A DNA stretch of 64,000 nucleotides, from contig NZ_CANLNH010000004.1 in NCBI RefSeq assembly GCF_947492535.1, forward strand, positions 1-64,000. Direction: 5' to 3'. The stretch's first letter is position 1. Each line of letters begins with the position of its first letter. This document shows, piece by piece, positions 1 to 64,000 of the stretch. The position numbers were made by a program, and so were the translations under genes. The notes below the pieces were generated by a model. That model searched no databases. It had not been told where the DNA came from and saw only the letters and a program-made list of their open reading frames with translations. The stretch comes from an uncultured Dokdonia sp. (GTDB lineage Bacteria; Bacteroidota; Bacteroidia; Flavobacteriales; Flavobacteriaceae).

Positions 1-377
1 TAGTTATAGGTAATTTCAATCAGGAGCGTATAGCTAATAATAGAAACTACTGTTGCAAAGTCTCAGCCTAGAGTAGGGTAGATTATATTCAGATTCTACA
101 TAAAAAGACTCTTTGTCATTTTATTTTTCTCTCAATATGTCAATGAACATTTATAAAATGTGACTTCGAAAAATCATCTTTGAAATCACACTTAAAATAT
201 ATCTTTTTTCAAAGAAAACTGTCTATATGGAAGCAATTGAATTCTAAGAAGGTTACTTCGAAAACTCGAAGTGGTTGTTGTAGAATGACTTACATCCTGC
301 ACCAATTCATTAATACCTTTATATTGAATTACTTATTTCTGATATAAACTTGTTCATTTATATGCATGTCCCAATAG
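1..377. other. Gene-free left edge
   Basis: No convincing coding region is seen on either strand. The stretch is AT-rich, with stops in all frames. The only structure noted is a small perfect hairpin at 255-272 (ACTTCGA arms). It directly precedes the recombinase remnant and may be decayed material from the same element (inference). Confidence 0.4.
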
Positions 378-533
378 GGGGAGCCTGTGAAAAAAAAGAT
401 TATCGGTTCGATATTTCCTGAAAAACTCGTTTTTTTAGAAAACAGTTATCGAACCACCTTTTTGGATGAACTCGTTTCATTTATCCATAGTAAACACAAG
501 GAGTTTAGGCGACTAAAACAAAAAAAGCCTTGA
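378..533 (+). pseudogene. C-terminal remnant of a serine site-specific recombinase
   Basis: An open frame after a TAG at 375 gives about 51 residues containing KKKIIGSIFPEKLVF, then YRTT and a lysine-rich end. This resembles the extreme C-terminus of flavobacterial resolvase/invertase-type serine recombinases, where IIGSIFPEKL and RT.R.NE segments are usual (family knowledge, from memory). The catalytic resolvase domain and the rest of the protein are absent, so this is a fragment. It stops 28 bp before the 3' end of tRNA-Asn. Elements often integrate at tRNA genes, so it is probably the stub of a lost mobile element. A chance match in a short frame cannot be excluded. Confidence 0.5.
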
Positions 534-550
534 CATTTGTCAAAGCTTTT
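521..550 (-). terminator. Terminator of tRNA-Asn
   Basis: On the minus strand an AGCTTTGACA / TGTCAAGGCT stem with a two-base loop is followed by a run of seven T. It lies just downstream of the tRNA-Asn 3' end and fits a Rho-independent terminator. Confidence 0.75.
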
Positions 551-560
551 TGCGCTTTTG

Positions 561-634
561 CTCCTCCTCTTGGGCTCGAACCAAGGACCCTCTGATTAAC
601 AGTCAGATGCTCTAACCAACTGAGCTAAGGAGGA
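561..634 (-). tRNA. tRNA-Asn (anticodon GTT)
   Basis: A 74-nt cloverleaf on the minus strand. The acceptor stem pairs TCCTCCT with AGGAGGA, with G as discriminator. The anticodon stem-loop reads CTGACTGTTAATCAG, giving GTT for Asn. The T arm is CTTGG-TTCGAGC-CCAAG. CCA is not encoded. A promoter lies 23 nt upstream and a terminator downstream, so it is a single-gene transcription unit. Confidence 0.95.
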
Positions 635-657
635 GTGTTACTTTTTGTAAGCGGATG

Positions 658-687
658 CAAATATACACATTTTTGACATCTGTCAAA
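658..687 (-). promoter_or_regulatory. Bacteroidota promoter of tRNA-Asn
   Basis: On the minus strand TTTG, an 18-bp spacer, then TATATTTG. This matches the -33 TTTG / -7 TAnnTTTG consensus of Bacteroidota sigma-ABfr. The tRNA-Asp promoter has the same -7 octamer and the same GCAAATATACAC context. Confidence 0.75.
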
Positions 688-859
688 AAGAATTTTACAT
701 TTTTACGATATTTTTTTTCGGTAGTATATGCATTCTCTAAAAAGCAATTACTTTGGAAGTAGAAATCATCCTTTATAACTATCTGTAAATAAAAGAATAT
801 GCTATGAACTTCTGAATTTATGTTAACCTTTTTGGTTGTTTAAACATTAAGAAAAAATA

Positions 860-1600
860 ATGACCATGAGATTAAAAATATACACTACCGTATGTGTTAG
901 CATACTACTACTATGCTTATCCTGTAAAGCACAAAAGAGATTAAATAATCGCCAAAATGATGTTCAAGAAGAATGGTTTGTGTATGCAAATTATGGAGAA
1001 GTAAATAGTTGGACATTGCACGAGGATAAAATGATTTTTAAATCCCCTTGGGATACGACGAATCCTAAAGGGATTGATACCGTATATATGTATATACAAA
1101 AAGAACTACCAGTAAATCATATTGTAGTTCGTAATAAAAGGAAAAAAGAACCATATGCAATCCTTGATATTGAAAAAACAATTGATGGAAAAAAAATAGC
1201 CATGACGCCTATTGTTTCTGGAAATAGTATTCAGGAGGTCATTAAAAAATTTAACACAGAAAAAACACCTAGCTGGATTGATCTCAGAAAAAGGTATTGG
1301 TATAGTAAGGAGGTGATCATGTCATTAGATACCATGCCAGGGCTTGATGAGGTCACTCCAGAAGATATGCTTACAGCCTTGCAATGGCGAGAGCCATTGG
1401 CTAATAGGTTACAAGCATATCTTGAAGATACAAAAGGAGCTCGCTCATTTATGGTCTATAGGTTTGTAGAACAATACCGTAACGAACAACTCATTGAGCT
1501 AGGATATAACCCTTATAAGCAAGTTATCTTTAATCTGGAAGAACAATTTAAAGATGCGCCTGAAGTGTTGAAATTACTCAAAGAAGAAATCAAGTTTTAA
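860..1600 (+). CDS. Putative lipoprotein, unknown function
   Basis: 246 residues. The N-terminus has two lysine/arginine residues, a hydrophobic stretch (residues 9-21) and CLSC with Cys22 as the likely lipidated residue, so export by Sec and lipoprotein processing is probable although the lipobox is imperfect. The mature part is charged and mixed alpha/beta, with no domain I recognise. ATG at 866 is an equally good start. It stands alone between two tRNA genes. Function is unknown. Confidence 0.75.
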   Translation: MTMRLKIYTTVCVSILLLCLSCKAQKRLNNRQNDVQEEWFVYANYGEVNSWTLHEDKMIFKSPWDTTNPKGIDTVYMYIQKELPVNHIVVRNKRKKEPYAILDIEKTIDGKKIAMTPIVSGNSIQEVIKKFNTEKTPSWIDLRKRYWYSKEVIMSLDTMPGLDEVTPEDMLTALQWREPLANRLQAYLEDTKGARSFMVYRFVEQYRNEQLIELGYNPYKQVIFNLEEQFKDAPEVLKLLKEEIKF

Positions 1601-1679
1601 GTTGTTGGAAACGTATGTCAATTAGAACTTGTTTTTATGTAGTTTAAAATAACTAATTGATAGTCATGGGAAAGGTGAC

Positions 1680-1713
1680 AAAAAAAGCCTCTCCTTATGA
1701 CAGGAAAAGCTTC
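1680..1713 (-). terminator. Second hairpin terminator downstream of tRNA-Asp
   Basis: On the minus strand a 9-bp stem GCTTTTCCT / AGGAGAGGC, with two G-T wobbles, is followed by TTTTTT. It lies about 60 bp beyond the first terminator and may act as a back-up, or as a separate remnant. Confidence 0.5.
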
Positions 1714-1770
1714 TCATCGGCTTCAACTACAAAGCCTACTACGTGTGACGTAGCCAACACAACTTCTTAT

Positions 1771-1798
1771 AAAAAAAGCCCTCGGACTGAGGGCTTTA
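1771..1798 (-). terminator. Terminator of tRNA-Asp
   Basis: On the minus strand AAAGCCCTC-AGTCC-GAGGGCTTT is followed by more T residues, immediately after the 3' end of tRNA-Asp. It is a canonical Rho-independent terminator. Confidence 0.8.
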
Positions 1799-1802
1799 CT
1801 TG

Positions 1803-1876
1803 CGGTCTGGACGGGACTCGAACCCGCGACCCCCTGCGTGACAGGCAGATATTCTAACCAACTGAACTACCAGACC
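1803..1876 (-). tRNA. tRNA-Asp (anticodon GTC)
   Basis: A 74-nt cloverleaf on the minus strand with acceptor stem GGTCTGG / CCAGACC and discriminator G. The anticodon region CTGCCTGTCACGCAG gives GTC (Asp). The T loop is TTCGAGT with a GCGGG / CCCGT T stem. CCA is not encoded. It has its own promoter and terminator. Confidence 0.95.
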
Positions 1877-1894
1877 GTTGCGCTGTTGCGGGTG

Positions 1895-1925
1895 CAAATA
1901 TACACTCTCTTTTTACATCTGCAAA
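1895..1925 (-). promoter_or_regulatory. Bacteroidota promoter of tRNA-Asp
   Basis: On the minus strand TTTG, a 19-bp spacer and TATATTTG, 18 nt upstream of the tRNA 5' end. It matches the TTTG / TAnnTTTG consensus closely. Confidence 0.75.
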
Positions 1926-1942
1926 CAAAAAAATAAAAAAAA

Positions 1943-2878
1943 TTACACAAATTTTTGTCGCTCTACTAAAAACGTAGTGAAAATAGGACTAAACCCTTTC
2001 TCAATCACTGCTGGAATGTATTTAATTCTATATTGAGCACAGCGTAATTGCAGGTTTTTAAAATACGTCTCTACAGATGCTTTATACGTATCTCTAATGG
2101 CATCTGCATATAAGTTGATGTGTTCTCCCGTTTCTACATCTACAAAACGCTTAGGAGCGTTAGAAAAGGAGAAGTTATATTCCTTTTCCTCACTATATGT
2201 ATGAAAAAGGATGACCTCGTGTTTATTGTATTTTAAATGCTGCAATGCTTCAAAGAGTTGTTCTTGTTCTACATCGCTCTGAAACATATCAGAAAATAGA
2301 AAAACCAACGAACGTCTCTTGAGTTTCTCGGCAATAAGATGTAAGTGCGCATAGGTTGCTGTCTTTTTTTCCGCTTTCGCGAAAGCGGGATCTAACGTAC
2401 CTCCTAATTGATCTAATAACATATGATGATGACGATCACTCCCTTTCTCAGAAGCATAAAATTCATAATCCTCACCATATACACTCAATCCTACTGCATC
2501 TCGCTGCTTTTTCATAAGATTCATAATTGCAGCACTTGCCAATGCCGAAAAGCTAATCTTATTTAATTGGTCAATTCCATATTCAGAAACAGACGGATAA
2601 TGCATCGAGCTACTATTATCTACAATAAGATGACATCGTAGATTGGTTTCTTCTTCATAGCGTTTTGTATACAGTCTGTCAGTTTTGGCATATAACTTCC
2701 AGTCTATATGTTTTGTGCTTTCTCCATTATTATACACTTTATGCTCTGCAAACTCGGCAGAAAATCCATGAAAGGGACTCTTGTGCATTCCAGAAATAAA
2801 ACCTTCTACCACTTGCTTTGCAAGAAGTTCCAAATTGCCAAAACCGGCAGTTTTATGTAATTCAGATTTGATGTCCAC
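1943..2878 (-). CDS. DUF58 / von Willebrand-like domain protein
   Basis: 311 residues. The hallmark DUF58 segment is present: FHGFSAEFAEHKVYNNG, then STKHIDWKLYAKTDRLY and KRYEEETNLRCHLIVDNSSSM. The last piece (DNSSSMHY) is a MIDAS-like DxSxS motif. The family is usually found with MoxR AAA+ ATPases and Bat proteins and is thought to act in chaperone-like assembly or stress tolerance. No moxR gene is visible next to it. It is cytoplasmic, with no signal peptide. The palindrome at 2371-2388 is read in frame as the peptide PAFAKAEKK. It is downstream of clpP on the same strand, but a strong hairpin separates them, so separate transcription is likely. Confidence 0.85.
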   Translation of the reverse strand: MDIKSELHKTAGFGNLELLAKQVVEGFISGMHKSPFHGFSAEFAEHKVYNNGESTKHIDWKLYAKTDRLYTKRYEEETNLRCHLIVDNSSSMHYPSVSEYGIDQLNKISFSALASAAIMNLMKKQRDAVGLSVYGEDYEFYASEKGSDRHHHMLLDQLGGTLDPAFAKAEKKTATYAHLHLIAEKLKRRSLVFLFSDMFQSDVEQEQLFEALQHLKYNKHEVILFHTYSEEKEYNFSFSNAPKRFVDVETGEHINLYADAIRDTYKASVETYFKNLQLRCAQYRIKYIPAVIEKGFSPIFTTFLVERQKFV

Positions 2879-2952
2879 AGAAGGAAAGTTGAAATTAGAA
2901 AAACGAAATCGGTTGTGAATCCGAATTTATGATGAAAAACTATAGATACGAG

Positions 2953-3013
2953 GTGACTGAGTGATTTTCAGATCCTCTTAAAAGGAGGATCTGAAAATCG
3001 TATCGAAGTTACC
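2953..3013. repeat. GTGACTGAGTGATT repeat, copy A, containing a terminator hairpin
   Basis: Begins GTGACTGAGTGATT and ends TATCGAAGTTACC, as in copies at 11726 and 11887. Here the interior is a perfect 15-bp-arm hairpin (GATTTTCAGATCCTC and its complement, 2963-2999). The right end overlaps the clpP stop codon. The hairpin probably terminates clpP transcription. Confidence 0.65.
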
Positions 3014-3557
3014 CTTCGTATATACCGTCTACGATTCCGTAGTCTACAGACTCTTGTGCGCCCATCCAATGGTCACGCTGAAAGTCTTTCATGATTTTTT
3101 CAAAGGTCTGCCCACAATTATCAGCTAAGATTTGAGCACTTAACTCTTTGGTTTTGATAATCTCTTGTGCTGTAATTTCAATATCACTTGCTTGCCCTTG
3201 TGCACCCCCAGAAGGTTGGTGTATCATTACACGAGCATGTGGTTGTATAAAACGACGTCCTTTTTCTCCTACAGAGAGTAACAATGATCCCATACTTGCA
3301 GCAAGTCCAGTACAAATTGTAGAGACAGGACTTTTGATTTGTTTGATGGTATCATACATTGCAAATCCAGAAGTAACATACCCACCAGGGCTGTTTATAA
3401 ATAACTGAATTTCATCATTATTTATAGAATCTAGATATAATAAGCGATCTATTACGTGCTTTGCGCTACCATCTTCTACCATTCCCCAAAGGAATATTTT
3501 ACGTTGTTCAAGAAGGGAAGTATCTATTGCGTCTTGTACTTTTGTCTTTTTTTCCAT
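3009..3557 (-). CDS. clpP: ATP-dependent Clp protease proteolytic subunit
   Basis: 182 residues from this start. The serine protease triad is complete: Ser88 in GLAASMGS, His113 in MIHQPSGG and Asp162 in FQRDHWM. The NSPGG segment of the ClpP fold is at 55-59. It should form the tetradecameric peptidase chamber that works with ClpX or ClpA-type unfoldases in the cytoplasm. No clpX lies beside it, unlike the main clpP-clpX locus of many bacteria, so this could be a second ClpP. The frame stays open upstream to a GTG at 3596. However, a -7 motif spans 3596-3603 and a CCCGT/ACGGG hairpin lies between, so MEKKTKVQ at 3557 is preferred. The C-terminal codons overlap repeat copy A. Confidence 0.9.
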   Translation of the reverse strand: MEKKTKVQDAIDTSLLEQRKIFLWGMVEDGSAKHVIDRLLYLDSINNDEIQLFINSPGGYVTSGFAMYDTIKQIKSPVSTICTGLAASMGSLLLSVGEKGRRFIQPHARVMIHQPSGGAQGQASDIEITAQEIIKTKELSAQILADNCGQTFEKIMKDFQRDHWMGAQESVDYGIVDGIYEG

Positions 3558-3595
3558 GTTTACTGCCCGTAAAGACGGGTAACTTTTCATTTCCA

Positions 3596-3603
3596 CAAAC
3601 CTA
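3596..3603 (-). promoter_or_regulatory. Possible -7 element for clpP
   Basis: TAGGTTTG on the minus strand fits TAnnTTTG. No clear -33 TTTG is seen at 17-20 bp. Its position argues against the upstream GTG start of clpP. Confidence 0.4.
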
Positions 3604-3677
3604 ACTATTAGCAGATAGGGGTGGAAATCTCCTATATTAATTTAATTTCAATGATAAAAAGGGATGAATCTGCGTAT

Positions 3678-3692
3678 ATTTTCGCGAAAGCG
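3678..3692. repeat. TTTCGCGAAAGCG palindrome (partial, intergenic)
   Basis: Intergenic copy of the window-wide palindrome with one arm shortened, between clpP and the trxA terminator. Confidence 0.7.
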
Positions 3693-3721
3693 AACCCTAT
3701 TTACTTAATAGCTAAAAATAA

Positions 3722-3750
3722 AAAAGGTTTGGCACTACACCAAACCTTTT
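3722..3750. terminator. Terminator of trxA
   Basis: AAAAGGTTTGG / CCAAACCTTTT stem with a 7-base loop, followed on the minus strand by a T-rich run. It sits 20 bp after the trxA stop. Confidence 0.8.
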
Positions 3751-3769
3751 ATATAATCTTAAGAGAGTC

Positions 3770-4090
3770 TTAGTTTAAAAGACCATCTATTGCGTCTGTA
3801 TATACTTTTTTAGGAGCAACACCTACTTGACGTCCTACAACTTCTCCGTTTTTAAACATTAATACCGTAGGGATGTTACGTACGCCGTATTTTGCTGCAA
3901 ATTCCTGATTTGCATCTACGTCTACTTTTCCAACGACCGCTTTTCCTTCATATTCTCCTGCAATTTCTTCGATTACCGGTCCTACCATACGACAAGGTCC
4001 ACACCAAGCAGCCCAAAAGTCTACCAATACAGGTTTGTCACTGTTTAATACTGATTCTTCAAATGTTGCATCTGTGATTTCTAATGCCAT
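3770..4090 (-). CDS. trxA: Thioredoxin
   Basis: 106 residues, the usual length of thioredoxin 1. The active site is FWAAWCGPC with Cys30 and Cys33, and the cis-proline loop is in RNIPTVLMF. It is a general cytoplasmic disulfide reductase fed by thioredoxin reductase, serving ribonucleotide reductase and peroxide defence. It is monocistronic by context, with its own terminator. A TAAGTTTG element at 4129-4136 (minus strand) could be its -7 box, but the possible -33 spacing (14 bp) is short. Confidence 0.97.
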   Translation of the reverse strand: MALEITDATFEESVLNSDKPVLVDFWAAWCGPCRMVGPVIEEIAGEYEGKAVVGKVDVDANQEFAAKYGVRNIPTVLMFKNGEVVGRQVGVAPKKVYTDAIDGLLN

Positions 4091-4253
4091 AACTATATAA
4101 TTTTAAAGTTTTAATCCAATTTGATATGCAAACTTAGTCAAATATTTTGCCAAAGCTTACAGCCGAAGTATCAACTTTAGCTATGGCACCATTGAATGAG
4201 TTGATACCACTGGGTTTGTCAATTTGTCCTTACGTGCTTTTAAATACTATTTT

Positions 4254-4420
4254 GGGCGTGTCCTTTATATCCTGAAACAAGTTCAGGAGCTAAAGGTCAG
4301 GCTATCCGTTCATACGCTTCGTACTGAAGAAAAGAAATAGGGTTGTATCGTATGCTTCGCATGAAACATTCAGTGTTCTTTTCTTCACTCCTGCAGGGTA
4401 CCCACTGCTATCCCTCACGC
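4254..4420 (-). repeat. Structured flavobacterial intergenic element (GCGTGAGGGATAG...CACGCCC)
   Basis: On the minus strand the element starts GCGTGAGGGATAG and ends GGACACGCCC, so the terminal GCGTG and CACGC can pair. Inside are a long imperfect stem (GTGAAGAAAAGAA with TTCTTTTCTTCAG), the block GGATAGCCTGACC, and a hairpin around CTCCTGAAC / GTTTCAGGAT. Elements with this GCGTGAGGGATA...GCCCGACC...CACGCCC layout are, to my recollection, common 3' of genes in Flavobacteriaceae. It begins about 20 nt downstream of the metallopeptidase gene, so it would be transcribed in its 3' UTR. The rest of the 4091-4440 gap holds nothing I recognise. Confidence 0.5.
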
Positions 4421-4440
4421 AGGTTTGTCTTGTAAGGATA

Positions 4441-5145
4441 TTACCTTCTTCTACTGCCTAATACTTTTACTGCAAAGTATAATAAAGTGGCGAGTGATCC
4501 TAAAGCAGCAACAAGATATGTACGTGCAGCCCATTTAAGAGCATCCTTAGATCCAGCGTATTCTTCTTGAGTTACTATATTTTCTGACTTCAACCATGCC
4601 AATGCACGGTTACTCGCGTCATACTCTACAGGTAAGGTAATAAAACTAAAGAGTGTCCCTACTGCAAAAAGACCAAGTCCGACAAGAGCGACAGTACCTC
4701 CTATGGCAGTAGTCGCCATAAGCATAAGTCCGCCCATAAGGACCATCATTCCAAACTTGGAAGAAATACCTACCAGCGGAACAAGTTTAGAACGCATCGT
4801 AAGCCAGCTATAGGCTGTGGCATGTTGTATAGCATGACCTACTTCATGAGCAGATACAGCAGCAGCAGCAGCGTTACGCTCGTGAAAAACAACTTCACTC
4901 AGATTTACGGTTTTGTTTCTTGGGTTGTAATGATCTGTAAGCTGACCCGCTACAGAAATAACTTCTACATCTGTAATGCCATGATCTGCCAACATCTTTT
5001 TTGCAATCTCTTCTCCAGACATTCCATTACGTAAATGAACTTGTGAGTAATGAGCAAACTTTTTTTTAAGTTTAGAACTCACATAACTACTTATTAAGGC
5101 GATAATTCCTCCAATGATATAATAGCCTATAGATCCTCCTAACAT
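4441..5145 (-). CDS. Neutral zinc metallopeptidase, YugP family
   Basis: 234 residues. An N-terminal membrane helix (about 5-24) precedes a cytosolic or surface part with the zinc motif HEVGH at 100-104; further hydrophobic segments lie around 120-172 and 210-226. A downstream EYDAS segment probably gives the third zinc ligand region. The family (PF04298, B. subtilis YugP) contains predicted membrane-bound proteases without a well-defined substrate. Length and motif placement are normal for the family. The gene is followed by the structured repeat at 4254-4420. Confidence 0.9.
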   Translation of the reverse strand: MLGGSIGYYIIGGIIALISSYVSSKLKKKFAHYSQVHLRNGMSGEEIAKKMLADHGITDVEVISVAGQLTDHYNPRNKTVNLSEVVFHERNAAAAAVSAHEVGHAIQHATAYSWLTMRSKLVPLVGISSKFGMMVLMGGLMLMATTAIGGTVALVGLGLFAVGTLFSFITLPVEYDASNRALAWLKSENIVTQEEYAGSKDALKWAARTYLVAALGSLATLLYFAVKVLGSRRR

Positions 5146-5270
5146 ATGATTTGGTTTAGTTCTTTTTATTTAATATTCTAAAATTACAAAAAGTATAGCA
5201 ATAATAAGATGGAGCTTCTGATATACTATTTTGACAGATGTAAGATAAATTTTTAACGATAAAAAGCAAT

Positions 5271-5585
5271 TTAGTAGGAGTCGTGGTAATATAATTTCCG
5301 CTCCTGATTGATTTTCTTGATAATCATTTGAGGTGATACTTCTAGATGATTGAGAAGGATTGTTTTTATAGCGCTAGAAGTTGTTAGAATCACTAATGTA
5401 TGAGATGAACCTTGTTTAGGATGTCTTATTTCAGATAAATAATAATCCATAATAGAACTCCACGGTATATTTTCTCTAGGTGTTTCTAAACCATATGCTG
5501 TAATTTTTAAGTGTACTTTATAATTATATGACAAGACTCTGTACCCAAAAAAACAACCCGCTATAAATGCTATAAAAGCAATCAA
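5271..5585 (-). CDS. Small membrane protein of unknown function, start unclear
   Basis: About 104 residues from a TTG at 5585. The frame stays open upstream to a TAG near 5656 and encodes another hydrophobic helix there (IVIFVSILYFIL), so the natural protein probably has two membrane segments followed by a soluble part. No ATG exists in that upstream extension. An ATG at 5674 opens a different frame, so a frameshift or an unusual start codon (ATT, TTG) is possible. The soluble part (YKVHLKITAYGLETPRENIPW) looks like a PH-like or bacterial membrane-flanked fold but I cannot assign a family. Confidence 0.5.
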   Translation of the reverse strand: MIAFIAFIAGCFFGYRVLSYNYKVHLKITAYGLETPRENIPWSSIMDYYLSEIRHPKQGSSHTLVILTTSSAIKTILLNHLEVSPQMIIKKINQERKLYYHDSY

Positions 5586-5680
5586 TAATGCGATATGGTC
5601 TTGGGGGTTCAGGATAAAATATAATATAGAAACAAATATTACAATTTGGAGAAGAAACTAACATGATAAAATCTAAATCA

Positions 5681-6007
5681 TCAGATTCTCTGAAAACTAT
5701 TTTTTTTTGTTGCTTTATGAATGGGACTATTAAATGCTTCTTTATTAGTTAATTGTGTTGTTGTATTGTTTAAAAATTTCTCTACAGGATGTAGTGTAGG
5801 ATGAAAGCGATCTAGGACTTTCTTCTCCTGAGTAATGCGTCTTTTTATGATGGTAGGAACATCTAACAAAAAAGAAGGGCATTCTGTTTCAAAACTGGCA
5901 ACTTCTTGAGTGAGTTTGCATTTCACTACAAAATCAGAACCTGATTGTTTGTGTAAACAAACAGCGCAAAACCCTAGTTGATGTTTTCTTTTATTAGTAA
6001 TGCTCAT
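5681..6007 (-). CDS. Small four-cysteine protein of unknown function
   Basis: 108 residues. The N-terminal half has FCAVCLHKQSG, then a third and a fourth cysteine (VVKCKLT, ETECPSF), a spacing compatible with a small zinc-binding knuckle. The C-terminal half is basic and polar. No signal peptide is present. It lies directly downstream of the DUF559 gene on the same strand, with 20 bp between, and may be co-transcribed with it. Function unknown. Confidence 0.6.
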   Translation of the reverse strand: MSITNKRKHQLGFCAVCLHKQSGSDFVVKCKLTQEVASFETECPSFLLDVPTIIKRRITQEKKVLDRFHPTLHPVEKFLNNTTTQLTNKEAFNSPIHKATKKNSFQRI

Positions 6008-6027
6008 AGTTGTCTTAAAGAATAGAA

Positions 6028-6387
6028 TTACCTGTTTTTGAAATGCTCTTTAATTTCTATTAGTACACTTGGAAGGAGATCAAATACCATTTTGTTTTCA
6101 AATCGTATGATTGTAAATCCTAATTTTTCTAGCTCTTTTGTCCGTTTAGCATCATATTCTTGTGCCTCTTCATTAAAATGAACTTCTCCGTCTAGTTCAA
6201 TAATTAGTTGTTCAGATGGACAGTAAAAATCAACAATATAATTAAGAATGCTATGTTGCCTTAAAAATCGTTTTCCATCCAGTTGCTTATTTTTAAGATG
6301 CTTCCATAAAAATCGTTCTGCGGGTGTTGCATTATTGCGAAGTGATTTTCGGTAGGTCTCTAAATATTTTCTAGAATGGATAACCAT
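6028..6387 (-). CDS. DUF559 endonuclease-like protein
   Basis: 119 residues, the usual size of stand-alone DUF559 (PF04480) proteins, which share a fold with Vsr-type very short patch repair endonucleases. Conserved pieces seen are NNATPAERFLWKHLK, KRFLRQHSI, YIVDFYC, LIIELDGEVH, DAKRTKELEKLGF and IIRFEN. The Asp of IVDF, Glu and Asp of IELDG and the following His are the likely metal/catalytic residues. It is clearly a paralogue of the domain inserted in leuS at 9467-9881. Its 5' side is bordered by a REP-like hairpin (6430-6482). Biological role in Bacteroidota is not established; association with repeats suggests a mobile or repeat-handling nuclease (inference). Confidence 0.85.
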   Translation of the reverse strand: MVIHSRKYLETYRKSLRNNATPAERFLWKHLKNKQLDGKRFLRQHSILNYIVDFYCPSEQLIIELDGEVHFNEEAQEYDAKRTKELEKLGFTIIRFENKMVFDLLPSVLIEIKEHFKNR

Positions 6388-6429
6388 TGTTTAAATATAC
6401 TGGTTTTTGGGCTAGCTTTCAGCTTCGCC

Positions 6430-6482
6430 AATCCCTCTGTCAAAAACCCTGTTTTTGACATCTCCCTTTTTCAAAAGGGAGA
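6430..6482 (+). repeat. REP-like double hairpin, copy A (ATCCCTCTGTC family)
   Basis: ATCCCTC, then a TGTCAAAAA / TTTTTGACA hairpin, then a CTCCCTTTT / AAAAGGGAG hairpin. Same layout as 6619-6664 (opposite strand) and 46486-46524. It abuts the 5' end of the DUF559 gene. Confidence 0.7.
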
Positions 6483-6618
6483 AGCCTTTGCTTATATTTT
6501 ATATAGAATGTATGAGGCTTTAAATAAAAGCTTCACTTACTAGTATGCGAAAGCGTGAGTTATGTATAAATAGATTCTCATTATAACTATTTGGTAGTAT
6601 AAAACCGAAAACAAAAGT

Positions 6619-6664
6619 CTCTCCCTTCAAGAAGGAAGATGTCTGCAAAGCAGACAGAGGGATT
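6619..6664 (-). repeat. REP-like double hairpin, copy B
   Basis: Read on the minus strand: AATCCCTCT, a GTCTGC / GCAGAC hairpin, then CTTCCTTCTTGAAGGGAG. It is inverted relative to copy A, 136 bp away, forming a BIME-like pair. It overlaps the last codon of the SemiSWEET gene. Confidence 0.7.
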
Positions 6665-6923
6665 ATTTTCCCCTATACTTCAATTTAAAATACACTAACA
6701 AAAACACAGAGACAATTGTAATACCATTAGCAATAACCAGAGAAGGACTATCTTTATAGATGCCATAAATAAACCAAAGGGTAATTCCAGTAAGAAACAT
6801 GGTAAGCATAGGTAGCGACAATGCAGATACATCTTTGGTCTTCCATGTTTGATATACCTGTGGTAAAAATGAAGCCGTTGTCAATACGGCTGCTGCAAAA
6901 CCTAAAATTTCTATTCCGTCCAT
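6663..6923 (-). CDS. SemiSWEET-type sugar transporter
   Basis: 86 residues with three membrane helices (about 6-24, 35-56, 63-81). The first helix carries the PQ-loop motif FLPQVYQTWKTKDV. This is the length and motif of bacterial SemiSWEETs (MtN3/PQ-loop family), which work as homodimers in the inner membrane and move sugars down a gradient. The stop codon overlaps REP copy B. The gene follows the zinc-ribbon gene by 3 bp, so the two are probably co-transcribed. Confidence 0.9.
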   Translation of the reverse strand: MDGIEILGFAAAVLTTASFLPQVYQTWKTKDVSALSLPMLTMFLTGITLWFIYGIYKDSPSLVIANGITIVSVFLLVYFKLKYRGK

Positions 6924-6926
6924 ATC

Positions 6927-7460
6927 TTATGTAGTTAGTGTCTTTATTTTCTTTTCGATCTCAGCAACTTTTTTACTCCAAAATACTAATGCTTCTGTTG
7001 CATTGTATTGGGGTTTGTTTTTAGTTCCCTTTTTTAATTCCTTAGGAATACGACCAAGAAAACCCCAATTTTCATGTTGATCTTTTGCTATTTGGCTTTG
7101 CGTCTCAGGATCTTCTTTTCGTCGTGCCCAAAAATACTGATGTTCTAAATAGGTCTTTTTGACGCTTTCAAAATGACCCTTTAATTGTTCTGTGTCATTA
7201 GGAATGTATCCTGGTCCTGAACATCCACACGAATGAAACGTGATACCTACACGATACAATGTTTTGATATGATTCCACGCTTTGATATCTTTTTTCTTAG
7301 GAGATTCAAAATCTAACCCCATATCTGCCATCACGTTACTACACTCTGGACAGGTAGCAGGTTTTTCTTGAATCCCTTTAGGATATCCGTCTAGAATATC
7401 GTGCAACAACCGTCTTTTGAATGTCTTTCGACATTCAAAGCAGGCATAGTGCGGTTTGTA
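6927..7460 (-). CDS. Conserved zinc-ribbon protein of unknown function
   Basis: About 177 residues from ATG at 7460 (MTSYKPHYACFECRKTFK); the frame is open a few codons further to 7484. The N-terminal part holds two Cys pairs (ACFEC and CPEC) that would form a zinc ribbon, and SCGCSGPGYIP follows in the middle. The C-terminal quarter is a charged helix. Similar uncharacterised proteins are widespread in Bacteroidota (from memory). Function unknown. Confidence 0.75.
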   Translation of the reverse strand, partial: YKPHYACFECRKTFKRRLLHDILDGYPKGIQEKPATCPECSNVMADMGLDFESPKKKDIKAWNHIKTLYRVGITFHSCGCSGPGYIPNDTEQLKGHFESVKKTYLEHQYFWARRKEDPETQSQIAKDQHENWGFLGRIPKELKKGTKNKPQYNATEALVFWSKKVAEIEKKIKTLTT

Positions 7461-7506
7461 GGATGTCATTGCATATCTGCACATTTCCTCTTTATTTTAA
7501 ATTAAA

Positions 7507-7529
7507 AACCCTCTCCGAAGAGAGGGTTT
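7507..7529 (-). terminator. Terminator of leuS
   Basis: AAACCCTCTC-CGAA-GAGAGGGTTT stem followed on the minus strand by TTTAAT, 12 bp beyond the leuS stop. Confidence 0.75.
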
Positions 7530-7540
7530 GTGTGTGGTTA

Positions 7541-10500
7541 TTATCCCACTATATTGACAATCTTCCCAGGCACGATAATCACCTTTTTCGGGGTGCGGTC
7601 TCCTAGATATTGTTTTGTTTTTTCATGAGCCATCACGACTTCCTCTATCTGATCTTTACTATAGTCTAATGGCAATTCTAATGTAAACTTCATTTTCCCA
7701 TTAAAAGAGATCGGATAGTTCTTAGAACTCTCCACCAAATGCTTCTCTTCAAAAATTGGAAAGGCTGCTTCAGAGATACTTTCCGTATGTCCGAGCTTAC
7801 TCCATAACTCCTCAGCAATATGCGGTGCATATGGCGCAATTAAAATCAAAAGTGGCTCTAAGATTGCTCTAGATGTACATTTTTGTGCCGCCAACTCATT
7901 CCCAGCAATCATAAATGTAGATACGGAGGTGTTAAAACTAAAGTTCTCAATATCTTCCTCTACTTTCTTGATGGTTTTATGAAGTGTCTTTAAGTTATCT
8001 TTTGTAGGCTCAGAATCTGTCACGTTAAATGCTTCTTCTGCCCCCGAATGATACAATCTCCATAGTTTCTTTAAGAAATTATGTACTCCCGAAATACCAG
8101 CGGTATTCCAAGGTTTTGCTTGCTCCAACGGACCTAAGAACATCTCATACATACGTAAGGTGTCTGCCCCATATTGATTACAGATGTCATCTGGGTTGAC
8201 AACATTATACCAACGTTTAGACATTTTTTCTACCTCGCGTCCAACAACAAATTTACCCTCATCTAAAATAAATTCTGCATCCTTAAATTGAGGTTGCCAA
8301 TTCTTTAAAGCTTCAACATCAATTTCATCAGAGGCGTTTACCATATTTACATCAATATGGATGCCTTCTGTTTTATGTTGATCTTTTAAACCAGCAGAAA
8401 CATAAGTGTTTGTACCACTTATTCTGTAAGCAATAGCGCTCGTTCCCAAAATCATCCCTTGATTGATCATTTTTTGGAAGGGCTCATCGAACTCTATATA
8501 TCCACGATCAAATAAGAATTTTACCCAGAAACGTGAGTATAATAAGTGACCTGTCCCGTGCTCGGAACCTCCAATGTATAAATCTACATTGCTCCAATAG
8601 TCAAGTGCTTCTTTAGGAACAGACCCATCCTCAGTAGTGTTATCCATATACTTTATGAAGTACCAACTACTTCCTGCCCATCCAGGCATGGTATTTAACT
8701 CCAAAGGGAATACCGTTTTCCTATCTACCAAGTCATTAGAAACCACTTCATTTTTAGTCGTATCCCATGCCCAAACATCGGCGCGACCTAATGGTGGCGC
8801 TCCATCTTCGGTAGGTAAGTATTTTTCAATTTCAGGAAGCTCAACAGGCAAATGCTCTAAGGCAATCATCTGTGGCATGCCGTCTACATAATACACTGGA
8901 AATGGCTCTCCCCAATAACGCTGACGGCTAAATACCGCATTACGTAAACGATAGTTGGTTTTACCCGTTCCTGCGCCTATTTTTTCTAGCTCGTAAATCG
9001 CTAGTTTTACGGCTTTCTTATATTTTAATCCGTTTAAGAAATCACTGTTTGCGATTACCGTTGCTGCTTTATCTGCAAAGGCTTCTTCCGAAATATCAAC
9101 GCCTTCAAATACATTAGGAATGGGGATATCAAATTTCTTAGCAAAATCATAATCACGCTGATCTCCACACGGTACAGCCATCACGGCACCAGTTCCATAA
9201 CCTGCTAATACATAATCTCCAATCCATACAGGAACGGGCTCTTTGGTAAACGGATGCTCTGCATACGCTCCAGTAAATACTCCAGAAATGGTTTTTACAT
9301 CGGCCATACGCTCACGCTCAGAACGTTTTGAAGTCGCTTCAATATACGCATCAACGGCTTCTTTCTGCTCTGGCGTTGTGATTTTTGACACCAATTCATG
9401 TTCTGGTGCCAATGTCATAAATGAAACCCCAAAAATAGTATCGGGACGTGTCGTAAACACACTAATCCCCCTAGCCCCCGAAGGGGGAATCTCACGATTG
9501 TCTAATGTCTGTTTTATTTTTGATAAAACAGATTCGAGGTTTCCTAGTACTTCTTCATTTCTAAAACGGATAACTTTATACCCTAATTCTTCTAAAACTT
9601 CTGTACGAGCTTGGTCTTCCTCTTTTTGGTGATCGTGGATATCTCCATCTACTTCGATGACTAATTTTTTAGAAAGGCATACAAAATCAACAATAAAATT
9701 ATCGATAAGATGCTGTCTTCTAAATTTATATTCTAAGTTTTTTCCTTTTAAAGATTCCCATAAAGCAGCTTCAGCTGGCGTAGGGTTTTCACGCATTTCT
9801 TTTGCTCTTTCAATCAAAATATGTGAATTATTCCCACCCGTCATATAGCCAGGCGTAGTCCCCCTTTGGGGGATTAGGGGGAACGTGACCATCGCGCCCA
9901 CTGATTTTCCAATCCAGTTACGTTGGGTTTCTTTGATAGATTCGCTCCAATCAATAGTCTCTAGTCCCTGTAATAAACGCTCTGCATAGGCAGAAATACG
10001 CATCGACCATTGGGTCATTTTTTTACGTACTACGGGATGACTCCCACGTTCTGAAACGCCGTTTACAATCTCATCATTTGCTAGTACAGTTCCTAACGCC
10101 GGACACCAATTTACTTCGGTTTCGGCTAGGTAGGTTAATCTGTATTTTAAAAGAATCGCCTGTTGTTCTTTGTCAGAATAGGCATTCCATTCATCAGCTG
10201 TAAAGATGGTGATATCATCATCGCATACGGCATTTACGGTTGCATTCCCCGCTTTCGCGAAAGCGGACACCAACGTATCAATGCCTTCTGCTTTATTATT
10301 ATCATTATTATACCAAGCGTTATATAACTCGGTAAAAATCCATTGTGTCCATTTGTAATACGCAGGATCTGAAGTGCGCACCTCACGACTCCAATCAAAA
10401 GAGAATCCTATTTTATCCAACTGATTGCGGTATCCAGCAATGACATTGCCTTGATTATCGACACCCCCTTCTATGTTTACTTTGGTTGTCGTTGCAGGGT

Positions 10501-10783
10501 GTTGTCCCGTCTGAATCGCATATTGCTCAGCTGGCAATCCAAACGAATCGTAGCCTTGCGGGTGTAATACGTTAAACCCTTTCAAACGCTTGTATCTCGC
10601 GTAGACATCACTGGCAATATATCCTAATGGATGACCTACATGCAGTCCTGCTCCCGAAGGATATGGGAACATGTCGAGTACATAATATTTAGGCTTATCG
10701 CTCGTATTACTGGCGTGAAATGTGCCGTTGTCTGCCCAATATTTTTGCCATTTGGCTTCTATTTCGTTGAAATGGTATTTCAT
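7541..10783 (-). CDS. leuS: Leucine--tRNA ligase with an in-frame DUF559 insertion
   Basis: 1080 residues, about 140 longer than I expect for flavobacterial LeuRS (about 940). Class I motifs are intact: FPYPSGAGLHVGHPLGY (HIGH-type) near residue 40 and EKMSKRW (KMSKS-type) in the C-terminal half. The editing-domain motif FTTRPDTIFG is present. Between GAMVTF (residue 300) and ISVFTTRPDT (residue 440) lies a complete DUF559 nuclease domain bounded by inverted repeats. Reading frame is kept through the whole insert and no second leuS is in the window, so the product is probably functional; the insert would protrude from a hairpin loop at the edge of the CP1 editing domain (inference). The palindrome at 10250-10266 is read as SAFAKAG. 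Monocistronic, with terminator at 7507-7529. Confidence 0.95.
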   Translation of the reverse strand: MKYHFNEIEAKWQKYWADNGTFHASNTSDKPKYYVLDMFPYPSGAGLHVGHPLGYIASDVYARYKRLKGFNVLHPQGYDSFGLPAEQYAIQTGQHPATTTKVNIEGGVDNQGNVIAGYRNQLDKIGFSFDWSREVRTSDPAYYKWTQWIFTELYNAWYNNDNNKAEGIDTLVSAFAKAGNATVNAVCDDDITIFTADEWNAYSDKEQQAILLKYRLTYLAETEVNWCPALGTVLANDEIVNGVSERGSHPVVRKKMTQWSMRISAYAERLLQGLETIDWSESIKETQRNWIGKSVGAMVTFPLIPQRGTTPGYMTGGNNSHILIERAKEMRENPTPAEAALWESLKGKNLEYKFRRQHLIDNFIVDFVCLSKKLVIEVDGDIHDHQKEEDQARTEVLEELGYKVIRFRNEEVLGNLESVLSKIKQTLDNREIPPSGARGISVFTTRPDTIFGVSFMTLAPEHELVSKITTPEQKEAVDAYIEATSKRSERERMADVKTISGVFTGAYAEHPFTKEPVPVWIGDYVLAGYGTGAVMAVPCGDQRDYDFAKKFDIPIPNVFEGVDISEEAFADKAATVIANSDFLNGLKYKKAVKLAIYELEKIGAGTGKTNYRLRNAVFSRQRYWGEPFPVYYVDGMPQMIALEHLPVELPEIEKYLPTEDGAPPLGRADVWAWDTTKNEVVSNDLVDRKTVFPLELNTMPGWAGSSWYFIKYMDNTTEDGSVPKEALDYWSNVDLYIGGSEHGTGHLLYSRFWVKFLFDRGYIEFDEPFQKMINQGMILGTSAIAYRISGTNTYVSAGLKDQHKTEGIHIDVNMVNASDEIDVEALKNWQPQFKDAEFILDEGKFVVGREVEKMSKRWYNVVNPDDICNQYGADTLRMYEMFLGPLEQAKPWNTAGISGVHNFLKKLWRLYHSGAEEAFNVTDSEPTKDNLKTLHKTIKKVEEDIENFSFNTSVSTFMIAGNELAAQKCTSRAILEPLLILIAPYAPHIAEELWSKLGHTESISEAAFPIFEEKHLVESSKNYPISFNGKMKFTLELPLDYSKDQIEEVVMAHEKTKQYLGDRTPKKVIIVPGKIVNIVG
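9467..9487. repeat. Inverted terminal repeat of the leuS insert (3' side of the gene)
   Basis: CCCCCTAG followed by the hairpin CCCCCGAAGGGGG. It is the inverted partner of 9860-9881 and a relative of 12023-12043. Confidence 0.8.
9860..9881. repeat. Inverted terminal repeat of the leuS insert (5' side of the gene)
   Basis: CCCCCTTTGGGGG followed by ATTAGGGGG on the plus strand. It differs from the panE-tail copy at 12023-12043 by a single base (ATTAG against TTAG). Confidence 0.8.
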
Positions 10784-11062
10784 CTACTTAAAATTTTTAA
10801 TTTCATTAAAAATGAAACAAATAAAAAATTTCTGCTTAGATCAACCGCTACGCTTTCGCATAAAAAATTTAATTGTTTTAGTTGATAAGCAAAAAATTAA
10901 TTTTGTTTATGCTCATTTCATAATGCGTTATTTTTTTCGCTGTAGCGAAAATGACTCAGGACTAAAAGGAATCAAGAATCACGACTTTTATATATAATTT
11001 ACAGCGCTACGCTGTTTTAAGCCGGCAAATTTACGATTTTATATCAAGTTGTAAGGGTTGCC
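10784..11062 (-). other. Hairpin-rich leader region of leuS
   Basis: Non-coding. It contains TTTCATT-AAA-AATGAAA (10801-10817), an imperfect 18-bp inverted repeat (AATTTCTGCTTAGATCAAC near 10828 with GTTGATAAGC near 10881), and TTTTCGC / GCGAAAA (10935-10952). A TAAATTTG element at 11026-11033 on the minus strand could be the -7 box, which would give a leader of about 235 nt. No T-box or other known riboswitch is recognised. Confidence 0.35.
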
Positions 11063-11578
11063 TCAGGCATTAAAATTGATATCAATTTTATAATCTAATG
11101 GTTTGTCATTTTTTATTTTTTCAAACCATTTGTTTTTTTGAAGATCAAGTAGATTTTCATTCTTGCTTTGACCGAATGCCTTATCTTCTTCAGAAAACTC
11201 TTCGGGTTTGTAAAACATATAAAGTCTAAGTTCGACTACTTCATGTTCAAAATGCCAATAGAAATGACGCTCAAACGCCAATCGGAGGTATATACTCATA
11301 TTTTGACCTTTTATACTATGATATGTATTTCCAATATGCGTAAATACATCACCATCAGGATAATAAAATTCTGAATCTGTAGAAAAATGAGGGTATTCTG
11401 TTTTAAAAGAAAGTAATTCATCTAATGAAACCTCTTGATAATGCTTATAAAAAGCTTTTAACGCTTTTATAGCACTAATGTTTTCTGTATTTCCATTTTC
11501 AAAAAGATGGTTGTTTATTGATTGAATCAACTCTTCTTCTACTTTATCATATCTGTCATAATGATTTTTGTTTCCCAT
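11063..11578 (-). CDS. Hypothetical protein, 171 residues
   Basis: Soluble, acidic, rich in Phe, Tyr and Glu, without signal peptide or membrane segment. It begins MGNKNHYDRYDKVEEELIQ. No family is recognised. It stands alone; two tandem operator-like dyads lie 98-130 bp upstream of its start (11676-11708), so it may be regulated. Lower GC than its neighbours suggests accessory origin (inference). Confidence 0.6.
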   Translation of the reverse strand: MGNKNHYDRYDKVEEELIQSINNHLFENGNTENISAIKALKAFYKHYQEVSLDELLSFKTEYPHFSTDSEFYYPDGDVFTHIGNTYHSIKGQNMSIYLRLAFERHFYWHFEHEVVELRLYMFYKPEEFSEEDKAFGQSKNENLLDLQKNKWFEKIKNDKPLDYKIDINFNA

Positions 11579-11671
11579 GATTTTGATGTGATGAATGTTT
11601 ATAGGTAATTTTAAAATTCAATTTTTTAGTCACTAAATTTACAATGATTATAGTAATTAAAGGATTTCTTA

Positions 11672-11712
11672 AAAATAGAGTAACACTCTAAATTAGAGTA
11701 GTACTCTATTTT
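11672..11712. promoter_or_regulatory. Two tandem TAGAGT-N3-ACTCTA dyads (possible operator)
   Basis: Two 15-bp dyads, TAGAGTAACACTCTA (11676-11690) and TAGAGTAGTACTCTA (11694-11708), are separated by 3 bp. Together with flanking AAAA/TTTT they make one 41-bp near-perfect palindrome. Spacing of 18 bp centre to centre suits a cooperative repressor or a cruciform. The nearest gene downstream on the minus strand is 11063-11578. Confidence 0.45.
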
Positions 11713-11725
11713 GTGAATATAATAT

Positions 11726-11775
11726 GTGACTGAGTGATTCTGAGGCACGAGGAATTGTATCGAAGTTACCGGCTT
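11726..11775. repeat. GTGACTGAGTGATT repeat, copy B
   Basis: GTGACTGAGTGATT...GTATCGAAGTTACC. It is nearly identical to copy C, with about three mismatches over 50 bp. Confidence 0.7.
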
Positions 11776-11886
11776 AGAGTGATGGCTCCTTTCCGTCTAT
11801 ATTTCGTACCTCAATATAGCCACCTTCCCTCACTGAGGGAAGGAGCTTTTGTTTGCCAATTTTTTGTAGCATTATTTTATGTCTAG

Positions 11887-11937
11887 GTGACTGAGTGATT
11901 CTGAGGAACGAGGAATTGTATCGAAATTACCGACTTA
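11887..11937. repeat. GTGACTGAGTGATT repeat, copy C
   Basis: Direct repeat of copy B, 161 bp away. Copy A at 2953 shares both ends but has a hairpin as core. Confidence 0.7.
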
Positions 11938-12006
11938 GTAATATAGAATGACAGCTCCCTTCTCTTAGCGAAAGAAGGAATTGGCTATTCGTTATATCGT
12001 AATAGA

Positions 12007-12963
12007 TTAAACTGCAATAGTTCCCCCTTTGGGGGTTAGGGGGCTTCGTGCTATGTTCTCCTGAGGTAATAATAATTGATAAATCATCTCATTTACAGGT
12101 GTAGGGATTCCTACTCTTTTCCCTTCTTTTACGATAAAACCATTAAAGTTTTCGAGTTCGCTAGGTTTGCCTTCCATGAGATCGCGTTGTGTAGAGGCTG
12201 TGGTTTCAGGGGCTTGTCGTGCAATGGCGGCAAAGGCTTTGTCTATTGTGTTTTCTGGTAATGCAATGCCTTTGGCATGTGCTACCGCATAGACTTCTTG
12301 TGCTGTTTTGAGCATCAAATCTTTGATGTATGGAGTGTCTCGTATGATTCCGATAGGTACTCTAGTTAATCCACCGATGGCACTTACGGTAGTGATGAAT
12401 AAGAACTTTTGCCAAATAGCAACTTGAATATTTTCTGGAATTTTTGCGTTAAGACCTGCTTCTTTAAACACGGCTAAAATAGCTTCGATTCTTGGACTGC
12501 GGGTATTGTCTTGTTCACCAAAAAGAAAGGAAGGTGGAATATCAGGATTTGAAATCACCCCAGGGCTTTTAATAAAACTAATCATGCGACAGAGTCCTGA
12601 GAGTACTTGGTTTTTTGGAAGGGCTTTATTTAACTTTTCTGTATTGTCTGCTCCGTTTTGTAAAGGCAGAAATAATGTGTTATCATTTGTATATTGCAAT
12701 ATATCTTTTGATGCTTGTTCTAATTGCCATGATTTTATAGCAAAAATGACAAGATCAGGCGTGTCTATTTTAGAAAGATCATCTGTGGCTAGGTGCGGAT
12801 GCGCTGTAAAATTACCTGTGATGCTTTGTACTTGCAATCCATGCTCTTGAATGGCCTTAAGATGTGCATCTCTTGCGATAAGTGTAATTTGATGTTGGGT
12901 TAAGGCTAGTTTTCCGCCTATAAAACCACCAACACCTCCAGTACCGTAGATTAGAATTTTCAT
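12007..12963 (-). CDS. panE: 2-dehydropantoate 2-reductase with repeat-encoded tail
   Basis: 318 residues. The N-terminal Rossmann motif is ILIYGTGGVGGFIGG. The catalytic C-terminal domain includes IWQKFLFITTVSAIGGLTR (with the usual Lys) and the ELENFNGFIVKEGKRVGIPTP block containing the substrate-binding Glu/Asn region. It reduces ketopantoate to pantoate with NADPH in coenzyme A synthesis; some ApbA-family members act on other 2-oxoacids. The last residues, ARSPLTPKGGTIAV, are encoded by the G/C repeat at 12023-12043 and look like an accidental extension beyond the normal end. It stands alone on the minus strand. Confidence 0.9.
   Translation of the reverse strand: MKILIYGTGGVGGFIGGKLALTQHQITLIARDAHLKAIQEHGLQVQSITGNFTAHPHLATDDLSKIDTPDLVIFAIKSWQLEQASKDILQYTNDNTLFLPLQNGADNTEKLNKALPKNQVLSGLCRMISFIKSPGVISNPDIPPSFLFGEQDNTRSPRIEAILAVFKEAGLNAKIPENIQVAIWQKFLFITTVSAIGGLTRVPIGIIRDTPYIKDLMLKTAQEVYAVAHAKGIALPENTIDKAFAAIARQAPETTASTQRDLMEGKPSELENFNGFIVKEGKRVGIPTPVNEMIYQLLLPQENIARSPLTPKGGTIAV
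12023..12043. repeat. Solo copy of the DUF559-element end inside panE
   Basis: CCCCCTTTGGGGG then TTAGGGGG. It is almost identical to the repeat at 9860-9881 but without a nuclease gene. It is translated as SPLTPKGG at the PanE C-terminus. Confidence 0.75.
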
Positions 12964-13093
12964 ATATTAAAGATAGGGGTTTTTCGCTTCCGCGAAAAAG
13001 AATCACGATGGAAGGGAATCAAGAGTCAAGACTTAATTTAGAAAAGAGATAGTGCATAACGTCTTTCTTTTGCTGTCTTCTCTATGCTCTTTA

Positions 13094-13158
13094 TATGCTT
13101 TACCGCTTCGCTCTCCCTGTGGTCGTGAATCTCGTAAACTCGATTTCGCGAAAGCTTT
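13094..13158. repeat. Long palindrome-armed element, copy 1
   Basis: Starts TATGCTTTACCGCTTCGCTC, has CTCCCTGTGGTCGTGAATCT in the core and ends with CTCGATTTCGCGAAAGC. The two outer parts correspond to the arms of the short palindrome TACGCTTTCGCGAAAGCGTA. Related copies are at 15192 and 50272. Confidence 0.7.
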
Positions 13159-14077
13159 AAAACACAGGATGTAATAATTTACCAGAATATAATGCCCATA
13201 ACATAGATGCAAGTGCAGATAGGTTCATGGCAATACCGAAGAGTTTCATTTGCGCTACGGAATAGGGTTTTTCTTTAAAGAAAATAAAGACATCTAGAAG
13301 TAACCATATAGAGAAAATTCCTAGAAAACCTGCTAATACATAATCTTGAAACCATATAGTGAGAATGTAGGTTTCTAATAAGAGTAAAACTAGCATGAGA
13401 TACTTGGTATTTTTACGTCCTATGAGCGTAGCGGTTGTCTTTTTGCCAGCTAATCTGTCGGGTTCTATATCCATGATTTCTCCTGTAATATGGGCTTGAA
13501 AAGCAAATAAAGTGAGATACATTATCGTTTGCCACGGGATCATAGTCAGATCATTCAGTAAGACGCTAAAAAAAGCAGTAAAGACATAGCCTATCTGAAT
13601 ACAGATTTCAAATGGAGGGCGTTCTTTGATTCGGAACGGCTTAAAATTGTAGATGATATTAATAACTATCATAAATGCTAATAAGAGTAGCATATAGATG
13701 CCTGAGAGAAAGGTGAAATAGATAATGAATGGGAGGAGTACAATCGCTATTTTTTTTGGGACTGTAGCTAAATGTTGCTGAGAAGCTTTAGCACCAAAAA
13801 GGAAGTTTCCTTTACGATCATTCAGCTTGTCTGAAGCGATATCATTATAGTCATTAAGTCCGTAGACTAAATAATTAAGCGGAAAGGTCACAAAGAAAAG
13901 TCCTATCCAGAAAATAGGTTGTTGCCAAAACTCGGAATCCAGACTAAAAGGAACTAGGTAAATCCATACAGTAGGAAACCATAATCCAGGTCTAGAAATT
14001 TTTATGTCTTTGAGAAAATTTATGTCGTTACCATTTTGTGAGACAAAAGATACACATAAAAGTAGTGTAGATTTCAA
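13157..14077 (-). CDS. UbiA-family prenyltransferase
   Basis: 306 residues with about eight or nine membrane helices. The first prenyl-diphosphate motif is NDYNDIASDKLND (residues 75-87) and the second is DIEPDRLAGKKT (near residue 205). These mark UbiA-type intramembrane transferases that attach an isoprenoid chain to an aromatic, glycerol or carotenoid acceptor. FGAKASQ after the first motif recalls lycopene elongase-like members, but the acceptor cannot be told from sequence. The true start may be internal, just before FLKDIKISRPGLWFP, where homologues usually begin. It diverges from ftsX (95 bp apart). Confidence 0.8.
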   Translation of the reverse strand: MKSTLLLCVSFVSQNGNDINFLKDIKISRPGLWFPTVWIYLVPFSLDSEFWQQPIFWIGLFFVTFPLNYLVYGLNDYNDIASDKLNDRKGNFLFGAKASQQHLATVPKKIAIVLLPFIIYFTFLSGIYMLLLLAFMIVINIIYNFKPFRIKERPPFEICIQIGYVFTAFFSVLLNDLTMIPWQTIMYLTLFAFQAHITGEIMDIEPDRLAGKKTTATLIGRKNTKYLMLVLLLLETYILTIWFQDYVLAGFLGIFSIWLLLDVFIFFKEKPYSVAQMKLFGIAMNLSALASMLWALYSGKLLHPVF

Positions 14078-14171
14078 ACCCGTTTATAACAATATGGAAA
14101 CTTTAGACGTTGTTTTATAGAAGTATGTAAAAATCATTGTTATTTTTACAACAACAATCTTAATTGTATTT

Positions 14172-15050
14172 ATGGCATCCTCATTTGAACGGTATCAAAA
14201 ACGCCGATTGGTCTTCTCATATTTCTCTGTGATCATAAGTATTACATTGGTATTATTCCTATTAGGAGGACTAGGAATTATTGTGATAAATACTAAAAAA
14301 GTAGCAGATCACGTCAAAGAGAAAGTAGTATTGTCTGTTTATCTGAAAGATACTGCGAAAGATGTAGAGATTAAACAGCTTCAAAAATCACTTGCGATGG
14401 CAGCATACACCAAGTCTTCCGTTTTCGTGTCAAAAGATGCCGCTGCCGAAGCACATAGTGAAGAGATTGGAGAAAATTTTATGGACTTCTTGGGGTATAA
14501 TCCGCTTCAAAATAGTATTGATATATATCTAAAAGCAGATTATGTATCTCCTGTAAAAACCAAAGAGATTTCTGATGAAATTGCTTCCAGAGATTTTGTA
14601 GATGAAGTTACTTATGACCAGCCACTTATTACGTTACTTACGGATAATATAAAACGAATCACGCTATGGGTTTTGATCATTAGTGCTGTATTTACATTTA
14701 TAGCCGTTTTATTAATTAATAGTTCGATACGTTTATCTGTATACGCCAAACGATTTACGATAAAAACCATGCAAATGGTAGGAGCGACCAAACGTTTTAT
14801 ACGTCGTCCTTTTGTATGGAGAAGTGTACGTTTAGGAATGTTAGGAGCTTTATTAGCACTTATAGGTATGGCAGCCATATTATACTATCTCAATGAGCAG
14901 TTTCCTGATTTGGCATTATTAGATGATAAATTGTTAATAGGCGCTCTTTTCTTAGGAGTGTTTTTACTAGGTGTTTTCATCACATGGATCAGTACGTATT
15001 TTGCAACACAACGTTTCTTGAACCTACGTACGGATGAGTTGTATTATTAG
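14172..15050 (+). CDS. ftsX: Cell division protein FtsX
   Basis: 292 residues. A basic cytoplasmic N-terminus, a first membrane helix (about 17-39), a periplasmic domain (about 45-155) and three further helices (about 165-187, 218-240, 252-276) form the FtsX layout. With the ATPase FtsE it makes the complex that activates septal cell wall hydrolases. No ftsE is adjacent, which is usual when ftsX sits with uppP and truB in Flavobacteriia. Signature pieces are KEKVVLSVYLKD and YAKRFTIKTMQMVGATKRFIRRPF. Confidence 0.93.
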   Translation: MASSFERYQKRRLVFSYFSVIISITLVLFLLGGLGIIVINTKKVADHVKEKVVLSVYLKDTAKDVEIKQLQKSLAMAAYTKSSVFVSKDAAAEAHSEEIGENFMDFLGYNPLQNSIDIYLKADYVSPVKTKEISDEIASRDFVDEVTYDQPLITLLTDNIKRITLWVLIISAVFTFIAVLLINSSIRLSVYAKRFTIKTMQMVGATKRFIRRPFVWRSVRLGMLGALLALIGMAAILYYLNEQFPDLALLDDKLLIGALFLGVFLLGVFITWISTYFATQRFLNLRTDELYY

Positions 15051-15191
15051 TGAAACCCACTATTGAGAAGTCTGCAAGACGCACTCAAGATTGTACCTTG
15101 AACTTTCCTTTATCGGGAGGTAGGTTGATTCAGCGAAATAGCGAGATCTTATTTTGATTTTTGATGAAGTTGTATCTAGATATTTATTTCT

Positions 15192-15256
15192 TACGCTTTA
15201 ACGCTACGCTCTCCCTACGGTCGTGAATCTCGTGAACTCGATTTCGCGAAAGCGTA
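15192..15256. repeat. Long palindrome-armed element, copy 2
   Basis: 65 bp: TACGCTTTAACGCTACGCTC, CTCCCTACGGTCGTGAATCT, then CTCGATTTCGCGAAAGCGTA. Ends TACGCTTT and AAAGCGTA are inverted. It lies in the 15051-15328 gap, which has no gene. Confidence 0.75.
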
Positions 15257-15328
15257 TACTACATTATAAAATAATTAATTGAGTGATAACCGTATAAATT
15301 CATCATTCCTTACGACAAAAACAATGTT

Positions 15329-16231
15329 ATGAAAAATGGAATCTATTTTTTGGTATTGAGTCTACTCATGTTAGGTTGTGCTCAAAATCAACAAAAATCC
15401 AATACAATCACACCACCAGCTATGCGTACTTCTGAATTTATTACCGTATCTAATGATGATACAGTATCACAACTTGCTACTACGATTATCCCACAACTAG
15501 AAGAGAAAGGCTTTAAGATCATTGCAAATATTGATCATAGTAATGCAGCGACAAAAGTAGGGCTTGAATTACGTCCAACGCGTACCATTATTTTTGGAAA
15601 TCCTAAAGGAGGAACCTTATTGATGCAGCAGGATCAGCGTATAGGGTTAGACCTTCCTTTGAAACTCATGATGTGGGAAGATGCCGCTGGAGATACCCAA
15701 GTAAGTTATTACAATGCCACTACTTTGACAAGTCGTTATGGGATTACAGAGCCACAAGCAGTGATTGCCAAAGTAAATGGAGCACTTGCTGGATTTACAG
15801 GAAATACCCAAATAGAAGGCGCTTCCGTAACGTCTATAACTGATCAATTAATTACAAAAAAGAGTCCGCATACTGCCGATGAGACGTTTGCAAAATTACA
15901 AGAAGTCGTGACTTCAAAAGGATTGCATACCATGGCTGTTGTCCCTCACGATAAAGCCGCTGCTAGTGTTGATCTAGAATTACGTCCTACTCGTGTATTG
16001 ATTTTTGGAAATCCAAAAGTGGGGACCTTATTAATGCAAAGTAATCAGAGTATAGGAATTGATCTTCCTTTAAAAATACTTGTACATGAAGATGAGAATG
16101 GAGCAGTATACGTGTCTTATTTTGATGCTACTTTCTTAACCAATCGTCATGGAATTACTGATAAAGATGAAGTGGTTCAAAAAGTAAATGCTGCTTTAGA
16201 TGGTATTACCAATGCAGTGATCGCTGAGTAA
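15329..16231 (+). CDS. Lipoprotein with two DUF302 domains
   Basis: 300 residues. The signal peptide ends LLMLGC with Cys17 as lipidation site. Two tandem DUF302 domains (about 40-155 and 175-293) are clear from the repeated pieces ELRPTRTIIFGNPKGGTLLM / ELRPTRVLIFGNPKVGTLLM and LDLPLK / IDLPLK. DUF302 proteins have no firm function; the fold is a small alpha/beta sandwich. Internal duplication is the main visible feature. The gene is inserted between ftsX and the DUF3098-uppP-truB block. Confidence 0.88.
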   Translation: MKNGIYFLVLSLLMLGCAQNQQKSNTITPPAMRTSEFITVSNDDTVSQLATTIIPQLEEKGFKIIANIDHSNAATKVGLELRPTRTIIFGNPKGGTLLMQQDQRIGLDLPLKLMMWEDAAGDTQVSYYNATTLTSRYGITEPQAVIAKVNGALAGFTGNTQIEGASVTSITDQLITKKSPHTADETFAKLQEVVTSKGLHTMAVVPHDKAAASVDLELRPTRVLIFGNPKVGTLLMQSNQSIGIDLPLKILVHEDENGAVYVSYFDATFLTNRHGITDKDEVVQKVNAALDGITNAVIAE

Positions 16232-16290
16232 CAATACTTTCGTATAAAATATTTTAATACACTATGCGTTAAAAGATTAAATTCTTTTTT

Positions 16291-16626
16291 ATGCGTCGTA
16301 TCATTATTCTTTCGTTTTTAGTATCATTTTTATGTGTATCATGTCTTATCCAGAACCCTAAAAAAGAAGACTGTGATGTCAAACAAATTACAGTAGCAAG
16401 GGTGTATGAGGGAGGAGATCAAGATATTGTCTTTGCAGAAGATAATGGAGGAATTTATTACATCAATAGAGGTTTAGAACAAGGATATACAATAGAAGGA
16501 GTTCGTAAGAAAGTATTAAATAAAAGTATTACTTTGCATCTGGCGAGTACGCTAATAGGGTCTTCATCTAATCATATTGCACAACTAACTGTGGGGGATG
16601 AGATTTTATTTACTGAGTTTAATTAA
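16291..16626 (+). CDS. Small putative lipoprotein
   Basis: 111 residues. MRRIIILSFLVSFLCVSC is a lipoprotein-type signal with Cys18. The remainder is a short beta-rich domain (VARVYEGGDQDIVFAEDNGG, HIAQLTVGDEILFTEF) with no recognised family. It sits between the DUF302 lipoprotein and DUF3098, with 59 and 56 bp gaps. Confidence 0.7.
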   Translation: MRRIIILSFLVSFLCVSCLIQNPKKEDCDVKQITVARVYEGGDQDIVFAEDNGGIYYINRGLEQGYTIEGVRKKVLNKSITLHLASTLIGSSSNHIAQLTVGDEILFTEFN

Positions 16627-16682
16627 ATATACTCGTATATTTGAGTTATAATTAAAAGATACCCACATAAGAATATAAAAAC

Positions 16683-16952
16683 ATGGGAGAACAAAAACGC
16701 AAAACAGTAGCAGTACAAAAGCATCAAACAGAATTTATTTTTGGTAAGAAAAATTACCAATGGATGCTTATTGGTCTAGGCGTAATCGCACTTGGTTTTA
16801 TTTTAATGTCTGGAGGCGGTAGTGATGACCCTAATGTATTTAACCCTGAAATATATCATTGGAGACGTATACGTCTTGCTCCAGCTGTTGTTTTAATAGG
16901 ATTTGGTATTGAGGTATATGCCATTCTTTTAAATCCTAATAAAGGGAAATAG
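16683..16952 (+). CDS. DUF3098 membrane protein
   Basis: 89 residues with two membrane helices (about 29-45 and 63-80) and a conserved FIFGKKNYQWMLIGLGVIALGF segment followed by LMSGGGSDDP and RRIRLAPAVVLIGF. Small proteins of this family sit between ftsX and uppP in most Flavobacteriia. The function is unknown; the position suggests a link to division or cell wall lipid recycling (inference). Confidence 0.9.
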   Translation: MGEQKRKTVAVQKHQTEFIFGKKNYQWMLIGLGVIALGFILMSGGGSDDPNVFNPEIYHWRRIRLAPAVVLIGFGIEVYAILLNPNKGK

Positions 16953-16955
16953 TAG

Positions 16956-16986
16956 TTTGTCACTTTACGTGACTAGGTTATCTTTG
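16956..16986 (+). promoter_or_regulatory. Promoter in front of uppP
   Basis: TTTG, a 19-bp spacer and TATCTTTG, ending 5 bp before the uppP ATG. Initiation about 7 nt downstream would give a leaderless or near-leaderless uppP transcript. A chance match is possible. Confidence 0.5.
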
Positions 16987-16991
16987 CATCC

Positions 16992-17789
16992 ATGAATAAT
17001 TTAGATGCACTTTTACTTGGTATTATACAAGGACTTACCGAATTTTTACCTGTTTCTTCCAGTGGACACCTTGAATTAGGGAAAGCCATTCTTGGAGACA
17101 CGTCTGTTCCAGAAGAGAGTTTGATGTTTACCGTTGTAGTTCATTTTGCTACAGCCTTAAGTACGATTGTTGTTTTTAGAAAAGATATCTGGGAGATTTT
17201 AAGAGGTCTGTTATCCTTTAAATGGAATGAAGAGACACAATTTTCTACAAAGATTATACTCTCTATGATTCCAGCAGTGATTGTAGGATTGTTTTTTGAA
17301 GAACAATTAGAAGCCTTATTTGGAGGGAATATTCTTCTGGTGGGCTGTATGCTTATTGTGACCGCTGCATTGTTATGGATGGCAGATAAAGCCAAAGACA
17401 CTCAGAAAAAAGTATCTTTTTCTAATGCTTTTGTCATTGGTATTTCACAAGCGATTGCAATGCTTCCAGGAATCTCTCGTAGTGGTGCTACCATATCGAC
17501 TTCTGTATTGTTAGGAAATGATAAAAGTAAAGCTGCTCGTTTTTCGTTCTTAATGGTAATTCCGTTAATCCTAGGAAAGATCGCTAAAGATATATTAGGA
17601 GGAGACTTAACTACAGAGGGCGGTAATGTTTCTGTTCTTATTATTGGTTTTCTCGCTGCATTTATTGCAGGTCTTGTTGCTTGTACGTGGATGATCAAAT
17701 TGGTAAAGAAAAGTAAACTGTCTTGGTTTGCGATTTACTGTTTGATTGTTGGACTGATCGCAATTGGATTTAGTTTGTATAATCGATAG
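16992..17789 (+). CDS. uppP: Undecaprenyl-diphosphatase UppP (BacA)
   Basis: 265 residues, multi-pass. Signatures are GLTEFLPVSSSGHLELGKA near residue 15-33 and MLPGISRSGATISTSVLLG near residue 157. It removes a phosphate from undecaprenyl diphosphate, recycling the lipid carrier of peptidoglycan synthesis, and overproduction is known to give bacitracin tolerance. It is followed by truB after 4 bp, so the two are translationally close. Confidence 0.96.
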   Translation: MNNLDALLLGIIQGLTEFLPVSSSGHLELGKAILGDTSVPEESLMFTVVVHFATALSTIVVFRKDIWEILRGLLSFKWNEETQFSTKIILSMIPAVIVGLFFEEQLEALFGGNILLVGCMLIVTAALLWMADKAKDTQKKVSFSNAFVIGISQAIAMLPGISRSGATISTSVLLGNDKSKAARFSFLMVIPLILGKIAKDILGGDLTTEGGNVSVLIIGFLAAFIAGLVACTWMIKLVKKSKLSWFAIYCLIVGLIAIGFSLYNR

Positions 17790-17793
17790 TACG

Positions 17794-18513
17794 ATGTCTA
17801 AAACCTCAAATCTCACAGATCAAGATTATAAAGACGGACAAGTATTACTGTTTGATAAACCGTTGGAATGGAGTTCCTTTCAATTGGTCAATAAAGTGCG
17901 TTGGTTGATCCGAAAGAATCTGAATATTAAAAAGATTAAAGTAGGACATGCAGGAACATTAGATCCGCTAGCTACTGGACTGATGATTATTTGTACAGGA
18001 AAGTTTACCAAGCGTATCCATGAGTTTATGGGGCAAGAAAAAGAATATACGGGCACTGTGATGCTTGGTGGTACAACGCCTTCGTATGATTTGGAAACAG
18101 AAGTAAATGAAACCTTTTCTATAGATCATATTACGGAAGATGCTGTATACGCTTTCGCGAAAGCGTACCAAGGCACCATCCAACAGCGCCCACCTGTATT
18201 TTCAGCATTGAAGAAAGACGGGAAACGCCTATACGAATTTGCAAGAGCTGGCGAAGCGGTGGAAGTTCCTACGCGTGAAATTACGATTTACGATTTTGAA
18301 ATCACCCGAATCGCTATGCCAGAAGTAGACTTTAGAGTACGCTGTAGTAAAGGTACATACATACGTTCACTCGCCTATGATATGGGGAGAGGATTAGATA
18401 GTGGGGCGCATCTTATAGCACTCAAAAGAACCAAAATAGGGGATTATTCCGTAGATAATGCACAAGACATTGTGACATTTGAGAATAGTTTTACAGCTCA
18501 GTATAATAGCTAA
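17794..18513 (+). CDS. truB: tRNA pseudouridine(55) synthase TruB
   Basis: 239 residues from ATG 17794. The catalytic Asp57 lies in VGHAGTLDPLATGLM. Other family pieces are QRPPVFSALKKDGKRLYEFARAGE and RCSKGTYIRSLAYDMG. It makes pseudouridine 55 in the T loop of tRNAs. The palindrome at 18148-18167 is read as VYAFAKAYQG in a helix where homologues have unrelated residues of similar length (from memory), so it changed rather than lengthened the protein. Confidence 0.95.
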   Translation: MSKTSNLTDQDYKDGQVLLFDKPLEWSSFQLVNKVRWLIRKNLNIKKIKVGHAGTLDPLATGLMIICTGKFTKRIHEFMGQEKEYTGTVMLGGTTPSYDLETEVNETFSIDHITEDAVYAFAKAYQGTIQQRPPVFSALKKDGKRLYEFARAGEAVEVPTREITIYDFEITRIAMPEVDFRVRCSKGTYIRSLAYDMGRGLDSGAHLIALKRTKIGDYSVDNAQDIVTFENSFTAQYNS

Positions 18514-18566
18514 AGACTGTTAATCGTTTACTTAATATAGGAGATTTTGATTATTTTAGACACCTT

Positions 18567-19292
18567 ATGAAATTGAGCTCACAAGATAAATCCATGCTTA
18601 TTACGTTTTCGGGCGCAAGTTTTTTGGTGCTCGTTTTTTTCTTTTTAGGGGTAAAGCCGTATCAAAATCCAAATCCTGAGGAAGAGTTTATAGAGATTCC
18701 TGTAATTCAAGAGCCGCTGGCAGAAGAAGAGCTTGAAGAAAAAGAAACAACGACTCAAAAATCGATAGTAAAAAGTCATCAAGCCTATAATTCGAATGAA
18801 TTACGCAATGAAAGTAAAGCGTTGTTTTCTGAAGATGATCCTATACGTCAAGCAATAGAGCAACAACAATTGCAAAGTGTAGAAGATCTAGAAGCCGAAA
18901 ATGAAAGGATATTGGATGAGCACAAAAAGTCTCGTGAACTTGCTATGGCAGAGCGTAACGAATTGGTTAAAGCTCAAATTGAAGCCAGAGAGAAAGAACG
19001 TAATAGTAAGAAAGGAAATAGAGAGAGTACGGTATCTTATAATCTTAAAGAAAGAAATGCCATTGTGATTCCTAATCCAGTATATACCTGTGATGCTTTT
19101 GGAAAAATTGTGCTAGATATAGAGGTGAATAGTACCGGAGTGATCATTAAGAAAGAATATAATAAAAAAGCATCCACTTCTTCTAATGGATGCTTAATCG
19201 ATCAGGCGCTTTCATATGCTTCTGATGCGCTATTTAATAGTACGTCTACAGTTTCTCAAAAAGGAACCATTACGTTTAATTTTCAGGGGTAG
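18567..19292 (+). CDS. TonB-like periplasm-spanning protein
   Basis: 241 residues. A cytoplasmic start, one membrane helix (residues 11-30), an acidic then charged helical linker (about 40-150, coiled-coil-like EAENERILDEHKKSRELAMAE) and a compact C-terminal domain (about 165-241) that reads like a degenerate TonB C-terminal domain (CDAFGKIVLDIEVNSTGVI..., ending GTITFNFQG). It may transmit energy or anchor an envelope complex. Co-oriented 53 bp after truB. TonB-family assignment is tentative. Confidence 0.7.
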   Translation: MKLSSQDKSMLITFSGASFLVLVFFFLGVKPYQNPNPEEEFIEIPVIQEPLAEEELEEKETTTQKSIVKSHQAYNSNELRNESKALFSEDDPIRQAIEQQQLQSVEDLEAENERILDEHKKSRELAMAERNELVKAQIEAREKERNSKKGNRESTVSYNLKERNAIVIPNPVYTCDAFGKIVLDIEVNSTGVIIKKEYNKKASTSSNGCLIDQALSYASDALFNSTSTVSQKGTITFNFQG

Positions 19293-19334
19293 TAGTTGTC
19301 TGCTCAGTCTTAGAAATAGTATAACTTAACCACG

Positions 19335-19349
19335 GAACTTTAAGAGTTC
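19335..19349 (+). terminator. Small hairpin after the TonB-like gene
   Basis: GAACT-TTAAG-AGTTC, 43 bp after the stop, without a clear T run. A weak terminator candidate. Confidence 0.25.
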
Positions 19350-19359
19350 GTATAAATTG

Positions 19360-19409
19360 TTAATGGTTATTCGTAAATAGTGAATACACAACTAATGAAT
19401 AACCATTAA
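19360..19409. repeat. 13-bp perfect inverted repeat
   Basis: TTAATGGTTATTC (19360-19372) and GAATAACCATTAA (19397-19409) with a 24-nt loop. It immediately precedes the larger nested element. Confidence 0.75.
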
Positions 19410-19415
19410 TTAAAA

Positions 19416-19571
19416 TAACCCGTTGTGCATTTGATTCTATTTCTACTACTTTTTCCCCTACCCTAAAGGGTGAATAGTAGAAATTTTCATTCCATCCTTT
19501 AGGATTTGAGGAAAAGAATGAAAATATAACATCTAAACCCACTCTATTTTTTCTAAATGCACAACGGGTTA
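19416..19571. repeat. Nested inverted-repeat element (MITE-like or structured RNA)
   Basis: A 17-bp perfect terminal inverted repeat (TAACCCGTTGTGCATTT, 19416-19432 and 19555-19571) encloses two further stems. The first is ATTTCTACTA / TAGTAGAAAT (19439-19448, 19475-19484) with CCCTAAAGGG at its tip. The second is ATTTTCATTC / GAATGAAAAT (19483-19492, 19516-19525) with ATCCTTTAGGAT at its tip. The whole forms a three-way-junction fold. No convincing gene lies inside. It sits between convergent genes. A TIR-bounded non-autonomous element or a structured RNA are both possible. Confidence 0.7.
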
Positions 19572-19594
19572 AAATAGTATAAAAGTAAAGAGGT

Positions 19595-20206
19595 TTAGTC
19601 TAGCAAGTGTAAAAGATCTTCTACTGTATTTTGTCCTTTGTCTTTGTTATACCAAACTTGTAAATCTTGTTTGAATTCTGGAGTAAGCTTACCATGTGCT
19701 TCTTTATAGTCATTTACCATCTTGGTAGCCTCAGAAGGTCGTGGTCCCCAATCTGAAATTACATTTCCAGAGGTATTATCTATTGCTACGAGCTTAGGAA
19801 TAGAACGTCCTCCATTGTATAAAAAGGCATCTATTAGTTCTAAATTTTCATCTCGCAATACAACTTTTACATCAATTCCATCAGAAAGGTCTGCTATTTT
19901 TTGTATTACAGGCATTGTTTGAGCAGCATCACCACACCAACTTTCTGTAATCACAAGCCAAGTCACATTGCCTTTAAAATCTTGAATTTTTGCAATGTCT
20001 TCTTCTTTTATTTTTGTGGTTTTATCCAGACGCTTCATACGTCGTTGGTTGAGCATCGTATAATTTGTTAATGCTTCTGTTTGGTTAGGTCCTGTGCTCG
20101 TTTCGTTGGCAGCATGGTCATCTACTAATTGCCTATATGCTTGATACGAGATTGCTTTTGGAAGCGCTTCTTGTACAATTTGTTCTCTTGATTTTTCTAC
20201 CATTGT
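19595..20206 (-). CDS. Thioredoxin-fold protein with a single active-site Cys
   Basis: About 203 residues from MVEKSREQ at 20206 (an ATG 9 bp upstream is possible). The centre has VTWLVITESWCGDAAQTMPVIQK, which is the thioredoxin active-site position with the second Cys replaced by Ala, and RSIPKLVAID supplies the cis-Pro loop. Proteins of this kind are common in Bacteroidota and are annotated thioredoxin family. One Cys means ordinary dithiol reduction is unlikely; a binding or monothiol role is inferred. No signal peptide. Confidence 0.85.
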   Translation of the reverse strand, partial: TMVEKSREQIVQEALPKAISYQAYRQLVDDHAANETSTGPNQTEALTNYTMLNQRRMKRLDKTTKIKEEDIAKIQDFKGNVTWLVITESWCGDAAQTMPVIQKIADLSDGIDVKVVLRDENLELIDAFLYNGGRSIPKLVAIDNTSGNVISDWGPRPSEATKMVNDYKEAHGKLTPEFKQDLQVWYNKDKGQNTVEDLLHLLD

Positions 20207-20457
20207 TTTCATAATCTGTATGTCGACAAAGAAAAGACGAACTTACATTTCTATAATTGTCTAAATTACACTTTTTGAAGTCAAAAAGAGAAAAGAGACT
20301 CAATCATTATATTCTACATATAAATGCAGTGATGTATATAGTTATAGAAACATAAGTCTGTGTTTTATTTATGTCTATTTATCCTCTGTTTTTAGATTCA
20401 TATGAATATAGTAGCCGTTTTAAATTATCTTTATAACACACTTTTAATTATAGCAAA

Positions 20458-21033
20458 ATGACAAAACATAAATGCGGCTGGTGTGTAGGCGATGATCTAT
20501 ATGAAGCATATCACGATAATGAGTGGGGAACTCCACTAAAAGATGAAGATTTACTGTTTGAATTTTTAGTATTAGAAACCTTCCAAGCGGGTTTGAGTTG
20601 GATTACTATTTTGCGTAAACGAGAGAATTTTAGAGTGGCTTTTGATCGTTTTGATTATAAGCGTATTGCGCAATATGATGAGCATAAGATTGCTGATCTT
20701 CTTCAAGATGCAGGGATTATTCGTAATAAATTGAAAGTACGAGCAACGGTGACGAATGCTAAGTTATATATGGAGATCCAAAAGGAGTTTGGGAGTTTTT
20801 CTAAATACCTTTGGGATTATGTAGATAATACACCCATTCAAAATAGCTGGAATCATTATAAAGACTGCCCTGCAAATACACCTTTAAGTGATCAGATTAG
20901 TAAAGACTTAAAGAAACGTGGTTTTAAGTTTGTAGGTTCTACCGTGATTTACGCATTTATGCAAGCTATTGGGATGGTGAATGATCATGCGGTTGGGTGT
21001 TATCGTTATAAAGAAGTGCAAGCACTTTCTTAA
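20458..21033 (+). CDS. tag: DNA-3-methyladenine glycosylase I
   Basis: 191 residues. KCGWCVGDDLYEAYHDNEWG carries zinc ligands Cys6 and His19; C-terminal MVNDHAVGCYRY supplies the last His and Cys. Glu40 in LVLETFQAGLSWITILRKREN matches the catalytic-pocket Glu of E. coli TAG. It removes 3-methyladenine from alkylated DNA. It stands alone and is convergent with aat. Confidence 0.95.
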   Translation: MTKHKCGWCVGDDLYEAYHDNEWGTPLKDEDLLFEFLVLETFQAGLSWITILRKRENFRVAFDRFDYKRIAQYDEHKIADLLQDAGIIRNKLKVRATVTNAKLYMEIQKEFGSFSKYLWDYVDNTPIQNSWNHYKDCPANTPLSDQISKDLKKRGFKFVGSTVIYAFMQAIGMVNDHAVGCYRYKEVQALS

Positions 21034-21053
21034 GTTTCTTAATCCTCATTTAA

Positions 21054-21072
21054 CCTCTCCCTTTGGGAGAGG
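21054..21072. terminator. Hairpin between tag and aat
   Basis: CCTCTCCC-TTT-GGGAGAGG, 20 bp after tag. It is a REP-like hairpin and probably a bidirectional terminator. Confidence 0.55.
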
Positions 21073-21082
21073 AATTCATATA

Positions 21083-21763
21083 TTATAACGTTCCTTCCCC
21101 TTCAGGAGGAAGGGATGTAGGGATGGAAGATAAGTACTTTAAAAAATCTTCTCTGGGAATTTCGGCAGCGCCGAGAGTGGCAAGGTGGTCAGTATACATT
21201 TGACAATCAATAAGACGGTAATTTTGCTGGGTTAGCTTTCGCGAAAGCGTAATAAACCCCACTTTACTTGCGTTACTAACTTTAGAAAACATGCTTTCGC
21301 CACAGAATATGCCTTTGTCTTTTAAATCGATCCCGTAGAGACCGCCAACCAATTGATCGTTTTTCCAAACTTCTACAGAAATACAGTGTCCCATTTCATG
21401 TAATTTGAGATATGCAGCCACCATAGCATTGGTAATCCAGGTGTCATCTTGTTCTTTTCTTTTCATGCGTTTGCAATGGAGAATAACCTCTAGAAAACGC
21501 TGATTATAGGTGACTCTAAAAGTGTCATCACGTAACACTTTACGCATCGATTTGGAGACGTGTACTTCTTCAGGTTTCACGACCATACGCGGGTCAGGAC
21601 TCCACCATAAGGCCATTTGCCCTTCATTAAACCAAGGAAAAATACCAGAATGATAGGCTAGCATCAAACGATTTGGATGTAAATCACCGCCTACCGCAAG
21701 CAAACCATCTTCTTCAGCATGAGAAGGATGTGGGAAAGCGATATGATCTGTGAGAATGTGCAT
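21083..21763 (-). CDS. aat: Leucyl/phenylalanyl-tRNA--protein transferase
   Basis: 226 residues. Family pieces: LLAVGGDLHPNRLMLAYHSGIFPWF, WWSPDPRMV and LVGGLYGIDLKDKGIFCGESMFS. It attaches Leu or Phe to proteins with N-terminal Arg or Lys, feeding the ClpS/ClpAP N-degron route. The palindrome at 21234-21249 is read as LSRKLT. The tail IPTSLPPEGEGTL is encoded by a repeat hairpin (21093-21113), so the reading frame runs into a REP-like sequence, as in panE. Confidence 0.94.
   Translation of the reverse strand: MHILTDHIAFPHPSHAEEDGLLAVGGDLHPNRLMLAYHSGIFPWFNEGQMALWWSPDPRMVVKPEEVHVSKSMRKVLRDDTFRVTYNQRFLEVILHCKRMKRKEQDDTWITNAMVAAYLKLHEMGHCISVEVWKNDQLVGGLYGIDLKDKGIFCGESMFSKVSNASKVGFITLSRKLTQQNYRLIDCQMYTDHLATLGAAEIPREDFLKYLSSIPTSLPPEGEGTL
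21093..21113. repeat. REP-like hairpin encoding the Aat tail
   Basis: CCTTCCCC-TTCAG-GAGGAAGG-type imperfect hairpin inside the 3' end of aat. Confidence 0.55.
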
Positions 21764-21806
21764 TTATTTTTTAAAATTCCAAATTACAAAAATCGACGTT
21801 CTAAAA

Positions 21807-23165
21807 TCATAACAATAACAATCCTAAAATATAAATAGCACTTCCTACTACCATCAGGATAAGGGTATATGGAAGAATTTCTTTGGCTTTTAGTTTCGTA
21901 ATACCCAGTAATGGTAATGCCCAGAAGGGTTGTAACATATTGGTGACCTGATCTCCATAGGCTAACGCCATGATTGCTTTTGGTAATGGAACACCAAGTG
22001 AAAGGGCACTTTCTATGACAATGGGCCCTTGTATCGCCCATTGGCCACCGCCACTTGGTACAAAAATATTGACGAGACCTGCGCTGCAAAATGTGAATAT
22101 AGGAAGTGTCGTCTCTGTAGCAACAGCGATAAATGCATCACTAATCATCGTTACCATGCCTGTGCTTTTCATAATTCCCATAATGCCAAAATATAAAGGG
22201 AATTGTATTAAAATTCCGCTAGCGCCTCCAATGGCTTCTTCGACAGCTTTGAGAAATTTTTTGAAATTGCCGTGTAAAATAATACCCAGTCCTAGCATTA
22301 GAAAATTAAGCATGTTAGGGGATAATGATTTTCCATAATATCGTGCAAAAAAGGCAGTAAGGAGTATAAAGCCAAACCCTATGGCTAGTAATTTGGAGTT
22401 GTCTAGTTTGTCATTTTTTTCTTGATCTTCGGTTGTTGTTTTTGGTGTGTTGAAATCTGGGAGTTCTGTTGTTTTTCCATTTCGCGAAAGCAAATAAAAA
22501 GTAAAAGGGACCACAATAAGGAGAATTCCAAATATGAGTAGATTCCACCAGCTAAAAATAGTTTGCTGACTTGTAATAATTTCTGGGATAGCTGCTAGAT
22601 TTTCTGATGAGAGAATACCAGTCATCATATCTGGGATATGATTCTTTTCGGCGGCTTTTAATGGAGCAGAACCGCTCATGCCTCCGTGCCAAACCATCAA
22701 ACCAATATACCCTGCAGCGCCTACCAGTGGGTAGTTGATTTTAAATCCTTTTTCTAGTGCAGCTTCTCCGATCTTACGAGCCATAATAGCTCCAAAAATG
22801 AGCCCTAACCCCCAATTAAAAAAAGCCACAAGCATCGTCGTAATACTTACAAGTATCACAGCGCTAGTCGTATCTTTTGCATATACGGTGAGTTTGGAAA
22901 TGAGCCAACTCATTGGTTTGCTTAAGACTAAGACATTCCCTAGTACAAGAATAAGCATCATTTGATAGGCAAAAACGAGTAAGTTGTTATTCCAGATACC
23001 TTCTTCCCAAAATTGTAAAATAGCAATTAGGTGTGCTGTTTCAGAGGGGTTTTCTGTAAAAACTAAAGCTAATACCATCGTAAGTAGCGTGAGTAAAATA
23101 GCAATTACAAATGGAGATGGGATATACTTTTGAAAAAGGGTTTCTATAGTTTTTGTGATAGGCAT
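21807..23165 (-). CDS. Short-chain fatty acid transporter, AtoE family
   Basis: 452 residues with about 11-12 membrane helices. AtoE-type pieces are IPSPFVIAILLTLLTM near the start, FFNWGLGLIFGAIMARKIGEAA, GAAGYIGLMVWHGGMSGSAPLKAA and FVPSGGGQWAIQGPIVI. The E. coli member is linked to acetoacetate and butyrate uptake. The substrate here is inferred only. The half palindrome at 22479-22491 gives LLSRNGK in a cytoplasmic loop. Single gene, 43 bp upstream of aat on the same strand. Confidence 0.9.
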   Translation of the reverse strand: MPITKTIETLFQKYIPSPFVIAILLTLLTMVLALVFTENPSETAHLIAILQFWEEGIWNNNLLVFAYQMMLILVLGNVLVLSKPMSWLISKLTVYAKDTTSAVILVSITTMLVAFFNWGLGLIFGAIMARKIGEAALEKGFKINYPLVGAAGYIGLMVWHGGMSGSAPLKAAEKNHIPDMMTGILSSENLAAIPEIITSQQTIFSWWNLLIFGILLIVVPFTFYLLSRNGKTTELPDFNTPKTTTEDQEKNDKLDNSKLLAIGFGFILLTAFFARYYGKSLSPNMLNFLMLGLGIILHGNFKKFLKAVEEAIGGASGILIQFPLYFGIMGIMKSTGMVTMISDAFIAVATETTLPIFTFCSAGLVNIFVPSGGGQWAIQGPIVIESALSLGVPLPKAIMALAYGDQVTNMLQPFWALPLLGITKLKAKEILPYTLILMVVGSAIYILGLLLL

Positions 23166-23338
23166 ATGAGTACTACACGATTATGAGGTGCATAAAGTAG
23201 AAAGATACTAAAAAGGATTTATGACTATATGTTTATAAAGCTACATAGTTCATAATATTCTTTAAATACTATGAAATAGTTATCTCACAGAGATAGGCAT
23301 GCCATCTAAAATGAATACGAGAATTGGAATGTTAAGTC

Positions 23339-23365
23339 AAAGACCCCGCTGAAAAAGCGGGGTTA
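23339..23365. terminator. Hairpin ACCCCGC / GCGGGGT
   Basis: GACCCCGCTGAAAAAGCGGGGTT, strong stem. It may be a second terminator for the DUF3127 gene on the minus strand. Confidence 0.5.
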
Positions 23366-23428
23366 GTTCAACTAATTATTTTTAATACGTTGCTATGCAA
23401 CTTTTTAAAATAATGTTTCACTAATAAA

Positions 23429-23460
23429 AAAACCCGCAGCTAAGGGGATAACTGCGGGTG
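23429..23460 (-). terminator. Terminator of the DUF3127 gene
   Basis: On the minus strand ACCCGCAGTTATC...GCTGCGGGT followed by seven T, about 35 bp after the stop. Confidence 0.75.
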
Positions 23461-23493
23461 AAGTGGAACTTTTAGGGGTTCCAAGATGATTAC

Positions 23494-23877
23494 CTAAAAC
23501 GGCAAATCATCATGATCTTCAGTATTCAGGTTGCTAGCAGGTTCAAAAGCATCTGCTGGTGGTACTGGTGGCATGTCTGGAGCTCCTTGTGGTGCTGCAG
23601 CTTGTAAATTTTCTATACGCCACCCCTGTATACTATTAAAATATTTTGTTTCGCCTTGTGGATTTACCCACTCGCGACCTCTCAAATTGATGCTAATTTT
23701 TACATTTTGCCCAACTTGATAGTTATTAAGCAAATCTGTTTTGTCTTGAACAAATTCCACCATAATGTGCTGTGGATATTGCTCTTCTGTTGTTACAACG
23801 ATTTCACGTTTTCTGAATCCATTACTACCGAAGGTTTGTGTTTCTCCGATCATTTTTACTTTTCCTTGTACTTCCAT
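23494..23877 (-). CDS. DUF3127 protein
   Basis: 127 residues. MEVQGKVKMIGETQTFGSNGFRKREIVVTTEEQYPQHIMVEF and QVGQNVKISINLRGREWVNPQGETKYFNSIQGWRIE are the DUF3127 signature. The C-terminus is proline-rich and ends in an acidic tail (NTEDHDDLPF) like that of single-strand DNA-binding proteins. An OB-fold with an SSB-like tip suggests a DNA-maintenance role (inference). Single gene with its own terminator. Confidence 0.88.
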   Translation of the reverse strand: MEVQGKVKMIGETQTFGSNGFRKREIVVTTEEQYPQHIMVEFVQDKTDLLNNYQVGQNVKISINLRGREWVNPQGETKYFNSIQGWRIENLQAAAPQGAPDMPPVPPADAFEPASNLNTEDHDDLPF

Positions 23878-23917
23878 CTCTCAAATAAGAATTATAGGGT
23901 GTAAATGTAGCTAAAAA

Positions 23918-24793
23918 TTAAAGCTTTGCAAGAAGAACTTTCCACGCGTTATTCACATTTTGTTCAACGAGATACTCCTTTGCTTTTATATGAAGCTTTT
24001 TTAGGTCTCCCATTTGGACTAATTTAAGTATTTCTGGGGTCTCATCAACAAAATCTGAAATCTCTTCTGGTGTAGGAAGTTGTTCTACATTACCTAACAT
24101 TCCGAGGTCATTTCCTGTAAGTACAGTACTTAATCTAATAGATTCAGGAATTTGATCTATTCCTATTCCTAATTTTGCAATAGGTTTAGGAACTTCAAAC
24201 AGTCCTTTGTTAGCACGGCTATACCAATTACCACCCATACGGGCTACTTGGTCTATTTTTAACGGATCGATAGAGCCATTAGTATCTAAAACGTCATCTT
24301 TTATATGTATTTTAACAATTTCGCATATCACAAGATTTCCTGCGCCGCCTTCTGTGCCTAGTGGCTTTACTTCAATTACCTTGCATTCAAACTGCACGGG
24401 AGACTCTGCTACACGAGGAGGTTGTATTGTTTCTGAAGCAAGTTCAGTAAGTCCTGCTTTTGCAAACTCATTTACACCTTTTGGGTATGTTGTACTTGCT
24501 AAACTCATTTGTTGCACCATCGCATAGTCTACAATATTTATCGTAGTTTCAGGAACTTCTAATACATTGTCTAAGGTGTTTTTAGTGCTATTGTCACGAC
24601 CGCTTCTAGAAGGAGAAAATACTAAAATAGGCGGATTTGCACCAAAAACATTAAAAAAACTAAAAGGCGCAAGATTTACATTTCCTTGTGTATCTATAGT
24701 GCTTGCAAAAGCAATAGGACGCGGTCCTACGGCTCCTGTAAGGTGTCCAAATAGTTTAGAAATTGGGAGGTCTTTCGGATTTATCGTTTGCAT
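23918..24793 (-). CDS. Flavin reductase-like domain protein
   Basis: 291 residues from MQTINPKDLPISKLFGHL. The frame is open 15 codons upstream, but a -7 type motif (24809-24816) sits in that stretch, so the internal ATG is preferred. The FMN-binding split-barrel is marked by GAVGPRPIAFASTID, NLAPFSFFNVFGANPPILVFSPS and NTLDN. The family includes flavin reductases and related oxidoreductases that use FMN; the partner is unknown. The C-terminal 90 residues are an extra helical part. Confidence 0.9.
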   Translation of the reverse strand: MQTINPKDLPISKLFGHLTGAVGPRPIAFASTIDTQGNVNLAPFSFFNVFGANPPILVFSPSRSGRDNSTKNTLDNVLEVPETTINIVDYAMVQQMSLASTTYPKGVNEFAKAGLTELASETIQPPRVAESPVQFECKVIEVKPLGTEGGAGNLVICEIVKIHIKDDVLDTNGSIDPLKIDQVARMGGNWYSRANKGLFEVPKPIAKLGIGIDQIPESIRLSTVLTGNDLGMLGNVEQLPTPEEISDFVDETPEILKLVQMGDLKKLHIKAKEYLVEQNVNNAWKVLLAKL

Positions 24794-24808
24794 ATAAAAC
24801 GTTTTTTT

Positions 24809-24816
24809 CAAAGGTA
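24809..24816 (-). promoter_or_regulatory. Possible -7 element of the flavin reductase gene
   Basis: TACCTTTG on the minus strand, 16 bp before the chosen ATG. No clear -33 element. Confidence 0.4.
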
Positions 24817-24954
24817 GGAAAAGAGGAAACGCTATCATAAAACGAGGTATACTATAACTTAAATTCTTTCGTTTGTTGAGATGAAGAGAAGTTTTTCCTT
24901 TTTCAAGGTGTATTTTTACGACTTTAATTCTATATTTAATGAAAGTACTTTCAA

Positions 24955-26148
24955 ATGAATTTTAGCCCAAAGCCTCAATATGCGAAGTGGTTTATGATCA
25001 TATCTTCTTTAGTAATTACCACACTCATCTTGTGGAATGTACTCTTGTTTTTTGAACAATTGAAAGAATCTGAGCGTAACAAAATGGAAGTTTATGCTGC
25101 TGCTCAAAAAGCACTTGCTGAAACTTCAGATATTTTACCTAGAGGAAAACAAGCAAAACAACTAAGTGAATCATTGAGTAATTTATATTTATTAATCCTT
25201 TCTGAGAATAAAACCATACCCACACTTATATATGGTCTAGAAGAACAAACCTATGATGCTATTAATATTTCCAATAGCGATAAATTATCTCAAGCAGAGT
25301 TAGCACAACTCGCAAAAGAGTATGCAACCGCAAATGAACCTATAGATATTGTATGGGATGGTATAGCTATACAAACTATTTATTACGGAAATTCATCTAC
25401 TATAGATCAGCTTAAATACTTTCCCGTTGCACTTCTTCTTATTGTTATATTATTTATTGCTATTATTTATTTTTATTACTTAACCTCAAAATCTTCTGCG
25501 CAAAATTTGCTTTGGGCAGGCATGGCAAAAGAAACAGCACATCAAATAGGAACACCACTTTCTTCTTTGGTTGGATGGACAGAAATTTTAAAGACAGAAG
25601 ATGTCAATCCAGATTATATTAAAGAAATGGTCAAAGATATAGACCGATTGGAAACGATTACAGATCGTTTTAGTAAAATAGGTTCTGTACCAGATTTGGA
25701 AGAAGTTGATATTATACAAGAAACCAAAGTTACTTTTGATTATCTAGAAGATCGAAGTTCTAAGCTTATTAAATTTTCTATAGACCTTCCAGAGGGAGAA
25801 CTTCCTGTAAAGCTCAATAAACAGTTATATGGTTGGACGATTGAAAACATGTTTAAGAATGCCATTGATGCGATGAAAGGAAAAGGAGATTTGTCTGTGG
25901 TGATTACTCGAGATGCTAATTATGCTAAAGTGCTGATTTCAGATACGGGGAAAGGAATTCCTAAAAATAAATTTAATAGCATTTTTGAACCCGGTTTTAC
26001 AACCAAAAAACGTGGATGGGGATTAGGATTATCTCTAGCGAGAAGAATAGTAGAAGAGTATCATGATGGTAAGATAGGGGTTCTTAAAAGTGAAATAGAC
26101 AAGGGTACTACAATGCAAATTCAACTAAAACTTGTACATGATGCCTGA
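24955..26148 (+). CDS. Membrane sensor histidine kinase
   Basis: 397 residues. Two membrane helices (13-33 and 158-176) flank a periplasmic sensor part of about 120 residues with no known domain. The kinase core follows directly: the phospho-acceptor His196 in AKETAHQIGTPLSSLVGW, N-box NMFKNAIDAM, G1 DTGKGIP and G2 KKRGWGLGLSLARRIVEEY. The ETAHQIGTPLS form of the H-box is typical of Bacteroidota. No response regulator is adjacent; the NUDIX gene overlaps its 3' end. Confidence 0.92.
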   Translation: MNFSPKPQYAKWFMIISSLVITTLILWNVLLFFEQLKESERNKMEVYAAAQKALAETSDILPRGKQAKQLSESLSNLYLLILSENKTIPTLIYGLEEQTYDAINISNSDKLSQAELAQLAKEYATANEPIDIVWDGIAIQTIYYGNSSTIDQLKYFPVALLLIVILFIAIIYFYYLTSKSSAQNLLWAGMAKETAHQIGTPLSSLVGWTEILKTEDVNPDYIKEMVKDIDRLETITDRFSKIGSVPDLEEVDIIQETKVTFDYLEDRSSKLIKFSIDLPEGELPVKLNKQLYGWTIENMFKNAIDAMKGKGDLSVVITRDANYAKVLISDTGKGIPKNKFNSIFEPGFTTKKRGWGLGLSLARRIVEEYHDGKIGVLKSEIDKGTTMQIQLKLVHDA

Positions 26149-26722
26149 GTATATAAAGAATATCAAGAAGACATTACTATCAGATAATTGGGCAACACTG
26201 CATAAAGTTACGTTTGATTACAGAGATTCTAAAGGAAATTGGGAGCCTCAAGTGCGTGAAGTATATGATAGAGGTAATGGGGCTGCGGTATTATTATATA
26301 ACAAAGCATCTAAGACTGTTATTTTAACAGAACAATTCAGGATGCCTACCTATTTTAATGGAAATGATAGTGGGATGCTTATTGAAGTATGTGCAGGCTT
26401 ACTAGATGATTATGATCCAGAAACGGCTATAAAAAAAGAAATAGAAGAAGAGACGGGATACCATCTCTCTGATGTAGAGAAAGTCATGGATTTATATATG
26501 TCTCCGGGCTCTGTGACAGAAACCGTTCATTTGTTTATTGCAGGGTATACTGTAAAAGACAAGCTAAGTGAGGGTGGTGGCGTTGCTACAGAAAATGAAG
26601 ATATTTTGGTGCATGAGTACGCTTTCGCGAAAGCGTATACTATGATACAAACAGGAGAAATTAAAGATGCAAAGACAGTGATTTTATTACAGTACTTACA
26701 ATTGCAGGGAATCTTATCCTAA
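26138..26722 (+). CDS. NUDIX hydrolase, NudK-like
   Basis: 194-195 residues from the tandem ATG codons at 26138/26141, overlapping the kinase stop by 8-11 bp, so translation is probably coupled. The Nudix segment is VCAGLLDDYDPETAIKKEIEEETGY. Its pattern and SPGSVTETVHLFIAGY match the GDP-mannose pyrophosphatase (NudK) or ADP-ribose pyrophosphatase branch. It hydrolyses nucleoside diphosphate sugars; the exact substrate is unknown. The palindrome at 26618-26637 is read as EYAFAKAYTM near the C-terminus. The 3' end overlaps the convergent HIT gene by 9 bp. Confidence 0.88.
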   Translation: MMPEYIKNIKKTLLSDNWATLHKVTFDYRDSKGNWEPQVREVYDRGNGAAVLLYNKASKTVILTEQFRMPTYFNGNDSGMLIEVCAGLLDDYDPETAIKKEIEEETGYHLSDVEKVMDLYMSPGSVTETVHLFIAGYTVKDKLSEGGGVATENEDILVHEYAFAKAYTMIQTGEIKDAKTVILLQYLQLQGILS

Positions 26723-27106
26723 ATGTACTTTGATATCCTCTATTAGTTTTGTAAAATCTTCAGAAGTAAATGATGCCTTATTTACAAAACGTGCATCTTC
26801 CATCGTTTGAAGCGGAATTAAATGTACATGAACATGCGGAACCTCTAGTCCAATCACACTGACACCAATACGTTGACAAGGCACTGCTTTTTCTAACGCA
26901 ATAGCTATGTTTCTAGAAAAAGACATTAGATCTAAATAGTCTTTTTCAGAAAGATCAAAAATACGATCTACTTCTTTTTTAGGAATACAGAGTGTATGTC
27001 CTTTAGTATTAGGGTTTATATCTAATATTGCAATATGACGATCATCTTCATGAATTATATGTCCAGGAATCTCGCGATTGATGATTTTTGTAAAAATACT
27101 TGCCAT
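26714..27106 (-). CDS. HIT family protein
   Basis: 130 residues. The histidine triad is HVHVHLIP (His91, 93, 95), with the N-terminal IIHEDDRHIAILDINPNTKGHTLCIPK block. These are nucleotide hydrolases or transferases acting on dinucleoside polyphosphates or AMP-lysine type substrates. It is 4 bp downstream of greA and probably in the same transcript. Confidence 0.94.
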   Translation of the reverse strand: MASIFTKIINREIPGHIIHEDDRHIAILDINPNTKGHTLCIPKKEVDRIFDLSEKDYLDLMSFSRNIAIALEKAVPCQRIGVSVIGLEVPHVHVHLIPLQTMEDARFVNKASFTSEDFTKLIEDIKVHLG

Positions 27107-27110
27107 TATT

Positions 27111-27587
27111 TTAGTCTCTAGTAATTTCTATAATATCAAATTTCATAGCCCCTTTCGGCACTTGAATTTCAGCGACATCTCCTACTTGTTTTCCTAAGAG
27201 TCCTTTTCCAATAGGAGAATCTACAGAGATTTTTCCCGTTTTTATGTCGGCTTCATTTTGAGCAACAAGTTTATAAGTCATTTCCATTCCGTTGATTTGA
27301 TTTTTAATCTTAACGGTAGAGTGTACTAAAACTTTACTTGTGTCTAGTTGAGATTCATCTATAATACGTGCATTAGATGCAAGTTCTTCCATTTGCGAGA
27401 TACGCATTTCTAGCATTCCTTGTGCTTCTTTGGCAGCGTCATATTCGGCATTTTCACTTAAATCCCCTTTGTCTCTAGCTTCAGCGATAGCTTGAGAAGC
27501 TTTAGGACGTTCTACATCTCGTAAGTGATTAAGTTCGTCTTTAAGTTTTTGTAAACCTTCGGCAGTGTAATAATTTACTTTACCCAT
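27111..27587 (-). CDS. greA: Transcription elongation factor GreA
   Basis: 158 residues, the normal length. The N-terminal coiled coil contains EARDKGDLSENAEYDAAKEAQ with the acidic tip residues that enter the RNA polymerase secondary channel; the C-terminal FKBP-like domain has SPIGKGLLGKQVGDVAEIQVP. It rescues backtracked RNA polymerase by stimulating transcript cleavage. First gene of a greA-HIT pair. Confidence 0.97.
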   Translation of the reverse strand: MGKVNYYTAEGLQKLKDELNHLRDVERPKASQAIAEARDKGDLSENAEYDAAKEAQGMLEMRISQMEELASNARIIDESQLDTSKVLVHSTVKIKNQINGMEMTYKLVAQNEADIKTGKISVDSPIGKGLLGKQVGDVAEIQVPKGAMKFDIIEITRD

Positions 27588-27968
27588 ATTCTGTATTTTT
27601 AATGCCTTTTTAGATAGGCGTCATTGTATTGCACTCATCTTGATTTTTTCTTTTACCTACGAAACATACATTTTTCACCCTAATTTCAGAATTTATTGCT
27701 TCCGTAGCTTTGGCTATGTAATTAATAAATTACTTCATTACGGCAAAAAAGCCATATTTCTCTGTTCCAAACAAAAAGTCAAGATGAGTTTATTATATAA
27801 GAATTCCCGACAGGCCGGGAATAAAAAAATCCCACTTTCACGGGACATGTATTACGAATATACGAAATATTTTACTGGGTACGTCGTTTTGTAGTAAATT
27901 GCAAACTTTACTGGGTATGCTTTCGCGAAAGCGTACATAACTTTAATAAATACTTATAAAATACTTAC
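27588..27968. other. Gap with hairpins and a palindrome
   Basis: No convincing gene. It holds ATTCCCG / CGGGAAT (27803-27822), TCCC(ACTTTCAC)GGGA (27830-27845) followed by a T run on the minus strand, and a near-palindrome (27915-27936). The first two resemble the G/C hairpin in front of the thiamine-binding gene at about 34610. Confidence 0.5.
27915..27936. repeat. Short palindrome TTTCGCGAAAGCG (intergenic)
   Basis: GTATGCTTTCGCGAAAGCGTAC, one mismatch from a perfect 22-bp palindrome, 33 bp before the next ATG. Confidence 0.8.
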
Positions 27969-28391
27969 ATGCGTACTACCTTACTTTTTAGCTGTATCCT
28001 TTTGATGTTAGCAGGATGTTCTTCAGATGATAACAGACGTTCTAATAATCCTTTTATCGTAAATATTGGTTTTTCAATCCAATTAGGAAATATAGATGCG
28101 TTAGATTTACAAATTCCTAGTAATCCTGTGTATGTTCCTAATGGGGGTGTGCGAGGTATTTTTGTGATTAATACGGGAAGTGGTTTACTTGCGTGGGAAG
28201 CATCAGACCCGAATCATAGTCCTAATGAGTGCTCTACAATGGTGATAGATGGAATTGAGGTTGTATGCCAATGTGATGATGCACATACTTATAATCTTTT
28301 TACAGGTCAAGCATCGGGAGAGGTATTAGATTTTGCGATGATTCCTTATCGCGTAGAACAGAGCGGAGATGTGATTATCGTTTCTAATTAA
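27969..28391 (+). CDS. Small lipoprotein with a degenerate Rieske-like domain
   Basis: 140 residues. The lipobox LAGC gives lipid-modified Cys17. The mature region has HSPNECSTM, VVCQCDDAHTYNLFTGQASGEV and a final PYRVEQSGDVIIVSN strand pattern. The order resembles the Rieske [2Fe-2S] fold but the full Cys-x-His / Cys-x2-His ligand set is not present, so a cluster is doubtful. Function unknown. Ends at a strong bidirectional terminator shared with the TonB receptor gene. Confidence 0.75.
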   Translation: MRTTLLFSCILLMLAGCSSDDNRRSNNPFIVNIGFSIQLGNIDALDLQIPSNPVYVPNGGVRGIFVINTGSGLLAWEASDPNHSPNECSTMVIDGIEVVCQCDDAHTYNLFTGQASGEVLDFAMIPYRVEQSGDVIIVSN

Positions 28392-28410
28392 CTTTATGTC
28401 TTCTATATAA

Positions 28411-28450
28411 AACAGAAAAACCTGCTTAATAGCAGGTTTTTCTGTTTTTA
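28411..28450. terminator. Bidirectional terminator
   Basis: AAACAGAAAAACCTGCT / AGCAGGTTTTTCTGTTT stem between two convergent genes, with T runs in both directions. Confidence 0.85.
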
Positions 28451-28458
28451 AAATTTAA

Positions 28459-30831
28459 TTAAAACCTCAACGTAGTTCCAATTAAAAAGTTAGTTCCTGC
28501 TTGCGGGTAAAAGCCTGCGCCTTCAACCGTTGTGATTTCTCCAGGTACGCTAAAATCATCATCAAATGTAAAGAAGAATCCATTAGAGATGAATTGCTCA
28601 TCAAACACATTATTAACCAATAGATTTAAGGTGATTCCTTTAAAGAAGGCAACTTCACCTAATTCATAAGTTACATTAAAATCGTTTACAAAGTAACTAT
28701 CTAATAACGAAGTAGGACTATCTATATTTCCTAAGTATTGCTCTCCTACAAATTTTGATAAGAATTGTAGCGTAAGTCCTTTTACAGGGACATATTGAAG
28801 TGTATTACCAGCTACTACATCAGGAGAGAAAGAGATGTTTGTGTCTCCAAGATTCTGTAATACACCATCTCTTTGAAATAAGAAATCTTTATTCTTATTG
28901 GTACTTAAAGCAAGATTTGGATAGACACTTAATTTTGGAGTTAGTTGTACAGCTGCCTCTATTTCTACACCAGCTCTATAGCTCTGACCACTGTTGGTAC
29001 GTATAGGTGCTCCTACATCATCAATACCAGAAACAACGAGTTGATCACGGAAGTCTAGATAGTATCCGTTTATGTTTAATTTTACTTTATTGGTATTATA
29101 TCTCCATCCTAATTCAAAATCATTAAGACGTTCTGGTCTTGGCGCGCCATTTTCAAAATCAGTACGGTTAGGCTCACGATTTGCTCTCGCATAACTTCCG
29201 TAAAATTGATTTTTGTTATCAAGTTTATACGTAACCCCAGCTTTAGGGTTGAAAAAGCTATACGATTCGTCTACAATAAATTCTTGTACATCAGAATTAA
29301 TCCCGTCTGTTTCGTAGTTGATAAATCTTCCTTGAAGATCTCCATATACGCTCCACTGATTGTTTACTTTGTAGGTAGCTTTCGCGAAAGCGGAAAATTC
29401 CCCCTTATCGCCTGTTCCAAAATAATAGTTATCTCCTATTTCTGAGTCGCCTGCAAAACGCGCCCAAATCACTTCGCCGAAATGATCTCCAGTATACTGA
29501 CTCCAGTATAACCCTGATGTAAAATCCCACTGTGTGTCTTTATAATTTACATTGGCATTTACCACATAAAAATCATTGTCTAACCAGCGACGACGAATAA
29601 TATCTGAGGTTTCAATAGTCTCACCCCCAATTGTAATAGGAGAGATGCCATAAAACCCAAGATCGTCATCTTCTTCATATTCCTCAAAGAAACCACGCCC
29701 ATAGGTATAGTTAAAACTTAGGTTGGTGCTCCAGTTGTTATTATATCGTTGGTTCCAGTGTACTTGGTAGTGATCTTGTCTATAATCGTCTACTTGGTTT
29801 TCATGAAATCTGATGTTTCCGTTTTCATCAGTAAATTGACCTGCAGGATTGAATGTTGGGTTGTTTGCTGCCGTTTCTGCATCGACACCAAACCAAGATT
29901 GATAGGTTACTTCAGAACCTGCAAAGTTAATTACCTTAATTAAGGTGTTGTCATCTTTATAAGCTGCTTGAAGGAAGTATGATTTTAAATCTGACGATGC
30001 GCGATCTATAAATCCATCAGATTTTATTTGTGATAAACGACCTGAGATTTCGATATGATCATTTAAAAGACCTGTGCTGAACTTTACGTTGTGACGTCTT
30101 GTGCTAAAAGATCCAAACGAGTGAGATGTACTTCCATAAGCTTCATCAGAAACAGCATCTGTTAGGATGTTTAAACTTGCTCCAAAAGCACCTGGTCCGT
30201 TTGTAGAAGTTCCGACACCACGTTGTAACTGTAGATTTTCTACAGATGAGGTAAAGTCTTGAAGGTTTACAAAAAAGCTAGTTGCACTTTCGGCATCATT
30301 ATAAGGAATTCCGTTGATGGTTACATTGATTCCTTGATTTCCTGTTCCTCGCACTCTAAAACCAGTATATCCTATACCAGCACCTGCATCAGAAGTCGTC
30401 ACGACATTAGGAAGGAATTTGATTTGTGTAGCAATGTCTTGTCCTAGGTTACGCTCTGCCAATTGTTCTTTGCTCAAGTTGGAGTGGGTAATCGGAGAGT
30501 CGGCATTTACACGTACGGCACGTACAAGCACTTCGTCAAGTTTACCATCAAGTCCAAGATTAATATCTAATATGGCATCTTTAGTAACTCTAATAATATG
30601 TTCAATTTCTTGATCCATAGCGTTAAAAACAAGTGTATGGGAACCTCTTGTTAATTGGATAGCATACTTACCTTCAAAATCTGTAATTACTCCATTTGTG
30701 GTCCCTTTTTGGATCACATTAGCGCCAGGGATTGGTCCATTTAGATCACTTACTGTTCCAGAAATCGTGTAGGTTTGACCGAAACTAATCGCTGTACATA
30801 GTACAAAAATAATAGATAGGATTTTTTTCAT
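28459..30831 (-). CDS. TonB-dependent outer membrane receptor, TPP-riboswitch controlled
   Basis: 790 residues from MKKILSIIFVLC (30831); the open frame upstream belongs to the 5' UTR. A signal peptide (1-19) is followed by a CarboxypepD_reg domain (about 21-100), a plug (about 115-235; GYTGFRVRGTGNQGINVTINGIPYND lies in it) and a beta barrel ending in FLIGTTLRF. A TPP riboswitch lies in its leader, so thiamine or a precursor is the likely cargo, matching the thiamine-linked receptors predicted in Bacteroidota by riboswitch context (inference from regulation). Short palindrome at 29378-29393 is read as AFAKATYK. Confidence 0.92.
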   Translation of the reverse strand: MKKILSIIFVLCTAISFGQTYTISGTVSDLNGPIPGANVIQKGTTNGVITDFEGKYAIQLTRGSHTLVFNAMDQEIEHIIRVTKDAILDINLGLDGKLDEVLVRAVRVNADSPITHSNLSKEQLAERNLGQDIATQIKFLPNVVTTSDAGAGIGYTGFRVRGTGNQGINVTINGIPYNDAESATSFFVNLQDFTSSVENLQLQRGVGTSTNGPGAFGASLNILTDAVSDEAYGSTSHSFGSFSTRRHNVKFSTGLLNDHIEISGRLSQIKSDGFIDRASSDLKSYFLQAAYKDDNTLIKVINFAGSEVTYQSWFGVDAETAANNPTFNPAGQFTDENGNIRFHENQVDDYRQDHYQVHWNQRYNNNWSTNLSFNYTYGRGFFEEYEEDDDLGFYGISPITIGGETIETSDIIRRRWLDNDFYVVNANVNYKDTQWDFTSGLYWSQYTGDHFGEVIWARFAGDSEIGDNYYFGTGDKGEFSAFAKATYKVNNQWSVYGDLQGRFINYETDGINSDVQEFIVDESYSFFNPKAGVTYKLDNKNQFYGSYARANREPNRTDFENGAPRPERLNDFELGWRYNTNKVKLNINGYYLDFRDQLVVSGIDDVGAPIRTNSGQSYRAGVEIEAAVQLTPKLSVYPNLALSTNKNKDFLFQRDGVLQNLGDTNISFSPDVVAGNTLQYVPVKGLTLQFLSKFVGEQYLGNIDSPTSLLDSYFVNDFNVTYELGEVAFFKGITLNLLVNNVFDEQFISNGFFFTFDDDFSVPGEITTVEGAGFYPQAGTNFLIGTTLRF

Positions 30832-31021
30832 CCGTAATGTTGGTTTGTTAAGAATAAAAGAGGTAATTATTCTGGTTTTTAAATAGCCAATACCCCATAC
30901 AAACGTACGGATTTGAAGAGTCGTTTCTCTTGCGAGAAACATCTCGCCGACAAAGTATATGAAAAGAAAGCCAGCGCGCCTGCTCGCTCCTCATAAAATG
31001 TCTACTAGACATTTTTTACTC
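30832..31021 (-). other. 5' UTR between TPP aptamer and receptor start
   Basis: About 190 nt that should hold the expression platform. A perfect palindrome with AAAATGTCTA arms (30995-31015) directly follows the aptamer, and a G/C-rich imperfect stem before TTTCTTTT lies around 30968-30990 and may be the regulated terminator. Translation-level control is also possible. Confidence 0.4.
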
Positions 31022-31183
31022 GGCCGTCCCTAAACAGCATTATCTGTTCTAGGTTCAATGGGTATAATCTCAGCTTCAGGATTATTGATTGTTGATTTTG
31101 GATTTTAGATTTTAGAAATATTTGTTCTGAAATCATCAATCGTTATTCTCCAATCTCAAATCTGTAAGCACCCCTTTGAGATG
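31022..31183 (-). promoter_or_regulatory. TPP riboswitch (thi-box)
   Basis: On the minus strand the aptamer shows CTCAAAGGGGTGCTTAC, GCTGAGATTATACCC, TTGAACCTAGAACAG, then ATAATGCTGTTTAGGGA. These are the conserved P2, P4 and P5 parts of the thi-box in the right order, including the GCTGAGA and GAACCT blocks. The P3 arm is extended by an AT-rich stem of about 90 nt, which is allowed in this class. Binding of thiamine diphosphate should shut off the downstream TonB receptor. Confidence 0.92.
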
Positions 31184-31186
31184 ATG

Positions 31187-31219
31187 CAAAAGTACGATGT
31201 AAAAAAGAATAAAAGACAA
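31187..31219 (-). promoter_or_regulatory. Promoter of the riboswitch-receptor unit
   Basis: TACTTTTG (31187-31194) on the minus strand, with TTG 22 bp upstream. A start 7 nt downstream falls at the first base of the aptamer, which supports it. Confidence 0.55.
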
Positions 31220-31246
31220 GCGATTCGTAAAAAAATATTCATGTGA

Positions 31247-31648
31247 TTAAAAATCTGGTTTTTTACGACTGGCCTTCTTTTCGGCATGTTGTTTCTTGGA
31301 TTGTAATCGTTTTACCTTTGAAGCATAGGTAGGTTTTGATTTTTTACGCTTTTTAGGAGGCGTTAAGGCTTCTTCTAAAAGTTCAAAGAATCGTTTGATG
31401 ACCTGTTCTTTGTTTTTAAATTGACTTCGAGTTTGTCCAGAAGCAAGGATGAGTATTTGCTCTTTGGTAAGACGGTTGTGTAGTTTTTCGCGTAAGCGTA
31501 TTTTTTGATCTTCAGAAAACGCGTGAGAATCATGTAAAGACCAATATAATTCTATACGTGTACTTGTTTTATTAACGTGTTGCCCTCCTGGACCACTACT
31601 TCTAGTAGCTTTAAAGGTGAGTTCGTTACGGAGGAGTTCTTTATCCAC
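31247..31648 (-). CDS. arfB: Alternative ribosome-rescue factor ArfB
   Basis: 133 residues. The catalytic GGQ (residues 21-23) lies in ATRSSGPGGQHVNKTSTRIELYW. The C-terminus is strongly basic (KKRKKSKPTYASKVKRLQSKKQ), as needed to enter the empty mRNA channel. It hydrolyses peptidyl-tRNA on ribosomes stalled without a stop codon. It follows the DUF4301 gene by 10 bp and probably ends that operon. Confidence 0.94.
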   Translation of the reverse strand: MDKELLRNELTFKATRSSGPGGQHVNKTSTRIELYWSLHDSHAFSEDQKIRLREKLHNRLTKEQILILASGQTRSQFKNKEQVIKRFFELLEEALTPPKKRKKSKPTYASKVKRLQSKKQHAEKKASRKKPDF

Positions 31649-31658
31649 AGTGTTTATA

Positions 31659-33212
31659 TTACTTCATCAAATGTGCAGGCTTGAGAAGGTCGTTTACTGT
31701 TTTTACAGGATTAAATGTAATAAGAGGAACTTCTACAAAGATGGTATTCCAAAACGCCATAGCACCATTCCATAGTCCTGGGTGTTCTAAGGCTTTTATA
31801 GGTTTTTCAGCCACTGTTTTATGCGCAATAAATGCAGCTTTTGTATCTATAAACTTAGTGAGATCATATTTTTCTCCTTTGTAGTTTCTGATACCACATA
31901 CAAGATCTACTGGGTTGAAATGTGTCGCTTTTGTAACAATACTTTGCTGATGCGGATTATCAGGATCTATTTGAACACTTTCTACAATTTGAAGACTAAT
32001 ACGACCACTTTCATGCTTTACCCAAAATGGACCTCCTCCAGGCTCTCCTTCATTTTTTACCATCCCACATACACGTATGGGTTTATCGAGTTGTTCTCTA
32101 AGATATTCAATTTGATATTTCTGAGAGAATTTTTCAAAATCTCTTGCTAGTTTTAAACTAAACTCATTTTGTAGGAAATGAACAATCTCTAAAATTTCAG
32201 ATTCAGAAATTTCATGGTCATCCATTTGTTCTAAATAAGAGAATGCTTGTTGCTGTAGTTTTAAAAGTTTTCCAGCTAGTACTTTTTTATAGTACGCAAC
32301 TTCCTTTTCATATGTGTGAACAACAACATTATCTATATTTTTTATAAAAACAATATCAGCCTCTTGTTCATTGAGATTTTGAATTAAAGACCCATGACCA
32401 CCAGGTCTAAATAGCATACAGCCATTTTCTTGTCTAAAAGGATCGTTATTTTCTGTAACTGCAATGGTATCTGTAGCTGGAGATTGAAACGAATAGGTGA
32501 TATCAAAGCGTGTAGCTGTTTTTTCTTCTATACGTTTTTGAGTTTTAGAAAACTGCTTTTCAAATTTTTGATAATGCTCTTTAGAAATGGTAAAATGTAA
32601 TCGAGCAGTATCTTTTGTTTTTGCATAGAGTGCTGCTTCAAAAAGGTGTTCTTCAAATGCAGAAGCATTATGAGATTTATATTTATGAAAAGGGAAGAGT
32701 CCTTTGGGTTTGTTTCCAAAATTGAGTCCTTCTTCTTCTAACATCATTTTTACAAACCGAATGCGATTTAGATCTACATTGGTTTGGTCTTTTTTTCCGT
32801 ATACTTTTTTGAGTTTTTTACGAACTCTCTTATAGAAAGGAAAGCTATCAAGGCCTACAAAAAACAGCCGTAAGTCTTGCGCTTTTTTTCTATTAATATA
32901 GGCGTTTACTGTTTCTTTAGAAGAGTCATAATCTTCTATAAACTCAAATAAAAACTTAAACATACGTGTTGCAGCACCTGAAGCAGGTATGAATTTGAGT
33001 AAGTCTAATGACGCTCTTTGCTTTTCAAAATAAGTGATAAATGTTTCTTCTTCTTCTTTTGTATATGCATAGATTCCGTGACCAATAATCGCAGGATCTC
33101 TTAAATCTATATAAGGTAACCCTTGTTTAAACAGTTCAATTTGACTGTATACTTGCTCTTGAGAAATTCCTTTTTTTAAGAGTGTTTCGGTATCTTTTGG
33201 CGTAAAATTCAA
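31659..33212 (-). CDS. DUF4301 family protein
   Basis: 517 residues, soluble. Typical pieces are FIPASGAATRMFKFLFEF, CMLFRPGGHGSLIQNLNEQEADIVFIKNIDNVV and KNEGEPGGGPFWVKHESG. The glycine-rich blocks and overall order suggest a nucleotidyltransferase-like fold, as in UDP-sugar pyrophosphorylases, but the family has no assigned reaction. The start overlaps the stop of the kinase gene by 4 bp (ATGA), so the two are coupled. Confidence 0.88.
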   Translation of the reverse strand: MNFTPKDTETLLKKGISQEQVYSQIELFKQGLPYIDLRDPAIIGHGIYAYTKEEEETFITYFEKQRASLDLLKFIPASGAATRMFKFLFEFIEDYDSSKETVNAYINRKKAQDLRLFFVGLDSFPFYKRVRKKLKKVYGKKDQTNVDLNRIRFVKMMLEEEGLNFGNKPKGLFPFHKYKSHNASAFEEHLFEAALYAKTKDTARLHFTISKEHYQKFEKQFSKTQKRIEEKTATRFDITYSFQSPATDTIAVTENNDPFRQENGCMLFRPGGHGSLIQNLNEQEADIVFIKNIDNVVVHTYEKEVAYYKKVLAGKLLKLQQQAFSYLEQMDDHEISESEILEIVHFLQNEFSLKLARDFEKFSQKYQIEYLREQLDKPIRVCGMVKNEGEPGGGPFWVKHESGRISLQIVESVQIDPDNPHQQSIVTKATHFNPVDLVCGIRNYKGEKYDLTKFIDTKAAFIAHKTVAEKPIKALEHPGLWNGAMAFWNTIFVEVPLITFNPVKTVNDLLKPAHLMK

Positions 33213-33769
33213 TGTAATAGTAGGTTTATAGTTTTTGTAGCTAGTAGCATACGCTCCTCTACAGAACCTTTTAACAGGATATAGGGTCTGTTATTGTGTT
33301 CTAGTGCATTTTTAAAATGATCAAACATTTCTTGCCTTCGTTCAGGGCGATCTCTTAAATCATCTGCATCCCAAGGAGTGTCAATGTAGGTTAAAAGATA
33401 CAAATCATAGGTGTTTTTTAATGCATATTTTGATAGTAAATTAGGACACCAGCCATCATAATAGGCTTCGCTGTATACTTTTGTGGCGAGTAAATCAGTA
33501 TCACAGATCACGATAGGAGGCTGTGTGGCTACGGCTTCATTTTCAAGTTGCATTTGTCCAGCGGCAATAGGGAGTAAATCTTTGGGTCTACATATTTTTT
33601 GTTCTTCATTCCATAGTTTTTGAAGATATTCTCTAGCATATTCAGGTACTAGGGGAGCATTATAGTGCTGGGATAGCTTTCGCGAAAGCGTACTCTTCCC
33701 ACTACTCTCTGGACCAAAAAGGCAGATCTTTATGCTATTACTGGGCTGTTGTCTAAGTGTTTCTTCCAT
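33209..33769 (-). CDS. NadR-like P-loop kinase
   Basis: 186 residues from MEETLRQQ (33769); the frame continues upstream inside pnuC but that part is not plausible. Walker A is FGPESSGKSTLSRKL (19-33); the second motif is PIVICDTDLLATKVY; DRPERRQEMFDHF follows. This resembles the kinase half of NadR and AAA_28 proteins. Placed after a PnuC-type transporter and a thiamine-binding protein, it may phosphorylate the imported vitamin (inference). Its first 40 bp overlap pnuC. The palindrome at 33676-33691 encodes STLSRKLS of the Walker A helix. Confidence 0.85.
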   Translation of the reverse strand: MEETLRQQPSNSIKICLFGPESSGKSTLSRKLSQHYNAPLVPEYAREYLQKLWNEEQKICRPKDLLPIAAGQMQLENEAVATQPPIVICDTDLLATKVYSEAYYDGWCPNLLSKYALKNTYDLYLLTYIDTPWDADDLRDRPERRQEMFDHFKNALEHNNRPYILLKGSVEERMLLATKTINLLLH

Positions 33770-34359
33770 GCGATATGGCCTTGAATAGCTATGATTAGTA
33801 ATATAAGAAATTGAATACCTGTAAAGCCTAGTCCTTTTACAAAATATAAAGGTATAGATATGATGTTTGCAATAATCCAAAGTGACCAATGTTCTAGCTT
33901 TTTATTTGCCATCAGCCACATGGCGGCAAAACAAAGACCTGTAGTAATTGTGTCAACATAGTCTGTCCACTTGTCAAATTTATTCTCATAAATATAAATT
34001 GCAATAACAAGAAGCGCAGTTGAGGTAAAGATAATTATGGCTTTCCCGATATCTTTTTTAGACATGCGAGAAATAGCTAGAGGCGTTCCATTTTTGATTT
34101 TTAACCATGTATACCAACCATAAATACTCATTATGGTATAGTAGATGTTGATAATTACATCACCAAAAAGCTCAAAAATATAACAGATATATACAAAGAT
34201 TACGGTACTTATTATTCCTAGTGGATATACCAAGATGTTTTCTCGTTTCCCAAACCAAACACCTACCACGCCAAAAATAACAGCAATTATTTCCAGTGTT
34301 ATATTTAAGACCGTAGCTCCTTCATATGGGGCTAAGAAGTAATCAAAAATCTGCGACAT
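33730..34359 (-). CDS. PnuC/PnuT-type vitamin transporter
   Basis: 209 residues from MSQIFDYFLAPYE (34359), with seven or so membrane helices. The family-typical block is VGVWFGKRENILVYPLGIISTVIFVYICY with YGWYTWLKIKNGTPL further on. PnuC proteins carry nicotinamide riboside; the PnuT branch carries thiamine in Bacteroidota and is trapped by phosphorylation. A thiamine-binding protein upstream, a kinase downstream and the nearby TPP riboswitch favour PnuT. Overlaps both neighbours. Confidence 0.88.
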   Translation of the reverse strand: MSQIFDYFLAPYEGATVLNITLEIIAVIFGVVGVWFGKRENILVYPLGIISTVIFVYICYIFELFGDVIINIYYTIMSIYGWYTWLKIKNGTPLAISRMSKKDIGKAIIIFTSTALLVIAIYIYENKFDKWTDYVDTITTGLCFAAMWLMANKKLEHWSLWIIANIISIPLYFVKGLGFTGIQFLILLIIAIQGHIAWKKHLDNSPVIA

Positions 34360-34603
34360 AATTACTGCGATCTGTTTTAACAATTTTCATCTGAAATAAT
34401 CCTATATCAATACTAGAAAGACTTTCCTTGATTTCTTTAGTAAGCATGTTCATCACAGCATCATACTCTCCATATACTTGTGTGGATAATGGATTTTCTA
34501 ATACAGTTAAACCAGAGGCTCTTAGTTTTTTGATAAAAGCAGTAATAGGGGGTTCGTAATTGTCTTGTAAAGGCGTAAACGTAAGTTCTACTGATATATT
34601 CAT
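34343..34603 (-). CDS. Thiamine-binding protein, MTH1187/YkoF-like
   Basis: 86 residues from MNISVELTFTPLQ (34603). The open frame upstream is only a G/C hairpin read as GWDSRFHGNT. Signature: ISVELTFTPL, FIKKLRASGLTVLENPLSTQVYGEYDAVM. This small alpha/beta fold (PF01910) binds thiamine in YkoF-type proteins. First gene of the thiamine operon 34603 to 31247. Stop overlaps the transporter start by 17 bp. Confidence 0.82.
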   Translation of the reverse strand: MNISVELTFTPLQDNYEPPITAFIKKLRASGLTVLENPLSTQVYGEYDAVMNMLTKEIKESLSSIDIGLFQMKIVKTDRSNYVADF

Positions 34604-34632
34604 GGTATTCCCGTGAAAACGGGAATCCCACC
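34604..34632. repeat. G/C hairpin before the thiamine operon
   Basis: ATTCCCGTGAAAACGGGAAT (34608-34627), immediately before the ATG. It resembles hairpins at 27803-27845. It could affect translation of the first gene. Confidence 0.5.
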
Positions 34633-34657
34633 CGATCACACTTAAGTTTTTAGTTAA

Positions 34658-35623
34658 CTATTCTTTTTCTTCAAATACGTGAAACGTAGCTCCCATTCCA
34701 TAATTGCGAGAACCAGATAAAATAAGATTTGAATTTTCATTATAGGTCTTGTCAAATACTTGCCATTTCTTATTGTTTAAGAAGATACGACGCACATAGG
34801 TTTTTTGATTGCTTAATTCATTGGTAAAAGGAAGTAATGGTCTAAAGGCTGTCGATATTTTTTTAACCCCTCGTTTTGTTGGGACTTCTCGGTATTTTTT
34901 GGATTGTATAAGTTTGTTTTTATCATCTGCATATCCCAATACTTGTAGCGAAGCAAAGATGCCTCCTTCTGGAATAAAGATTTGCTTGGATTGGATATTT
35001 AGTTCAAACACCTTTTCAGCATCTTGATTAATGGCAAAGATGATTTTTTCATGTATCACCGGTTTTCCAGGCAAACCACTATCATTTTCATAAAACTGAA
35101 TTCTAAAAATGGTAGCAAACTTCCCCTTTCCTCTAGATTTATATTGTGTCTCTGCATTTATAGGAAGCATGAGTTTTGCAATACGTGTAGATTTCCCTTC
35201 ATAACGATTAAAAAGAACAGCGACTTCACTTTCTACCGTAGGTAACCAAGACGTGTGTATATCTTCATGGGTGATAGATTTTTTCTTTTTGGTTTTATAC
35301 TTTCCTCGTTTGGGAGCGGTTACAATCACTTCAGAAAGCTGACTCGCTTCTGGTTGTAATGTAATGATCTCAGGAATATCGTTGGTGCTAAACCCTACTT
35401 CTTTAAATCCAATAGCCGAAATATGTAACGAATCTATATCGGCATATTTTGCTTTTGGAAAATCAAAGATCCCATCTTCTCCAGCAAAAGTCCCGCGGCC
35501 ATCTCCAAAAGAAATGGTAGCAAAGGAGACAGGTGTTTTTGTTTCGGCATCTACTACTTGAAATTTTTGCGCATAGGTAGTGAAGGAGATAAGTAGGAGT
35601 AAAAGGGCAGTTTGTAGTTTCAT
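34658..35623 (-). CDS. Secreted protein with CarboxypepD_reg-like N-terminus
   Basis: 321 residues. Signal peptide MKLQTALLLLLISFTTYAQ; residues 20-100 form a carboxypeptidase regulatory-like domain (FQVVDAETKTPVSFATISFG..., SEVIVTAPKRG). The rest is a beta-rich part of unknown function found in many Bacteroidota surface proteins. Probably periplasmic or outer-membrane associated. Single gene ahead of the thiamine operon, 54 bp away. Confidence 0.8.
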   Translation of the reverse strand: MKLQTALLLLLISFTTYAQKFQVVDAETKTPVSFATISFGDGRGTFAGEDGIFDFPKAKYADIDSLHISAIGFKEVGFSTNDIPEIITLQPEASQLSEVIVTAPKRGKYKTKKKKSITHEDIHTSWLPTVESEVAVLFNRYEGKSTRIAKLMLPINAETQYKSRGKGKFATIFRIQFYENDSGLPGKPVIHEKIIFAINQDAEKVFELNIQSKQIFIPEGGIFASLQVLGYADDKNKLIQSKKYREVPTKRGVKKISTAFRPLLPFTNELSNQKTYVRRIFLNNKKWQVFDKTYNENSNLILSGSRNYGMGATFHVFEEKE

Positions 35624-35653
35624 ACTATAAAAATAGGATTTTCTATGTGATTA

Positions 35654-36364
35654 TCAGGTATTCCAACGATCCTCTTCAAAAGCAGTGCCAATAACGACCA
35701 TGGTGGCTCCTGCGTCATAGGCATCTTGCATTGCTTTTTGAGAACGGATGCCTCCTCCTACTAGCAGCGGAATGTCGATGGCTTCTCGAACGGCTTTTAT
35801 AATCGTTGTAGATACAGGATATTGTGCGCCACTTCCTGCTTCTAGATAGATGCATTTTTTACCTAAATATTGCCCGGCAAGTGCGGTGTGTACAATCGTG
35901 TCTATCTCTTTTTGAGAGATAGGTAATGTCCCACTTACACGCTGTACAGCCGTTTCTTTTCCGCCGTCTATAAGTATATATCCTGTAGGAATGACTTCCA
36001 AATGGCTCTTTTGAATATGAGAAGCCCCTTTTACTTGTTGACCGATTAAGTATTCTGGATTGCGCCCAGAGAGTAATGATAAGAATAAAATACCATCTGC
36101 TTCAGAAGTGATTTGCGTATAATCTCCTGGAAATAAAATCACAGGAACTGTGGTGAGTTTTTTTATGATACGTACGACAGCCTCTATGTTTTGTGATGCA
36201 TCCGTACTACCTCCTACTAAAAAATGGGTGGTTTGGGATGGAACTTTTTCTAAATACGCTTTCGCGAAAGCGTACTCAGCCACAAACTTATCAGGGTCGA
36301 TAAGAATGGCTAACAATTGTTTTTTTTGTAATTGGGCAGTATGTATATCTTGGTACAGATTCAT
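35654..36364 (-). CDS. pcrB: Geranylgeranylglyceryl/heptaprenylglyceryl phosphate synthase
   Basis: 236 residues, a TIM barrel. Family pieces: LAILIDPDKF, FLVGGSTDAS, VILFPGDYTQI, YIYLEAGSGA-type (IYLEAGSGAQYPVS), and the phosphate-binding VGGGIRSQKAM and VVIGTAFEED. It joins a polyprenyl diphosphate to sn-glycerol-1-phosphate, giving archaeal-type ether lipids; the chain length in Bacteroidota is usually geranylgeranyl. The palindrome at 36255-36274 is read as EYAFAKAYLE in an early helix. Single gene. Confidence 0.93.
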   Translation of the reverse strand: MNLYQDIHTAQLQKKQLLAILIDPDKFVAEYAFAKAYLEKVPSQTTHFLVGGSTDASQNIEAVVRIIKKLTTVPVILFPGDYTQITSEADGILFLSLLSGRNPEYLIGQQVKGASHIQKSHLEVIPTGYILIDGGKETAVQRVSGTLPISQKEIDTIVHTALAGQYLGKKCIYLEAGSGAQYPVSTTIIKAVREAIDIPLLVGGGIRSQKAMQDAYDAGATMVVIGTAFEEDRWNT

Positions 36365-36601
36365 CTACGGCGAAAATACGGAATAAGCTTCATACAGATT
36401 TGAGTTGTCTTAATGAAATAATGATCTCATTACATCACATTTGTTTCTGATATACATATAGATTTATAGAAGTATAATTTATAAAGGGAAACCATATTGC
36501 CAGACTCAGCACATATACTATACTATTAGAATATCATAGTGAGGCAACCTTTTACTAATTATTTACGTCTTTATAGTATATACATCGTATAAAACTGAAA
36601 C

Positions 36602-37834
36602 ATGAAAAAAATTATCCTAATACTCTTTTCTGGTTTATTTCTAATAGTAATTGTTCTAGCTGTTATGAATTGGACAACAATAAAAACCCTATTCATATTA
36701 AATAAAGGAACTGTTGAGCAGAAAGAATATAATATCCAAATACCATTTGAGTATAAATTAGGCTTGATATTTATAGATGTTAAAATAGATGGGAGTACTT
36801 ATAAATTTATGCTAGATAGTGGTTCGTCCAATGTGATTTCTAAAGATTTAGCTGAAAAATTAAATTTACAGAGTGCAAACAAAAATAATGTGGAAGATAG
36901 TAAAGGAGTATCTTCAGATTTTGATTTTACTGTCATTGAAAAAATAGGTATTGGTCAGTTAAATTATTTGGATACTGGAGCTGCAATTATAGATTTAGAT
37001 GAATCTGATGATATTGCTTGTTTGAACATAGATGGATTAATTGGTGCTAATTTGATGAAGAAGTCAATCTGGAAAATTGATTATACAACTAAAATGATAC
37101 AAATATCAAACGACATTAATTCTTTTGAAGTTCCAGATGGGAATAAAAAAATCCCAATGTTTACAGAACTTACAGGAAGTCCAATTGTAGATTTGCTTGT
37201 TGATAAAACAGAAGAAAAGAACGTAATTGTAGACTTAGGTTCTAATGCAGGTTTTTCATTATCAATGGATACGTATAACGCTCTCGTAAACGATAATCCC
37301 GCTATGGTAAAAAGATCTAGTTACGGTCTGTCGTCTTCTGCTCTGAATGGGAATAATTTTATTACAACTACATTTCATGAAGTTTTGACAAATACTATTT
37401 CTTTTGGAGAAGTTTCACTCAAAGACACACATGTAAAATTCTCTGAGGATGATAAGGTAAGTACTATCGGTTCTGAGTTTCTTGAGAATTATGATGTAAT
37501 TATAAACTGGCCTGATTATGAAATCATTCTTATCAAGAAAAAAGAATCTAGTACGTTAGAAACTTCATCCTATGGATTCGGTTATAGATATAGTAATAAT
37601 AATATTGTGATCGATAAATTATTGAATAACTCAAAGGCAGAAAAAGAGGGCTTAAAGATTAATGATAGAATCATTAGGATAAATAATACTTTTTTTGATA
37701 AAGTCTTAGTATCAGAGTGGTGTCATATATTACAAAATGGTTTGTTTGATGAAAACAGTGATACTATTGAATTAGTAATCTTACGAGGAGATAAAGAATT
37801 AACATTTAATTTGACTAAAGAAGTTTTGTTTTGA
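36602..37834 (+). CDS. Membrane-anchored aspartyl protease-like protein with PDZ domain
   Basis: 410 residues. One N-terminal helix (3-24) anchors two retropepsin-type halves: FMLDSGSSNVIS with Asp72, and a second IVDLGSNAGFSLS near residue 213. A PDZ domain (about 325-405; GFGYRYSNNNIVIDKLL, AEKEGLKINDRIIRIN) follows. Such proteins are common in Bacteroidota; substrates are unknown. It is more AT-rich than neighbours and lies inside an otherwise minus-strand pcrB-sfp neighbourhood, suggesting a later insertion (inference). Confidence 0.83.
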   Translation: MKKIILILFSGLFLIVIVLAVMNWTTIKTLFILNKGTVEQKEYNIQIPFEYKLGLIFIDVKIDGSTYKFMLDSGSSNVISKDLAEKLNLQSANKNNVEDSKGVSSDFDFTVIEKIGIGQLNYLDTGAAIIDLDESDDIACLNIDGLIGANLMKKSIWKIDYTTKMIQISNDINSFEVPDGNKKIPMFTELTGSPIVDLLVDKTEEKNVIVDLGSNAGFSLSMDTYNALVNDNPAMVKRSSYGLSSSALNGNNFITTTFHEVLTNTISFGEVSLKDTHVKFSEDDKVSTIGSEFLENYDVIINWPDYEIILIKKKESSTLETSSYGFGYRYSNNNIVIDKLLNNSKAEKEGLKINDRIIRINNTFFDKVLVSEWCHILQNGLFDENSDTIELVILRGDKELTFNLTKEVLF

Positions 37835-37858
37835 AATTTCAACAACTAAAACCTCCAA

Positions 37859-38482
37859 TCAAAACCCATACACACAGGTGAATCCTTCAAATTCTAAGAA
37901 ATAAATAGCATAGGTAGATGTTACAGCTTCATAGGTGACGCTAGCGGTTGTTTTTGCATCGTCAAAATAGAAATCGTGTACGTCGATATGTTTTAAAAAA
38001 CTCAACCCTTCTTGAGCATATAGTTTATACAGTGACTCTTTAGCACCCCATACAATCGTTAGTTTTCTAATGATCGCTTCGGTATTTGCTAGCGTTCTAT
38101 ATTCTTCAAGAGGTGTAAATTTATGTGCAATGCGCATTATTTTATCACGTTGCATTTCAATATCAATTCCTACTTCTTGATCACTCACAATAATTCCTGA
38201 AAAGGTAAAAGAATGTGTAATAGAAATACATTTTCCATCTTTAAGATGAGGTTTCCCTTGTGCATCGTAATACAAATCAAAATCTGTATATCCAGCTTCA
38301 GCCAATAAATGACGCACACTCATAAAGCCTCGTTGGTGTAATTCAGACTTCATTCCATCTACACGTTGCTGGCAGTGATCGGTGAGTTTTATGTTTCGCG
38401 AAAGCGTAGCAATATCCTCTTCTATCTTCCAGATATAGACGGTTGTTTGCGGATTTATTGTTATTGTTTTGTAAAGAGGCAT
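37859..38482 (-). CDS. 4'-phosphopantetheinyl transferase
   Basis: 207 residues. Both signature motifs are seen: VGIDIEMQRDKIMRIAHKFTPLEE and WGAKESLYKLYA. It moves the phosphopantetheine arm of CoA to a carrier protein Ser. Size and layout fit the Sfp-like group of Bacteroidota. The palindrome at 38393-38406 is read as ATLSRN. It is divergent from ahcY with 60 bp between. Confidence 0.9.
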   Translation of the reverse strand: MPLYKTITINPQTTVYIWKIEEDIATLSRNIKLTDHCQQRVDGMKSELHQRGFMSVRHLLAEAGYTDFDLYYDAQGKPHLKDGKCISITHSFTFSGIIVSDQEVGIDIEMQRDKIMRIAHKFTPLEEYRTLANTEAIIRKLTIVWGAKESLYKLYAQEGLSFLKHIDVHDFYFDDAKTTASVTYEAVTSTYAIYFLEFEGFTCVYGF

Positions 38483-38502
38483 GAGAACTGTAAGATATTA
38501 CG

Positions 38503-38510
38503 TAATTTTG
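38503..38510 (+). promoter_or_regulatory. -7 element of ahcY
   Basis: TAATTTTG, 33 bp before the ahcY ATG. No clear -33 TTTG. Confidence 0.45.
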
Positions 38511-38528
38511 CACGCAATTTGCTATAAT

Positions 38529-38536
38529 CAAAGATA
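38529..38536 (-). promoter_or_regulatory. -7 element of the phosphopantetheinyl transferase gene
   Basis: TATCTTTG on the minus strand, 47 bp before the start, so the two divergent promoters would be face to face within 35 bp. Confidence 0.4.
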
Positions 38537-38542
38537 CTAATA

Positions 38543-39859
38543 ATGAGTACAAAAACAGCACCGTACGTACCGTACAAAGTAAAAGATATTTCATTGGCGG
38601 CATGGGGTCGTAAAGAAATTGAGCTTGCAGAAGCAGAAATGCCAGGATTAATGTCTCTTCGTGAAGAGTATAAAGATGAGCAGCCTCTTAAAGGAGCGCG
38701 TATTGCTGGATGTTTACATATGACCATTCAGACAGCCGTGTTAATTGAAACATTAAAAGCTCTTGGAGCTGAGGTAACTTGGAGTTCTTGTAATATATTT
38801 TCTACACAAGATCAAGCAGCAGCAGCCATTGCAGATGCTGGAATTCCAGTATATGCTTGGAAAGGAATGAATGAAGAAGAATTTGATTGGTGTATCGAGC
38901 AAACACTTTTCTTTGGAGAAGATCGTAAGCCATTAAATATGATTCTTGATGATGGAGGAGATCTTACCAATATGGTTTTAGATCGTTATCCAGAATTAGT
39001 AGGTGATATCAAAGGACTTTCTGAAGAAACAACTACAGGTGTTCACCGTTTATACGAGCGTATGAAAAATGGAACGCTTCCTATGCCTGCGATCAATGTA
39101 AACGATTCTGTTACAAAATCAAAGTTTGATAATAAATATGGATGTCGTGAGAGTGCCGTAGATGCTATACGTCGTGCTACAGATACAATGCTTGCTGGAA
39201 AGCGTGTTGTGGTATGTGGATATGGTGATGTAGGAAAAGGGACTGCAGCTTCTTTTAAAGGAGCAGGATCTATTGTAACCGTTACTGAAATCGATCCTAT
39301 CTGTGCATTACAAGCTGCTATGGATGGATTTGAAGTTAAGAGACTTGAAACGGTAGTAGGAAATGCAGATGTTGTGATTACAACAACAGGAAATAAAGAC
39401 ATTATCCAAGCACGTCATTTTGAAGCAATGCGTGATAAAGTAATCGTTTGTAATATTGGTCACTTTGATAATGAGATCGATATGGCTTGGTTAAACGGAA
39501 CGCACGGAGCTACAAAAGATGAAATCAAACCTCAAGTAGATAAGTATACTATAGATGGAAAAGATATCATCGTTCTTGCAGAAGGTCGTTTAGTAAACTT
39601 AGGTTGTGCAACAGGACACCCAAGTTTTGTAATGAGTAATTCATTTACAAACCAAACGCTAGCACAAATCGAACTTTGGAACCACAGTGATAAATACAAA
39701 AATGAAGTATATATGCTTCCTAAGCATCTTGATGAGAAAGTAGCTGCATTACACCTTGCACGTCTTGGAGTAGAGTTAGAAACACTTCGCCCAGATCAAG
39801 CTGAGTATATTGGTGTGACGGTAGAAGGTCCATTTAAGCCAGAATATTACAGATACTAA
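38543..39859 (+). CDS. ahcY: Adenosylhomocysteinase
   Basis: 438 residues, full length. Signatures: [17 protein letters not shown]-type ([19 protein letters not shown]), [24 protein letters not shown] (NAD binding) and the C-terminal PFKPEYYRY. It splits S-adenosylhomocysteine to adenosine and homocysteine, closing the methyl cycle. Single gene with a clear terminator. Confidence 0.98.
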
Positions 39860-39880
39860 TCTGAATTAAACATATAATCT

Positions 39881-39893
39881 CGCTTTCGCGAAA
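39881..39893. repeat. Short palindrome CGCTTTCGCGAAA (intergenic)
   Basis: One-arm-truncated copy directly before the ahcY terminator. Confidence 0.65.
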
Positions 39894-39900
39894 TCATATA

Positions 39901-39929
39901 AAAACCCATACAATTGTATGGGTTTTTAT
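39901..39929 (+). terminator. Terminator of ahcY
   Basis: AAAACCCATACAATTGTATGGGTTTTT: a perfect stem followed by T residues, 41 bp after the stop. Confidence 0.85.
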
Positions 39930-39965
39930 ACAAACACTATTTAATTTTAAACAATCTCAGGTATT

Positions 39966-40463
39966 ATGAAAAATGCTTTTTTGAAATGTAGTTTTTTATT
40001 CTTCGCACTTGTATTTGTTGCTTCTTGTAGTAGCGATGATAGTGGACCCGAAGAAGCAGCACCAGTCGCATTTAGAGCTTCTGTTGCAGGGCAAAATGTA
40101 CGTACAGATAATGTAACTGCAACATTGTCTAATGGAGGAAGGCAACTGACTGTAGTTGCGCCAACAGATTTTGGAGCTCTAACGATCACATTAGGGACTA
40201 ATGCTACTGATTCGCCATTTGTGACAAATAGAACGTATCAGATAGATGATACAGGGAATGCATCTATTAGAATATCTTCTTTAGACGCTAATTTTAGTTC
40301 CAATGCTGAGCTAGGGGGATCTATTACGATATCAGAATTCAATACACAGGAAATGACCATTTTTGGGTCTTTTTCTGCTACTGTTGTAAACTCTATAGAT
40401 AGTAGTGATACCCTTTCAATAACAAATGGAGCGCTATTTAATGTAAATTATACAGTGCAGTAA
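39966..40463 (+). CDS. Putative lipoprotein, DUF6252-like
   Basis: 165 residues. Lipobox VASC gives Cys21, followed by SSDDSGPEE, the acidic Ser/Asp stretch typical of surface-exposed lipoproteins in Bacteroidota. The mature part is a small beta sandwich (FRASVAGQNVRTDNVTATLS, MTIFGSFSATVVN) like DUF6252 lipoproteins. Function unknown. Bracketed by two terminators, so monocistronic. Confidence 0.8.
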   Translation: MKNAFLKCSFLFFALVFVASCSSDDSGPEEAAPVAFRASVAGQNVRTDNVTATLSNGGRQLTVVAPTDFGALTITLGTNATDSPFVTNRTYQIDDTGNASIRISSLDANFSSNAELGGSITISEFNTQEMTIFGSFSATVVNSIDSSDTLSITNGALFNVNYTVQ

Positions 40464-40490
40464 TTAGAAGAGGATATCACAATCATAATA

Positions 40491-40521
40491 AAAAAGCCTA
40501 CACATTTGTGTAGGCTTTTTT
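40491..40521 (+). terminator. Terminator of the lipoprotein gene
   Basis: AAAAAGCCTACACA / TGTGTAGGCTTTTTT stem, 28 bp after the stop. Confidence 0.85.
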
Positions 40522-40593
40522 ATGTTAAGGAATGAATTAAAAATAGCACTAGTAATAAGATGCATATTCCCACTATTTTGTTCATACTACATA

Positions 40594-41472
40594 TTATTCT
40601 TTTACGAGAGTGAGTTCTGCACTTTCATTAGCATCTAGACTTGTTCGAGTGGTGATAAGATTTGTGCCGTCAAGAATTTCTACTTTTACTGTATTAGGGG
40701 CAGATTCTCCAACATTAAGCGCTGTTACTTTAATAGAGGTTAATGCTTTTGTAATCGTAATTGGGATTTCTTTTTTTTCACGTGTGATAGAATAGTTTTC
40801 TAAAATCAACTCACCATCTAGGTATAAATTAACACGGTCATCATCTACTTTTCCAGCATCGTATATTGAGACTATAACATTTTTGGTTTTAGTAAAAATA
40901 TTGAGATTCTCATTACTCTTAACAACACTCATGGTGAGGGTATCTAATTTGCGCTTTAGATTTATTTTCTCTTTTACCTCTTTACTTACTAGTTTAGATT
41001 TTAATATTTTTTTCTGTGCTTTTTCGACACGTTTTTGAACTTTTTCGGCATTGGTCATGATAATCATGCCATTTATACAAGGAGTCTTATTCTCGCGAAG
41101 CCCTTTAAAATCACCGCTAAACGCTCTGTTCTTCTTTAAATTTCGTAATTTACCATTAAAATTAATTAAGCAAATATCAAACTCATCTAAGGATGATTTG
41201 GTGTATACAACATTGAGTTCTTTAAAAGAAAACTCGTTTGTCTTTTCATTATAAATTCCTTCTATATTTGATTTTGTTTCATGAGCTCCTCCCATATTAG
41301 CGATAGAGTATCCATTAATGACACCATCTAATTCTTCAAAGTCAAGTTTATAGGAAATAAATGCAGAATCACTAAGCTTTATAAGTCCAAGGTATTCATA
41401 GGTATTTTGCTGAGAAAAAAGGAATTGCGAGATAGAAGTGAAAACAAAAAAGAAACAAAGGAGTTTTTTCAT
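40594..41472 (-). CDS. Secreted hypothetical protein
   Basis: 292 residues. Signal peptide MKKLLCFFFVFTSISQFLFSQ. Residues 22-140 look like a beta-rich sensor-like domain (YEYLGLIKLSDSAFISYKLDFEELDGVINGY); a lysine-rich coiled stretch (145-185) follows, then a C-terminal beta domain (IFTKTKNVIVSIYDAGKVDDDRVNLYLDGELI) similar to CHRD or carbohydrate-binding-like folds. Function unknown. Divergent from the TM2 gene with 48 bp between. Confidence 0.72.
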   Translation of the reverse strand: MKKLLCFFFVFTSISQFLFSQQNTYEYLGLIKLSDSAFISYKLDFEELDGVINGYSIANMGGAHETKSNIEGIYNEKTNEFSFKELNVVYTKSSLDEFDICLINFNGKLRNLKKNRAFSGDFKGLRENKTPCINGMIIMTNAEKVQKRVEKAQKKILKSKLVSKEVKEKINLKRKLDTLTMSVVKSNENLNIFTKTKNVIVSIYDAGKVDDDRVNLYLDGELILENYSITREKKEIPITITKALTSIKVTALNVGESAPNTVKVEILDGTNLITTRTSLDANESAELTLVKE

Positions 41473-41520
41473 AGGAAAAAATGACTATTTTAGAAGGGTC
41501 TAATTTAATCAATATTTATT

Positions 41521-41862
41521 ATGAAAATTAAAATTATTCTTTCTTTTGCGTTGCTTCTTTTTGCAGTAACAAACATGCATGCAGGTTTTCCAGTACCTAA
41601 AACTGTAGAAAATGTGAATGTAACCATTACTGCAGATGAAGAAGCAGAGGCTATTACATCTCCAGCGGCGGGTATTGCTGGTAGAGATATGTGGGTAGCT
41701 GGTGCTTTTTGGTTCTTCTTAGGAGGATTTGCTGCGCATAGATGGTATTTAGGAAGTCCAGTAGGATGGAATATCTTATTCATCGTTACATTAGGTGGAT
41801 TAGGTATTTGGTGGCTTGTTGATGGGATAAACATCTTCACGCGAAATTGGGACGGACTATAA
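41521..41862 (+). CDS. TM2 domain protein
   Basis: 113 residues. Signal-like N-terminus (MKIKIILSFALLLFAVTNMHA), then a TM2 domain with two helices (about 58-76 and 82-102): VAGAFWFFLGGFAAHRWYLGSPVGWNILFIVTLGGLGIWWLVDGINI, split here only by its loop. The DRF-like element between helices is present as HRWY. TM2 proteins are small membrane proteins without a fixed role. Strong terminator follows. Confidence 0.88.
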   Translation: MKIKIILSFALLLFAVTNMHAGFPVPKTVENVNVTITADEEAEAITSPAAGIAGRDMWVAGAFWFFLGGFAAHRWYLGSPVGWNILFIVTLGGLGIWWLVDGINIFTRNWDGL

Positions 41863-41880
41863 TCACACCTTATTATATTT

Positions 41881-41914
41881 AAAAAAGCCCCTTGAATTTT
41901 CAAGGGGCTTTTTG
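41881..41914. terminator. Bidirectional terminator
   Basis: AAAAAAGCCCCTTGAA / TTCAAGGGGCTTTTT between the TM2 gene and the convergent Lrp gene. Confidence 0.88.
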
Positions 41915-41930
41915 TTTCAACTATTTTTTG

Positions 41931-42401
41931 CTAGATTTTAATCTGCCTATCAATTTGTTGATCTAAGGATATAAATGTTTCTGTTCTAGATACTCCATCA
42001 ATCGCTTGAATTTTTTTATTCAACAAGTTCATAAGATCTTCATTATTCTTACATAAAATTTTAATAAGAATAGACCAGTTTCCAGTGGTGTAATGGCATT
42101 CTATTACTTCTGGAATATCTTCTAACTGCCGAACAGCTCGTGCGTTATTTGCAGCTCTATCTAGGTATACTCCTATAAAAGCCATGGTGCGATACCCTAA
42201 TACTTTTGGATCTATAATAAATTTTGATCCTGCAAGCAGTCCAGATTTTTCAAGTTTCCGTAATCGTTGATGGATGGCAGCTCCAGAAATACCCACTTTA
42301 CGTGCAATTTCAAGAATAGGTTTACGTGCATCTTTCATAAGCTGACGTAAAATGATCTTGTCTATTCCATCTATAATAAGTTCGTCGTTTTTAATTTTCA
42401 A
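41931..42401 (-). CDS. Lrp/AsnC family transcriptional regulator
   Basis: 156 residues. N-terminal winged helix-turn-helix (IDKIILRQLMKDARKPILEIARKVGISGAAIHQRLRKLEKSGL) and C-terminal RAM ligand-binding domain (AFIGVYLDRAANNARAVRQLEDIPEVIECHYTTGNWSILIKI). These form octamers and respond to amino acids. The target is unknown. Confidence 0.93.
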   Translation of the reverse strand: MKIKNDELIIDGIDKIILRQLMKDARKPILEIARKVGISGAAIHQRLRKLEKSGLLAGSKFIIDPKVLGYRTMAFIGVYLDRAANNARAVRQLEDIPEVIECHYTTGNWSILIKILCKNNEDLMNLLNKKIQAIDGVSRTETFISLDQQIDRQIKI

Positions 42402-42432
42402 AATCAGTTGTATTTTAAAATGTGTTATATGT

Positions 42433-43479
42433 TTATGGTAAACAACTTTTGACTATAATCAATACCAAAATTATACATAAGGCTAAAAGGATTAACTGGG
42501 TATTATCAGATAATCTTGACCAATTATTTAGTGACTCCTGTTTGAATTGATCGTCTAAATTATTGGCTTTAATAAAAGTACGTAAATTACTATTTGGTTT
42601 TGTTAATACTTCATCAAAATTAAATCCTTCTTGATGTAAACTTTCTAAAATTGATTTTGTCTGCCAAGGGAAAAGGATAGTTGATAGCTTATTTATGTCA
42701 AATGTATAATTTGTCATATCATTTTCTTGGCGCGTAATAAAAATAATATTAGGCGCAATGCCTACATTTCTATATGCTAAAAGCTTATGATGTCCATCTA
42801 ATATATAATAAGGACAGTCTCCGCTTTCCATTGTATTATTGTCTTCACTGTAAATAATGGCAAAAGGTCTTTCTCCTTTATTGATTTTATTTACATAGTG
42901 TTTGATTCTCTTATGATTAATATTATTGTATGGGATTGTTGAAAAAAAACATTCGCCATAAGTGTCAATTTCCCAAAAACCACCTAAAGTGACAGAGCTA
43001 TATTCTAAAATGCTCTCTTTATGTTGGTTTTCGTTCTTGGTTTCCTTTATATACTCTTTATATTTTTTTTTGATTTTATCAGTAATCTGTATGGCGCTAA
43101 TCATTTTGTTAAATACAATATGGAAGCTTTTATATCTTATCTCTTTTGAATTACGATATACTCCATATTGGGCATCTTTTACAAAACCCATAGAATAGTT
43201 ACCATTTTTAAATAACTGAAATAATGATTTTAATTGAGAATGTAAATCTTTTATATTTTCTGCATAATCAGTATTAAAATCAATTAGTTGCAATTTTTTT
43301 TCGACTTCATTTCTATATTTTAAATTGAAAGCTAATGATGTGAAATAGACATCTTCAGATTCTTGATGAATTTCTTTCCATACAATAGATAAGGGATCAT
43401 CATTATATCTAAAATAATTAACTATAGAATTTAATTCAACAGATATAATATTTTTACCGTCTTCAATTTTAAAATTCAC
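42433..43479 (-). CDS. ParB-fold-like protein with C-terminal membrane anchor
   Basis: 348 residues. The middle has PYYILDGHHKLLAYRNVG near residue 227, resembling the DGHHR motif of ParB/sulfiredoxin-fold domains. The extreme C-terminus is one hydrophobic helix (LILLALCIILVLIIVKSCL), implying tail anchoring in the inner membrane. AT-rich relative to neighbours and unrelated to the carboxylase genes upstream (12 bp). No family is confidently assigned. Confidence 0.6.
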   Translation of the reverse strand: MNFKIEDGKNIISVELNSIVNYFRYNDDPLSIVWKEIHQESEDVYFTSLAFNLKYRNEVEKKLQLIDFNTDYAENIKDLHSQLKSLFQLFKNGNYSMGFVKDAQYGVYRNSKEIRYKSFHIVFNKMISAIQITDKIKKKYKEYIKETKNENQHKESILEYSSVTLGGFWEIDTYGECFFSTIPYNNINHKRIKHYVNKINKGERPFAIIYSEDNNTMESGDCPYYILDGHHKLLAYRNVGIAPNIIFITRQENDMTNYTFDINKLSTILFPWQTKSILESLHQEGFNFDEVLTKPNSNLRTFIKANNLDDQFKQESLNNWSRLSDNTQLILLALCIILVLIIVKSCLP

Positions 43480-43490
43480 TATTTATTATT

Positions 43491-45032
43491 TTACAAAGGA
43501 ATATTCCCATGCTTCTTTTTAGGGAGTTTTGCTTTTTTATTCTCTAGCATACTAAAGGCTTTTATTAATTTACGTCTAGAATGCTCTGGAAGGATCACTT
43601 CATCTATAAATCCACGTTGTGCCGCTCGGTATGGGTTTGCAAATTTTTCGGCATATTCGTTTTCTTTTTCCAATAGTTTTTGCTCAGGATCATCGGCAGC
43701 TTTGATTTCTTTTCTAAAGATAATCTCACTCGCTCCCTTAGCACCCATTACGGCAATTTCGGCACTTGGCCATGCATAATTTAGATCAGCACCAATATGT
43801 TTAGAGTTCATTACATCATAGGCACCTCCATAGGCTTTTCTTGTAATGACAGTCACTCTAGGCACGGTAGCTTCACTTAATGCGTATAATAATTTGGCAC
43901 CATGTGTGATAATTCCATTCCATTCCTGATCGGTACCTGGAAGGAAACCAGGAACGTCAACAAGTACTAATAGCGGAATATTAAAGCAATCACAGAAACG
44001 TGTAAAACGTGCTGCTTTTTTAGAACTATTTACATCTAATACGCCAGCCAGAAACATAGGCTGATTTGCAACAATACCAATACTGCGACCTCCTAATCTA
44101 GCAAAACCAACAATAATATTTTCGGCATAATCTTTATGAATTTCGTAAAAAGAATCCTCATCTATAATCCCTGTAATCACCTCATGCATATCATATGGTT
44201 TATTAGCACTGTCTGGAATGATGGTCGCCAATTGCTCACGTACTTCGTCTTGAAGTGTAAAAGGTAATTTTTTTGGAGTCTCTGTGTTGTTTTGAGGTAA
44301 GTAACTCAATAATGCTTTAAGATCTTCAAGACATTGTGCATCATTTGCAGAGGTAATATGAGCCACACCTGATTTTGCAGAATGTGTGCTTGCGCCTCCT
44401 AACTCTTCTGAGGTTACTTCTTCATTAGTAACCGTTTTTACGACATTGGGTCCAGTAACAAACATATAACTGGTATCTTGAACCATCATCGTAAAATCTG
44501 TCATGGCAGGAGAATATACCGCACCACCGGCACAAGGTCCCATGATAGCTGATATCTGAGGGATTACTCCAGAAGCTTGTACATTTCTATAGAAGATATC
44601 TGCATATCCTCCTAAAGAGCGAACTCCTTCCTGAATACGAGCACCTCCAGAATCATTTAGCCCTATTAATGGAGCACCTACTTTCATAGCTAGATCCATG
44701 ATTTTACATATTTTTTCTGCATGCGTTTCAGATAATGCCCCTCCAAAAACGGTAAAATCTTGTGCAAAAAGATAGATGAGTCGTCCGTTTACGGTACCAT
44801 ATCCTGTTACGACACCATCTCCGTAATAGATTTCTTTTTCCATACCGAAATCTGTAGTACGATGTGTGACTAGAATTCCTATTTCTTCAAAAGAACCGTC
44901 ATCTAGTAAATAATGTACACGCTCTCTTGCGGTTAATTTTTTCTTTTGATGTTGTCGCTCAATACGCTTTTCGCCACCTCCTAGATGAGCGAGTTCAATT
45001 TTTTCGTTGAGTGCTTTTATTTTTGAATCCAT
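43491..45032 (-). CDS. Biotin-dependent acyl-CoA carboxylase, carboxyltransferase (beta) subunit
   Basis: 513 residues from [14 protein letters not shown] (45032); the upstream frame overlaps accC and is not used. Carboxyltransferase pieces: [66 protein letters not shown] and [26 protein letters not shown]. The pattern fits propionyl-CoA carboxylase beta or methylmalonyl-CoA decarboxylase alpha chains. With the biotin carboxylase and biotin carrier upstream it makes a complete enzyme; propionyl-CoA is the most likely substrate (inference). Confidence 0.92.
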
Positions 45033-45036
45033 AGGT

Positions 45037-46485
45037 TTATGCAGTTGGTAAGCGTAATATGTGTTGTTCTTGTATGTGTTGCTTGACAGCGATAAGTGCT
45101 GCAATTTTTGCTTCTTCTTCGTATTGTTTCTTTAATGCTTCTGGCGAGTAGTATTTCTTTACAAAATGTGTGTCAAAATTCCCTGATCTGAATGCTTCGT
45201 GCTCACATACAAATTTTCCAAATGGAAGCGTAGTTTGTGCTCCTTCTATTTTGTAGTGATCTATAGCGTATGAAAGCAATTCGATAGCTTCTTCTCTAGT
45301 GGCTCCATATACAATCAATTTTGAAAGCATCGGATCGTAATAGATGGGAATATCCATTCCTTGTTCAAAACCGTTATCTACTCGAATGCCTTCTCCTTCT
45401 GGGAGGATGTATGTAGATAGATTACCTACACTTGGCAAGAAATCATTTAATGGATCTTCGGCATACACACGTAGTTCTAGCGCATGTCCTTTTATGGAAA
45501 GACTTTCTTGTGTGATCGGAAGTTTTTCCCCTCTTGCCACACGTATTTGTAACTCAACAAGATCTACGCCTGTAATTAATTCGGTGACGGGATGTTCTAC
45601 TTGAAGACGTGTGTTCATTTCTAAGAAATAGAAATTATGTTGGTCATCGAGTAAAAACTCTACAGTTCCTGCACCACGATAGTCACAAGCTTTGGCTACT
45701 TGAACTGCCGCATTCCCCATTTTTTCTCTTAGTTCTGGACTAAGAACAGCAGAAGGAGCTTCTTCTACTACTTTTTGATGGCGACGTTGAATACTACATT
45801 CTCTTTCAAAAAGGTGAACTGTATTTCCATAGGTATCTGCCATGACTTGTATTTCAATGTGTCTAGGCGAGGCTACATATTTTTCTATAAAAACAGACCC
45901 ATCTCCAAAAGCGGCAGTTGCTTCGCTAATGGCGAGTTGCATTTGTGATGCGAGTTCTGCTTCTTCATTTACAACACGCATTCCTTTTCCTCCTCCTCCA
46001 GCAGAGGCTTTGATAAGAATTGGAAATCCTATATCGTTTGCAATAGCTTTGGCTTTTTCTACATCAGTAATGGCTTTGTCTATACCTGGCACCATTGGAA
46101 TATTATATGCTTTCACGGCATCTTTAGCCGCCAGCTTACTTCCCATCACTTCGATGGCTTTAGGCTCAGGCCCTATAAAAATAATTCCGCTTTCTGTAAC
46201 CGCTTTCGCGAAAGCGGAATTTTCACTTAAAAAACCGTATCCAGGATGAATAGCATCAACGTTTAGTTCTTTAGCAAATGCAATGATTTTATCACCCAAT
46301 AAATACGATTGATTGGAAGGGGCTTCTCCTACACAAACGGCTTCATCTGCAAATCGTACATGAGGTGCATTACGGTCTACAGTGGAATAAATGGCAACCG
46401 TTTTGATGCCCATTTTTTTAGCCGTAGTCATTACTCTAATGGCAATTTCTCCACGGTTTGCTACTAATATTTTTTTAATCTCCAT
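45037..46485 (-). CDS. Biotin carboxylase subunit
   Basis: 482 residues from [18 protein letters not shown] (46485). The frame is open into the REP hairpin at 46486-46524 but that part (GEMPKAERD) is repeat-derived. ATP-grasp pieces: [50 protein letters not shown] and [13 protein letters not shown]. It carboxylates biotin using ATP and bicarbonate. The palindrome at 46200-46217 is read as [10 protein letters not shown] in a helix. Middle gene of the operon, 4 bp from the beta subunit. Confidence 0.93.
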
Positions 46486-46524
46486 ATCCCTCTCTGCCTT
46501 CGGCATCTCTCCCAAAGGAAGAGA
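46486..46524 (+). repeat. REP-like double hairpin, copy C
   Basis: ATCCCTCTCTGCC-TT-CGGCATCT then CTCCCAAAGGAAGAG. Same layout as 6430-6482 and 6619-6664. It fills the gap between the biotin carrier gene and the biotin carboxylase start. Confidence 0.65.
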
Positions 46525-46540
46525 ATAATAAGGCTATTTT

Positions 46541-47035
46541 TTAATTATTTATTTCTTCAAATTCTATTAAAAGTTGTCCTTTGTCTACAGCGTCATCTTT
46601 AGTGACATGTACTGCTTTTATAGTACCATCCATATGAGAAACAAAACTGTTTTCCATCTTCATGGCACTTAAAATAAGAAGGGTGTCTCCTTCTTTTACT
46701 TCTTGTCCTGCAGTGACTTGAACATCAAGAATAAGCCCTGGCATAGGAGCCATGAGTGCATTTGATTGTTTGGAAGCTCCTACCGAGAAGCCCATGTCTT
46801 TAATAAGGATGTCTACAGCATCTGCAATAGCTACCTCATAGGCTCTATTATTTACGAGGACTTGGTATGTTTTTTTAGTAAAATCTGATGAGACAATTTC
46901 GGTTTTATATGAAGTGTTGTCTTGTAGGATATGATATCCTGTGGTGGTTTTGACCGCATCTAACGCTGAGAGAGCTTCTTGTGAAATGTCAAACTCAAAT
47001 TCTTGGTTTACGGTCGTTTTATAGTTCTTACTCAT
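46541..47035 (-). CDS. Biotin carboxyl carrier domain protein
   Basis: 164 residues. The biotin attachment site is Lys126 in LILSAMKMENSF. The MAPMPGLILDVQV / EVKEGDTLLILSAMKM hairpin and the C-terminal KDDAVDKGQLLIEFE complete the lipoyl-like domain (about 92-162). The N-terminal 90 residues are an extra domain linking it to the carboxylase. First gene of the three-gene carboxylase operon. Confidence 0.92.
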   Translation of the reverse strand: MSKNYKTTVNQEFEFDISQEALSALDAVKTTTGYHILQDNTSYKTEIVSSDFTKKTYQVLVNNRAYEVAIADAVDILIKDMGFSVGASKQSNALMAPMPGLILDVQVTAGQEVKEGDTLLILSAMKMENSFVSHMDGTIKAVHVTKDDAVDKGQLLIEFEEINN

Positions 47036-47229
47036 GCGTTTACATTATGATGATATAAATATAAGTATACCAGTGGCAAATGACTATTTTTTTTAACTTT
47101 TTAAGAAGCGGAAATTTTTGAGAAATGCGTTTTCGAAATACCCGTATAAACCCCTATTGTTTACTGAATAATTATGTGTAAGATTGTTTTATATAAAATC
47201 GTGTCCTAAATTATAAATTCTATACTTGT

Positions 47230-49035
47230 ATGAGTAGCACAACTAATATTGAAACAGGAGGTCTAGTTACATTTACTATTAAAGTAGGAGGAAGCTCTAT
47301 TCCAGATACAGTTCTCGTACACTCGATTAAAATTGATACTAACGTAAATGAAATTCCTCATGCTCGTATTGAAATTCTAGATGGAAATGCAAGTACTGGA
47401 GACTTTCCAGTAAGTTCTTCATCTACTTTTGTTCCCGGGAATACAGTTGTAATAGAAGCTGGTTATGATACTCAAAATAAGCAAATTTTTAAAGGAATTA
47501 TTACGGAGCAAACGATAGCGGTTGACGAAAAGGGCTCTATGTTGATTGTTGACTGTTATGACGAAGCTATTAAAATGACGGTGGGAGAGAAAAGTAAGAT
47601 CTACACTCAGAAAACAGATAGTGCTATTATATCATCTATTATTGGAACATATGCTGGTTTATCAAGTGATGTGACCGCTACTTCTATTGTCTTTCCAGAA
47701 ATGGTACAGTATCAATATACAGATTGGGATTTTATACGCTATCGCGCAGAAGTTAATGGATGCTTGGTGATTGCAAAGGATGGTAAAGTAAGTGTTGCAA
47801 AACCTGATGCAGATACGACATCAGTGCATACAGCAACGTATGGAGATACTATACTAGCGTTTAATGCCTCATTAAATGCAGTAAATCAACTAGCGTCTGC
47901 GACTACAGAAGCTTGGGAGTATTCTTCACAGTCTGTAGGTGCTCAGGAAGCATTAAATAATCATGCAGGACCAGGAAATTTATCTTCCAAAACACTTTCT
48001 GAGGTCGTTGGATTAGAAACGTATACTTCAGGAACTTCGGCATCACTTCAAAGTGATGAACTCACTAGTTTATCACAAGCAGAAATCGCTAAAAGCGCGT
48101 ATTCAAAAATACGAGGTGAGGTTAAATTTCTAGGTTCTGATAAAGTGATTCCTGGATCTTATATAACTCTTAGAGGTGTTGGTGATCGTTTTAACGGAGA
48201 TCATTTTGTGTCCGGAGTAAAACATAGTATTTCAGATGGGAATTGGTTTAGTTATGTTGTTATCGGTATAGATCCAAAGTGGGTGACTCCAGAAAAGAAT
48301 ACGATAGGAAATGCAATGGACGCAAGTTCAAATGGTATACAGGGATTGTATAATGGAACTGTTGTAAAAATAGACTCAGATCCCACGAATCAATTTAGAG
48401 TACAAGTACATATTCCTATGTTGCATACGTCTGACACAGATAATAAAGTATTATGGGCACGATTATCTAATTTTTATGCGAGCTCAGGAGCGGGTGCTTT
48501 TTTCTTTCCGGAAATAGGAGATGAAGTGATTGTAGGCTTTGTAGATAGTAACACTCGTTTTCCAGTGATTCTGGGGAGCTTATATAGTACGCCTAACAAT
48601 CAACCTGCAGCAGGATTAGAACCCAATGCTGACAATAGTATTAAAGCTATTGTGTCAAAATCTGGAATTAAACTAGCCTTTGATGATACACAAAAAGCAC
48701 TCTCTATAGAGACACCTAATAACAATACCATTGTGTTAAGTGATCAAGATAAAACAATGACACTTAAAGACCAAAATGACAATAGTATCGTTATGTCAGA
48801 AGAAGGAATTACTATAAAAAGCGCAAGCAATATTGTATTTGATGCTCAGGAAAATATCACATTAAAAGGAGCAACAGGTATTGCTATTGATGCGTCAGGC
48901 GGTGATATAAATACAACGGCTTTAAACATTAAGCAATCTGCCGCCGTACAATATAGTGCAGAAGGGAATGCAACGGCTCAAGTAGTAGGTGGTGGTGAAC
49001 TTACACTTAAGGCAGCCATGGTGATGATTAATTAA
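47230..49035 (+). CDS. VgrG-type spike protein
   Basis: 601 residues. The N-terminal gp27-like part (1-360; EIPHARIEILDGNASTGDF, FKGIITEQTIAVDEKGSMLIVDCYDEAIKMTVG) is followed by a gp5 OB-fold (about 375-460; VVKIDSDPTNQFRVQVHIPML, FPEIGDEVIVGFVD) and a C-terminal beta-helix with repeats (NNNTIVLSDQDKTMTLKDQNDNSIVMSEE). This is the membrane-puncturing tip of a contractile injection system: T6SS subtype iii or an extracellular contractile system. A PAAR gene follows. No sheath, tube or baseplate gene is in the window. Confidence 0.9.
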   Translation: MSSTTNIETGGLVTFTIKVGGSSIPDTVLVHSIKIDTNVNEIPHARIEILDGNASTGDFPVSSSSTFVPGNTVVIEAGYDTQNKQIFKGIITEQTIAVDEKGSMLIVDCYDEAIKMTVGEKSKIYTQKTDSAIISSIIGTYAGLSSDVTATSIVFPEMVQYQYTDWDFIRYRAEVNGCLVIAKDGKVSVAKPDADTTSVHTATYGDTILAFNASLNAVNQLASATTEAWEYSSQSVGAQEALNNHAGPGNLSSKTLSEVVGLETYTSGTSASLQSDELTSLSQAEIAKSAYSKIRGEVKFLGSDKVIPGSYITLRGVGDRFNGDHFVSGVKHSISDGNWFSYVVIGIDPKWVTPEKNTIGNAMDASSNGIQGLYNGTVVKIDSDPTNQFRVQVHIPMLHTSDTDNKVLWARLSNFYASSGAGAFFFPEIGDEVIVGFVDSNTRFPVILGSLYSTPNNQPAAGLEPNADNSIKAIVSKSGIKLAFDDTQKALSIETPNNNTIVLSDQDKTMTLKDQNDNSIVMSEEGITIKSASNIVFDAQENITLKGATGIAIDASGGDINTTALNIKQSAAVQYSAEGNATAQVVGGGELTLKAAMVMIN

Positions 49036-49038
49036 AAT

Positions 49039-49344
49039 ATGTATATGAAACCAGCAGCACGATTAACTGATTTTCACGAATGTCCTATGAGTACGCCTGG
49101 GAATCCTCCAATACCACATGTGGGAGGTCCTATTAGTGGACCTGGCGCTCCTACTGTTTTAATAGGTGGATTGCCTGCTGCTAGAGTAGGTGATATAGCA
49201 GTTTGTGTAGGACCTCCAGATAGTATTGTCTCAGGATCTTCATCTGTGATGATTGAAGGTATGCCTGCCGCTAGAATGGGAGATACAACAGCACATGGAG
49301 GTACTATTTTGATAGGTGATCTAACGGTTATGATAGGAGGGTAA
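49039..49344 (+). CDS. PAAR domain protein
   Basis: 101 residues, 3 bp after vgrG. The PAAR repeats are clear: PAARLTDFHECPM, GLPAARVGDIAVCVGPPDSI and GMPAARMGDTTAHGGTI, with conserved Cys and His that bind metal. It caps the VgrG trimer as a sharp cone and can recruit effectors. There is no extra effector domain, so cargo would bind in trans. Confidence 0.92.
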   Translation: MYMKPAARLTDFHECPMSTPGNPPIPHVGGPISGPGAPTVLIGGLPAARVGDIAVCVGPPDSIVSGSSSVMIEGMPAARMGDTTAHGGTILIGDLTVMIGG

Positions 49345-49482
49345 CTTATAAAATTTGGAACTAGAATTCTGCTCTTAGGATAGAATTATAATAAAACGGA
49401 TAGTAAAGATGCTATCTGTTTAAGAAAATCTTATCATGTTTTAACCTTTTCTTCTAGGTTTAGCTTTATGATATGATCTATC

Positions 49483-50262
49483 TTGATTTTTCTAACCAGT
49501 ACCATAAGATCATTGCATAAATTACGCATTCTCTTTTTCCTATTTTTTATATCTCAATGTGTCACGGCACAAAGTGTTATAGGCACTATTTATGATGATA
49601 AAACCATTGTAGAAGGCGTTGTTGTAAAAAATCTAACTACTAAAATGGCAACAGTCTCAAATGAAGAAGGTCGTTTTAAGATTGCAGCAAGTGTTCAAGA
49701 TTCTATTTCTTTTCAGGTGTTTACCCATGAGGAGAAAATAATTGTTTTAAAAGATGGAGTTTCTTATACAGCTATTGTTATTGAGCTTACGCGAAAAGTA
49801 AATCAGCTGGATGAGGTGATCATAAAAAAAGAAGCCGAATTTGTGTTTGAAGAAAAAGAATTACAGGATAGTTTTAACCAACAAATGAAAACACATATAG
49901 AACTATATCCAGAACAGTATGAGTTTAATTCAAATCCTAATAATAATTTAAACTTTGTAAATATTGGAAAACGCCTTTGGAAACTCATTAAAAAGGATAA
50001 ACCAAAACCAACACCTTTTGTCCCCATCAAGTTAGAGCAGTATATAGGTCTTTTTAAAGAAGACCCTATACTTAATGATAGGTTTTTAATAGAAACCGTA
50101 AAAATTCCTTATAAGTTCAAACCTTTATTTATTGATTTCTGTGTTTCAAAAAATATAGATTCAGAACTTCTAAAAGAGAAAAATAAATTCTTGCTCATAG
50201 AGGAGTTTATTACTATAGGAAAGGAGTTTAAAGAAGTATTGGAGACTGATATAGAGGATTAA
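49483..50262 (+). CDS. CarboxypepD_reg-like protein downstream of vgrG-PAAR
   Basis: About 259 residues from a TTG at 49483; no ATG lies upstream in frame, so the start is unsure (TTG at 49513 also possible). A signal segment (LRILFFLFFISQCVTAQ) precedes a carboxypeptidase regulatory-like beta domain (SVIGTIYDDKTIVEGVVVKNL) and then a charged alpha-helical region. It is 138 bp after the PAAR gene, but a functional link to the spike is not evident. Confidence 0.7.
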   Translation: MIFLTSTIRSLHKLRILFFLFFISQCVTAQSVIGTIYDDKTIVEGVVVKNLTTKMATVSNEEGRFKIAASVQDSISFQVFTHEEKIIVLKDGVSYTAIVIELTRKVNQLDEVIIKKEAEFVFEEKELQDSFNQQMKTHIELYPEQYEFNSNPNNNLNFVNIGKRLWKLIKKDKPKPTPFVPIKLEQYIGLFKEDPILNDRFLIETVKIPYKFKPLFIDFCVSKNIDSELLKEKNKFLLIEEFITIGKEFKEVLETDIED

Positions 50263-50271
50263 TGAGATGTA

Positions 50272-50356
50272 TACGCTTTAACGCTTCGTTCTCCCAAAGG
50301 TCTTGAACCTGCCTACAGGCAGGCAGGTCTTACGAGTTCGATTTCGCGAAAGCGTA
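50272..50356. repeat. Long palindrome-armed element, copy 3 (with nested repeat)
   Basis: Starts TACGCTTTAACGCTTCGTTC and ends CGATTTCGCGAAAGCGTA. Where the other copies have GTGAATCTCGTGAA, this one has a nested CCTGCCTACAGGCAGGCAGG, so a second repeat family has entered the first. It lies in the gap 50263-50571, which has no gene. Confidence 0.75.
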
Positions 50357-50571
50357 TAAAAATAACTTTATATCATATTAGTAAGATTTTTCACTCTACG
50401 AAATCATAGATTTTTTTCTACTAAGGGTATTAATAGATACCTTCTTTTTTTTCTGTCGGTATATTGTAATAACAATATAATAGCATGTTTTTTATGTAAT
50501 GAATTAAGCTCGTAAAAGGGGCGTGTTCATCGTAAAGCATAGAAGAGCATTTTATTCAAAACCTATCTATT

Positions 50572-50928
50572 ATGGAATTAACACTTTCTCAAACGATAGC
50601 TATAGAAGATTTAAAACAAAAATTAGCCGACAACTTTCCAGAATACAGTGTAAAAAATGCTTTTTTAAATAAAAAAACACTTCGTATTACCCAAGGAATG
50701 AACCAAGTGGTGGTAGGGCAACTCAAAAATCAAAAAATGATTTGTGTAGGGAATTTGAATATGCTAGACCTCCGCATATTTATTCCATTTATTATTGGAA
50801 TGGCTTTCTTTTTAATTACGGGCTTTCTTTTTTTAATTGTGATGATGCAAATCAAAAAGAAAGAGTACAAAGCCATGGAAGAAACTATTGGAGCATACTT
50901 GCAAAATACGTATACAAGTAACACATAG
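50572..50928 (+). CDS. Small single-span membrane protein
   Basis: 118 residues. The N-terminal part (1-65) is soluble (LTLSQTIAIEDLKQKLADNFPEY), followed by one long hydrophobic segment (about 66-92; FIPFIIGMAFFLITGFLFLIVMM) and a short basic-then-polar tail. No family recognised. Confidence 0.65.
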   Translation: MELTLSQTIAIEDLKQKLADNFPEYSVKNAFLNKKTLRITQGMNQVVVGQLKNQKMICVGNLNMLDLRIFIPFIIGMAFFLITGFLFLIVMMQIKKKEYKAMEETIGAYLQNTYTSNT

Positions 50929-51063
50929 CGTATGTACTGCTTTATCTTATAGCAATCAAAGAAGATCATCCATGACCAGATATGGAATAATAAGATATTA
51001 CTATCTTTAAAACTAAGAATGACAGCTATCTAGTACATAAATGTTGTTTCTTTTTACTTATAT

Positions 51064-53025
51064 ATGATATTTACGATAACCAAAAGGCATACATTTTTTA
51101 TTCTTTTAACGCTGTTAAGCGTTACAATCGTTTATGGTCAAGAGGTCTATAAAACCCAAGTAGATAGTCTTATTAAAGCAGCAAAAAAGGATACGGTATT
51201 TAATGCTTATGAAGATTTATCTGATTTAATATCTAGAGCTTCTGGAGAAGAGGGTGAAAAGATTTTTGAGTATGCAATTTCTAGAGACAGTACTGAGCTT
51301 GCTAGAATGTTTTTGTATAAAGGATTTGGTAGAAATCTAGGAAAAACAGGGCAAATGGATGCTGCTTTGTCATATAGGAATAAAGGACTCAAATTGGCTC
51401 AGAAAAATGGAATAGAAGGAATGGTAGTGTATTACCATAATTCTATAGCTGGGGCACATCACTTTAAGAGTCAGTTGGATAGTGCAACTTATCATTTAAA
51501 TATTGCAGAAGCCATTGCTGAGAATAGTGAGAAAAACAGAGGTTGGCTCTGGAATGTATATTACAATAGAGGGTTGGTACAAGGATCTTTAGGGAATCTA
51601 GATGCTGCAGCTTATTATTATCGGTTAATGTGGGAAAACATAAAGAACACTCCAAATCCTAAACAAAAAGGTTTTGCTTTATACACTATCGCCTATTTCT
51701 TTACAGAAGCAGGTAATTATCCTGAAGATCAAATCAAATTTATAGAATTATTATCTGCCCATTATGATAATAAAGATCCCGATGTGCCTTCAGGTCACAT
51801 CTCTGTAAAAAGTCTCTTTAAAGATGAAATTAAGAAAGAGAACATCCCGAAATACAAGAAAATTGTGCATTTAAGTGATAGTTTAGATCAGATCAATTCT
51901 TTATATCATTCTACAGAAACCTTAGTAAGAATTTATGCAACAGAAAACAGGTATGAAGAAGGTATCCAGTATCTTAAAAATGCAGAAAATAAAATATTAG
52001 GTGTACAGAAACCTCACTTTTTAATAGGTATATACCAAGCACTCGTAAAGAATCATATTGATCTTAAAGATTATGAAGGGGCTTTCTATTATAAAAACAA
52101 AGAAGTCCAAATACGTGATAGTATCCTTTCTGAGAAAATGCGAAAGAATGTTGCAAATCTTGAAGTAAAATTTGAAGCTGAAAAAAAAGACCACCAAATT
52201 GCACAGCAAGCATTAGATATTCAAAAAAGAAACAGTCAGAAAATACAATTAATTGGAGGATTGGTAGCTTTGGGTATATTACTCTTGGTAACCAGTGTTT
52301 TTTTTAGAAAACGATTACGTTATCAAAAAACGATGACGTCCCAGAAAGAAGCTATCCACAAACAAAAAGTAATAGAATTACAACAAGAAAATAAACTACT
52401 TGCCTTAAATGGAATGATTGAAGGACAGGAAACAGAACGTATACGTATTGCTAAAGATTTACACGATAGTTTAGGAGGATTATTAAGCACTGTAAAAGCA
52501 CATTTTAATGCTGTGCAAAATGAGGTTAAAATGATAGAAGAGCTTAATATTACTCAGAAAACAAATGAATTAATTGATGAAGCCTGTACAGAAGTAAGAC
52601 GTATTTCTCATAATATGATTCCGCATGCATTAACTATTTCTGGGGTTCCTGGTGCTGTAGAGGATTTGGTTGAGACTCTTCAAATGGAAGGATTTGAAGT
52701 CGAGCTAGAAATAAAGAAGTTTCCAAGCGAAGTCCCTAAAGCAAAACAATCAATGTTGTATCGATTAATTCAGGAAATTATATCAAATATCAGGAAGCAT
52801 GCAAATGCCAAAAGCATACTTATTCAGATTTTTGGAATCGATGAAGGTATCGGATTAATTATTGAAGATGATGGTCATGGATTTAATTATGAGGATGCTA
52901 TTGTAAAAGATGGGGTAGGTTTAAAAAGTATTAATAGCAGAGTAAAGTTTTTAGACGGTGTTATTGATTGGGACACAAGCATAGGAAAAGGAACAACAAT
53001 AACCATTAATATTCCAAAAGTATGA
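51064..53025 (+). CDS. TPR-containing sensor histidine kinase (NarL type)
   Basis: 653 residues. Signal segment 1-23, TPR-like helical repeats (about 30-360; YRNKGLKLAQKNGIEGMVVYY, LWNVYYNRGLVQGSLGNLDAAAYYYRLMWE), a coiled coil, one membrane helix (about 395-415) and a HisKA_3 dimer with His467 in RIRIAKDLHDSLGGLLSTVKAHF. The ATPase region has LIQEIISNIRKHANAK and DGVGLKSINSRV. Same architecture as other Bacteroidota periplasmic-TPR kinases. Its stop overlaps the regulator gene start by 4 bp. Confidence 0.94.
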   Translation: MIFTITKRHTFFILLTLLSVTIVYGQEVYKTQVDSLIKAAKKDTVFNAYEDLSDLISRASGEEGEKIFEYAISRDSTELARMFLYKGFGRNLGKTGQMDAALSYRNKGLKLAQKNGIEGMVVYYHNSIAGAHHFKSQLDSATYHLNIAEAIAENSEKNRGWLWNVYYNRGLVQGSLGNLDAAAYYYRLMWENIKNTPNPKQKGFALYTIAYFFTEAGNYPEDQIKFIELLSAHYDNKDPDVPSGHISVKSLFKDEIKKENIPKYKKIVHLSDSLDQINSLYHSTETLVRIYATENRYEEGIQYLKNAENKILGVQKPHFLIGIYQALVKNHIDLKDYEGAFYYKNKEVQIRDSILSEKMRKNVANLEVKFEAEKKDHQIAQQALDIQKRNSQKIQLIGGLVALGILLLVTSVFFRKRLRYQKTMTSQKEAIHKQKVIELQQENKLLALNGMIEGQETERIRIAKDLHDSLGGLLSTVKAHFNAVQNEVKMIEELNITQKTNELIDEACTEVRRISHNMIPHALTISGVPGAVEDLVETLQMEGFEVELEIKKFPSEVPKAKQSMLYRLIQEIISNIRKHANAKSILIQIFGIDEGIGLIIEDDGHGFNYEDAIVKDGVGLKSINSRVKFLDGVIDWDTSIGKGTTITINIPKV

Positions 53026-53666
53026 TTAACGTTTTAATTGTTGACGATCATGAAATGGTCATAGAAGGATTTAAATTGCTATTAAAACCTGAAAAGGATA
53101 TTGTGGTTGTTGGACATGAATTAAGCGGAGATCATGCTATTAAAAATATAAACAACTATAATGTTGATGTAGTTTTGCTGGACATTAATATGCCTGGAAC
53201 AAATGGAATTGATACCTGCAAAATATTAAAAAAATCACATCCTGATTTAAAAATAATAGCCATTACAATGCATAAAGAAAGTAGCCTCATCAAAATGATG
53301 TTGAGTAATGGTGCAAAAGGCTATGTACTTAAAAATGCGAGTAAAGAAGAGTTGATCACTGCCATCAAAACAGTGAATGAGGGCAAGATGTATTTAGACA
53401 AAACAGCTAATGAAATTGTCATAAATACCATGACGAATTCTAAAAAGAATAAAGATTCCGAAAGCCTATTTCCAAAACTATCTAGAAGAGAAAAAGAGGT
53501 GCTCTTATTGATTATTAATGAACATACTACACAAGAAATTGCAGATAAATTATTTATTGGTTTTGGAACTGTAGAAACGCATAGACGAAATATGCTCATC
53601 AAGACAGGTACAAGAAATACAGCAGGTCTTGTACGAGTGTCATTAGAATACGATCTTCATAAATAA
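53022..53666 (+). CDS. LuxR/NarL family response regulator
   Basis: 214 residues. The receiver domain has Asp8-Asp9 and phospho-acceptor Asp54 in VVLLDINMPGTNGID. The C-terminal LuxR helix-turn-helix (about 147-210; SRREKEVLLLIINEHTTQEIADKLFIGFGTVETHRRNM) is complete. It is the partner of the overlapping kinase. Output genes are not known. Confidence 0.95.
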   Translation: MINVLIVDDHEMVIEGFKLLLKPEKDIVVVGHELSGDHAIKNINNYNVDVVLLDINMPGTNGIDTCKILKKSHPDLKIIAITMHKESSLIKMMLSNGAKGYVLKNASKEELITAIKTVNEGKMYLDKTANEIVINTMTNSKKNKDSESLFPKLSRREKEVLLLIINEHTTQEIADKLFIGFGTVETHRRNMLIKTGTRNTAGLVRVSLEYDLHK

Positions 53667-53742
53667 TGTTTTTCTTCGGCTGCAATACTATAATGATAGC
53701 AACGTGTTGGTCCGTTAATATTAAAAAGCAAATGTGGCTTTG

Positions 53743-53762
53743 TACGCTTTCGCGAAAGCGTA
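53743..53762. repeat. Perfect 20-bp palindrome TACGCTTTCGCGAAAGCGTA
   Basis: Intergenic full-length copy between the response regulator and the next secreted protein gene; the rest of that 268-bp gap shows no gene. Confidence 0.85.
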
Positions 53763-53934
53763 TAAAACAGCAATACTAAATAACTTGAAAAAGGCATAAT
53801 AACGAGGTGCTTTATGAATACACGTCAGTCTATGGGAATTCATATATTTTTTTGAGCTCCTCGTTTTCTTAGAGGCATCTTTAACACTTTAAAAGTAGTT
53901 TCGTGATGAGTTACGAACACAAAACCATCAAGTT

Positions 53935-55281
53935 ATGAAAAGAATAATGCAATCTCTTAGCATTTTATTACTAACGATTTTTACCATTTCAACAATACAT
54001 GCTCAAAATACATCTCGTAATTTTTCAAACCAAGGAAGAGATTGGTATGTGAGTAAAAACACAGGCTCTGGACAGTTAGGAACCAAAGAACGTCCCGCAA
54101 AAGATTTAGGAAATATCATTCATCATTTAAAACCAAATGACCGTATTCATATCGCCGAAGGAATCTATATGAGTAAAGGAAAAAGAGGCGCTGATGAAAT
54201 TAATGTTCCTGTGCAAATCTATGGAGGTTATGATACGACATTTTCTATAAGAGATCCTTGGGATGCTCATAAAACAATTTTTACAGGCGTTAATGAATAC
54301 ATGAAATTAACAGACCCAAGAATTTATATCAGAACAGATCAACAACGGGAGAGTAATGGACAAAAATCTACAGGATCTGTCATTGTCGTAGATGGGATTA
54401 TTATCGATAACGGACCTCGTAACAGATATCATAAAAACGAAAATCTAGCCATACGTAGAAAGGCAAGTCCAAAATCTCAACAAAACCCTTCGCCAGAATC
54501 TGGAGGCATTGTCATTGTAGGCAGTCATTATACAAATATTAATGTTCGCAACTGTGTAGTGATGAATACAGCACCAACTGAAGGCGCTATTTCTGTACGA
54601 GTATTTGCTGGAGGAAAAGGTGTAATTGAAAATAATTTTACAATAAATAATACAGGTTATGGGATTCATGCAAGAACGGGCTATGTAGGCTCTGATGAAA
54701 AAAAGATTCCGCAGTTTACCATTAGACGTAATACGTCATTATTTACTTGGAAACATGATGCGATTGCATCTTATGGAGGTGATGCCATGGCCTTTGATCA
54801 GAATCTATATGCTACTGTAGAAAATAATGTATTTGGATACGGTCATATGGGCGGACTTTATAACAAAGGAGCAAAACTCACGATGATGAATAATTTATTT
54901 ACAGGAAATAGTAAGTATGATTATAGAGAAGTAAATGATAAAATGGCCGTTGCAGATATTGTGGATGAAGCGATGCATTTAGGGCCAGAGAGTGATGGAA
55001 ATCAAGGATTGCTTATTCAAATTGCAGTTGCAGAGAGGTGGGCAGAAATATATGCAGGACGTCAAGAAGTAAGTAGGGCTGCAGTAGATGCTGCAGTTAC
55101 AGTTCCAAATACAGGAGCCAATCAGTTAAGAAGTATTTTTGGATTGAATTTACAAGGCGGTGCTGTTGCGATGGATGCAGAAGTCTTTTTACCATTAATC
55201 ACTGTAGAAGAAGCATTGCCAGCTGGTTTGTATCCATGGAATGGAATGGGATGCAATATTCCAAAACAAAAAACAGAATAA
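53935..55281 (+). CDS. Secreted right-handed beta-helix-like protein
   Basis: 448 residues. Signal peptide MKRIMQSLSILLLTIFTISTIHA. The N-terminal pattern DWYVSKNTGSGQLGTKERPAKDLGNIIHHLKPNDRIHIAEGIY matches the DUF1565-like opening of parallel beta-helices, and repeated short turns follow to about residue 330 (IVVDGIIIDNGPRNR, INVRNCVVMNTAPTEGAISV, VENNVFGYGHMGGLYNKGAKLTMMNNLF). The C-terminal 110 residues are a different fold. Substrate or cargo unknown; no T9SS tail is seen. Confidence 0.8.
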   Translation: MKRIMQSLSILLLTIFTISTIHAQNTSRNFSNQGRDWYVSKNTGSGQLGTKERPAKDLGNIIHHLKPNDRIHIAEGIYMSKGKRGADEINVPVQIYGGYDTTFSIRDPWDAHKTIFTGVNEYMKLTDPRIYIRTDQQRESNGQKSTGSVIVVDGIIIDNGPRNRYHKNENLAIRRKASPKSQQNPSPESGGIVIVGSHYTNINVRNCVVMNTAPTEGAISVRVFAGGKGVIENNFTINNTGYGIHARTGYVGSDEKKIPQFTIRRNTSLFTWKHDAIASYGGDAMAFDQNLYATVENNVFGYGHMGGLYNKGAKLTMMNNLFTGNSKYDYREVNDKMAVADIVDEAMHLGPESDGNQGLLIQIAVAERWAEIYAGRQEVSRAAVDAAVTVPNTGANQLRSIFGLNLQGGAVAMDAEVFLPLITVEEALPAGLYPWNGMGCNIPKQKTE

Positions 55282-55350
55282 GTCAATAAGATATATGTTT
55301 TGCTTCGGACATATATCCATTATTTAGAAGCAAATTATCTCACTAAAACA

Positions 55351-55380
55351 AATAGAGGCACCCGATATGGTGCCTCTATT
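55351..55380. terminator. Hairpin between the beta-helix gene and ssb
   Basis: AATAGAGGCACC / GGTGCCTCTATT with a 6-base loop and T-rich flank on the minus strand. It probably terminates ssb and the converging beta-helix gene. Confidence 0.75.
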
Positions 55381-55396
55381 CATATTTGTAAACAGC

Positions 55397-55732
55397 TTAT
55401 GCCTTATTTCCTAGTAATAATAATTCATTACAAACCACCTCCGTCACATAGCGTTTAATACCTTCTGTATCTTCATAACTACGAGAGGTTAGTTTTCCTT
55501 CAATCGCAATTTCTCTTCCTTTGGTAACGTATTGCTCAATGATATCGGCGGTTTTGTTCCAAGCGACGATGTTGTGCCATTGTGTATCTGTTACTTTTTC
55601 GCCTTGAGCGTTTTTATACGTCTCATTGGTAGCAATCGAAAATTTAGCTAGTTTTTTACCAGATTCTAAGTTGATGATTTCTGGATCGTTTCCTAAGTTT
55701 CCAATTAACTGTACTTTGTTTCTTAAGTTCAT
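55397..55732 (-). CDS. ssb: Single-stranded DNA-binding protein
   Basis: 111 residues from MNLRNKVQLIGNLGNDPEI (55732). A single OB-fold: FSIATNETYKNAQGEKVTDTQWHNIVAWNKTADIIEQYVTKGREIAIEGKLTSRSYEDTEG. The length is short because the usual acidic C-terminal tail is missing, as in Bacteroidota short SSBs such as the second copy near mobile elements. Upstream ATGs in the frame are less likely. A good promoter lies at 55823-55853. Confidence 0.9.
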   Translation of the reverse strand: MNLRNKVQLIGNLGNDPEIINLESGKKLAKFSIATNETYKNAQGEKVTDTQWHNIVAWNKTADIIEQYVTKGREIAIEGKLTSRSYEDTEGIKRYVTEVVCNELLLLGNKA

Positions 55733-55822
55733 AATGTGTGTGTTTTCTTCTTGAGATCTGCTCAAGAAATTAGTTATATATCTACATCTTCAGACCTGTT
55801 CTGAAGAGCTCATTGTTCTTAT

Positions 55823-55853
55823 CAAATGTAGTATTGATTTTGAACAAGGCAAA
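55823..55853 (-). promoter_or_regulatory. Promoter of ssb
   Basis: TTTG, a 19-bp spacer and TACATTTG on the minus strand, 91 bp before the ssb ATG. Between promoter and gene is a TTCTTGAG / CTCAAGAA hairpin (55748-55768). Confidence 0.6.
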
Positions 55854-56036
55854 CATACGATGAGCATCAGCATAGATTCGGTTACTAAGCACTTACTTTC
55901 GTTTACAAATGTTTGTAGTCGTTTGTATCGTTTATAATTTTGAAATTCAGTTATTTAAAAATTAAAAAATAATTGAGAAATGTTAGTTTTTGATAAGTCA
56001 ACCGTCAATAGGGTTATTGATATTTAAAAGACGATC
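55854..56036. other. Non-coding stretch upstream of the propeller gene
   Basis: With 55733-55853 this makes a gap of 304 bp. Apart from the ssb promoter and the small hairpin in the leader, nothing is recognised. Confidence 0.4.
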
Positions 56037-57563
56037 ATGAAAACAAAATTACTTTTAGCAATATGCTTGTTAATTACAGGCATGACTTCTGCGCAATGGA
56101 CAGAAGTTGGAGATATTATAGTAGGAGAATCTCCTTTAGCCTTTTTTGGGGAATCAGTTACTATTAGTGGAGATGGGAATTACATGGCAGCTGGACAGTT
56201 TTCGAGAGGAAGCTCAGCAAATGCAGACCTACCTGCCCCTGTTATAATTTATGAACGTAACGGGGTTAATTGGACGGAGATTGATCGTATAGATTCTCCA
56301 GTGGTTCCTGATGGAGATCTTGAACAAAGATTTGGAGAAGAAATTGAACTTAGCTATGACGGAAGTCGACTAGTTATAGGCAATCCAAAGTTATCTTTTG
56401 ATGTAGTTCAAAATAGAGGCATCGTATCTGTATATGAAAGACAAGAAGATAATTCATACACGCAACTAGGGACAGATATTGTAAATCCTGGATCTGGATC
56501 TTATTTTGGGGGAGGCGTAAGTATAAGTTCAGACGGAACAACTGTCGCAGTAGGAAGACCTTTTTTAATTCCGAATGGTGCCGATGAAGGTTTGGTTTAT
56601 ACATTTAGATACGATGGGAATGATTGGGTGCAGTTTGGTCAAGTACTAGGCGGAAATACTACAAATGATTTACGTTTTGGAGAATCAGTTAGTTTAGACG
56701 AAGATGGTTCTATATTAATTGTAGGAATTCAAAGAGGAACTGACAGTGCTGTTCAAGGTGGTATGGATATTTATGAATATGATGATACTTCAGACACATG
56801 GATGCAATTAGGGAATCGAGTCATTGGTGATCTAGAAACATTTTTAGGAAGCGATCTAGAAATTACTCCTGATGGAAATACACTTATTGTTGGGGCAAGT
56901 GCAAATTTAGATATTGGAGAACCTTCATACATCGAAGTGTATCAAAGAGAAGGAGATGTTTTTGTGCTTAAAGGGAATAGAGTAGAATCTGAACTAGGAT
57001 TTCAAGGCTATAGAGAATCTGTAAGTATTACAGATGATGGTAATACGATTGCTTTTGGAGCTCCTCTCATAGGAGATGGAATAGAGAATGTTGGAAATAT
57101 AAAAATATATAACTTTCAGAATGGTGATTGGGTATTAAATGATGAATTTTTTGGAGAGATTATTTTTGAAGCTTTAGGAACAGATATAGCAATAAGTGGA
57201 GATGGAGCTGTGATTGTCTCTGGAGGACCATTCTATGATCCAACTAATAATAATGATGCTTTTGGTGGTGTACGTACTTATATCAATACGGATATCTTAA
57301 GTGTAGAAGAAACTACATTTACTACAGAAATTACAGCTTTCCCAAATCCTGTACATGATATTCTTACTGTCAATTTAGGAGAAAATCAAGCTCAAGTAAC
57401 AATGACTATATATGATCTTTTAGGGCGTGCAGTCGTAACGAGATCTATTGAAAACCAAAATACATTTACAATAAACATGAACACATTGCCTAGAGGGATG
57501 TATATAGGCCAAATAGCTAGTGAAATAGGGAACACAGCTACCATACGATTAATAAAACAGTAG
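56037..57563 (+). CDS. T9SS-sorted seven-bladed propeller protein
   Basis: 508 residues. Signal peptide MKTKLLLAICLLITGMTSA. Seven repeats follow, each with a core like G(E/D)xVxISxDGxxxxxG: GESVTISGDGNYMAAG, GEEIELSYDGSRLVIG, GGGVSISSDGTTVAVG, GESVSLDEDGSILIVG, GSDLEITPDGNTLIVG, RESVSITDDGNTIAFG and GTDIAISGDGAVIVSG. This implies a seven-bladed beta propeller. Residues about 432-508 (AFPNPVHDILTVNLG..., LPRGMYIGQI, TIRLIKQ) are a type A T9SS sorting domain, so the protein is exported by T9SS and surface-anchored or released. Confidence 0.9.
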   Translation: MKTKLLLAICLLITGMTSAQWTEVGDIIVGESPLAFFGESVTISGDGNYMAAGQFSRGSSANADLPAPVIIYERNGVNWTEIDRIDSPVVPDGDLEQRFGEEIELSYDGSRLVIGNPKLSFDVVQNRGIVSVYERQEDNSYTQLGTDIVNPGSGSYFGGGVSISSDGTTVAVGRPFLIPNGADEGLVYTFRYDGNDWVQFGQVLGGNTTNDLRFGESVSLDEDGSILIVGIQRGTDSAVQGGMDIYEYDDTSDTWMQLGNRVIGDLETFLGSDLEITPDGNTLIVGASANLDIGEPSYIEVYQREGDVFVLKGNRVESELGFQGYRESVSITDDGNTIAFGAPLIGDGIENVGNIKIYNFQNGDWVLNDEFFGEIIFEALGTDIAISGDGAVIVSGGPFYDPTNNNDAFGGVRTYINTDILSVEETTFTTEITAFPNPVHDILTVNLGENQAQVTMTIYDLLGRAVVTRSIENQNTFTINMNTLPRGMYIGQIASEIGNTATIRLIKQ

Positions 57564-57576
57564 TGTTCAATGTTTT

Positions 57577-57607
57577 TAAAGAGCTTACTAACGGTAAGCT
57601 CTTTAAC
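57577..57607 (+). terminator. Terminator of the propeller gene
   Basis: AAAGAGCTTAC / GTAAGCTCTTTAA, 15 bp after the stop. Confidence 0.8.
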
Positions 57608-57665
57608 CATAATAATCATTTATTTCATTAAGAGATAATTGTATTACCTTTATAATCAACCTATG

Positions 57666-57695
57666 TATAACCCTGCTTTTTAGCAGGGTTATTTA
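57666..57695. terminator. Second hairpin
   Basis: AACCCTGC / GCAGGGTT with a 7-base loop and T-rich flank. A possible terminator on either strand. Confidence 0.55.
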
Positions 57696-57763
57696 ATTTA
57701 TATACAATACGTTTTGTATATAAACAGAGAGCCGTTATTAAAACGAACCGAAATTCGCTACAT

Positions 57764-57899
57764 TTAATAACAGTTTTCAGGAGCTGTGGAAGAAGGTGTT
57801 CCTTGACAGTCTGGAAGACATAGACTATCTAAAATTGCTTTTTGTTACTCTTCATCTAATAGGGTAACCACTTCTAAATCTAAAAAAACTACTTTTCAT
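57764..57899 (-). pseudogene. Decayed Cys-rich small peptide gene (tentative)
   Basis: On the minus strand ATG 57899 begins MKSS; after a T7 run one base must be removed to continue as FLDLEVVTLLDEE, then an in-frame TAA, then QKAILDSLCLPDCQGTPSS and TAPENCY, ending at TAA 57764. The acidic, hydrophobic leader and the Ser/Thr/Cys-rich end are reminiscent of ribosomal peptide precursors. Two lesions argue for a decayed gene; a chance frame is possible. No maturation enzyme is visible nearby. Confidence 0.3.
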
Positions 57900-57938
57900 G
57901 TCATATAGACCCTCATTAGACTAGACTAATAGATAACA

Positions 57939-58418
57939 ATGAATAAAAAAGAGCTAGCCAAGTTGTTAAAGAAACACCATAAAGATGCTTTTTTATGGGC
58001 TAGTCACTGTTGTCATTATAATCAAGAAGAAGGAAAAGAAGTGTTACAACGCACTTATTTAAAAATAGCAGAAAAGAAAGCGATTTATAAAGAAAAATCA
58101 ACATTCAAAACATGGTTATTTTCTGTGATTCGGTTTACAGCAATAGATTATTTAAAAAAGAAAAAAACCTATGAATCTTTAGAAAATGTGAAAATAGGAA
58201 TAGAAGACACACCTTATGAGATTCATACAATTGATTATAAAAAGCTTTTAGAAAAATTACCAGAACGACAACACCAAGTACTGTTATTAGCATTCTATCA
58301 TGAGATGACCCTAGCAGAAATAGCAACCATTACTCAATTACATATAGGTACTATTCGAACCCATTATGAAAGAGGAAAAGAAACCATGAAAACCTTAGTA
58401 TTAAAAGAGAACGTATGA
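57939..58418 (+). CDS. ECF-type RNA polymerase sigma factor
   Basis: 159 residues. Sigma-70 region 2 (about 10-75; KHHKDAFLWASHCCHYNQEEGKEVLQRTYLKIAEKKAIYKEKSTFKTWLFSVIRFTAIDYLKKKK) and region 4 (about 105-155; LPERQHQVLLLAFYHEMTLAEIATITQLHIGTIRTHYERGKE) are complete. No region 1 or 3, so it is an extracytoplasmic-function factor. Its stop overlaps the next gene by 4 bp (ATGA). Confidence 0.93.
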   Translation: MNKKELAKLLKKHHKDAFLWASHCCHYNQEEGKEVLQRTYLKIAEKKAIYKEKSTFKTWLFSVIRFTAIDYLKKKKTYESLENVKIGIEDTPYEIHTIDYKKLLEKLPERQHQVLLLAFYHEMTLAEIATITQLHIGTIRTHYERGKETMKTLVLKENV

Positions 58419-58741
58419 GCACAGAGAATAAAGAGATCAAATCCTTTTTTGACGATATGCGCAAAGAAGATTTAAAAAATACAATTCCTGAATTTGAAGC
58501 AGTATACCCTCAAAAAAGGAAATCAAAAATACGGTATATGATTCCGGTAGGAATTGCTGCTTCCTTGATACTAGGATTTGGGATATGGAATAAAAAATTA
58601 GAAACAATACCAGAACAAGATACATTGGTCATCAGTCTAGAAAACCAAGAAATAACAACAGATGTATTACTCTCTAATGACGTTTCTGTTTTTACTTGGG
58701 AGTCTTCAACGGCTTCATTAATAAACGATTTTAACGATTAA
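58415..58741 (+). CDS. Probable anti-sigma-like single-span membrane protein
   Basis: 108 residues. A cytoplasmic, charged N-terminus (1-40; MSTENKEIKSFFDDMRKED), one membrane helix (about 41-59; YMIPVGIAASLILGFGIW) and a periplasmic tail of about 50 residues. Its overlap with the ECF sigma gene and topology suggest an anti-sigma factor, but no zinc-binding anti-sigma motif is seen. Confidence 0.7.
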   Translation: MSTENKEIKSFFDDMRKEDLKNTIPEFEAVYPQKRKSKIRYMIPVGIAASLILGFGIWNKKLETIPEQDTLVISLENQEITTDVLLSNDVSVFTWESSTASLINDFND

Positions 58742-58751
58742 ATTATATACA

Positions 58752-59423
58752 ATGAAACACCTATTGATACTATTAATATGCATTGCTGGATACGGAAACA
58801 TCTCAGCACAAGATACATTTCAAAGCGAATTATTCCCTGTAGAAACGGTATTGAAATATCGATCAGAATTAGAACTTTCAGAAGCTCAAGTCAGTACTAT
58901 TAAAAAGATTTATAATGATAACATTTCCCTATTCAATGCTACAAAATGGGATTTAGATGCTATGCAAGTAGCTCTTAATAAACTCATTTCAGAAAGTAAA
59001 GTAGACGAGAAAACAGCACTTGAGACCATGGACAAAATCTCAGCTATGGAACAAAAGCTAAAAAGTCAACGACTTAAAATGCTCATCAAAATCAAAAACG
59101 AACTCACGACAAGTCAACAATCAAAACTCAAAGAGCTTAGAAAAGATAGTGATATTTCTACCTTTAAATTAACAACTCCAATTAGTGAAAATCCAAGAAT
59201 CGTATTACGAGGTAGCGCTTCAAAAGATGGTAAAAGCCCTATGTATGTAATTATTGATAAAAATGGAGAGAAAAAATTTGTGAATGGAGAAGCTCAAAAA
59301 GGATTATTAGGCATTTCTCCAGACAATATAGAGAGTGTTAACGTTATAAAAGGCAAAGCAGCAACTACAACCTATGGTAAAGATGGTGAAAACGGAGTGG
59401 TAGTTATCAAACTTAAACAGTAA
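58752..59423 (+). CDS. Periplasmic Spy-like protein with TonB-plug-like tail
   Basis: 223 residues. Signal peptide MKHLLILLICIAGYGNISAQ. A helical hairpin (about 35-130; YRSELELSEAQVSTIKKIYND, TALETMDKISAMEQKLKSQ, ELTTSQQSKLKELRK) looks like Spy/CpxP-type or heavy-metal-sensing proteins. The end (about 195-223; DNIESVNVIKGKAATTTYG then KDGENGVVVIKLK) reads like the NxESVEVLKG...YGARGANGVVxI piece of TonB receptor plugs. The combination is unusual. It follows the anti-sigma gene by 10 bp, so it is probably co-transcribed. Confidence 0.75.
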   Translation: MKHLLILLICIAGYGNISAQDTFQSELFPVETVLKYRSELELSEAQVSTIKKIYNDNISLFNATKWDLDAMQVALNKLISESKVDEKTALETMDKISAMEQKLKSQRLKMLIKIKNELTTSQQSKLKELRKDSDISTFKLTTPISENPRIVLRGSASKDGKSPMYVIIDKNGEKKFVNGEAQKGLLGISPDNIESVNVIKGKAATTTYGKDGENGVVVIKLKQ

Positions 59424-59443
59424 GGTGTAACCTAGATAGTTAT

Positions 59444-60430
59444 ATGAAAACATTATTCTATACTTTTTGTTTTCTTTTTTATGGAAGTCTATATGCACAA
59501 ACAGTACGTGGTACGGTATACGATAGTGTAACTAAAGAACCCTTGCTTGGAGCCTCTGTATATTTTGAAGGCACTACCATAGGAGGCATTACTAATGAGC
59601 AAGGGGAGTTTTCGTTATATACAGACATCACGAGTACTTCACAACTGGTAGTCACCTATCTGGGATATACAGATGTTGTACTAAATGCATCTGGAAAAAA
59701 ACCATTGACCATCTATCTAGCTCCTAAAGAAGAATCTCTTGATGAGGTGGTCGTGACAGCTACACCATTATTTACAAGAGAACAATTATTGATAGCTTTT
59801 CGTAGGCAATTTTTAGGAACCACAAAAGCTGGAAAATCCTGCAAAATTCTTAATGAAGAGGCACTTAGATTACGTTATAATGCTTCTAAAAATCAATTAA
59901 TAGTAAGCTCCAATGAGGTATTACGTGTAAAAAACCCATATCTAGGATATGAAATACGTTTCCGTTTATACGACTGTAAAATTTCCTATTTCAGAAAATC
60001 TATATCCCCTTTTGATGTGCAACAATCCTATTATGCAGGTACTAGCTTCTTTGTTGATGAAAAAAAAGACATCAGAAAATATAAGAAAAGAAGACAAGAA
60101 GTATTTGAAGGCTCTTCCTTGCATTTTATGCGAACAGTAGCAACAGAAAAATGGGATGAAGAAGACTTTGCTATTTATAAAAAAGGATTCCCAACATATC
60201 CTAAAATACACTTTATAGTAAGCGATACCTTAGGCATTAAGAAAGTACAACTTACAGGTCCCGTTGCCATTTTATATGACAATAAAAAACGCTCTAATGT
60301 ACGCCCTAAATATACCCATTACACCATTGATGGCTTCGGAAATTTCTACCCTCCAGATGCATTAGTTTTTAGTGGACTTATGGGACAACAACGTTTAGGA
60401 GATGCTCTTCCATTAGATTACGGGTTGTGA
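59444..60430 (+). CDS. Secreted CarboxypepD_reg-domain protein
   Basis: 328 residues. Signal peptide MKTLFYTFCFLFYGSLYAQ; residues 20-105 are a carboxypeptidase regulatory-like domain (TVRGTVYDSVTKEPLLGASVYFEGTTIGGITNEQGEFSLYTD) followed by DEVVVTATPLFTRE. The remainder is a conserved Bacteroidota outer-membrane-associated part of unknown function. Last gene of the ECF cluster (20 bp gap). Confidence 0.82.
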   Translation: MKTLFYTFCFLFYGSLYAQTVRGTVYDSVTKEPLLGASVYFEGTTIGGITNEQGEFSLYTDITSTSQLVVTYLGYTDVVLNASGKKPLTIYLAPKEESLDEVVVTATPLFTREQLLIAFRRQFLGTTKAGKSCKILNEEALRLRYNASKNQLIVSSNEVLRVKNPYLGYEIRFRLYDCKISYFRKSISPFDVQQSYYAGTSFFVDEKKDIRKYKKRRQEVFEGSSLHFMRTVATEKWDEEDFAIYKKGFPTYPKIHFIVSDTLGIKKVQLTGPVAILYDNKKRSNVRPKYTHYTIDGFGNFYPPDALVFSGLMGQQRLGDALPLDYGL

Positions 60431-60442
60431 TTTTTTTAATTC

Positions 60443-60458
60443 CGCTTTCGCGAAAGCG
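60443..60458. repeat. Short palindrome CGCTTTCGCGAAAGCG (intergenic)
   Basis: Perfect 16-bp palindrome 13 bp after the ECF cluster. The rest of the 247-bp gap has no gene. Confidence 0.8.
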
Positions 60459-60677
60459 TATAATAACAACCTACTATTTTTAATACTGTAATCTCTGGAA
60501 ATCCTAAATTAGGGATACCAATTCGTACTAGATTCTCAAAATTCAGAATTCAGGTGTAAAAATGAAAATATGCACATAATAGGTGTAAACGTGCTTTTAA
60601 TCTTGTCTAAATCACGAATATGAGCCATAAATAAGGTTTTCTATTTTTTATATATTTTGCAATAAATATATATAACC

Positions 60678-62039
60678 ATGAAACAGCTACTATCCTTATT
60701 CATATTCTTTTTTGTTTTTAGTAATCCATTACTAGCGCAAGAGAGTACAACTCCATTAAGTGACTATACCTGGAAGAGAGGAAAAACAGCAGCCGAAGAT
60801 GGATACGTAGTACTAAAATCTGGGAAACGATTAGAAGGAGTCATTGTGTTAAAAGGCTCTGAGAATACGGTGGAAGAAGTGATTTTTGAGGGAGAAGGAA
60901 AAAAAATAGAATTTCCTATTGCAGCACTAAAATCGTATGGACTTCTTAGGAAAATAAATGCAAACGGACAAAGTACTTCAGCAAATGGACCTATCAATGA
61001 TAGCCCTGAGAGTATGTATGAATGGAGAGATATGGGAGTGGTTATGAATAAAAAGATTACAAGCACACAACCTAGAGATGGCTATGTCATTTTAAAAAAT
61101 GGAACCCGTTATGATGGCCTATTAAAACTAAGAAGAAAAGATGGTGTTCTTAGTAATTATCAGGTAAAAGGAGATAAGAGGTATAAAGGCGATATTTCAG
61201 AAGTAGCAAGATATGGGTATACGGTTAGTGAAGAAAGTGTGGTACAAGAAAATCTAGAAAAACAAGCAAATAAATTTTATCCTGGCAGTATTCAAACAAA
61301 AACAGGAATGCAAGAAGGGGAAATATCAACGGTAAGCAATCAAAAATTTTATAGTAATAAAATTATTTTTAAAGATGACAAAGGCGCCATGACCGAGTAT
61401 GTGCCTAGTACATTAACTTCTTTTTCTCAAGAGATAAAAGGAAAAACCAAAAAATATGTAGCGTATAAAGACACGTTTGTCCAAGAAGATTTCTCTGGAG
61501 ATACGTTTCAACTATTTAGAAACCCCTATCCTACATCAACCAATAAATTTTTAACAGGATTAGTAAAAGAAACAGTTGCCATAGGGACAAATGCAGCTGC
61601 ACAAGGAATTGCAAAAAAAGATGCCAAAAAGAATGGTTACGAAACTCGTATGGATAGTATCATTGCAAATTCACCACCTGAAGATTTAATAGGAATACGT
61701 GATGGCCTTGTAAAACTAAGCGGATATACTACTGCAGAAGAACTTCAAGAAAAGAGCGATAACGAATCCTTAAAAAATAATATAAACGCACTAAATCTTG
61801 CATTAGCTGGTTATGAAGTGCGTAATAGCGAAGGAGGACTTTATAATAAAGAATGGATTATTTTAAATAAAAAATCAGGAGAAGAAACGGTGATTTATAA
61901 AGCAAAATATAAAACGTTAATGGAACCGCTCTTAAAAGGATGTTATGAATATCTTTCATTAGATCGAGGCGATCAACGTTCTTATGAAAAATGGTCTAAT
62001 ATTGAGCAGACTATCAAAATGTTAGACGGCTGTTACTAA
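60678..62039 (+). CDS. Secreted hypothetical protein with internal repeats
   Basis: 453 residues. Signal peptide MKQLLSLFIFFFVFSNPLLAQ. Two early repeats are visible: DGYVVLKSGKRLEGVIVLKG (about 40-60) and DGYVILKNGTRYDGLLKLRR (about 133-153), each a beta-strand pair with a basic core, and related NNKIIFKDDKGAMTEY further on. The C-terminal 180 residues are helical. Probably a periplasmic or surface protein. No family recognised. Confidence 0.75.
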   Translation: MKQLLSLFIFFFVFSNPLLAQESTTPLSDYTWKRGKTAAEDGYVVLKSGKRLEGVIVLKGSENTVEEVIFEGEGKKIEFPIAALKSYGLLRKINANGQSTSANGPINDSPESMYEWRDMGVVMNKKITSTQPRDGYVILKNGTRYDGLLKLRRKDGVLSNYQVKGDKRYKGDISEVARYGYTVSEESVVQENLEKQANKFYPGSIQTKTGMQEGEISTVSNQKFYSNKIIFKDDKGAMTEYVPSTLTSFSQEIKGKTKKYVAYKDTFVQEDFSGDTFQLFRNPYPTSTNKFLTGLVKETVAIGTNAAAQGIAKKDAKKNGYETRMDSIIANSPPEDLIGIRDGLVKLSGYTTAEELQEKSDNESLKNNINALNLALAGYEVRNSEGGLYNKEWIILNKKSGEETVIYKAKYKTLMEPLLKGCYEYLSLDRGDQRSYEKWSNIEQTIKMLDGCY

Positions 62040-62137
62040 TCCTAGTTTACTAAAAAATATATCTGCGTATTTCTGATAACTTTCAATGATTGTTGCGACC
62101 AAGTTTCTAGCTATAAAAGAAACTAAAACTTAAAAAA

Positions 62138-62779
62138 ATGAGCACAATCAGATTAGGAGACATCGCACCAGATTTTACCGCACCTACAACCGAAGGAGAT
62201 ATCAATTTTCACGAATGGTTAGGAGATAGTTGGGGGATTTTATTTTCACATCCCGCAGACTATACACCTGTATGTACTACAGAATTAGGAACTGTAGCAC
62301 AATATACAGACGAATTCAATAAACGTAATGTAAAAGTTGCTGCACTAAGTGTAGATGGAGTTGCGTCACACCATGGATGGATTAAAGATATTAATGAAAC
62401 GCAAAACACCACTGTAAACTTCCCAATAATAGGAGATGAGGATAAAAAAGTAGCTAATCTTTACGGTATGATTCATCCCAATGCAGATAATACCCTTACA
62501 GTACGTTCTGTATTCTTAATTGGACCAGATAAAAAAGTAAAACTAACCCTTACGTATCCAGCAGCCACGGGAAGAAATTTTGATGAATTGTTACGTGTCG
62601 TAGACTCTTTGCAATTAACAGCCTACTATAAAGTTGCCACACCTGCCAACTGGAAACAAGGCGATGACTGCGTTATTGTACCTTCAGTAACCAATGAGCA
62701 AATCCCAGAACTATTTCCTAAAGGACATACAGAAGTAAAACCGTATCTTAGACTCACCCCACAACCTAATATTGAGTAA
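62138..62779 (+). CDS. 1-Cys peroxiredoxin (Prx6 type)
   Basis: 213 residues. The peroxidatic Cys46 lies in HPADYTPVCTTELGTVA. The C-terminal part (NFDELLRVVDSLQLT, TPANWKQGDDCVIVPSVTNE) is the Prx6-type extension; the only other Cys is in GDDCVIV. It reduces peroxides with an external thiol such as thioredoxin. Single gene. Confidence 0.94.
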   Translation: MSTIRLGDIAPDFTAPTTEGDINFHEWLGDSWGILFSHPADYTPVCTTELGTVAQYTDEFNKRNVKVAALSVDGVASHHGWIKDINETQNTTVNFPIIGDEDKKVANLYGMIHPNADNTLTVRSVFLIGPDKKVKLTLTYPAATGRNFDELLRVVDSLQLTAYYKVATPANWKQGDDCVIVPSVTNEQIPELFPKGHTEVKPYLRLTPQPNIE

Positions 62780-62794
62780 AATCATTCCCGCGAA

Positions 62795-62816
62795 CCTGCC
62801 GGCAGGCAGGGGCGGG
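62795..62816. repeat. CCTGCCGGCAGGCAGG repeat
   Basis: A G/C palindrome in the gap after the peroxiredoxin gene, a relative of the insert in the element at 50272-50356. Confidence 0.6.
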
Positions 62817-62846
62817 AGTTTGTTTCTTTTTTAGAGATAAATAGTG

Positions 62847-63026
62847 TTACCCAATGACAAAGCAACTTCTTGTAACTATAGTAGGTCCATGACCAGGAAT
62901 GAACTCATACATAGGGACAAATATGATAATGAAGACTATTAGAAAAGCAAAGAATTTTATGTAAGAAGAAGATGCTTTTCTAGCATCAACATAATCAAAA
63001 TCAATAATATTAGTATTTTGTTCCAT
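62847..63026 (-). CDS. Small single-span membrane protein
   Basis: 59 residues from MEQNTNIIDFDYVDARKAS (63026). One hydrophobic helix (about 24-44; FFAFLIVFIIIFVPMYEFI) then a polar tail. Divergent from the cupin gene, 22 bp apart. No family recognised. Confidence 0.5.
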   Translation of the reverse strand: MEQNTNIIDFDYVDARKASSSYIKFFAFLIVFIIIFVPMYEFIPGHGPTIVTRSCFVIG

Positions 63027-63048
63027 ACTATAAAAATAAGGAAAAATA

Positions 63049-64000
63049 GTGAGCACATACCATCCAAACCAATCTTACGCACAGGTGCGTTTGCCTTCAG
63101 AAGACCTAACAGCTGATATGGATTTTTTTATCCAACTCGGATTTCGCTTAGATAAAATCTTCCCAGCAGACAATCCTGCGGTAGCGATGCTTTCTGGATT
63201 TGGAATGCATATGGTATTAGATAAAAGAGTCGTGAGCCCGCCTGCGGTTATCAATATAATTACAGATTATCCAGAAACCATTGCACAAGGAAAAACAGAA
63301 CTCACAGCACCCAACGGTGCTGTGATTCATATCTTACCTAGAACCCAAACGCTAGTAACCCCAAGTACAAAACATCATTTTGAAGTACGCAAACTTACGG
63401 AAGGCGAATCTTGGGTGATTGGTCGTGCTGGAATGTTATATCGCGACCTTATCCCCGATCGATTGGGTGGTAGTATTATCGCCTCTCATATTAGAATCCC
63501 TAATGGCGGTCCGGTACCCGATATGGTACATTATCATACCATTGGATTTCAATTAATATTCTGTAAAAGCGGATGGGTGAAATTGGTATATGAAGACCAA
63601 GGTCCTCCATTTATTTTACACGCAGGCGATTGTGTCACCCAACCTCCAGAAATACGGCATCGTGTATTGGAAGCTTCAGATAATCTAGAAGTGATTGAGA
63701 TAGGAGTTCCCGCCGAGCATATGACAACCATTGACCACGAATTAGAACTCCCAACAAAGACCTATAATCCTGATAGGCTTTTTCAGGGGCAACGTTTTTG
63801 TCATCATCAATTAAAAGATGCCGTTTGGGACGATTGGCGTTTATCGGGTTTCCGCTTTCGCGAAAGCGGAATTAAAGAAGCAACCCAAGGAGATGCTTCT
63901 GTACAGGTAATACAGGCCGTTCAGGCATTACGAGAAACACCACCTGTAAGTCATACCACAGATATTCTATTTAGCTTTATCCTATCTGGATCGATGACAT
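63049..64000 (+). CDS. Cupin domain protein (3' end outside the window)
   Basis: At least 317 residues, starting with GTG 63049 (preceded by TAA then GGAAAAATA). The N-terminal 90 residues resemble a glyoxalase/VOC half (YAQVRLPSEDLTADMDFFIQLGFRLD, GMHMVLDKRV). A cupin barrel follows (about 125-215; IPNGGPVPDMVHYH, LHAGDCVTQPPEIRHRVLEA, VIEIGVPAEH) with His residues suited to metal binding. A second cupin begins at the edge. The palindrome at 63851-63870 is read as FRFRESGIK. Possibly a metal-dependent dioxygenase or isomerase; substrate unknown. Confidence 0.8.
   Translation, partial: MSTYHPNQSYAQVRLPSEDLTADMDFFIQLGFRLDKIFPADNPAVAMLSGFGMHMVLDKRVVSPPAVINIITDYPETIAQGKTELTAPNGAVIHILPRTQTLVTPSTKHHFEVRKLTEGESWVIGRAGMLYRDLIPDRLGGSIIASHIRIPNGGPVPDMVHYHTIGFQLIFCKSGWVKLVYEDQGPPFILHAGDCVTQPPEIRHRVLEASDNLEVIEIGVPAEHMTTIDHELELPTKTYNPDRLFQGQRFCHHQLKDAVWDDWRLSGFRFRESGIKEATQGDASVQVIQAVQALRETPPVSHTTDILFSFILSGSMT
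63851..63870. repeat. Perfect 20-bp palindrome TCCGCTTTCGCGAAAGCGGA (in gene)
   Basis: Full-length coding copy in the third frame (FRFRESG) rather than the AFAKA frame used elsewhere. Confidence 0.85.

Follow-up and report, generated by a model that had tools for sequence, protein, structure and literature searches.

How can a nuclease domain come to lie inside an essential enzyme such as leucyl-tRNA synthetase (LeuRS), and how can it persist there? The usual view is that a selfish nuclease can be tolerated in an essential gene only with splicing; in inteins, a nuclease is translated inside an essential host protein beside conserved motifs. The question is raised here by the leuS gene of an uncultured Dokdonia species, located in a stretch of 64,000 nucleotides that we refer to as the window. 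The original prediction, made from the letters of the window, described a DUF559 unit with inverted hairpin ends in the leuS reading frame, both ends being translated, and read it as a mobile nuclease that persists in the enzyme without splicing. The description of the locus was confirmed: leuS is one frame of 1080 codons, its element of about 415 bp has ends that read PLIPQRG and PPSGARG, and Pfam places DUF559 at residues 325-427 (E 9.6e-36; 122.4 bits against a gathering cut-off of 20.6), within the synthetase, editing and anticodon-binding domains. The features of the locus are collected in Table 1.

Table 1. Features of the window around the filled leuS gene.
Feature	Position in window	Strand	Basis or sequence
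leuS, leucyl-tRNA synthetase with internal DUF559 domain	7541..10783	(-)	single open frame, 1080 codons/1080 aa
Inserted element, end to end	9467..9884	(-)	identity with the G017 copy drops within a few bases of the ends
DUF559 (PF04480) nuclease domain, D..ExDG..H residues present	9503..9811	(-)	Pfam, pattern and profile
Palindromic end, 5' side of the coding strand, translated PLIPQRG	9858..9884	(-)	reverse complement is TTCCCCCTAATCCCCCAAAGGGGGAC
Palindromic end, 3' side of the coding strand, translated PPSGARG	9467..9489	(-)	CCCCCTAGCCCCCGAAGGGGGAA
Solo copy of this type of palindromic end, read as SPLTPKGGT at the C-terminus of a 318-aa frame	12023..12043	(-)	core search
Free-standing DUF559 gene, own start codon, in the free branch of the domain tree	6028..6387	(-)	frame list, Pfam and tree

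When the protein is aligned to the Thermus thermophilus LeuRS structure 1h3n, homology ends at window residue 303 (chain residue 236) and restarts at residue 440 (chain residue 243). The insert occupies the loop where 1h3n has six residues, directly upstream of TTRPDT, which we take to be the LeuRS editing motif. The AlphaFold model of the full-length LeuRS is weak (mean pLDDT 65.9), and the structural reading rests on a 376-residue model (mean pLDDT 81.7, pTM 0.54, domain orientation uncertain), the best Foldseek matches of which are bacterial LeuRS (about 380 gapped columns) and the isolated editing domain 4k47 (TM 0.77 by target). In this model the DUF559 domain is predicted to sit between two neighbouring strands, 82-88 and 224-229 of the modelled fragment, consistent with the original placement in a loop of the editing domain region. 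The accompanying statement that LeuRS keeps its HIGH, KMSKS and editing motifs was correct for TTRPDT; the other two signatures read HVGH and, at residues 853-857, KMSKR(W) rather than KMSKS. Since three related Dokdonia share KMSKRW, two of them carriers of the insert (the window and G017) and one insert-free (G002), we regard the KMSKR form as unrelated to the insert. The stretch ahead of the KMSKS motif (window leuS residues ~790-850; L010-L023) itself differs strongly in sequence and length from one Dokdonia species to another.

DUF559 is the sole domain that Pfam recognises in the insert; it detected no known transposase and no DNA-binding part beyond the nuclease of ~110 aa. Searching the LeuRS protein against its own genome of 4.86 Mb gave nine matches: one leuS, five DUF559 copies elsewhere and three partial matches (30-36% identity) that are taken to be other synthetases, with no second leuS, intact or otherwise, among them.

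The two ends of the element are inverted copies of one palindromic sequence, and both are translated. Their core CCCCCTTTGGGGG, allowing up to 2 mismatches, occurs four times in the window against 0.37 expected, a count reached in 1 of 100 shuffles; two of the four occurrences are the leuS element ends. A repeat search of the window at default seed did not report the end pair. The solo end in Table 1 lies in a frame that is presumably ketopantoate-reductase-like. Within the window's genome the whole-end pattern is found at the leuS end only, and a shorter pattern at five places including leuS. Exact inverted repeats of at least 11 bp are present at the ends of 39 of the 129 embedded DUF559 copies compared, against 0.75 expected from dinucleotide shuffles, and the other 90 carry no exact 11-bp repeat; the corresponding counts are 12 of 56 for free DUF559 copies (0.65 expected) and 0 of 12 for HemD fusions.

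The original prediction proposed that related LeuRS genes be compared for presence of the insert, and both states were found within the genus. Among 18 Dokdonia genomes, 16 have a readable leuS site (G006 and G013 hold leuS fragments only). Five of the 16 carry the insert (the window's own genome G000, G007, G011, G015 and G017), and 11 do not, so the insert is far from being present in all relatives; the loop is plain in eight of these, and in three (G003, G010 and G014) it contains an unrelated short palindrome. On a tree of the Dokdonia leuS flanks, in which the state "short" comprises every copy without DUF559, the distribution of the five carriers requires five changes, each of them imposed by well-supported branches. 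Outside the insert, the nearest relative of the window is the insert-free G002 (2563/2818 bases), and the carrier G017 is more distant (2432/2823). Synonymous differences between the window and G017 are distributed very unevenly: 4/89 in the insert, as opposed to 100.5/189 upstream and 62.8/135 in the next 600 nt (Fisher p ~1e-17), or ~163/324 for the combined flanks. The 60 codons that adjoin each element end already show 22.5/40 and 18.2/41.5 synonymous differences. Because the insert-free G002 is nearer to the window than G017, and yet the inserts of the window and G017 are near-identical, the insert appears to have been gained laterally. The flanks of this pair were not co-converted, which points to a transposition-like step or to repair tracts of very small length, and such an identity break at the ends fits transposition better than classical homing. 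Filled and empty alleles show that the leuS loop is replaced by the insert and not cleanly split; by eye, no target-site duplication is evident at filled versus empty leuS and metH sites.

Trees and paired copies from a wider set of genomes lead in the same direction. Host and insert trees of LeuRS reject each other (AU p 3.5e-6 and 4e-5), as judged from a fast tree search on 33 of 59 rows, those with a high-scoring domain and complete flanks after removal of redundancy. Turnover in the reverse sense is seen in L044/L218, where the host is 93% and the insert 59% identical, and in L050/L211 (92% vs 54%). The metH gene of G231 contains two element copies that are alike end to end and show no evident likeness beyond the ends. 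At the level of sequence, these comparisons show that the element passes between species independently of the leuS sequence around it.

DUF559 is found in leuS in at least 23 of 299 Flavobacteriaceae genomes. For 20 of the 23, a single match covers both flanks; G198 and G040 enter the domain from the upstream flank and read on to TTRPDT, and G129 gives a two-piece match with a broken frame. Among the named carriers in leuS are Cellulophaga baltica, Gillisia mitskevichiae, Gillisia marina, Aequorivita todarodis and Leeuwenhoekiella marinoflava; Tenacibaculum sp. AHE14PA has the apparently catalytically broken form described below. The metH site is filled in 7 and the recG site in 8 of the 299 genomes. 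From a set of 247 genomes of the class Bacteroidia, we read the 17 loci that the search returned in full, together with 51 other listed places in reported frames of more than 300 aa. These yielded more leuS inserts, a second leuS site ahead of MPGWAGSSW, likewise a second site in metH, and additional hosts. NCBIfam models run on ten of the proteins identified RecG, MetH, acetate-CoA ligase (acs), RecJ, IleRS, ValRS, MutS, TsaB and TsaD with an internal domain, and HemD as an N-terminal fusion. Pfam on nine more hosts identified a SpoIIE-type phosphatase, methylmalonyl-CoA mutase, CoA-transferase III, Sua5, two UvrD-type helicases, RecG at another site, HisF with an N-terminal DUF559 and a GATase_5 protein with a C-terminal one. 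Internal DUF559 copies were thus confirmed in fifteen host families, host frequencies being biased by queries that were seeded with leuS, metH and recG. This distribution shows what are evidently lateral, precise, in-frame gains at recurrent sites of many housekeeping genes. The mobility that the original prediction claimed is therefore borne out by filled and empty leuS in one genus, the five tree changes, the near-identical insert in diverged flanks, the incongruent trees and the other host enzymes. The same is true of in-frame persistence in an essential enzyme, as filled leuS genes occur in several species and unrelated enzymes contain such inserts too, and a search for DUF559 with palindromic ends in other genes, which it had suggested, found them in RecG, MetH, Acs, RecJ, MutS and others.

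We consider it probable that the leuS insert is a mobile Vsr/EDxHD-type (DUF559) nuclease element of ~415 bp between inverted palindromic ends, which is open in the host frame and persists unspliced as an internal domain. A cut by the nuclease in the insert-free allele, or in some other target, would be followed by copying of the element into the site, either through repair or through a transposition-like step using the palindromic ends. The DUF559 domain would thus make the cut, the palindromic ends would take part, and splicing would have no role: because the element keeps the frame open and its landing site is a permissive loop, the host enzyme would still work and splicing would be unneeded. 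After fixation, the copy may decay to a harmless or co-opted domain or to a scar, as in a homing cycle. The genomes compared support this reading as a spliceless, protein-embedded mobile nuclease, the reach of which extends far beyond leuS. Also in its favour are, as set out below, the constraint on the insert as a protein, the profile matches to solved structures, the negative Pfam and Rfam results on inteins and introns, and the joined and solo ends. Against it stand the 90 embedded copies with no exact 11-bp repeat, the replaced loop with no evident target-site duplication, the identity break at the ends, the lack of a recognised DNA-binding part, a median insert dN/dS above that of the host, the small genes of the embedded branch that have their own start, and the three broken leuS frames. 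The broader proposal is that these elements constitute an undescribed class of mobile element, in which an unspliced nuclease forms a translated internal domain of essential enzymes, homes to conserved Bacteroidota sites by its own activity, gives rise to solo palindromes as non-autonomous derivatives and ends as a dead domain or scar; to this we give even chances. In the literature covered, mostly outside the subscription journals, we found no account of a LeuRS with an internal DUF559, nor of DUF559 as a mobile element inserted in frame.

The alternative that survives best is that the palindromic ends are moved by unlinked machinery, in the manner of Rickettsia palindromic elements (RPEs) or MITEs, that insertion is undirected, that DUF559 is cargo and that the recurrent sites are simply tolerant loops. 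We regard this as possible, if somewhat doubtful. It would account for the TCGAGCGCAGTCGAGA-type palindrome, unrelated to the element, that is translated in frame in the same leuS loop of G003, G010 and G014 (L023, L018 and L020), for a different palindrome at the metH site of G113, and for the solo ends (SPSAPKGGT type) that are in frame at other leuS positions in G011, G014 and G015. It fits less well with the domain tree, which contains 217 DUF559 domains (rows below 60 bits or more than 97% identical were dropped, and 16 without a host assignment left uncounted) and on which the embedded domains cluster by host site: host-site labels require 35 changes, where 20 is the minimum possible and 200 shuffles gave 79-88, although this clustering could partly reflect loops that tolerate inserts. 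The residues of the nuclease, as defined by a regular expression, are kept in 120 of 131 embedded rows, which suggests that the nuclease matters. Free copies are separated from all other DUF559 domains, HemD included, by 9 changes on the same tree. Some small DUF559 genes with their own start fall in the embedded branch, so embedding is not obligatory. As a separate observation, a dispersed palindrome of the FSPSGGDVRRTEG type is translated in frame in leuS of G010 and G011 (L018 and L012).

It is also conceivable that the insert is an accessory LeuRS domain that benefits the host, for example in tRNA handling or the stress response, and that it owes its spread to the usual recombination between leuS alleles, with no selfish behaviour of its own. 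We consider this unlikely. The constraint on the insert as a protein is in its favour: insert dN/dS is 0.05 for L125/L147, 0.09 for L213/L214 and 0.04 for L042/L043, and of the 28 nearest pairs listed, the 23 with a finite value range from 0.04 to 0.31, with 14 at or below 0.15. Across 496 pairs with dS below 2 the median insert value is 0.31, and the host median is 0.115 (245 pairs). Such low dN/dS indicates that the insert is translated, and on these codon comparisons it is under purifying selection as a protein, weaker than that on the host. Retention of apparently broken copies in Polaribacter, Tenacibaculum and others, with dN/dS of 0.12-0.31 in seven listed pairs, would likewise suit a host function, but could be neutral entrenchment. 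Recombination of alleles would bring flanks with it, yet identity ends at the element ends, and the same domain with palindromic ends is also found in unrelated proteins, among them RecG, MetH, Acs, RecJ and MutS.

The apparently broken copies and the vacated sites deserve description in their own right. The D and ExDG pattern is present in 51 of 61 LeuRS rows and absent in 10; eight of these 10 share one form in which the ExDG stretch is replaced and the frame kept (L247, L251, L258, L260, L265, L062, L078 and L079, including Polaribacter, Tenacibaculum and an uncultured Flavobacterium). L122, another of the 10, fails the catalytic pattern only by a G-to-S change after the D. We infer that the ExDG-less copies are catalytically inactive, and an ExDG-less DUF559 in LeuRS is a candidate domesticated domain. 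At the metH site, 12 of the 14 insert-free genes that were read have no evident remnant; in L287 both element ends are joined and the nuclease is absent, and in L291 another palindrome is flanked by similar ends. These rows show an apparent loss of catalytic residues in some lineages, or of the whole nuclease at a metH site, with the reading frame mostly kept. The apparently broken Polaribacter and Tenacibaculum copies, the metH site with ends only and the solo ends elsewhere in leuS were not foreseen by the original prediction.

Removal of the insert from the mRNA or protein by an undetected intron or intein, or a split of the host protein, appears very improbable. The insert is in an essential gene beside a conserved motif, an intein-like position, and in leuS of G512 (L139) one in-frame stop just past DUF559 leaves pieces of 451 and 700 codons, which may be a real split or a sequencing error. 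Inteins resemble the leuS insert in having a nuclease inside an essential protein near a conserved motif; however, Pfam detected no intein or self-splicing domain in the 1080-aa LeuRS (E 0.001), and Rfam detected no intron family in leuS (window 7000-12500). A lone sub-threshold Rfam match in this interval lies outside leuS and was taken as chance. The insert is presumably too short for a splicing domain plus a nuclease. Furthermore, the insert is open and constrained as a protein, and 58 of 61 leuS rows have a frame that stays open for at least 300 codons past the editing motif or to the end of the DNA read; the three with a broken frame are L139, L056 (G129) and L281 (Maribacter halichondriae), and in the latter two as well the break may be real or a sequencing error. 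An assembly or annotation artefact, for which we saw no evidence, can be practically discounted, as the insert is found in many independent assemblies, including the single-contig G007, G142, G148 and G231, and in named isolates.

If a mobile nuclease embedded in its host protein is the correct reading, the element appears to spread by being tolerable as a protein, and it would offer a directly testable route by which conserved enzymes gain domains, related species providing the empty and filled sites as well as the scarred and apparently dead ones. It would also serve as a warning that, in some Bacteroidota, synthetases, RecG, MutS and MetH contain a foreign domain.

Among solved structures, a profile built from leuS inserts matches 3hrl ("Endonuclease-Like Protein", E 1.2e-25) and the distant relative 3r3p ("Mobile intron protein", E 3.6e-6), the latter of which we take to be the homing endonuclease I-Bth0305I. 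With EDxHD/Vsr-like homing endonucleases of this kind the insert has in common the homology of the catalytic domain, seen in the match to 3r3p, and lateral gain at the same site. In the available portion of their description (PMC3943268), EDxHD homing endonucleases lie within group I introns and have extended DNA-binding regions, whereas neither an intron nor a DNA-binding extension is recognised by Rfam and Pfam in the leuS insert. RPEs and similar Wolbachia elements are closest in way of life, as far as the accessible accounts go: they are palindromic, lie in frame in unrelated housekeeping genes and are kept as peptide, typically in non-structured segments (PMC10969869, PMC2996958). According to the same partial accounts, RPEs are ~150 bp long and encode a conserved peptide (PMC10969869, PMC2996958), in contrast to the Bacteroidota element of ~415 bp, which encodes a whole nuclease domain and is found at the same sites across genera. 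Caulobacter VsrA, a Vsr-like DUF559 protein that is predicted to be a mismatch-repair endonuclease (PMC12907096), has the domain family in common with the leuS insert, as does 3hrl; it is a stand-alone protein, and the available part of its description mentions neither embedding nor mobility (PMC12907096). Classical insertion sequences share inverted terminal repeats with those 39 of 129 embedded copies, but a known transposase and an evident target-site duplication are absent here.

A vehicle was found neither in a scan of viral contigs, which gave one relative at 47%, nor among plasmid records, where all 39 with a match were below 60% identity. HemD fusions at first looked like the same kind of embedding, but they group with free-standing genes on the domain tree (12 genomes read). 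In the hemD gene of the window's genome (L002, G000:C2:412490), DUF559 is fused N-terminally, and two palindromes, LPLLEERAGVRC and LPSPQGEGLGVRF, are in frame. Finally, a palindromic repeat of the GATGTC...GACAGAGGG type lies at positions 6390-6480 of the window, preceding the free-standing DUF559 gene listed in Table 1.
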